The notes beneath the pieces were generated by a model. The model made no database searches. It saw nothing but the letters and a program-made list of their open reading frames with translations, and was not told where the DNA came from. A stretch of 24,959 nucleotides of DNA from a virus, in IMG/VR virus record IMGVR_UViG_3300018416_000108, positions 1 to 24,959 of that record. One strand, given 5' to 3'. Below are positions 1 through 24,959 of the stretch, piece by piece. Both the position numbers and the translations under genes were made by a program. Each line of letters begins with the position of its first letter. Positions within the stretch are counted from its first letter, which is position 1.

Positions 1-63
1 AAATTTAGCACCAATTTTATTATATATTTTTTCAGCTTGTTTTTTATTTGTTATTTCTGGTAT

Positions 64-180
64 TCAATTATTATCAGATTCATATTTCATTAAATCATCA
101 ATTATTAAATAATTTTGATTTTGAGATGAATAATCAAATAAGGTTTTTTCTGTACCATCTTTTTTCTTGTGTGATTCCAT
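64..180 (-). CDS. small hypothetical protein (38 aa, possibly truncated by TGA)
   Basis: A 38-residue ORF starts at the ATG at 178-180, directly behind the repeated leader that carries AGGAG, and ends at TGA (64-66). I do not recognise a family. The reading frame stays open beyond the TGA to the window edge and reads like protein (IPEITNKKQAEK...). The gene may therefore be a longer one with a nonsense change (TGG to TGA is one possibility), or the downstream reading may be chance. The RBS and leader make a translated start very likely. The true end is uncertain. Confidence 0.5.
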   Translation of the reverse strand: MESHKKKDGTEKTLFDYSSQNQNYLIIDDLMKYESDNN

Positions 181-204
181 TTCCTATCTCCTATTTAAGT
201 TTTT
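178..204 (-). repeat. repeated leader/RBS block, copy 1
   Basis: On the minus strand this reads AAAAACTTAAATAGGAGATA followed by GGAAATG. It matches the copies before 13355 and 14232 base for base, including the start codon. It supplies the AGGAG ribosome binding site of the gene starting at 180. Confidence 0.9.
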
Positions 205-209
205 AAAGT

Positions 210-229
210 GGGAGCTATTTCTAGCTCCC
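210..229 (-). repeat. GNRA-tetraloop hairpin after stop codon
   Basis: On the minus strand GGGAGCTA-GAAA-TAGCTCCC forms an 8-bp stem with a GAAA tetraloop, eight bases after the TAA of the gene at 238-657. It has no U-tract, so it is not a standard terminator. It may stabilise a 3' end or mark an RNA processing site. The identical hairpin is at 14183-14202 on the plus strand. Confidence 0.85.
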
Positions 230-237
230 TGTTAAAA

Positions 238-657
238 TTAAGATATTCCTTCTATATCTTTAATAGCATTTGTTAAAATTCTAAATTCTTCATAACCTTC
301 TTTAATAACTTCCCAATCATCATTAAGACAATGTTTAATAATATCTTCACTTACTATACAAGTTCTCATAAGCAAGTTATTATTTTCTTCAAGCTCAACT
401 TTTAATTTATGTATTTTATTTGCAAGATTATGCAAATCTATTTTCTTTTCACAAAGACCTTCACAATGGTTGTGAGACATAGCACGACCATATTTTGCTT
501 CTTCTTCTTTTCTTTCACTTATTAGATTCATTACAACTATTGATTCTTCAAGATACTTACATTGAAGATTAGCAATTTTGATTTTTAATTTCTTAGTCTT
601 TGCTAAAGATATTAAGTATACCGCTTTAGTTTTATCGTCATTGTATTGTGTTTTCAT
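238..657 (-). CDS. hypothetical helical protein (139 aa)
   Basis: I do not recognise this protein. The start is placed at the ATG at 655-657, because AGGAG of the repeated leader lies nine bases upstream; a longer reading from TTG at 699 would translate the leader itself. The product is rich in Lys, Glu and Leu and looks mostly alpha-helical, with heptad-like stretches in the middle. It has four cysteines, including the local pattern HCEGLC. It has its own strong promoter (711-739) and is followed by a GNRA hairpin, so it behaves as an independent accessory gene of the early region. No function can be assigned. Confidence 0.75.
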   Translation of the reverse strand: MKTQYNDDKTKAVYLISLAKTKKLKIKIANLQCKYLEESIVVMNLISERKEEEAKYGRAMSHNHCEGLCEKKIDLHNLANKIHKLKVELEENNNLLMRTCIVSEDIIKHCLNDDWEVIKEGYEEFRILTNAIKDIEGIS

Positions 658-681
658 AATTACTCTCCTATTTAAGTTTTT
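655..681 (-). repeat. repeated leader/RBS block, copy 2
   Basis: Minus-strand AAAAACTTAAATAGGAGAGT followed by AATTATG. It is identical to the other copies through AGGAGA and then diverges before the ATG. Just upstream, GTTGATAACAACTTAT (685-700) matches the block at 12810-12825 with one difference, so the homology with the leader of the gene at 12852 extends further. Confidence 0.85.
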
Positions 682-710
682 TTTATAAGTTGTTATCAAC
701 CTATAAAGAC

Positions 711-739
711 AGTATATAAAATAATGGTATATGTGTCAA
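711..739 (-). promoter_or_regulatory. sigma70-type promoter for the gene at 657
   Basis: On the minus strand TTGACA (734-739), a 17-base spacer and TATACT (711-716) form a near-consensus promoter, about 55 bases upstream of the ATG at 657. Confidence 0.8.
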
Positions 740-827
740 TTATATATAATAAAAATATACACGCATAAGTGATTGATTTATATATTAAATATAAATTATT
801 TAAAATTATTTTAAAAAAAACTTTTAT

Positions 828-1043
828 CTAGGCTTGTTTTTCTGTTGGTTTGATACTAGATACAAGAGTTTTAGCGTGATTTAGATTACTCAGGGTTATG
901 AAGTATTCAGCTAATGTATCAATATCTTTATCTTCTAATCCCTTCTCAATTAATTCATTTATATTATCTAATATTTCTTCTGTCTTGTTGTTTAAATTAT
1001 TTTTTACTTTGTCGTAAATTATTTGTTGATTTAAGTTTGTCAT
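828..1043 (-). CDS. hypothetical small helical protein (71 aa)
   Basis: Unrecognised protein of 71 residues, rich in Asn, Leu, Lys and Glu and probably all helical. Its ATG (1041-1043) overlaps the terminal TGA (1040-1042) of the interrupted oxygenase frame as ATGA, the classic arrangement for translational coupling. This overlap is evidence that the oxygenase frame originally ran to 1040. With the oxygenase now stopped at codon 155, reinitiation here may be weakened, although GGAG occurs just upstream of the start. It is followed by an AT-rich spacer of about 90 bases that contains no gene. Confidence 0.65.
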   Translation of the reverse strand: MTNLNQQIIYDKVKNNLNNKTEEILDNINELIEKGLEDKDIDTLAEYFITLSNLNHAKTLVSSIKPTEKQA

Positions 1044-1639
1044 CTCCAGCTATTCTCTCCTATTACCCAAGCCACAATACACTTACGCACTCCTTTGGTT
1101 ATTGGGGTTATGCGGTGTGGTATAAAACTTGTGAATGATATTAATTTTGAAGGCGTTGAGATCATAGTTAGGACTTATCCACCATCACTAAAGAATTGAA
1201 GATTGCCACCTTCATATCCTTCATTTAAAACCCAGCTTATAGATATCTTCCTCATTGATTGTAAGCCAGAGCCGATATCTGTATGCCAATCATATTTGCA
1301 ACCTTCTGAATATTCTAAATATGAGATACCTTCTATTCTACTTAATTTATAATTATAAATATTATTAAGGTCAACTAAAGCGTGTTGCAAGAGTTCAGAT
1401 ACAAAAGAATTTTTACTATCTAAACTCCAAGCATCAACTTTTCTTAGAATAGATAATCTTCTATCTTTGGTTGATTTGTTTTTTATTTCAACACCATAAT
1501 CAAATGCTTCTTTTAAAACTAAATCAGATTGACCTTTATTCATTTCAAAAGGAACAATGCCATATTCCGAATCTCTATTATGGTCATATTGAATATTGTC
1601 TCTAAAAAATTCTTCTTTTAATTGTGTGATTTTGCTCAT
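1040..1639 (-). pseudogene. 2OG-Fe(II) oxygenase (PiuC/P4H-like) interrupted by in-frame TAA
   Basis: The first 154 codons encode a 2-oxoglutarate/Fe(II) dioxygenase with the iron-binding HxD at H119-T-D121 (in YDWHTDIGSG), then SWVLNEGYEGGNLQFF. Codon 155 is TAA (1175-1177). The same frame continues without another stop for 44 codons and contains the missing half of the active site: PHRITPITKGVRK (distal iron ligand H175, 2OG-binding R185) and VAWVIG. It ends in TGA at 1040-1042, overlapping the next ATG. The whole frame of 199 codons has a normal length for the family. The interruption is a point nonsense change, not a frameshift. It could be a real lesion, strain variation or a sequencing error. 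Such enzymes are common in marine phages; substrates are mostly unknown. The RBS is AAGGA, just below a terminator. Confidence 0.85.
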
Positions 1640-1651
1640 ATCAATCCTTAT

Positions 1652-1679
1652 AAAAAACTCCCTCTATCGCTAGAGGGAG
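1652..1679 (-). terminator. rho-independent terminator
   Basis: On the minus strand CTCCCTCTA-GCGA-TAGAGGGAG forms a 9-bp stem with a GNRA tetraloop, followed directly by six Ts. It lies between the SSB-tailed gene and the oxygenase gene, only 13 bases before the oxygenase ATG. It should end most transcripts of the recombination operon before the oxygenase. Confidence 0.88.
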
Positions 1680-1744
1680 AACTTAAATGCCTTGTCAAGT
1701 AGGACGAGGACTTAGTAGGAAACTTCCATTTATTATAAACACAT

Positions 1745-2092
1745 TTAAAAAGGTATTTCATCATCAAATTCATCTTTTTTGTTTTCTTTGAAATCTTCTT
1801 TAAGAGTCTTTGAAACTTCATCTGGTGTCATATTAGTTTTGGTTATTGAGGAAGAACTATCATACTTATATTCTTCTCTTGTTCCATCTGGTGCTATTTT
1901 GTGTTCAGTTAATTTAACACTAAGATAGCCTTTTTCTGCTTTCCACAAGGCAAGGTCATATCCACGACCATCACAATTTATTAAACCACGATATTGTGGA
2001 GCTTTAGGATTCTCTGAATTGTTCTTAAATAGATTTCCAGAGTTTACCCTTATCTCATAACCTGTTGCTGTTTTTATTGATTTATTTTCCAT
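1745..2092 (-). CDS. putative ssDNA-binding protein with SSB-type acidic tail
   Basis: A 115-residue protein whose C-terminus is DEFDDEIPF, the acidic tip by which bacterial SSB proteins recruit partners (E. coli ends DDDIPF). The body is not a recognisable SSB OB-fold; the stretch APQYRG...LALWKAEKGYLSVKL resembles DUF736-like small proteins. It is the last gene of the ERF operon, so a role in binding recombination or replication intermediates is reasonable. Its ATG overlaps the end of the preceding 83-aa gene by 11 bases. The acid tail is seen directly; the ssDNA-binding role is inferred from tail and context. Confidence 0.7.
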   Translation of the reverse strand: MENKSIKTATGYEIRVNSGNLFKNNSENPKAPQYRGLINCDGRGYDLALWKAEKGYLSVKLTEHKIAPDGTREEYKYDSSSSITKTNMTPDEVSKTLKEDFKENKKDEFDDEIPF

Positions 2093-2333
2093 CTTGTTTC
2101 TCCATATTAAGTTTTTTATTAGTTCTGTTTATACATTCTTTGTGATTCTCAGGATATAAATTTCTCTGCTCCAAGAAATATTGTAATAACCATTCTACAT
2201 TTCTGTTGGTATCAAGAGCCTTGCAAAGATTATCCATAGATTCGTCTTTAATCTTTTCAAAAAATTTATCTTCCTGTTCTTCTTCTTGCTGTTGCAATTC
2301 TAACTCATACGCATAATTTTCTTCTTCTGTCAT
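2082..2333 (-). CDS. hypothetical acidic protein (83 aa)
   Basis: Unrecognised 83-residue protein. Its N-terminal third is extremely Glu/Gln rich (EEENYAYELELQQQEEEQED), with a more neutral C-terminal half (NRNVEWLLQYFLEQRNLYPENHKECINRTN). It starts three bases after the stop of the RHH gene and overlaps the SSB-tailed gene by 11 bases, so it belongs to the recombination operon. No function is assigned. Confidence 0.6.
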   Translation of the reverse strand: MTEEENYAYELELQQQEEEQEDKFFEKIKDESMDNLCKALDTNRNVEWLLQYFLEQRNLYPENHKECINRTNKKLNMEKQDGK

Positions 2334-2336
2334 ATT

Positions 2337-2534
2337 TTACTCCTCTTGATGTTCTGCATTTTCTATAAAGTGTACAATAATCTCACGAACTAAAGCAGAC
2401 ATTGTAATATTATGAGATGTGCAATATTCATTTAGTATTTCATAATGATGTCGTTGTACTGTCCCAGAAACCAAACAATTATTAGGCTTAGCATTTTTCT
2501 TAGGAATTTTATTTAATATTTCACTAGCTTTCAT
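2337..2534 (-). CDS. ribbon-helix-helix (Arc/CopG-like) DNA-binding protein
   Basis: A 65-residue protein with an Arc/CopG-type organisation: a short strand (CLVSGTVQRHHYEIL) followed by two helices around NEYCTSHNITMSALVREIIVHF, where 'ITMSALVREII' is the typical second-helix signature of RHH proteins. It would bind DNA as a dimer and may autoregulate the operon. Its ATG overlaps the TAA of the ERF gene by one base (TAATG), so the two are translationally coupled. Family assignment comes from the pattern only. Confidence 0.6.
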   Translation of the reverse strand: MKASEILNKIPKKNAKPNNCLVSGTVQRHHYEILNEYCTSHNITMSALVREIIVHFIENAEHQEE

Positions 2535-3037
2535 TAGATATCTCCATTGTTATTACTGTTTTGACTTTTAATTGGCTTATCATTTCCAGCATCATCATCA
2601 GGAGTTCCACGCATCATCAAAATAGATTCATACAAATACCTTCTTGCATATGTCATATTTGTTCCCACATCTTTAGAATCTTTATTATGATAAAGCGTAA
2701 CATATGATTCAAAATATTGTCTGTTAATTGTATGAACAATTCTCATTCTATATTTTACTTCTGTTAATTTAGCACCAGCAATATGCTCTACTTCTGTAAA
2801 ATTAGAAACAAAATTATGTTTTAATAATATTGGCTCAACAACAACAATCATATCTTCTAGCTTAGTGTAAGGATATTTTTGATATTCATTGTATCCATTT
2901 TGCTCAATATCAGCTTCTTGTATTTCAATTCTTGCTTTTGCAAAGTCTTGCAAATGCATAGTATTGAAATTATCTGTATTTTCATTTTGCATCATTTCAT
3001 CTAAATCAGGTTTTTTTATATTATCTATATTCTTCAT
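2534..3037 (-). CDS. erf: ERF-family single-strand annealing recombinase
   Basis: A 167-residue protein of the ERF superfamily (phage P22 Erf-like). The characteristic signatures are present: YPYTKLEDMIVVVEPILLKHN near residues 55-76, a beta-rich centre (YRMRIVHTINRQYFESYVTLYHN), and the hallmark GTNMTYARRYLYESILMMRG followed by PDDDAGND near residues 124-152. ERF proteins anneal complementary single strands during phage recombination and genome circularisation. Its start overlaps the stop of the upstream 88-aa gene as ATGA, and its stop overlaps the RHH start as TAATG. The Asn-rich end (SQNSNNNGDI) looks disordered. Confidence 0.9.
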   Translation of the reverse strand: MKNIDNIKKPDLDEMMQNENTDNFNTMHLQDFAKARIEIQEADIEQNGYNEYQKYPYTKLEDMIVVVEPILLKHNFVSNFTEVEHIAGAKLTEVKYRMRIVHTINRQYFESYVTLYHNKDSKDVGTNMTYARRYLYESILMMRGTPDDDAGNDKPIKSQNSNNNGDI

Positions 3038-3300
3038 TGTAGTTTCCTTGTAGTTAAAAATTTAATATGTTCTTGTTCATTCTCTGGCAATTCTGAGAAC
3101 TTTTTACTTCTCATAAATTCAATGACCACATAAGTTACAAAATTGGATATCCCATAATCTTTTTGTTCATCAAACTTTTCTAAAGTATCTTTGATATTTG
3201 TATCATCTAAAGATGACCAGATATGGTCTTTAAGTTCTTTGCATACCAGCATCATTGGTTGATAGTATTCCAAGTCTTTTTTAAAGTTATTCATATTCAT
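3034..3300 (-). CDS. hypothetical protein (88 aa)
   Basis: Unrecognised 88-residue protein of the recombination operon, largely helical by composition, ending EHIKFLTTRKLQ. Its ATG shares one base with the stop of the small membrane protein (TAATG) and its TGA overlaps the ERF start (ATGA). The coupling suggests co-regulated expression with ERF, but there is no recognisable motif. Confidence 0.6.
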   Translation of the reverse strand: MNMNNFKKDLEYYQPMMLVCKELKDHIWSSLDDTNIKDTLEKFDEQKDYGISNFVTYVVIEFMRSKKFSELPENEQEHIKFLTTRKLQ

Positions 3301-3458
3301 TAGTAGTAACCTCGTCCAAGTTCTTCTAACATTAAATAGATTACATACATATATAAGGCAAATGTAATAATGCCTAGTATAGTATTTTTTAGATATGGAA
3401 CTTTATAATAAGGCTCTACTCTGATTTCAAGACCTTGTTTATTGTATCTTTTGCTCAT
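3300..3458 (-). CDS. small single-span membrane protein (52 aa)
   Basis: A 52-residue ORF starts at the ATG at 3456-3458, directly behind the repeated leader with AGGAG, and stops at TAA 3300-3302. The N-terminus is charged (MSKRYNKQGLEIRVEPYYKV), followed by one hydrophobic segment of about 20 residues (NTILGIITFALYMYVIYLML) and a short polar end (EELGRGYY). It is the first gene of the leftward operon, behind the promoter at 3492-3519. Function is unknown; a single-span membrane topology is inferred from hydrophobicity. Confidence 0.7.
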   Translation of the reverse strand: MSKRYNKQGLEIRVEPYYKVPYLKNTILGIITFALYMYVIYLMLEELGRGYY

Positions 3459-3481
3459 AACATTCTCCTATTTAAGTTTTT
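3456..3481 (-). repeat. repeated leader/RBS block, copy 3
   Basis: Minus-strand AAAAACTTAAATAGGAGAAT followed by GTTATG. The core is the same as in the copies before 13355 and 14232. It provides the RBS of the first gene of the leftward recombination operon. Confidence 0.85.
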
Positions 3482-3491
3482 TACTATTATT

Positions 3492-3519
3492 AGTATATAC
3501 AAATTAAATACATATGCAA
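3492..3519 (-). promoter_or_regulatory. leftward early promoter
   Basis: On the minus strand TTGCAT (3514-3519), a 16-base spacer and TATACT (3492-3497). The same -35 and spacer length recur at 12771-12798 and 13946-13973. It drives the ERF operon and faces away from the rightward promoter at 3528-3555. Confidence 0.7.
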
Positions 3520-3527
3520 GTATTGTT

Positions 3528-3555
3528 TTGATTATTTTTATATATATGCTAATAT
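3528..3555 (+). promoter_or_regulatory. putative rightward early promoter
   Basis: TTGATT (3528-3533), a 16-base spacer and TAATAT (3550-3555), placed 35 bases before the ATG of the Cro-like gene. Only a few bases separate it from the leftward promoter, which is the usual immunity-region geometry. The match to consensus is moderate. Confidence 0.5.
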
Positions 3556-3589
3556 TACACTACCAAAATAATATAAACAGGAGTAGTAG

Positions 3590-3784
3590 ATGACATTCAA
3601 CGATTTTTTAAAGGAAGAACAAATAAGTATTGCTAGATTTGCAAGGAAGTTAGAGATATGCGAATCAACAGTTACTAAATGGAAATACAATAATGTTATT
3701 CCGAGACGAGAAGATATGCTAAAGATTTATGAGTATACAAATGGAAAGGTATGTCCGAATGATTTCTATGGAATTAATCAATGA
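3590..3784 (+). CDS. Cro/CI-type helix-turn-helix regulator
   Basis: A 64-residue protein with a single HTH_3/YdaS-like fold: FNDFLKEEQISIARFARKLEICESTVTKWKYNN, where ISIARFARKLEI is helix 2 and STVTKWKYNN the recognition helix. The tail GKVCPNDFYG is typical of small phage Cro-like repressors. It sits at the divergent promoter pair, is preceded by a good RBS (CAGGAG), and its TGA overlaps the next ATG (ATGA). It most likely sets the balance between leftward and rightward transcription. No separate CI-like repressor is visible in the window. Confidence 0.8.
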   Translation: MTFNDFLKEEQISIARFARKLEICESTVTKWKYNNVIPRREDMLKIYEYTNGKVCPNDFYGINQ

Positions 3785-4404
3785 GCTTTCAGGCTTTAGC
3801 TTGGGGAATCAAGCAAACAACAACATCAAGCACAAGTAAGTTGGTATTGCTGATGCTTTGTAATTATGCAGATGAAAAGGGTATCTCATATCCTAGTCAG
3901 GAGCATTTAGCTGGTCTATGTCAGATTACCAGAAGGTCAGTTAATAAACATATACAAGAACTTGTGAAAGCAAATCTAATAACAAAATTTAAAGCAATAA
4001 ATAAAAGTTATGGTTATAACAAATATAAATTAAATATGGAGTATGAGAAAAATATTCCTAAAGGGTATGAGAATAATATTCACAGGGTTAGAGAAAATAT
4101 TTCTCACAATACTATCAATAATACTAATAATATATATTGCTCAAAATTTGAGGATTTCTGGAATAAAGTTCCAAGAAAAATTGGAAAGAAAAAAGCTAAG
4201 AGTATTTATGAAAGGTTGGTAAAATCTAATGAAGTATCAGAAGATGTTTTAATAGATGCTATGGATAATTATTCTAAGTCAGTAGAAAATACAGAGACTA
4301 AATTTATAGCACACCCTACTAGCTGGTTAAATGCTGGTCGGTGGTCAGACGAAATAGAGGTTAAAGATAATAAAGAAAAATATAAAGAAAATTGGTTGAT
4401 GTAA
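3781..4404 (+). CDS. phage replication initiator (O-like, HTH_36)
   Basis: A 207-residue protein. Residues about 5-85 form a winged helix of the HTH_36 type (TSKLVLLMLCNYADEKGISYPSQEHLAGLC, then TRRSVNKHIQELVKANLI). Residues about 120-195 match the C-terminal module of phage replication proteins: FEDFWNKVPRKIGKKKAKSIYERL and FIAHPTSWLNAGRWSDE. Such proteins bind the origin and load the helicase, here probably the DnaB-like product of the next gene. The start is coupled to the Cro-like gene by ATGA. Confidence 0.85.
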   Translation: MSFQALAWGIKQTTTSSTSKLVLLMLCNYADEKGISYPSQEHLAGLCQITRRSVNKHIQELVKANLITKFKAINKSYGYNKYKLNMEYEKNIPKGYENNIHRVRENISHNTINNTNNIYCSKFEDFWNKVPRKIGKKKAKSIYERLVKSNEVSEDVLIDAMDNYSKSVENTETKFIAHPTSWLNAGRWSDEIEVKDNKEKYKENWLM

Positions 4405-4419
4405 AAACAGGAGAAAACT

Positions 4420-5289
4420 ATGAGCAAGTTAGAAGGTATTTATACCGCTAGAGATTTATACGAAGATGTAAATGATTTATATGAGGGTAAAACGCATCAA
4501 CAGTATGATGTTGGTTATTCAAATTTAGACGAAATATTTCATTTAGTAAAGCCAATGTTTGTAGTAATTACAGGTGTCGCAAACGCTGGAAAATCGTCAT
4601 TCACTTACGATATGGCTATGCAATTAGCTAAGATACATAAATTTAAATTCTTGTGCTATTCTCCCGAGCACAGCTTATCTATGAATTTGAAAAGACTTAT
4701 AGAAAAATATTGTGAGAAACCATTTGACTCATTTTTTCCAAACAGATTATCTTATGATGAAATGATTGGTGCGTTAAAATTTATACAAGACCATTTCTAT
4801 TTTACAGATAATAAGGAAGAAACACCCACGATAAAATGGTTGTTAGATAAAGCAAGAACTTGTGTTAAAGAATTTGGTATTGATAGTATTATCCTAGACC
4901 CTTATAACGAGATATCAAGTGAACGAGGTAATATATCTGAGACAGAGCATATATCTATTGTTATATCTCATATAAAAAGATTTAATAGGGAAACGAATAC
5001 CATTACTTTTTTAGTAGCACACCCAAACAAACAAATTAGAGATAAAGAAACAGGATTATATAAAGTGCAAAATTTAATGGATATAAGTGGAAGTGCTCAT
5101 TTCAATAATAAAGCTGATGCTGGAATCATTGTTAATAGAAATCCACAAGAGAATCATACTGAGATTCATATTTGCAAGATAAGAGAATTAGACCTTATGG
5201 GAAGGCTTGGAAAATGTTATATGAGATGGAATGACAGAACTAGATGCTTCCACCCATTAGAATCAATTATTGGGAGAAAACACGACTAA
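4420..5289 (+). CDS. DnaB-like replicative helicase / RecA-fold ATPase
   Basis: A 289-residue RecA-fold ATPase, equivalent to the C-terminal domain of DnaB/Twinkle helicases without the primase-binding N-terminal domain. Walker A is GVANAGKS (G52-S59), Walker B is IILDP (D160), the sensor region is FLVAHPNK, and the typical DnaB end pattern is DISGSAHFNNKADAGIIVNRN... with KIRELDLMGRLG. It should unwind DNA at the phage fork, together with the upstream initiator. A short length is normal for phage versions. The RBS CAGGAG lies upstream, and the stop overlaps the next ATG (TAATG). Confidence 0.88.
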   Translation: MSKLEGIYTARDLYEDVNDLYEGKTHQQYDVGYSNLDEIFHLVKPMFVVITGVANAGKSSFTYDMAMQLAKIHKFKFLCYSPEHSLSMNLKRLIEKYCEKPFDSFFPNRLSYDEMIGALKFIQDHFYFTDNKEETPTIKWLLDKARTCVKEFGIDSIILDPYNEISSERGNISETEHISIVISHIKRFNRETNTITFLVAHPNKQIRDKETGLYKVQNLMDISGSAHFNNKADAGIIVNRNPQENHTEIHICKIRELDLMGRLGKCYMRWNDRTRCFHPLESIIGRKHD

Positions 5290-5663
5290 TGAATGGAATG
5301 AGAAACGATAACGCAAGGCATACAGATTTTGGATTCTTAAAAGGCTGTATAAAAGATAATGAAAAAGCTATACCTAGTGATTTAGATATGATATTTGAAA
5401 GGAGAGGTAGATTCCTTGTAGGAGAATGGAAAAGAACAGGAGAGAAATTATCAATAGGTCAAAAGATAATGTTAAAGAACTTATCTCTGAATCCTTACTT
5501 TTCTGTTATTGTGATAGAGGGATATTCTGATGGTAACACTACAGAAGTAAATGGTATTTATTTCTTTAGGAATGGTAAGTTAGAAAAGACGAATTACAGA
5601 TGTATTGATGGCTTGAAAGATTTTATCAACAGATGGTATAAATGGGCAGATGAATTTGTGTAA
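5289..5663 (+). CDS. PD-(D/E)XK-like phage nuclease (putative)
   Basis: A 124-residue protein. The segment SDLDMIFERRGRFLVGEWKR contains D33, then E46-W-K48, the D...ExK layout of PD-(D/E)XK nucleases, followed by LSIGQKIML (Q58), similar to the Q motif of RecB-like and VRR-type phage nucleases. It probably processes branched or broken DNA during replication or recombination. The start is set at the ATG overlapping the helicase stop (TAATG), because GGGAG lies 12 bases upstream; a start at 5244 is possible but lacks an RBS. Family call is by motif, moderately sure. Confidence 0.65.
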   Translation: MNGMRNDNARHTDFGFLKGCIKDNEKAIPSDLDMIFERRGRFLVGEWKRTGEKLSIGQKIMLKNLSLNPYFSVIVIEGYSDGNTTEVNGIYFFRNGKLEKTNYRCIDGLKDFINRWYKWADEFV

Positions 5664-5669
5664 CAATAT

Positions 5670-6209
5670 ATGAATGGCTTTATATACATAATGAGTAACA
5701 AATCTTTTGCTGATAAAAGGATAAAGGTAGGTATATCTAAAAGCGACCCAACTCAAAGAAAAGATAATTTGTATTCAACAGGAGTGCCAGAGCCATTTGT
5801 TGTTGAATATTATGCTTTAGTAGAAGAATATGAAGAAATAGAAAAGATAGTACATAAAAAATTAAGTGCATTAAGACCAAACAAGCAAAGAGAATTTTTT
5901 ATTTGTAGCATAGAAAAAGCTATTGTTACTATTAGAGATTGTGCAGAGATAAACTATGAAAGAATGTTTTACAAAACAGATAAACAATTAAAAGAAGAAC
6001 AAAAAGAATTGGAAAGGCAAAAAGAAATAGAAAAAAATATTATTATTCAAGAACACGAAAGGGCAAGAAAAGAAAAAGAAGCAAAAGCTGAAAGGGAAAA
6101 GACTATGTTTGAAGATACATTTGATTTAGACTTAGATTTTAAATTAGATGAAGATACGATTATGAATACTTGTCCGCATTGTAAAAAAAGTCTTAATAAG
6201 TTTGACTAA
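5670..6209 (+). CDS. T5orf172/MUG113-type GIY-YIG-like protein with C-terminal CPHC
   Basis: A 179-residue protein. Residues 1-95 match the T5orf172 family, a GIY-YIG-related fold: GFIYIMSN at the N-terminus, KVGISKSDPTQRKDNLYSTG, then PFVVEYYALVEEYEEIEKIVHKKL and REFF. Residues about 100-150 are a long charged helix, probably a coiled coil. The end has CPHC (C168, C171), half of a zinc ribbon, which could complete a site by dimerisation. The biochemical role of T5orf172 proteins is not settled; DNA cleavage or binding is assumed from the fold. Only six bases separate it from the upstream gene and no clear RBS is seen. Confidence 0.75.
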   Translation: MNGFIYIMSNKSFADKRIKVGISKSDPTQRKDNLYSTGVPEPFVVEYYALVEEYEEIEKIVHKKLSALRPNKQREFFICSIEKAIVTIRDCAEINYERMFYKTDKQLKEEQKELERQKEIEKNIIIQEHERARKEKEAKAEREKTMFEDTFDLDLDFKLDEDTIMNTCPHCKKSLNKFD

Positions 6210-6238
6210 GTTTTATTTTTACCTTATAAAAGGTATAT

Positions 6239-6622
6239 ATGCCTAAAATAGTCAAGAAAACAGAAGAAAATGCAAGAATGGTAACGCAGTTATCTGGGCT
6301 TGGATTACCTCACGAACAGATATGTTCCATATTAAATATATCAAAGCCATCACTTTACAAGTATTATCAAGAAGAACTAATCAAGGGTAAAGCAACTGCG
6401 AATGCTAAAGTAGCAGAAAATTTATTTAAGATTGCAACAGGCACAGGCAGGGAGGCGGTTTCTGCTGGAATATTCTGGTTAAAGTGCCAAGCTCGTTGGC
6501 AAGAAAGGCAAATAGTGGAGATACAAGATGGCACAGAGCAAGATGATAAATTTAAAGAATTGGCAAGAGCAATTCAAAGAACTAGACTCGCAGAATCAGA
6601 AAGCAACAATTCTATTAACTGA
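6239..6622 (+). CDS. terS: terminase small subunit
   Basis: A 127-residue DNA-recognition subunit of the packaging motor. The N-terminal half contains a helix-turn-helix (LPHEQICSILNISKPSLYKYYQEELIKG), then NAKVAENLFKIATGTGREAVSAGIFWLKCQARWQE, which is the typical small-terminase pattern of alphaproteobacterial phages. The gene precedes the large subunit and overlaps it by 95 bases, an unusually long overlap. A weak RBS (AAAGG) precedes the ATG. The phage packaging site is often within or near this gene, but no cos or pac site could be identified by eye. Confidence 0.88.
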   Translation: MPKIVKKTEENARMVTQLSGLGLPHEQICSILNISKPSLYKYYQEELIKGKATANAKVAENLFKIATGTGREAVSAGIFWLKCQARWQERQIVEIQDGTEQDDKFKELARAIQRTRLAESESNNSIN

Positions 6623-7811
6623 GTGGTATGCTAAAGCTAGAGATAAGCAACTAATCACAGACGAAGATAAGTATAATATTCAAATTTTTCTTGCTGGTAG
6701 AGGTTTTGGCAAGACTTTGACACTAAGTTATGATGCAACTATCTACTGTTTGCTCAACCCAAATTCTATTGTAGGTGTAATAGCTCCGACTTATTCAGAC
6801 TTAAAAAAGATAATCTTTCAGGGAGAATCAGGATTATTAAATATCATTGACAGAGACCTTATGGCTAATAGTGGTTATAACAAGACAGATAACCAGATAG
6901 ATTTTTACAATGGCTCAAAGATAATTGGCTTTCCAGCTATTGAGCCAGACCGCATAAGAGGTAATAACTTCCATAGAGCTTATTGTGATGAGTTAGCTTC
7001 TTGGAGATACAGAGAGACCTTTGATAACTTGATGATGGCATTAAGGCTTGGAGATAGTCCAAAATGTATCATTACAACTACACCTAGACCAACAGAACTT
7101 ATCAAAGAACTTGCAGTCAGAGCAGATACCAAAGTTATTAGAGGAAGTACATTTGAGAACGCTGATAATTTAGCTCCATCAACTATCCAAATGTTAAAGG
7201 AAAGATATGAGGGAACAAGGCTTGGGCGACAGGAACTATATGCCGAGATATTAGAAGATATAGAAGGTGCATTATTTAATTCTGCTAATATTGAACAAAA
7301 TAGAGTTGATGTTTTACCAGAGATGCAAAGAATTGTGGTCAGTATTGACCCAGCAGTAACAAGCAAATCATCATCTGATGAAACAGGAATCATTGTTGCT
7401 GGTAGAGGGATTGATAATCATTACTATATTTTAGATGATAAATCTGGTATTTTTAGTCCAGATGTATGGATAAAACGAGCCATAGAATTGTTTTATAAAT
7501 ACGAAGCAGATAGAATAGTATGTGAAGTTAATAATGGTGGAGATTTAATTGAAAAATTATTGCGTATACAAGATGCTAATGTGCCATATACTTCTGTCCG
7601 AGCAACCAGAGGGAAAATCTTACGAGCCGAGCCTGTATCAAGTCTTTACGAGAGGAATCTTGTACACCATCACAAATACTTTAAGGAGTTAGAAGAACAG
7701 ATGTGTTCCTATACAGCAGATACGATTAAAAGTCCAGACAGGCTTGATTCTTTAGTGTGGGCTTTGACGAATCTTCAATCTTCTGGAAGGGCAATATTTA
7801 GAATCACTTGA
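6528..7811 (+). CDS. terL: terminase large subunit
   Basis: A 427-residue packaging ATPase/nuclease. Walker A is AGRGFGKT (K62), Walker B is AYCDELAS (D154, E155), and the coupling motif region is CIITTTPRP. The RNase H-like nuclease acids are D274 (VSIDPAV), E333 (VCEVNN) and D407 (DRLDSLVWAL). All expected catalytic residues are present and the length is normal. GTGGAG seven bases upstream of the ATG at 6528 supports this start inside terS. It cuts concatemeric DNA and drives it through the portal encoded next. Confidence 0.95.
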   Translation: MAQSKMINLKNWQEQFKELDSQNQKATILLTEWYAKARDKQLITDEDKYNIQIFLAGRGFGKTLTLSYDATIYCLLNPNSIVGVIAPTYSDLKKIIFQGESGLLNIIDRDLMANSGYNKTDNQIDFYNGSKIIGFPAIEPDRIRGNNFHRAYCDELASWRYRETFDNLMMALRLGDSPKCIITTTPRPTELIKELAVRADTKVIRGSTFENADNLAPSTIQMLKERYEGTRLGRQELYAEILEDIEGALFNSANIEQNRVDVLPEMQRIVVSIDPAVTSKSSSDETGIIVAGRGIDNHYYILDDKSGIFSPDVWIKRAIELFYKYEADRIVCEVNNGGDLIEKLLRIQDANVPYTSVRATRGKILRAEPVSSLYERNLVHHHKYFKELEEQMCSYTADTIKSPDRLDSLVWALTNLQSSGRAIFRIT

Positions 7812-7819
7812 GGGACAGA

Positions 7820-10024
7820 ATGGGATTATTTGACAGATTTAAAGGTAAACAGCCAGAGCCATTTCAAAGGAAAGAAGCTCCAAAAGTAATTATTAACAAG
7901 CTCAATGCTTATGCTGGTAAAAGCAATAGGCGTTATAAAGAATTTTCACAAGATGGATATTTAGAGAACAGCATAGTATATCGTTGTATCAATTTGATAG
8001 CGAATAATATCTCTGCTTGTAAGATTAGAGTTTATTCTGGAGAAGATGAGCTACAAAACCACGAATTGATATCTTTACTTGCAAGACCAAATCCACTTCA
8101 ATCAGGAAAAGAGTATTTTCATTCAATGGTAAGTTATCTGCTTATATCAGGTAATTCTTATATGTTGAGAGATAAAGAAGTGGGTATACCAAAAGAATTA
8201 TACCTTTTAAGACCAGATAGGATAGAAATCACAGCATCTAGCTCAATGATACCAGATAAGTATTGTTATAAGGTAGATGGTAGAATGGTAGCTGAATATC
8301 CTGTTGATAAGTTGACAGGAGCAAGTCAATTAAAGCACATTAAACTCTGGAATCCTTTAGATGACTTCTTGGGTGCTAGTCCAATCCAAACAGGAGCTTA
8401 TAACATAGACCAGCATAACTTGGCTGGATTGCATAATGTTGGATTATTAAAAAATGGCTGTACGCCTTCTGCTATGCTTAAATTTCAACCAAAAGATGAA
8501 ACAGGTATGTCAGCAACTTTAACAGATGACCAGAGAGCACAGATATTAGATGATTTAAGATTTAGATTTGAAGGTGCAAATAATTCTGGTAGACCATTAT
8601 TGCTTGAAGGAGATTTTGACTACCAACAGCTTGGCTTATCGCCTAAGGATATGGATTTCTTAGAGCTAATGAATATGTCAGCTAGAGAAATAGCTTTATG
8701 TTTTGGTGTACCAGCTCAATTAGTTGGTATTGCAGACCAGACTTATGCGAATGTAGCAGAAGCAAGATTATCCTTATACGAAGAAACAATTATACCATTA
8801 CTTAACCGAATAGAATCAGACTTAAACGAATGGTTAACACCTTTATATGATGGTGATTTAAAAATTGTTTACGACATTGATTCAATACCAGCTATGGCAG
8901 AGAAAAGAAGGCAAATATATGAAAATGTTAATTCAGCAGTTAGTTCTGGAATTATTACTAGAAATGAAGCCAGAGAACGATTGGGTCTGGAGTCCATTGA
9001 TGGAGCTGATAGTTTATTAGTTCCGAGCAATCTATTCCCTCTTGGAGAAGTAGAAGAAGCAGATGAAGAAAATGATATGCCTGTTGATTCAGAGGGAAAT
9101 GAGAAATATGACGACACATACGAAATGCTTTATGGAGAGAAATTAGACGAATATCCAGATGGAGAAGATGTTGACCCAAAGTTACCTGATGCCTATAGGT
9201 TAGGCAACGAAGCAAAGAATTGTGGTAACTGCATCTATTACGAAAACAAATATTGTGATTTCTTTGATGCAGAAGTCAGACCAGAATATTTATGTAATGC
9301 TTGGGCTGGAGAAGAAGAAAAGGCATTAGATGATTTAGACCTTGTTCCTACTGATTCTATGGCAAGAGAAGCTCAAAAGGGATTGGATATGAGAAAAGAA
9401 TTTGGCAGAGGTGGAACAGCAGTTGGTGTTGCAAGAGCAAATCAGTTGGTCAGAAAAGAAAGATTATCACCTAGTACAGTTTTAAGAATGTACTCCTTTT
9501 TTTCAAGGCACGAAAATGGCAAACAAGAAGAAGGTTTTAATAGAGGAGATAAAGGCTTTCCATCAGCAAGAAGGATAGCGTGGCAACTTTGGGGCTCAGA
9601 CGAAGGATTCTCTTGGGCTAAAAAGAAAAGGAATCAGATAATGAAAGAACGAGAAAAGTCATTGGAAGATATGACTTATGAAAATATTAATGAAGATGTT
9701 AGCTATAAGGCATATGGTCTTACAGCAAGAGTAGAGACAGCGTTAAGAGAAAAAGTAAAAGAGCACAATGATAAATATGGAGATAAAAAAGGTAAGAGAG
9801 TAACGCTTGGAATGTTAGCTCAGTCCTTTAAGCGTGGTATTGGAGCTTATAGAACAAATCCACAAAGCGTAAGACCTAGTGTCAGAGCCAGAGGTGGAGA
9901 GGACAGATGGGCGTTTGCACGAGTAAACACTCTATTATCAGCAATCAGAACAGGAAAATTTAAAGGTGGTAAGTTTGACACCGATTTGCTTCCGAAAGGA
10001 CACCCATTATCAACGAGGAAATAA
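7820..10024 (+). CDS. portal protein with long C-terminal multidomain extension
   Basis: The start is set at the ATG (7820) behind GAGGGACAGA, giving MGLFDRFKG, a typical portal N-terminus; a TTG at 7808 is also in frame. Residues 1 to about 410 are an HK97-type portal (SIVYRCINLIANNISACKI..., LLARPNPLQSGKEYF, SAREIALCFGVPAQLVG, YEETIIPLLNRIE). The remaining 320 residues are extra: an acidic linker, a four-Cys cluster near 467-495 (CGNC-x7-C-x12-C) resembling the HiPIP iron-sulfur pattern, a segment GRGGTAVGVARANQLVRKE...PSTVLRMYSFFSRHE, and a final basic module ending GKFDTDLLPKGHPLS. The last two occur in other phage structural proteins as far as I recall. The stop is followed two bases later by the M15 gene. 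Confidence 0.9.
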   Translation: MGLFDRFKGKQPEPFQRKEAPKVIINKLNAYAGKSNRRYKEFSQDGYLENSIVYRCINLIANNISACKIRVYSGEDELQNHELISLLARPNPLQSGKEYFHSMVSYLLISGNSYMLRDKEVGIPKELYLLRPDRIEITASSSMIPDKYCYKVDGRMVAEYPVDKLTGASQLKHIKLWNPLDDFLGASPIQTGAYNIDQHNLAGLHNVGLLKNGCTPSAMLKFQPKDETGMSATLTDDQRAQILDDLRFRFEGANNSGRPLLLEGDFDYQQLGLSPKDMDFLELMNMSAREIALCFGVPAQLVGIADQTYANVAEARLSLYEETIIPLLNRIESDLNEWLTPLYDGDLKIVYDIDSIPAMAEKRRQIYENVNSAVSSGIITRNEARERLGLESIDGADSLLVPSNLFPLGEVEEADEENDMPVDSEGNEKYDDTYEMLYGEKLDEYPDGEDVDPKLPDAYRLGNEAKNCGNCIYYENKYCDFFDAEVRPEYLCNAWAGEEEKALDDLDLVPTDSMAREAQKGLDMRKEFGRGGTAVGVARANQLVRKERLSPSTVLRMYSFFSRHENGKQEEGFNRGDKGFPSARRIAWQLWGSDEGFSWAKKKRNQIMKEREKSLEDMTYENINEDVSYKAYGLTARVETALREKVKEHNDKYGDKKGKRVTLGMLAQSFKRGIGAYRTNPQSVRPSVRARGGEDRWAFARVNTLLSAIRTGKFKGGKFDTDLLPKGHPLSTRK

Positions 10025-10026
10025 AT

Positions 10027-10428
10027 ATGTTTAAATTTGGCAATAGTTCATTAGAAAAACTAGATACAGTACACCCAGACTTAAAGCTGATTATGACTGA
10101 GACCATTAAGCTCACACCGATTGATTTTGGTATTACAGAAGGCTTAAGAAGCATTGAGAGAGCCGAGCAGTTGCAAAAAGAAGGTGCTAGTAAAGTAGGC
10201 TCTAAATCAAAGCATTGTGTGGGTAAAGCTGTAGATATTGTGTGCTATAATAATGGAGATGTAACTTGGGATTTAGATTTTTATGAAGCAGTTGCTCAAG
10301 TGGTTGGAGAGGTGTCAGAATTATTAGATATTCCTATAAGATGGGGTGGCAGTTGGGAAACAGGTAACTTCAAGCTAAACAGGGATATGAAATTTATTGA
10401 TGCAGTTCATTTTGAACTAGGAGAGTAG
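10027..10428 (+). CDS. M15-family peptidoglycan endopeptidase (endolysin-like)
   Basis: A 133-residue peptidase of the M15/VanY type. Zinc-site residues are visible: SKHCVGKAVDI with H63 and D70 (the SxHxxGxAxD motif), and H128 with E130 in DAVHFEL near the end. ITEGLRSIERAEQLQKEGAS is the typical N-terminal loop of L-alanyl-D-glutamate or D-Ala-D-Ala cutting phage enzymes. No signal peptide or membrane segment is present, so it would act as a holin-dependent endolysin or as a virion-associated enzyme. Its place between portal and minor head protein, rather than in a lysis cassette, leaves both roles open. Confidence 0.85.
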   Translation: MFKFGNSSLEKLDTVHPDLKLIMTETIKLTPIDFGITEGLRSIERAEQLQKEGASKVGSKSKHCVGKAVDIVCYNNGDVTWDLDFYEAVAQVVGEVSELLDIPIRWGGSWETGNFKLNRDMKFIDAVHFELGE

Positions 10429-10448
10429 ATTGCTAAACAATTTGCTTT

Positions 10449-12371
10449 ATGGTCAATAAAATAAAATTAAATAGGAATAAGGAATATAAGGAATTACTTA
10501 AACTATACCTTAATCTTACAAAAAATCTTAACGCTAAACTTAAAAGATTATTCAGGAAAACAGCAAGAAAAGCTGAGAAGGAATATCTGGAAGCTGGAGA
10601 TATGTATTTTGTGTTCATAGAAGATTTCTCTGATGATTTATACAAGATACTATCTAGTCATTACCGAGCAGTCATTACCGCATCTGGAGAAAGACTAATC
10701 AAGCAACGCCAAAAGCAAGAAAGCGAGTTGGATAAGATTATTGCTAAATATATAGCCACTACAACAGCGACCAAAGTTACCAATATAACTGAGACCACCA
10801 GAAACAGCATCAGGAAGTCCATAAAGCGTGGTATTGCTGATGGAGAGTCCATTCCTACTATTGCCAAAGATATAAGGCAAGATAACGCATTTAAGCCCTA
10901 CAGAGCCACTATGATAGCAAGAACAGAGACTCATTCTGCTATGAACTATGGAAATGATGAAGTATCTAAGACATTAGGCTTTGACCAGCCTGTTAAGGAA
11001 TGGCGTTCTGCATTAGATGTAAGAACGAGAGCTTGGCATAGAGCTATGAATGGGACTGTTGTTGCCAGAGATGATTATTTCAAAGTTAATACTCCTGTTG
11101 CTAAAGGTGGTTTTGTGGAAAGAAGAATGAGCTTTACAGGAGATTATGAGAATGGTGGCGGAGCAAATGTTATTAATTGCAGATGTTTTACCTTGTATTA
11201 TGATTCAGCAGATGAAGTGATTGGGGCAACACCGAAACCAGATAGTCCTATAGTTAATGTAGAGGAACTGCCACCAATACCAGAGCCAAAAATACCTGTA
11301 GGTTTTGTTGGGTTTGGTAGAACAACAGATAAAGAATTGGAATTTCATAATGATTCTTGGAACGACAGCCCAGAAAAATATAAACAAATACCAGCTAAAT
11401 TTAAAGAAATAAAAGTAACAACAACTACTGCTGGGTCTTACTATGACAGTAGTAAAATAAATATAAATAAAGATAGAAATGGCTATAGCAAATCAGCAAC
11501 TTTTAGGCACGAATATGGACACCACGCAGATAGAGAGATGTGGAAAACAAATTTAAATAAAAATACAAAGTTTGGTAAAAAAATCAAAACAATTAAAGAA
11601 GCTGATAAAAGAAATCGTATAGATATTGGCTCATTAGTTTACGCAAAAGAAATAAAAAAAGATAGAGATAAGGTGAAAGAAAATATAAAAAATGGTAGCT
11701 ATAAATATGAATCAAATCTCCCTCGTAAAAATGGTCTTACTGCTATGGAAAACTATCAAAACCAAAAATTTGCACAATATGGGTATGATGAATCAACCAG
11801 AACTTTTGCTAATTTAAAAACCAAAGAAGATATACAAATATTCTTAAATGATGTATTTGAAGATGGAATATTTTTTAAAAAAGAAGAAATAAAACAACTT
11901 ATAAATTTTGATGAAATTGCTGGTGGCACATTTGAATTAGATATCAGTAGTGTTAGACAGGCTGTAAGATACCAAATGGCAAATAAAATGGGATTAATAG
12001 ATTCTGAATCGTCAATCGGTATTTTTCGTTCATTAAATGGGTTTATTATGAGAAGGTCTACCAGAGAAGTTACTTTAAATGCTTCAAGAGATATTGGTAT
12101 GCTATCAGATTATATGGGTGCTATAACAACAAATAAATTTGGATATGGACACAATACAGACTATTATTTAAAAACTCAAGCTAAAGTAAGAATTGGCAGA
12201 GAAGCTGTATCAAGTAATAGTTCAGCAGAAGCATTTGCACAATATATATCATTATCATCATCTCCACAATCACAGCTATGGAGAATTAAAATGACCGAAT
12301 TTGCTCCAAACACTAAAAATGGTTTTGATGAAATGGTTGATGTAATATTAAAAATGGATAACTTAGATTGA
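10449..12371 (+). CDS. MuF-type minor head protein fused to a zincin-like metallopeptidase domain
   Basis: A 640-residue protein. The N-terminal part is basic and helical; residues about 130-255 are the phage Mu F/SPP1 gp7 head morphogenesis domain (YRATMIARTETHSAMNYGNDEV, KEWRSALDVRTRAWHRAMNG, GGANVINCRCFTLYY). A Pro-rich linker (VEELPPIPEPKIPVG) leads to a domain of about 350 residues with RHEYGHHAD at H354-E355-Y-G-H358, a zincin HExxH, and a later SSAEAFAQY (E594) that fits the third gluzincin ligand. The layout matches the MuF polymorphic toxins, where a toxin domain rides on a virion protein. A convergent small gene follows after one base. The start has only a weak RBS. Confidence 0.85.
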   Translation: MVNKIKLNRNKEYKELLKLYLNLTKNLNAKLKRLFRKTARKAEKEYLEAGDMYFVFIEDFSDDLYKILSSHYRAVITASGERLIKQRQKQESELDKIIAKYIATTTATKVTNITETTRNSIRKSIKRGIADGESIPTIAKDIRQDNAFKPYRATMIARTETHSAMNYGNDEVSKTLGFDQPVKEWRSALDVRTRAWHRAMNGTVVARDDYFKVNTPVAKGGFVERRMSFTGDYENGGGANVINCRCFTLYYDSADEVIGATPKPDSPIVNVEELPPIPEPKIPVGFVGFGRTTDKELEFHNDSWNDSPEKYKQIPAKFKEIKVTTTTAGSYYDSSKININKDRNGYSKSATFRHEYGHHADREMWKTNLNKNTKFGKKIKTIKEADKRNRIDIGSLVYAKEIKKDRDKVKENIKNGSYKYESNLPRKNGLTAMENYQNQKFAQYGYDESTRTFANLKTKEDIQIFLNDVFEDGIFFKKEEIKQLINFDEIAGGTFELDISSVRQAVRYQMANKMGLIDSESSIGIFRSLNGFIMRRSTREVTLNASRDIGMLSDYMGAITTNKFGYGHNTDYYLKTQAKVRIGREAVSSNSSAEAFAQYISLSSSPQSQLWRIKMTEFAPNTKNGFDEMVDVILKMDNLD

Positions 12372-12372
12372 G

Positions 12373-12648
12373 CTATTGTCGTGCTTCTTTTGGAATTTTA
12401 AAGACTGTTGTGCTTATATCTTCTGGCTCAATTCTAACATTTTTCTTAATTGATTTATTTATTAATCTTATATAGGAAAGTTCAACACTTTTGCTATCAA
12501 AAGCATTGGGATTATCATAGACTTCATATGTAAACAAATCTTTATAAAATTGATAACCAAAGTGTCGCACATAAGATTCTTGTGCTTCTCTTATATCTTT
12601 GTTTTTTTGTACTTGTATATCATTAATTACATCATCTAGTAATGCCAT
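12373..12648 (-). CDS. hypothetical moron protein (91 aa), antisense to the head operon
   Basis: Unrecognised 91-residue protein (QESYVRHFGYQFYKDLFTYEVYDNP..., ending KIPKEARQ). It is the only minus-strand gene inside the structural region, with a leader-like RBS (CTTAAATATAGGAG) and a likely promoter at 12683-12711. It ends one base after the MuF-metallopeptidase gene in convergent orientation. A role as immunity protein or modulator for that domain is possible by position only; it could equally be an unrelated accessory gene. Confidence 0.65.
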   Translation of the reverse strand: MALLDDVINDIQVQKNKDIREAQESYVRHFGYQFYKDLFTYEVYDNPNAFDSKSVELSYIRLINKSIKKNVRIEPEDISTTVFKIPKEARQ

Positions 12649-12668
12649 AATTCTCCTATATTTAAGTC
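12646..12668 (-). repeat. repeated leader/RBS block, degenerate copy
   Basis: Minus-strand GACTTAAATATAGGAGAATT followed by ATG. It has the ACTTAAATA and TAGGAGA parts of the common leader with two extra bases between them. Confidence 0.6.
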
Positions 12669-12682
12669 AATTTCAACCAATC

Positions 12683-12711
12683 ATTATAATATTTTATAAA
12701 ATAATTGTATA
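12683..12711 (-). promoter_or_regulatory. possible promoter for the gene at 12648
   Basis: On the minus strand TATACA (12706-12711), a 17-base spacer and TATAAT (12683-12688). The -10 is perfect; the -35 matches four of six bases. Surrounding sequence is very AT-rich, so chance matches are likely. Confidence 0.4.
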
Positions 12712-12770
12712 TATTTTTTAATAGCTATATAAATCAAACACTTACAGACTAAATAAAGTATATAAAAAAG

Positions 12771-12798
12771 TTGCATATATAATCTAATTATATATAAT
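12771..12798 (+). promoter_or_regulatory. moron promoter with AT palindrome in spacer
   Basis: TTGCAT (12771-12776), a 16-base spacer and TATAAT (12793-12798), followed by AGGTTTT. The spacer with its flanks reads as the inverted repeat ATATATAAT-CTA-ATTATATAT. The same arrangement, including AGGTTTT, is found at 13946-13973. Confidence 0.8.
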
Positions 12799-12805
12799 AG
12801 GTTTT

Positions 12806-12825
12806 ATAAGTTAATAACAACTTAT
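12806..12825 (+). promoter_or_regulatory. inverted repeat in the 5' leader
   Basis: ATAAGTT-AATAAC-AACTTAT can form a 7-bp hairpin just after the probable transcription start. A related block, GTTGATAACAACTTAT, lies in the leader of the minus-strand gene at 657 (685-700). It may be an operator or a 5'-UTR hairpin. Confidence 0.5.
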
Positions 12826-12827
12826 AT

Positions 12828-12854
12828 AAAAACTTAAACAGGAGATAGGAAATG
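12828..12854 (+). repeat. repeated leader/RBS block, copy 4
   Basis: AAAAACTTAAACAGGAGATA followed by GGAAATG. It differs from the copy at 13331-13357 by one base (C for T). It sets the start of the gene at 12852. Confidence 0.9.
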
Positions 12855-13250
12855 AATTGCCAAATTAAATACATAGAGAGTGGAGTAGATGTAATAACTG
12901 ATAGCTATTTATTAGATATGTTACTTGAAACCGACAAAACAACACTCACAAAATTATCAGAGAAATATATGCGTGATGATAAAAGAGTTATAGATGAAAA
13001 TAGAGCATATATAGGAAATAAAAGGGACTATGCTTATACATATAAGACTGTTGAATGTGATAGCTTTGAGGAATTGTTTGAAAAATATAATAAGATTTTA
13101 CACAAGGGAGCTAGAATATATGTGGAAGGCTGGTCTAATGATTTCATAGTTATGCAACAAGGTATGGAAAAAAGAGATTCAGAAATAGAATATTGGGAAA
13201 CAAACTATAAGACCAGTAAAGCTGGAGAATTTTTAACAGTTGAAAGATAA
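12852..13250 (+). CDS. hypothetical protein (132 aa)
   Basis: Unrecognised 132-residue mixed alpha/beta protein with a readable core (ECDSFEELFEKYNKILHKGARIYVEGWSNDF). It is the first gene of the rightward moron cassette, with its own promoter at 12771 and a near-consensus leader and RBS. It is followed by a GNRA hairpin and then the hammerhead ribozyme, so its mRNA should receive a defined 3' end by self-cleavage near 13283. No motif points to a function. Confidence 0.75.
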   Translation: MNCQIKYIESGVDVITDSYLLDMLLETDKTTLTKLSEKYMRDDKRVIDENRAYIGNKRDYAYTYKTVECDSFEELFEKYNKILHKGARIYVEGWSNDFIVMQQGMEKRDSEIEYWETNYKTSKAGEFLTVER

Positions 13251-13258
13251 TTTTAACA

Positions 13259-13276
13259 GGGAGCAGAAATGCTCCC
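13259..13276 (+). repeat. GNRA-tetraloop hairpin after stop codon
   Basis: GGGAGCA-GAAA-TGCTCCC, a 7-bp stem with a GAAA tetraloop, eight bases after the TAA of the gene at 12852-13250. No U-tract follows; the hammerhead ribozyme begins two bases later. After ribozyme cleavage it would protect the 3' end of the upstream RNA. Confidence 0.88.
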
Positions 13277-13278
13277 AC

Positions 13279-13327
13279 CTGTCCTAGAGTGTGTGCTCTA
13301 GCTGACGAGTTCAAAAGAACGAAACAG
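13279..13327 (+). ncRNA. hammerhead ribozyme (type III topology)
   Basis: All core elements occur in order. The stem III 5' strand CTG and U16.1 precede C17 (13283), the predicted cleavage site. Stem I is CTAGAG-tgtgtg-CTCTAG (13284-13301), a perfect 6-bp hairpin. The core CTGACGA (13302-13308) fits CUGANGA. Stem II is GTTC-AAAA-GAAC (13309-13320) with the preferred G10.1:C11.1 pair. GAAA (13321-13324) and the stem III 3' strand CAG (13325-13327) close the junction. Stem III is short: three pairs plus U16.1-A15.1. No core base is missing. The element lies in the intergenic region between the GNRA hairpin and the leader/RBS of the next gene. Self-cleavage is inferred, not shown. Confidence 0.92.
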
Positions 13328-13330
13328 AAT

Positions 13331-13357
13331 AAAAACTTAAATAGGAGATAGGAAATG
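13331..13357 (+). repeat. repeated leader/RBS block, copy 5
   Basis: AAAAACTTAAATAGGAGATA followed by GGAAATG, starting three bases after the 3' end of the hammerhead. Identical to the copies at 178-204 (minus strand) and 14208-14234. Confidence 0.9.
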
Positions 13358-13546
13358 ACAAATTATAAATTTATGACAGCAGAAGAAGTAGAAGATACTA
13401 TTGATAGAGCAGTTGAAAAAGCAATGGCAGAAATCAATAAGATTGATTTAAACCAATGGGAAAGTGATGGGTGTGGTTTAGCTATGGCACTTGATGGATT
13501 ATTACGAAATCAAGTTTTAGACCAAATAGAACATTTTGCAGATTAA
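13355..13546 (+). CDS. hypothetical small protein (63 aa)
   Basis: Unrecognised 63-residue protein, acidic and probably helical (FMTAEEVEDTIDRAVEKAMAE...). The start is fixed by the conserved leader. Its mRNA would begin with the 3' product of the hammerhead (5'-OH at 13284), so its translation could depend on ribozyme processing. A GNRA hairpin follows the stop codon. Confidence 0.7.
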   Translation: MTNYKFMTAEEVEDTIDRAVEKAMAEINKIDLNQWESDGCGLAMALDGLLRNQVLDQIEHFAD

Positions 13547-13552
13547 TTAACA

Positions 13553-13570
13553 GGGAGCAGAAATGCTCCC
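13553..13570 (+). repeat. GNRA-tetraloop hairpin after stop codon
   Basis: GGGAGCA-GAAA-TGCTCCC, identical to 13259-13276, seven bases after the TAA at 13544-13546. No U-tract and no ribozyme follow this copy. Confidence 0.88.
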
Positions 13571-13590
13571 ACTTACATTAGGAGTATAAT

Positions 13591-13884
13591 ATGAAAGTAT
13601 GGGATAACGAACTTGGCAGAAAAAGTAAATTTAGAAAAGGTCATTCTTGGAGAAAAATTTTAGATAATGTAAATGAAGGGGACAAAGTAATTAATGGTAG
13701 TAATGAGGTTTTTATTTGCACAATGAAATTAGATTTAAACGAATATCATAATTTTGGAGAGAAAAATCTTAGAATTTATTTGCACCCAACAAAAAAAGAT
13801 GGAACTTTACATAAGGGAAGAATTCCTATTTGTTATCGTAATGATGGGAATTTCTTATGGGAAAAAGAAAAAACAAATTGCTAA
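13591..13884 (+). CDS. hypothetical protein (97 aa)
   Basis: Unrecognised 97-residue basic protein (KVWDNELGRKSKFRKGHSWRKILDNVNEGDKVINGS...). The start has a normal RBS (TTAGGAGTATAATATG) that is not the repeated leader, unlike its neighbours. The centre looks beta-rich, possibly an OB or SH3-like barrel, but this is a guess from composition. A strong terminator lies directly after the stop. Confidence 0.65.
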   Translation: MKVWDNELGRKSKFRKGHSWRKILDNVNEGDKVINGSNEVFICTMKLDLNEYHNFGEKNLRIYLHPTKKDGTLHKGRIPICYRNDGNFLWEKEKTNC

Positions 13885-13895
13885 GAGGAACTTGA

Positions 13896-13920
13896 GGGCT
13901 AGAAATAGCCCTTTTTTTTT
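13896..13920 (+). terminator. rho-independent terminator
   Basis: GGGCTA-GAAA-TAGCCC with nine Ts. The preceding block GCTAAGAGGAACTTGAGGGC closely matches the one before the terminator at 14633, so the whole terminator unit is duplicated. Confidence 0.92.
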
Positions 13921-13945
13921 ATCTAAAAATAATTATATAAAATAC

Positions 13946-13973
13946 TTGCATATATAATTAAATTATATATACT
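13946..13973 (+). promoter_or_regulatory. moron promoter with AT palindrome in spacer
   Basis: TTGCAT (13946-13951), a 16-base spacer and TATACT (13968-13973), then AGGTTTT. The spacer and flanks form the inverted repeat TATATAATT-A-AATTATATA. It lies right after a terminator, so it restarts transcription for the gene at 14016. Confidence 0.8.
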
Positions 13974-13990
13974 AGGTTTTGTTATTTAAT

Positions 13991-14018
13991 AAAAACTTAA
14001 ACAGGAGATAGAAAAATG
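13991..14018 (+). repeat. repeated leader/RBS block, copy 6
   Basis: AAAAACTTAAACAGGAGATA followed by GAAAAATG. Same core as the other copies, one base longer before the ATG. Confidence 0.88.
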
Positions 14019-14174
14019 CCAGATATGAGATGGTTGACACAAGGGGAAGATACTTCTGATTGGGATAGAAGAATAGAAGAAGAAACAGAAAAATGTTATG
14101 CAAGAGGAGAAACACCTTATTATCCAAAAATTGAAAATGATGATTATGATGAGTTTGAAGATTATTGGGATTAA
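14016..14174 (+). CDS. small, highly acidic protein (52 aa)
   Basis: A 52-residue ORF starting at the ATG behind the repeated leader and ending at TAA 14172-14174. About 18 of 52 residues are Asp or Glu against six Arg/Lys, and the end reads NDDYDEFEDYWD. No family is recognised. Such charge is seen in DNA-mimic inhibitors of restriction enzymes or nucleases, but that is only an analogy. It has its own promoter (13946-13973) and is followed by a GNRA hairpin. Confidence 0.72.
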   Translation: MPDMRWLTQGEDTSDWDRRIEEETEKCYARGETPYYPKIENDDYDEFEDYWD

Positions 14175-14182
14175 TTTTAACA

Positions 14183-14202
14183 GGGAGCTAGAAATAGCTC
14201 CC
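14183..14202 (+). repeat. GNRA-tetraloop hairpin after stop codon
   Basis: GGGAGCTA-GAAA-TAGCTCCC, 8-bp stem, eight bases after the TAA of the acidic gene. Identical to the copy on the opposite strand at 210-229, some 14 kb away. Confidence 0.88.
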
Positions 14203-14207
14203 ACTTT

Positions 14208-14234
14208 AAAAACTTAAATAGGAGATAGGAAATG
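14208..14234 (+). repeat. repeated leader/RBS block, copy 7
   Basis: AAAAACTTAAATAGGAGATA followed by GGAAATG, five bases after the hairpin. The hairpin-leader junction matches the junction at 178-229 on the minus strand base for base. Confidence 0.9.
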
Positions 14235-14600
14235 GAAAAAAGAAAAGTTATTACGCAAAGAGCATTTAAGCTCAAAAAGGAAAAAAAGAAAGAAGATGTT
14301 TTATGGTGGGATAGGTATAACGCAGAACAACATCTAATAGAAGAAACTAATATTCAGCCTGTTTTGGAAAAACTTGCAAATGAATTAAGTAATCACGCAA
14401 AAAATTTAGAAAATCTTAAATATTATGTTGAGTATGATAAGTGGTATGGTAAAAATCCAAATACTTTATCCAATGATACAATTTTATTCTCCAAAGTGGC
14501 TAGAGATAAAATGGAATATTTAAATGAAATAAAAGCTATAGAATCTATACTTAAAGATATGAAAAGAATTGGGAAGATGGTTGAATTTCCAATGAGATAA
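14232..14600 (+). CDS. hypothetical helical protein (122 aa)
   Basis: Unrecognised 122-residue protein, Lys/Glu rich and apparently all helical, with a basic start (KRKVITQRAFKLKKEKKKEDV) and long amphipathic stretches (LEKLANELSNHAKNLENLKYY). It is the last gene of the moron island before the structural operon resumes, and ends upstream of a strong terminator. Function is unknown. Confidence 0.72.
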   Translation: MEKRKVITQRAFKLKKEKKKEDVLWWDRYNAEQHLIEETNIQPVLEKLANELSNHAKNLENLKYYVEYDKWYGKNPNTLSNDTILFSKVARDKMEYLNEIKAIESILKDMKRIGKMVEFPMR

Positions 14601-14632
14601 AAATAGAAATTATTTTTGCTAAGAGAAACTTT

Positions 14633-14659
14633 AGGGCTGGAGACAGCCCTTTTTTTTTT
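14633..14659 (+). terminator. rho-independent terminator
   Basis: AGGGCTG-GAGA-CAGCCCT followed by a run of ten Ts. GNRA loop (GAGA). It closes the moron island and insulates it from the protease-capsid operon. Confidence 0.92.
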
Positions 14660-14724
14660 GCTTGTTTATAACCTTATTTTATTGCTAGAATATAATAACT
14701 TTAACTTGACAGGGATTTTAAGTT

Positions 14725-15393
14725 ATGTCAGATGAAAACTTTGAGATTGTAAACGATATATTAGATATTGAGTGCGATTACAAAGGCATAGATGCTGATG
14801 AAGATGGTAGCTTTGAAGGCTATGCTTCTGTATTCGGCAATAAAGACTTGGGGAATGATGTTATCAAGCAAGGTGCTTTTGCAAAATCAATATACGAAAA
14901 AAAACCACGACAAATAAAATTACTTTACCAACATAAGACAGATGAGCCTATTGGTGTAATTGATTCTCTGGAAGAAGATAAGAGAGGATTAAAAATCAAA
15001 GGCAGACTTGCTATGGGAACACAAAAAGGCAAGGAAGTTTATGAGCTTATGAAAATGGGTGCATTGGATTCTATGTCTATTGGTTATAGGCTGTCTCCAG
15101 ATGATTATAAATATAGCGATAAGTTAAAGAAAAGGACAATTACGAATTTGGATTTAATGGAAATATCAATGGTAACTTTTCCAATGAATCCGAAAGCTAA
15201 GATAACAAAAGTTAAATTAGCTGAAATGAATGTAAGAGAGATAGAACATTACTTACGAGATGTTGGTTTGATGTCTAGTTCTGTTGCGAAGCAAAGTGCA
15301 AGTATATTATATAAATCATTTAACCATCTGGAAAATGAGCAACGAGAGGTTGTAGATAGTATCAAGCATTTAATTAACACAATTAAACATTAA
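14725..15393 (+). CDS. HK97-type prohead protease
   Basis: A 222-residue maturation protease of the herpesvirus-assemblin fold (U35/PF04586). It has the usual opening (GSFEGYASVFGNKDLGNDVI), the catalytic His in LLYQHKT (H70), the Ser in SMSIGY (S118), and EISMVTFPMNPKAKI. It cleaves the capsid delta domain during head maturation. A CAGGG RBS precedes the ATG. Its stop overlaps an alternative ATG of the capsid gene. Upstream, TATAAT within AATATAATAAC may be a -10, but no good -35 is visible. Confidence 0.92.
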   Translation: MSDENFEIVNDILDIECDYKGIDADEDGSFEGYASVFGNKDLGNDVIKQGAFAKSIYEKKPRQIKLLYQHKTDEPIGVIDSLEEDKRGLKIKGRLAMGTQKGKEVYELMKMGALDSMSIGYRLSPDDYKYSDKLKKRTITNLDLMEISMVTFPMNPKAKITKVKLAEMNVREIEHYLRDVGLMSSSVAKQSASILYKSFNHLENEQREVVDSIKHLINTIKH

Positions 15394-15404
15394 TGGAGTT
15401 TATT

Positions 15405-16619
15405 ATGAGTGAAGAAATTAAATCTGTAATAGACAACTTAGCTTCTACCTTTGAAGATTTCAAAGAAGAAAATACTAAGCGTCTAAGAGAGATTGAAGAA
15501 AAAGGCTCAGCAGACCCAATTCTTGAGGAAAAAGTTCAAAAGATGACTGATGATTTAGCTCAGATGGCTGAAGCAAAGCAGAAGATTGAACTTCAAGAAA
15601 AAGCGTTAGCTGATGCTCAATCTAAACTTGAGAATCTTGAAACAGTTATCTCAAGACCAAATGCTTCTGGTGAAGCAAAAGATGTAGATGTTCAAATGAA
15701 AGCATTTGACAAATGGTTAAGAAAAGGGGAAGTAGACGAAATGGAGAAGAAGGCACTTTATGAGTCAGACGACACATTAGGTGGTTTTTATGCTCCAGCA
15801 GAATATGTAGCAGACTTAATTAAGGGTGTTACAGAGATTTCTCCTATTCGTTCTATTGCTAGAGTAAGAACAACATCAAACAGAGGTATTGAAGTTCCTA
15901 AAAGAACAGGTCAATTCTCTGCTCAGTTTGTTGCTGAAACAGCTACAAGAACAGAGACAACAGGCTATACAACAGGTCTTTTGCAAATTGATGCACACGA
16001 ACTTTACGCCTTAGTTGATATATCTCAAGCTATGCTAGAAGATTCTGCTTTTGACCTAGAGTCTGAAATGTCAGAAGAATTTGGCACACAGTTTGCTAAA
16101 GCAGAAGGTACAGCGTTTGTATCTGGAAATGGTGTAGGTAGACCTCAAGGTTTTACTGATTCATCTGCTGGTGTGAGTGCAACTAATTCTGGAAATGGGA
16201 CTGCATTAACAGCAAATGGTATCATTGACTTAATGTTTGATATTAAATCAGACTATATGAACAATGCTACTTTTGTAATGAACAGAGATACTTTTGGAAA
16301 AGTTCTTCAATTAGAAGATACCGAAGGACAAAAAATCTTTGTTAATTCTATGAGCTATGTTAATGGTGCTCCAGCTACAATTATGGGTAAACCATTCATC
16401 TTAGCAGAAGATATGGCTTCTGTAGGTGCTGGAACTAAGCCTATAGCTTATGGAGATTTCTCAAGAGCTTACACTATTGTAGACAGAGTTAATCTTTCAG
16501 TAATGAGAGACCCTTACTCACAAGCTACAAGTGGTAATATTCGTTATGTCGCCAGACGAAGAGTTGGTGGTGCAGTAGTTCTAGCTGAAGCTATTAGACT
16601 ACAAAACATTTCTGCATAA
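15405..16619 (+). CDS. HK97-type major capsid protein
   Basis: A 404-residue capsid protein. Residues 1 to about 85 are a charged coiled-coil delta domain (scaffold) that the upstream protease would remove. The rest has the HK97 fold signatures: ALYESDDTLGGFYAPAEYV, ISPIRSIARV, LVDISQAMLEDSAFD, VSGNGVGRPQGF, FVMNRDTFGKV, then GKPFILAEDM, GDFSRAYTIVDR and IRYVARRRVGGAVV. The start is placed at 15405 because GGAG lies six bases upstream; an ATG at 15393 overlapping the protease stop is also in frame. Confidence 0.95.
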   Translation: MSEEIKSVIDNLASTFEDFKEENTKRLREIEEKGSADPILEEKVQKMTDDLAQMAEAKQKIELQEKALADAQSKLENLETVISRPNASGEAKDVDVQMKAFDKWLRKGEVDEMEKKALYESDDTLGGFYAPAEYVADLIKGVTEISPIRSIARVRTTSNRGIEVPKRTGQFSAQFVAETATRTETTGYTTGLLQIDAHELYALVDISQAMLEDSAFDLESEMSEEFGTQFAKAEGTAFVSGNGVGRPQGFTDSSAGVSATNSGNGTALTANGIIDLMFDIKSDYMNNATFVMNRDTFGKVLQLEDTEGQKIFVNSMSYVNGAPATIMGKPFILAEDMASVGAGTKPIAYGDFSRAYTIVDRVNLSVMRDPYSQATSGNIRYVARRRVGGAVVLAEAIRLQNISA

Positions 16620-16630
16620 GGGAGATTATT

Positions 16631-17062
16631 ATGAGAGATATTTCAAATAGAACTAAAGCGGTTACTTGCCAAGATGCAAAAGTATTTACAGCAGATTCTG
16701 ATGGAACAACAGTTGATATACAGGGCTTTGAGTCTGTTATGTTTGTTGTGAACTCAGGAATTGAAGGAGATACTTTATCTGGAAGTGTTAAGTTTGACTT
16801 TATACTTCAAGAATCATCTAACGATTCTGATTGGTCAGCAGTAACAAGCTCAACATCTGTAACTGAGGGCTCAGTTGATTCTTCTGGAATCTTCTTAACT
16901 TTAGATGCAAATGGAGAGACACCACAAACTAGTCAAATTGGTTATATAGGTGGTGAAAGATATGCGAGAGTGAAAATTGATGCAACAGGTACTCATTCCA
17001 ATGGAACGCCTATAAGTGTTCAAGCGATATTGGGTAATCCTATTGACTCAGAAGATGCTTAA
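16631..17062 (+). CDS. putative head decoration protein
   Basis: A 143-residue Ser/Thr/Gly-rich, beta-type protein directly after the capsid gene (11-base gap, GGGAG RBS). The pattern MRDISNRT...VDIQGFESVMFVV...ILQESSNDSDW...IGYIGGERYARVKI is common in small proteins next to HK97 capsids in alphaproteobacterial phages, often called decoration or head-fibre proteins. The function is inferred from position and style. Its stop codon is embedded in the palindrome ATGCTTAAGCAT and overlaps the putative pseudoknot. Confidence 0.65.
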   Translation: MRDISNRTKAVTCQDAKVFTADSDGTTVDIQGFESVMFVVNSGIEGDTLSGSVKFDFILQESSNDSDWSAVTSSTSVTEGSVDSSGIFLTLDANGETPQTSQIGYIGGERYARVKIDATGTHSNGTPISVQAILGNPIDSEDA

Positions 17063-17118
17063 GCATTAATAGTTTGGTAAGGGTGGGTTAATGCTCATAG
17101 ACTTTCTCTGCCCTTACC
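17062..17118 (+). ncRNA. possible H-type RNA pseudoknot
   Basis: Two perfect 8-bp complementary pairs interleave: AGCATTAA (17062-17069) with TTAATGCT (17088-17095), and GGTAAGGG (17076-17083) with CCCTTACC (17111-17118). The loops (6, 4 and 15 bases) permit both stems at once as an H-type pseudoknot; otherwise they are mutually exclusive hairpins and would act as a switch. There is no U-tract, so it is not a simple terminator. It lies in the 109-base gap between the decoration-like gene and the Lys-tail gene. It matches no riboswitch I know. Confidence 0.6.
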
Positions 17119-17171
17119 TCTATTGATTAAATGGTGTTAAGTTAATATCATTCAATGAATAGGAGTAAATT

Positions 17172-17417
17172 ATGAAAATTAAAATGTTATGTGATGTATC
17201 TGCTTCTGCAAATGAATCTGGTAATGCAACCAGAATTTATAAAGATTCAGAAATAATTGATTGTAAATTTCAATGGCAAAAAGATTTAGCAAATACTTTA
17301 GTGCAGAGTAATCTTGCTATGGAAATCAAGATAGACGAGCCTAAAGAAACGAAAGCCAAGAAAAAAGTTACTAAGAAAAAAGTTACAAAGAAAAAAACTA
17401 CTAAAAAGAAAACATAG
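17172..17417 (+). CDS. small protein with Lys-rich repeat tail (81 aa)
   Basis: An 81-residue protein: about 55 residues of mixed composition (MKIKMLCDVSASANESGNAT..., LVQSNLAMEIKID), then a tail built of KKKVT and KKKTT units (17358-17414 at DNA level). Similar Lys-tailed small proteins occur near capsid genes in related phages; the tail could bind packaged DNA or nucleic acid. AGGAG precedes the start. No domain is recognised in the first part. Confidence 0.65.
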   Translation: MKIKMLCDVSASANESGNATRIYKDSEIIDCKFQWQKDLANTLVQSNLAMEIKIDEPKETKAKKKVTKKKVTKKKTTKKKT

Positions 17418-17425
17418 AGGTTTAG

Positions 17426-17992
17426 ATGGCTAGGTCTATTGGTAGCAATTTTTCTACACAAATCTCTAGCAACTCTGTTAGACCTTTTTATGCAGTTAAA
17501 TTAAATTATTCTACACCGCTAAGACTATGGACAGGTCAAGGAGAGTTGACCATTGATTCAGAGATATATACAGGCTCACCTAATCTTATGGCTGTATCTA
17601 ATGTTAATGAAACAGGAGAAACTAAAGCAAGTGGAATTAATTTAACCTTTTCTGGAATACCTACATCTTTGATATCTAGCTCATTAACAGAAACACAGCA
17701 AGGGATTACAACAGAGGTTTATTTTGGCGTATTAGAAACATCATCAAATGCCCAAGCTATTGTAGATAATCCTTATCAAATATTTGCTGGATTAGTAGAT
17801 GTAGTTAGTATTGCTGAATCTGGAGATACATCAACCATTCAATATAATATTGAAAACAAATTAATAGCTTTAGAACGACCATTAGATTTTAGATATACAG
17901 ACCAAGACCAAAAATTCTTTTTTCCAAATGATAAGGGATTAGAATTTGTTGATGATTTACAAGATAAAGAGATTGTTTGGGGTGGTGGCTAA
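17426..17992 (+). CDS. tail tip/hub-like protein (DUF2163-like)
   Basis: A 188-residue beta-rich protein. Features: RPFYAVKLNYSTPLRLWTGQGEL near the N-terminus, ASGINLTFSGIP, FAGLVDVVSI, and the ending LERPLDFRYTDQDQKFFFPNDKG...DDLQDKEIVWGG, which recurs in tail-tip operon proteins of alphaproteobacterial phages and resembles the gpL/DUF2163 hub group. It probably forms part of the tail tip next to the J-like protein. The gene-to-family link is from memory of patterns, so the name is tentative. Its TAA is directly followed by the acyltransferase start. Confidence 0.65.
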   Translation: MARSIGSNFSTQISSNSVRPFYAVKLNYSTPLRLWTGQGELTIDSEIYTGSPNLMAVSNVNETGETKASGINLTFSGIPTSLISSSLTETQQGITTEVYFGVLETSSNAQAIVDNPYQIFAGLVDVVSIAESGDTSTIQYNIENKLIALERPLDFRYTDQDQKFFFPNDKGLEFVDDLQDKEIVWGGG

Positions 17993-17993
17993 T

Positions 17994-18401
17994 GTGGCTG
18001 ATGTTAAAGATATAATAAAACTTTATAGATATTTTCATAAATACGATAACTTTACAGATGATGAAATATATCAAAATATATTACCTTCTTTAAAATTAAA
18101 ACAATATTGCTTACACCAAGATAAACAAGGGTTGTATGGTTTTACAAATTGGGCTTTTTTAAGTGAGCAAGAAGAACAACATTTTTTAAAATATAAAGCG
18201 ATAAGAAGCAGTCAATGGTGTTCTGGTGATATTGTTTGGCATATAGATACTGTTGCATTGGGAAATATACCATCAATAATAAATTATACTAAAAATTATT
18301 TTACCCATTTGTTAGGTGTTGATAAAAAAGTCAAATGGTTAAGAATTTATGATGATAAGATAATACATAAAGAAATAACAACTAAAAGGCATTTTGTATA
18401 A
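17994..18401 (+). CDS. HlyC-family lysine acyltransferase (toxin-activating type)
   Basis: A 135-residue protein starting at GTG 17994 (GGTGG five bases upstream, one base after the previous stop); ATG 17952 is a longer alternative. It aligns well with E. coli HlyC: NILPSLKLKQYCL with NVLPAIQANQYVL, GFTNWAFLSEQEE with YCSWANLSLENE, and QWCSGDIVWHIDTVALG with DWTSGDRKWFIDWIAPFG. The catalytic dyad appears conserved: H15 (HlyC H23) and D85 (HlyC D92). HlyC enzymes transfer a fatty acyl group from acyl-ACP to a lysine of RTX toxins in the cytoplasm. No RTX toxin is in the window; the target may be a tail protein. The stop overlaps the start of the tip gene. Confidence 0.8.
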   Translation: MADVKDIIKLYRYFHKYDNFTDDEIYQNILPSLKLKQYCLHQDKQGLYGFTNWAFLSEQEEQHFLKYKAIRSSQWCSGDIVWHIDTVALGNIPSIINYTKNYFTHLLGVDKKVKWLRIYDDKIIHKEITTKRHFV

Positions 18402-21400
18402 TGGGTGGTTTTTTTGACAGCATTGTAAAAGAAGTTACAAATTGGTATAACAATTTTAGTTTTACTGATTTTTTAGGAAATTTTTTAGTAAACATTTTAG
18501 TATCTTCTGTATTGTCTAAGGCTTTTGCAAAAAAACCAAAAGTAGATTATTCAGGTCAGCTTCAGTCAAGAACAGAAATGGTTAAACAAGCGATTGTTGC
18601 TAGAGATACTGTTTATGGAGCAACAAAAAAATCTGGTGGAATTTTATTTATGGAATCCACTAACAATAATAAAGATTTACATATTATTATCCAATTAGCA
18701 TCACACGAAATACAATCTATTGATACCATTTATTTTAATGATGAAGCATTAACATTATCAAGTACAGGCACAGATAGTAATGGTATTCATCAATACAAAG
18801 TTACATCACCAGATAAATACGCAACAGAATCAAGATTTACACAAAAAACAAGAACTTTAATTGTATCTGAATATGTAGATGTTACTTTTAACAGAGCATT
18901 ACCTTTTGGAAATTACCAAAAAGAAAATGGGAAAGGTATAAAAAAAGGAACGACTGCTGTAACCTTAATATCTGATACTGCTTTTTCTATTTCAACAAGC
19001 GATACCATAAATATAAATGGTGTTGATTATGGAGTATCAACAGGTGGAACTGCAACAGGCTCTGGAACAAGATTTACATTACAAGTTACTCTTGCAGAAG
19101 GATTAAGAACAGATGTAAGAGCAACATCAATCTATCAAGCTGTATTTGGAAGTGGAACAATAAGAATATCTCCATATCGTGAAAATTCTAATACTCCTTT
19201 ACCTTATCTTGCTGGAACATCAACGACTACTGGTAATTACGCAATTATAGCTAAACAAACATTTACAGATAGCTCAGAATTAACTGTAAGAATAAAACAG
19301 CATTTAGGCTCTGATAACCAATTAGCTGATGCAGATTTAATAAGCGAAGTTCCAGATTGGACAACAGCTCATAGATTACAAGGTATTGCTTATTTATATG
19401 TAAAATTAAAATATGACGCTGATGTATTTCCAAGAGGTATTCCAAATATAAGTGCAGAGATAAAAGGTAAAAAATTATTAGATTTTAGAACAAGTACAAC
19501 TGCATATTCTAATAATCCAGCATTAGTTTTATATGATTATTTAACAGACACAAGATTTGGTTTAGGTGTTCCAACATCAGAAATAGACACAACATCTTTT
19601 ACAACAGTTGCTGATATATGTGATGAAGATATAACTTTAGATGGTGGTGGAACAGAGAATAGATATGAAGCCAATGGGATTGTATATTCTAATGTAGAGC
19701 CAATGACTGCAATAGATGAAATTGTAGGCTCTATGCTTGGCATATTAAGTTATTCAAATGGTAAGTTTATTTTAGCTGGTGGAAAATATGCAAGTCCAAC
19801 ATTAACACTTGACGAAGATGATTTAAGAAGTGGATTAGATATTCAAACTAAACAATCAAGAAGAAATTTATTTAATACAGTAAAAGGTATATTTACAAGT
19901 CCTGAGAGTAATTGGCAACCCTCAGATTATCCTATGATAACTTCTTCAACTTTTGTATCAGAAGATAATGATATTACTATATTTGGAAATATTGATTTGC
20001 CATTTACCACATCATCATCAATGGCTCAAAGGATTGCAAAAGTAGTATTATTTAAAAATAGACAGCAGATAGTAATAAAGGCTCAATGTAAATTAACAGC
20101 TTTTACTCTACAAGTTGGAGATACTGTTCAAATAAATAATACAAGGTTAGGATTTACAAATAAAATATTTCAAGTTGCTGATTGGACATTTGTAATGACA
20201 AATGACGATATTGGGGTTGATTTAGTCCTTCAAGAAACATCAGCAAGTGTTTGGGATTGGAACGCAGAAGAATCAGAATTTATATCAGATAATACAACAT
20301 TACCGCATTTTGAAGATGTATTTGCACCATCTGTATCAGCTTTTGATATTATGAGGGCTTATTCTGGCGTAATATCAACAGTTTTAGTTATTGAAGTAGC
20401 ATCTAATCAAGGGACAACGAATGAATTTGAGGTGCAATATAGAAACACCAGTACAGACATTGAATTTACCTCTCTAGGACGCAGTAAAGGCACTAAATTT
20501 GAAGTTTTAAACGCAGAAGATGGTAGCACCTATGAAATCAGAGCAAGGGCTATAAATGCCTTTAATGTGGCTTCTGACTTTACTTTTATAACTCACGAAG
20601 TAGTAGGAAAAACAGAAGCTCCAGCAGATGTATCTAATTTCTCTGTCAATGTAGTTAATAATCTTGCGGTATGTTCTTGGACACCAAATACCGAATTAGA
20701 TTTATCTCATTATGTAATAAGACATACTTCTGCAACATCAAGCCCTGTTTATGCTGGAAGTCCTATTGTTGCCAATTATATATCTAAGGCAACAAATCAA
20801 ATATCATTACCAGCTCAAACAGGAACTTATATGATTAAAGCGGTTGATGTTTTAGGTATACCATCTGATACATCAACTAAAAAAGCTATTATTAGAAATC
20901 AAATAGCAGATGATTTTAATGCAGTTGCTACAACAACAGAATCTACATCTTTTTCTGGCACAAAAGACGAGGTTGAAGTTGTTAATAGAGACAGCACAAA
21001 TTTTTTACAAATAACACTAGGAGAGCTTTTTGATTCTCATTCTGGATTGTTTGATTCTGCTCTAGGAAATTTTGATGATGGCGGAGAAGTGGCTAGTAAT
21101 TTAGATGGCTTTTATTATTTCAGCTCTAACCCAATAGATTTAGGAGCTATTTATAATTCATATGTTACAACTTCAATGACAAGCTCAAGGTTTAATGCAA
21201 ATAGTTTATTTGATAGTTTTGAAGGATTATTTGACAGTCAAGAAGGTAATTTTGATGGCGGATATACAGAGTTTGATGATGTTAATGCTGTTATTCAGAT
21301 ATCAACTTCTAACGATAATGTTACTTATACTGATTATCAAGATTATGTATTAGGCAATTACAAAGCCAGATATATAAATCTAAGAGCAAAACTAAGCACA

Positions 21401-21712
21401 ACCAATGCAGATTCTACACCAGCTATATCAGCTCTATCAGCAACCATTGATATGCCAGATAGAGTAGTAGCGGAAGATAATATATCAGCAACAACAAGCG
21501 GAAAAGTTGTAACATTTAGCCCAGCATTTAAAGCGTTGCAAGGACTAGGAATAGAGATAGATGATTTAGACCAAAATCAGCATTATGTAATCTCAAGTAA
21601 ATCAGCAACAGGTTTTACTATAAATTTTTATCAAGGTAGCGGAACAGGTAGTCCTGTCGCAAAAGATTTTGGTTATGTTGCTAAAGGATATGGGTATCTT
21701 GAGAGTAGTTAA
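18401..21712 (+). CDS. phage tail tip / host specificity protein J-like
   Basis: An 1103-residue protein. A short hydrophobic N-terminal stretch (FLGNFLVNILVSSVL) is followed by the J-type signature: RTEMVKQAIVARDTVYGATKKSGG...LHIIIQLASHEIQSIDTIYF. Residues about 330-620 contain the hub region (FTTVADICDEDITLDGG, MTAIDEIVGSMLGILSYSNGKFILAGGKY). Two FnIII-like beta domains follow near 655-830. Then come two copies of LFDS-xx-GLFDS-xx-GNFD, near 876-895 and 935-955, and a C-terminal beta domain. It forms the tail tip that contacts the host. Confidence 0.88.
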   Translation: MGGFFDSIVKEVTNWYNNFSFTDFLGNFLVNILVSSVLSKAFAKKPKVDYSGQLQSRTEMVKQAIVARDTVYGATKKSGGILFMESTNNNKDLHIIIQLASHEIQSIDTIYFNDEALTLSSTGTDSNGIHQYKVTSPDKYATESRFTQKTRTLIVSEYVDVTFNRALPFGNYQKENGKGIKKGTTAVTLISDTAFSISTSDTININGVDYGVSTGGTATGSGTRFTLQVTLAEGLRTDVRATSIYQAVFGSGTIRISPYRENSNTPLPYLAGTSTTTGNYAIIAKQTFTDSSELTVRIKQHLGSDNQLADADLISEVPDWTTAHRLQGIAYLYVKLKYDADVFPRGIPNISAEIKGKKLLDFRTSTTAYSNNPALVLYDYLTDTRFGLGVPTSEIDTTSFTTVADICDEDITLDGGGTENRYEANGIVYSNVEPMTAIDEIVGSMLGILSYSNGKFILAGGKYASPTLTLDEDDLRSGLDIQTKQSRRNLFNTVKGIFTSPESNWQPSDYPMITSSTFVSEDNDITIFGNIDLPFTTSSSMAQRIAKVVLFKNRQQIVIKAQCKLTAFTLQVGDTVQINNTRLGFTNKIFQVADWTFVMTNDDIGVDLVLQETSASVWDWNAEESEFISDNTTLPHFEDVFAPSVSAFDIMRAYSGVISTVLVIEVASNQGTTNEFEVQYRNTSTDIEFTSLGRSKGTKFEVLNAEDGSTYEIRARAINAFNVASDFTFITHEVVGKTEAPADVSNFSVNVVNNLAVCSWTPNTELDLSHYVIRHTSATSSPVYAGSPIVANYISKATNQISLPAQTGTYMIKAVDVLGIPSDTSTKKAIIRNQIADDFNAVATTTESTSFSGTKDEVEVVNRDSTNFLQITLGELFDSHSGLFDSALGNFDDGGEVASNLDGFYYFSSNPIDLGAIYNSYVTTSMTSSRFNANSLFDSFEGLFDSQEGNFDGGYTEFDDVNAVIQISTSNDNVTYTDYQDYVLGNYKARYINLRAKLSTTNADSTPAISALSATIDMPDRVVAEDNISATTSGKVVTFSPAFKALQGLGIEIDDLDQNQHYVISSKSATGFTINFYQGSGTGSPVAKDFGYVAKGYGYLESS

Positions 21713-21758
21713 TTTAAAAAGTTTATGATAATCTTACTATTATTTAATGGAGTAAAAA

Positions 21759-23300
21759 ATGAGTCAGAATGATTTTACTATTGATAATCAGACCTTTCCA
21801 AATACAAGGGCTGATATAAATTCTGCATTACAAGCGTTAGCGAGTACAAGTTCAGGAGCTTCTGCTCCATCAACCACCTTTGCAAATCAGCTCTGGTATG
21901 ATACAGCAAACAATAAGCTATATATCAGAAATGAAGATAATGATGCAAATATACTATTGGCAGAATTAGACCAAACCAATGACACAGTAGAATATTTTTC
22001 TAGTGATAGCATAAGAACAGCATTGATTGAATATACTGATGGCACAGATGCCCTAACAGTAGCATCAAATGGAGCTTTAACAACTGCTGGTAACTTATCT
22101 ATTGGTGGCTCAAACAATGAATTAAGATTTTACGAAGGTGCAAATTATGTAGGCTTTGAAGCTCCAGCTTTATCAGCAGATAAAATATGGGTTTTACCAG
22201 ATGCAGATGGAAGCTCAAATCAAGCATTAATAACAGATGGCTCTGGGAATTTATCTTGGGGAACTGCTGGAGAATCTTTAAGACCTAATGTTAAACCACT
22301 TATTATTAATGGTGCTATGAACATATCACAAAGGGCTACAAGTACAACATCAATTACAGGTAGTGGTTATCATACTATAGATAGAATGAAAGTTGATTTA
22401 AGCGATAATGGTACTTGGACACATTCACAAGATACTGATGTCCCATCTGGACAAGGTTTTTCTAAATCTTGGAAATTAGATTGCACGACAGCAGATACTT
22501 CTGTTGCATCTGGTACTTATCATTTAGCAAGATATATATTTGAAGGACAAGATTTACAATTACTTAAAAAAGGAACAGCTAATGCTGAAAAAGTAACCAT
22601 ATCTTTTTGGATAAAAGCAACAGTAACAGGAACATATATTGCTGAATTATTTGATACTGATAACTCAAGGCAAATATCACAATCTTATACAGTAAGCAGT
22701 TCTAATACTTGGGAGAAAAAAGTATTAAGTTTTGCTGGAGATACATCAGGTACTTTAAATAATGATAATGCTAGTAGTTTTGCTATAAATTTATGGTTAG
22801 GTGCTGGTAGTGATTTTTCAGGTGGTACATTAAGCACAACTTGGGGAAGCTCAACTAATACAGATAGAGCAGTAGGACAAGTCAATAGTGCAAGTAGCAC
22901 AAGCAATAATGTTTATTTTACAGGATTACAAATGGAAGTGGGAGAGTTTACATCAAGCACAATTCCATCATTCCAACACGAATCTATAGAAGATACTAAA
23001 ACAAGATGTTATAGATATTTTATAGCGAATAGTGCAATTAAACCAGCAACACAAGCTACATCAACTACAGCTATACAAGGATTGCCACAATTTAGAACAA
23101 ATATGAGAGCTTCACCAACAGCTACACATATAGCAACAGCTGGTTTTGGTTTAGTAGGTGGAAGTTTTACCACAACATCTTTAGCAGTATCTAGTGTAGG
23201 TGTAGAAGGTGGTAGATATGCTGTTAATCATAATAGCTCAATTACCGCAAATCAACTTTGCGATTGTGGATTACCAATAACCTTAGATGCAGAGTTATAG
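21759..23300 (+). CDS. tail fibre / receptor-binding protein
   Basis: A 513-residue Ser/Thr/Asn-rich protein. The N-terminus (FTIDNQTFPNTRADINSALQAL, QLWYDTANNKLYIRNED) is the usual attachment region of fibres in marine phages. The middle has ALTVASNGALTTAGNLSIGG and VLPDADGSSNQALITDGSGN repeats. From about residue 185, PLIINGAMNISQRAT...YHTIDRMKVD starts a lectin-like jelly-roll module (KVTISFWIKAT, NVYFTGLQMEVGEFTS, PSFQHESIEDTKTRCYRYF) that recurs in phage fibres. It probably mediates adsorption. Confidence 0.85.
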   Translation: MSQNDFTIDNQTFPNTRADINSALQALASTSSGASAPSTTFANQLWYDTANNKLYIRNEDNDANILLAELDQTNDTVEYFSSDSIRTALIEYTDGTDALTVASNGALTTAGNLSIGGSNNELRFYEGANYVGFEAPALSADKIWVLPDADGSSNQALITDGSGNLSWGTAGESLRPNVKPLIINGAMNISQRATSTTSITGSGYHTIDRMKVDLSDNGTWTHSQDTDVPSGQGFSKSWKLDCTTADTSVASGTYHLARYIFEGQDLQLLKKGTANAEKVTISFWIKATVTGTYIAELFDTDNSRQISQSYTVSSSNTWEKKVLSFAGDTSGTLNNDNASSFAINLWLGAGSDFSGGTLSTTWGSSTNTDRAVGQVNSASSTSNNVYFTGLQMEVGEFTSSTIPSFQHESIEDTKTRCYRYFIANSAIKPATQATSTTAIQGLPQFRTNMRASPTATHIATAGFGLVGGSFTTTSLAVSSVGVEGGRYAVNHNSSITANQLCDCGLPITLDAEL

Positions 23301-23309
23301 GAGTAATAT

Positions 23310-23495
23310 ATGGAAGATTCAAGAACAGTAACATCAGCTCAAAAAGTAAATGACGAACAAGGAAATTATGTTTGTATTAAAGTAGTCATTGATGGTGTTG
23401 AAATGATGATACCAAAAGATGATTTAGCTAATAAAGAACGAGCATTAGTAAAAGTATGGGAAGATTCTGGCAACACCATAGCCGAAGCAGATTAG
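23310..23495 (+). CDS. hypothetical small protein (61 aa)
   Basis: Unrecognised 61-residue acidic protein (KVNDEQGNYVCIKVVIDGVEMMIPKDDLANKERALVKVW...). It lies between fibre and connector genes in the same operon, with a GGAG RBS. It may be an accessory tail or fibre protein, but nothing in the sequence proves it. Confidence 0.6.
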   Translation: MEDSRTVTSAQKVNDEQGNYVCIKVVIDGVEMMIPKDDLANKERALVKVWEDSGNTIAEAD

Positions 23496-23504
23496 GAGAA
23501 GTAA

Positions 23505-24182
23505 ATGGCTGGATTAAAAGTACATACAGCAGAAACAGAATATGCAGTAACTCAAGCAGAGATTAAGGCTTGGAACAAAATAGATTCTTCAGATGATGAT
23601 ACAGTTGTCGCATTGATTGAAAGAGCTGTTCATAATTGGGCTAAAGAATATACAGGAAGAACTCTAACCACAGTAACTTATCAATTATTTATAGATTCAA
23701 TATATGAGGTAGATTTGCCAATACAAGAAGGCTCTTATGTTGGCATAGACCAAAACATAAATAGGCGTAGTATTCATCTTCCAAAAAGCCCTGTATCAAG
23801 TGTTACGCATATCAAAAGTTATGATGATGATGATACAGCGACAACTTTTGCAAGTACAAAATATTATGTAGATACTGCAAGTGTTCCATCAAGAATTGTA
23901 TTGAGACAGGGAGAAACTTACCCAACATCTTTAAGAGTAGCTAATGCTTTAGAGATTCAATATGTTGCTGGATATGGTGGCTCTACCACTATTCCTTATG
24001 ATATTAAATCAGCTTGTCTTACTTATTCTGCTTATTTATTTGAACATAGAGGAGATTTATTAGATGGTAAGAGAGTTCTAGCTCCAACATCTGCTACACA
24101 ATTATTACAGGCTTATAAAGTCAAGTCATTATCTACTAATACATATCAAGGATATGCTCATTATGGGGGTATGTTTGGTTGA
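23505..24182 (+). CDS. head-tail connector (phiE125 gp8 / HK97 gp6-like)
   Basis: A 225-residue protein with the connector pattern: VTQAEIKAWNKID...VALIERAVHNWAKEYTGRTL near the N-terminus, LPKSPVSSVTHIKSYDDD in the middle, and LRVANALEIQYVAGYG...IPYDIKSACLTYSAYLFEHRGD, which forms the last helix. These proteins form a ring beneath the portal. Its TGA overlaps the TTG start of the next gene (TTGA). It would normally follow the capsid gene directly, but here tip and fibre genes lie between. Confidence 0.88.
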   Translation: MAGLKVHTAETEYAVTQAEIKAWNKIDSSDDDTVVALIERAVHNWAKEYTGRTLTTVTYQLFIDSIYEVDLPIQEGSYVGIDQNINRRSIHLPKSPVSSVTHIKSYDDDDTATTFASTKYYVDTASVPSRIVLRQGETYPTSLRVANALEIQYVAGYGGSTTIPYDIKSACLTYSAYLFEHRGDLLDGKRVLAPTSATQLLQAYKVKSLSTNTYQGYAHYGGMFG

Positions 24183-24502
24183 TTGGAGAATTTAGGAACA
24201 GAATAGCTTTACAGTCATTCACACCTTCAACTGATTCTGGTGGTGGTCAATCTATATCTTGGTCAACAGCTACTACTGTTTGGGCTAAAGTAGAAAATTT
24301 ATCTGGAGATGAAAATAGATTTGGCGACCAACTGCAAGACAGAAGTAATTATAGATTCACCATTAGATATTATTCTGCTTTGACACCAAAATATAGAATT
24401 AGTTATAACTCTAAAACATTTAATATCCAACATATAAGCTCAGTATTAGAAGGCAAAGAACGCTATCAAGTTATCAGAGCAGAGGAAGGAGTAGCGACTT
24501 AA
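24179..24502 (+). CDS. head-tail adaptor (SPP1 gp16-like)
   Basis: A 107-residue protein of the Phage_H_T_join family: IGEFRNRIALQSFTPSTDSGGG, VWAKVENLSGDE, YRFTIRYYSALTPKYRISYN and a C-terminal VIRAEE. It starts at TTG coupled to the upstream stop, with a G-rich stretch (GGGGG) about nine bases before. It closes or extends the head-tail connector. Confidence 0.85.
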   Translation: MIGEFRNRIALQSFTPSTDSGGGQSISWSTATTVWAKVENLSGDENRFGDQLQDRSNYRFTIRYYSALTPKYRISYNSKTFNIQHISSVLEGKERYQVIRAEEGVAT

Positions 24503-24951
24503 TGACTGTTAAAGTAGAAATTAAAAGCAAGATAAAACAAAAGACTGATAAAGCTGTTGATTTGTATGACCAGAAAACCGCTATTTATTTGAACAAAGTA
24601 GCAAATATGTATAGAAATTATATTGTTATTGGTATGCAACAAACTGCAAAGGGTGGCAGAATTTATGGTAAACGAAAGCACGAAGCATCTCTGCCAGATA
24701 ATCCACCAGCCATTGATACAGGAAGATTAGTAAGTAGTATTTCACTTCATAGAGCTATGCCTTATATGGCAAAAAAAGAAGCAACAGTATTTACTGATGT
24801 TAAATATGCCAATATATTAGAGCAAAGTTTTGCAAGAGGTGGGTTGCAAAGATATTTTATGGGTAAAGAATCAAGAGCATTTAAACAAGCAGAGCAGTAT
24901 GCTAATGCTAAATATAAAGATATTTCAATAGGGAAAACGAAAATAATATGA
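24502..24951 (+). CDS. HK97 gp10-like tail/neck protein
   Basis: A 149-residue protein. PDNPPAIDTGRLVSSISLHR and the following TVFTDVKYANILE... segment match the HK97 gp10 family of tail-completion proteins; a long basic helix precedes it. The start at 24502 shares one base with the upstream stop (TAATG). Its TGA overlaps the ATG of the next gene (ATGA). Confidence 0.85.
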   Translation: MTVKVEIKSKIKQKTDKAVDLYDQKTAIYLNKVANMYRNYIVIGMQQTAKGGRIYGKRKHEASLPDNPPAIDTGRLVSSISLHRAMPYMAKKEATVFTDVKYANILEQSFARGGLQRYFMGKESRAFKQAEQYANAKYKDISIGKTKII

Positions 24952-24959
24952 GCTTTCAT
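24948..24959 (+). CDS. start of the next structural gene (partial, 4 codons)
   Basis: ATG AGC TTT CAT begins at 24948, overlapping the gp10-like stop as ATGA, and runs off the window. From synteny, a tail terminator (DUF3168-like) would be expected; the four codons cannot confirm it. Confidence 0.5.

Follow-up and report, generated by a model that had tools for sequence, protein, structure and literature searches.

A type III hammerhead ribozyme behind a 3′ hairpin at an intercistronic junction of an uncultured marine phage: a probable mRNA processing cassette

Results

Genomic setting of the hammerhead

The window, that is, the whole stretch of DNA analysed, has 24,959 bases and is an IMG/VR virus record from an uncultured marine phage. 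The phage is AT-rich and tailed, with genes for a terminase, a portal, a head protease and an HK97-type capsid. The minor head gene is separated from the head protease by two small operons of unassigned genes. The hammerhead lies in the first of these, between gene A and gene B and exactly between a hairpin and the leader AAAAACTTAAAYAGGAGA, which is common to genes of the window (8 copies); the second operon has its own intrinsic terminator at 14633 (Table 1).

Table 1. Features around the hammerhead, in window coordinates
Feature	Position	Strand	Basis or remark
Promoter-like region	12751..12824	+	Repeat family D4; second copy at 13926-13999, 84% identical, ahead of second operon
Gene A, 132 aa, upstream cistron	12852..13250	+	ORF; 45% homolog in L011
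3′ hairpin GGGAGCAGAAATGCTCCC, 7 bp, GAAA loop, no U tract	13259..13276	+	Direct reading
Type III hammerhead ribozyme	13279..13327	+	Direct reading, RF00008 alignment, covariance models
C17, nucleotide 5′ of predicted cut	13283	+	Alignment to RF00008 and own covariance models
Loop 1 TGTGTG	13290..13295	+	Conserved TGWGTG in viral class (104-sequence alignment)
Loop 2 AAAA	13313..13316	+	Conserved NAAA in viral class (104-sequence alignment)
Shared leader with ribosome-binding site AAAAACTTAAATAGGAGA	13331..13348	+	8 copies in window, 0.25 expected by chance
Gene B, 63 aa, downstream cistron	13355..13546	+	ORF; 75% homolog in L031
Intrinsic terminator, end of operon A-B-C	13894..13921	+	Counterpart at 14633 in second operon

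Genes A and B had no confirmed relatives in a scan of the viral contig collection and one relative each among the hammerhead loci, in L011 and L031, respectively. A hairpin and a hammerhead variant likewise follow the gene A homolog, while the gene B homolog has one hammerhead before it and one after it. The same scan returned three homologs of gene C, all without a hammerhead nearby, and a DNA similarity comparison of the window region or its 51-mer with cultured phages gave no match. The earlier note had described the genes on either side of the hammerhead as morons, a description that fits small open reading frames in promoter- and terminator-flanked operons, although no function was found for them.

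The leader of the accessory genes at 12.8–14.6 kb is also shared by minus-strand genes at the left end of the window (187–229, 664–681, 2099–2116 and 3464–3481), and their hairpin is present at 210–229 on the minus strand. As a side observation, the leader, together with the hairpin at 210–229, looks like a common regulatory dress for accessory genes.

Structure of the element

Direct reading of the element bore out the earlier note in its coordinates, its stem lengths, the full type III core and the assignment of C17 to 13283. The open stem III (4 bp) pairs CTGT (13279–13282) with ACAG (13324–13327), stem I (6 bp) pairs CTAGAG (13284–13289) with CTCTAG (13296–13301) around the loop TGTGTG, and stem II (4 bp) pairs GTTC (13309–13312) with GAAC (13317–13320) around AAAA. 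Type III hammerheads are defined here by the core C3U4G5A6N7G8A9, G12A13A14, A15.1–U16.1 and H17, and all of it is present, as CTGACGA at 13302–13308, GAA at 13321–13323, the A13324–T13282 pair and C13283. The covariance model alignment gives the type III stem order, with stems I and II loop-closed and stem III open. Judged from its sequence, 13279–13327 is a complete type III hammerhead, in which loop 1 and loop 2 are probably in tertiary contact. The predicted cut falls between C13283 and C13284; by analogy with the known chemistry of the family, Mg2+-dependent self-cleavage there would generate a 2′,3′-cyclic phosphate and a 5′-OH.

The minimum free energy (MFE) structure of the isolated 55-mer does not display the full hammerhead fold, which lies 3.0 kcal/mol above it (family median 2.1). 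In the uncut RNA, CCUGUC (13278–13283) is predicted to pair with GAUAGG immediately ahead of the gene B start codon. The idea that this pairing hides the ribosome-binding site was discarded; L031 lacks the pairing, which is therefore probably due to chance.

Scored against the Rfam hammerhead models, a check named in the earlier note, the element was found by the type III family RF00008 with 24.5 bits (E 0.0015; query of 121 bases, 4227 families), although it did not reach the gathering score of 48.5. This score is a detection threshold rather than a structural definition, and most other tested copies with intact core and covarying stems miss it too; at gathering, Rfam gave two matches in ten loci with such hammerheads. 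We built two covariance models, the first on 104 copies and the second on 54 hammerheads, with the window and its close relatives (phage family) left out of the second. With this second model the window element scored 70.9 bits (E = 5e-18) and the runner-up site in the window 9.5 bits; the 25 kb record holds one hammerhead copy. About two matches per window to the short motif CTGANGA..GAAA are expected by chance and, such matches being common, the evidence lies in the whole structure and in the relatives.

The viral hammerhead class

Viral contigs were scanned with a pattern comprising the 3′ half of the core and the ends of stem II, stem I being unconstrained. Among the matches listed, at least 119 of them distinct, 115 of 119 completed the full hammerhead (98 type III and 17 type I, with 4 that were neither). 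Of the 76 matches to a type I-like pattern, 71 were type I hammerheads and 4 were type III. The scanner found no type II hammerheads in the same contigs. The covariance model adds further copies at weaker scores, and several contigs hold 3–5 copies. In the type III alignment (104 sequences), 98.1% of the cells are paired and 499 double changes were counted versus 138 after shuffling; part of this covariation is built in because the scanner requires paired stems, whereas the diversity of pair types is not. Stem I of the close relatives L303 and L069 differs by compensatory changes. Core-disrupting changes in homologous phages had been named in the earlier note as evidence against its reading; 147 of the 148 type III copies keep an intact core. 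Sequence and covariation together establish the hammerhead structure.

A codirectional upstream gene ends at most 90 nt away from 130 of the 148 type III copies, with its stop at a median of 32 nt before the element; on the other side, the median distance to the closest downstream start is 24 nt. These distances are approximate because the gene calls are simple open reading frames. Structural genes as favoured neighbours were ruled out, since the flanking genes are mostly unassigned and those with a name are accessory: gamma-glutamyl cyclotransferase, glutamine amidotransferase, AAA/VWA proteins, HNH endonuclease and anti-restriction proteins.

Some copies depart from the window element in form. 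The first pair of stem II is U-U instead of G-C at L011:8233–8285, L029:3083–3133, L031:147–197 and L069:8018–8068; this form, CTGATGA-TNNC-NAAA-GNNT-GAAA, recurs in many phages, where its inner pairs covary. U-U at this position is possibly a natural core variant, and the U-U versions in the relatives may cleave slowly. Type I phage hammerheads (for example in L138, L163, L165 and L212–L289) start where the upstream gene stops: its stop codon either ends directly before C3 or sits in CTGA. The search pattern partly favours this placement, which is nevertheless also present in copies that it did not select. One cultured phage has a perfect type I hammerhead, at L211:7995–8049 (Cellulophaga phage phi18:3, KC821620, at about 21.9 kb), within an unannotated gap some 0.9 kb ahead of ardA; it offers a laboratory test system.

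The upstream hairpin depends on the hammerhead type

The hairpin in front of the window element stands 2 nt ahead of stem III and 7 nt ahead of the predicted cut. An identical copy lies behind the next gene at 13553–13570, none being expected by chance, and hairpins of the form GGGAGC(t)aGAAAt(a)GCTCCC without a U tract stand behind several window genes (13259, 13553 and 14183). Among type III copies, 108 of 136 (79%) have a GC-rich hairpin directly upstream, 91 of these 108 at 0–2 nt; at that spacing the predicted tail past the hairpin is 5–7 nt, and 7 nt in the window. Type I copies have an adjacent upstream hairpin in 18 of 153 cases (12%), none at 0–2 nt. Shuffled sequences gave a background of 5–6%; dinucleotide shuffles in a previous form of the test gave 12% for type III. 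After clustering by flanking DNA, with the ribozyme masked and longer matches required, the hairpin was present in 28 of 47 type III groups versus 0 of 50 type I groups (p 4e-12); within the 13 contigs holding both types, it was found at 9 of 14 type III versus 2 of 29 type I copies. About a fifth of the type III copies have no simple adjacent hairpin by the criterion used, and many of those scored as hairpin-less revealed an interrupted or long-loop hairpin on inspection.

The type rule follows from topology: in a type I hammerhead the closed stem III remains with the upstream product and ends one base short of the cut, whereas in a type III it cannot. The product expected from both types is thus an upstream mRNA that carries a hairpin close to a short 3′ tail. 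Hairpins occupy 62 of 70 type III junctions, compared with 90 of 249 other codirectional junctions in the same contigs (36%), and therefore have some role of their own at junctions without a hammerhead. Transcription termination by the hairpins at hammerhead junctions was ruled out, as only 1 of 62 has a U tract.

A hairpin core, GTGTCTTCAAAGACAC, stands behind genes with and without a hammerhead in L083, L088, L093, L095, L103, L104, L109, L112, L121, L178 and other contigs, and is possibly a protein-binding or end-protecting element. Type III hammerheads of the same sequence class also occur on contigs labelled Patescibacteria, Polynucleobacter and uncultured bacteria (L202–L210); most of these have no hairpin upstream, and the coupling may therefore be chiefly a property of phages.

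Modularity among relatives

The combination of hairpin, hammerhead and leader recurs in L031, L091, L125, L189 and L303, with different genes wherever the genes could be compared. Hairpin and leader also meet without a ribozyme, with only a few bases between them, in the window at 14183 and in L007 and L023. Modular placement between hairpin and leader, and a 3′ end of the upstream gene just behind the hairpin, had both been proposed from the window alone; the relatives agree with the former through this cassette and its ribozyme-free counterpart, and uphold the geometry predicted for the latter.

Discussion

We regard the element as a probable module for intercistronic mRNA processing that gives rise to a protected 3′ end. 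The cassette would have two parts, a stable hairpin right after gene A and then the type III hammerhead, which is predicted to cut the A-B-C transcript between C13283 and C13284. The gene A mRNA would then end in the hairpin, a 7-nt tail and a 2′,3′-cyclic phosphate. Exonucleases need a minimal length of 3′ tail, below which a tail is too short for them. The gene A end should be hard for 3′–5′ exonucleases to attack, because these require a free single-stranded 3′ overhang (PMC10503654) and PNPase requires a 3′-OH as well (PMC3014915). The gene B mRNA would carry its 5′-OH buried in stem I, 71 nt ahead of the start codon, and should resist 5′-monophosphate-dependent decay. The output conserved between type I and type III phage hammerheads would be the hairpin-capped 3′ end of the upstream mRNA, whose protective purpose we infer from this geometry. 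Several points weigh against this reading: the RF00008 score under the gathering cut-off, the U-U stem II versions in relatives, the roughly one fifth of type III copies that have no simple hairpin next to them, and the hairpins at 36% of the junctions that have no hammerhead.

The hairpin might instead be a folding aid, stacking on the short open stem III or blocking misfolding with upstream RNA, with 3′ protection incidental. Its tight spacing to stem III (0–2 nt in 91 of 108) would suit this role, as would an open stem of only 4–6 bp and a hammerhead fold that is not the MFE structure. We nevertheless consider it unlikely, given that the open stem I of type I elements is equally short and AT-rich while a hairpin accompanies only 18 of 153 of them, none at 0–2 nt, and that ribozyme-less genes in the same phages also have hairpins behind them. 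With similarly low probability, the main purpose could be the downstream mRNA, either through a structured 5′-OH leader that escapes 5′-dependent decay or through a freed ribosome-binding site. Type III topology does put stems I and II at the 5′ end of this mRNA, and the median distance to the start codon is 24 nt. However, the 5′ end left by type I elements of these phages is unstructured; the output that the two types have in common is therefore the 3′ hairpin and not structure at the 5′ end.

Far less plausible is the excision of a gene-sized RNA by paired hammerheads, followed by its ligation into a circle: although two hammerheads flank the gene B homolog in L031 and several contigs carry 3–5 copies, the window has one copy, a circle has no need for a 3′ hairpin, and the passages searched in Perreault et al. 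2011 (PMC3088659) report that a spliced or circular product was not found. That the element is a chance resemblance or a dead relic, as its RF00008 score under the gathering cut-off might suggest, is hardly credible in view of the E value of 5e-18 with the second covariance model, the strong covariation, the compensatory changes in L303 and L069, and the core kept in 147 of 148 copies.

With RF00008 the window element shares the CUGANGA/GAAA/NUH core, three stems in type III order and loops 1 and 2 of a putatively interacting type, and differs in its 4-nt stem II loop, its UGWGUG loop 1 and the extra hairpin in front, reaching 24.5 of 48.5 bits. Like RAGATH-1 (RF03152) and the type I hammerheads (RF00163), it belongs to a self-cleaving class found near phage genes, and type I copies sit beside type III copies in the same contigs. 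The window element is type III, however, whereas in type I copies, which begin at the upstream stop codon, stem III itself serves as the 3′ hairpin. RNase III processing sites in phage T7 early mRNA also divide a polycistronic RNA into mRNAs with structured ends; there a host protein enzyme cuts and the end chemistry is different, whereas the window carries a self-cleaving RNA.

The closest precedent is that of Perreault et al. 2011 (PMC3088659), in whose searched passages prophage hammerheads flank genes, often several per genome, with variable accessory genes including ardA nearby, are active in vitro and in E. coli, and have been proposed to divide the long transcripts of the phage into smaller mRNAs. 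The intergenic position between codirectional phage genes is common to those hammerheads and the window element; their arrays place several close together, whereas the window has one copy, L031 two and other contigs up to five. A fixed upstream hairpin, its coupling to the ribozyme, a type dependence and an exchangeable hairpin/leader cassette do not appear in the passages searched. No report of hairpin–hammerhead coupling was found in the open-access literature searched. The window element is one more member of a known hammerhead kind, while the composite cassette and the type rule appear new.

A 2017 review lists the role of prokaryotic hammerheads among the open questions of the field (PMC6155905), and the opposite hairpin rule of type I and type III offers a specific, testable answer, namely protected mRNA 3′ ends. 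Because standard annotation overlooks most of this hammerhead class, maps of phage transcripts that attribute RNA ends to host nucleases may be in error. The hairpin–hammerhead cassette also provides a natural template for gene insulation in synthetic operons. We give about even chances to a wider reading, in which these elements represent a general, RNA-only maturation of phage mRNA 3′ ends: a hairpin, either separate (type III) or stem III itself (type I), would be left with a tail too short for exonucleases, and the cassettes would be mobile between accessory genes. The findings suggest that these phages trim their own mRNA ends with RNA instead of host enzymes.
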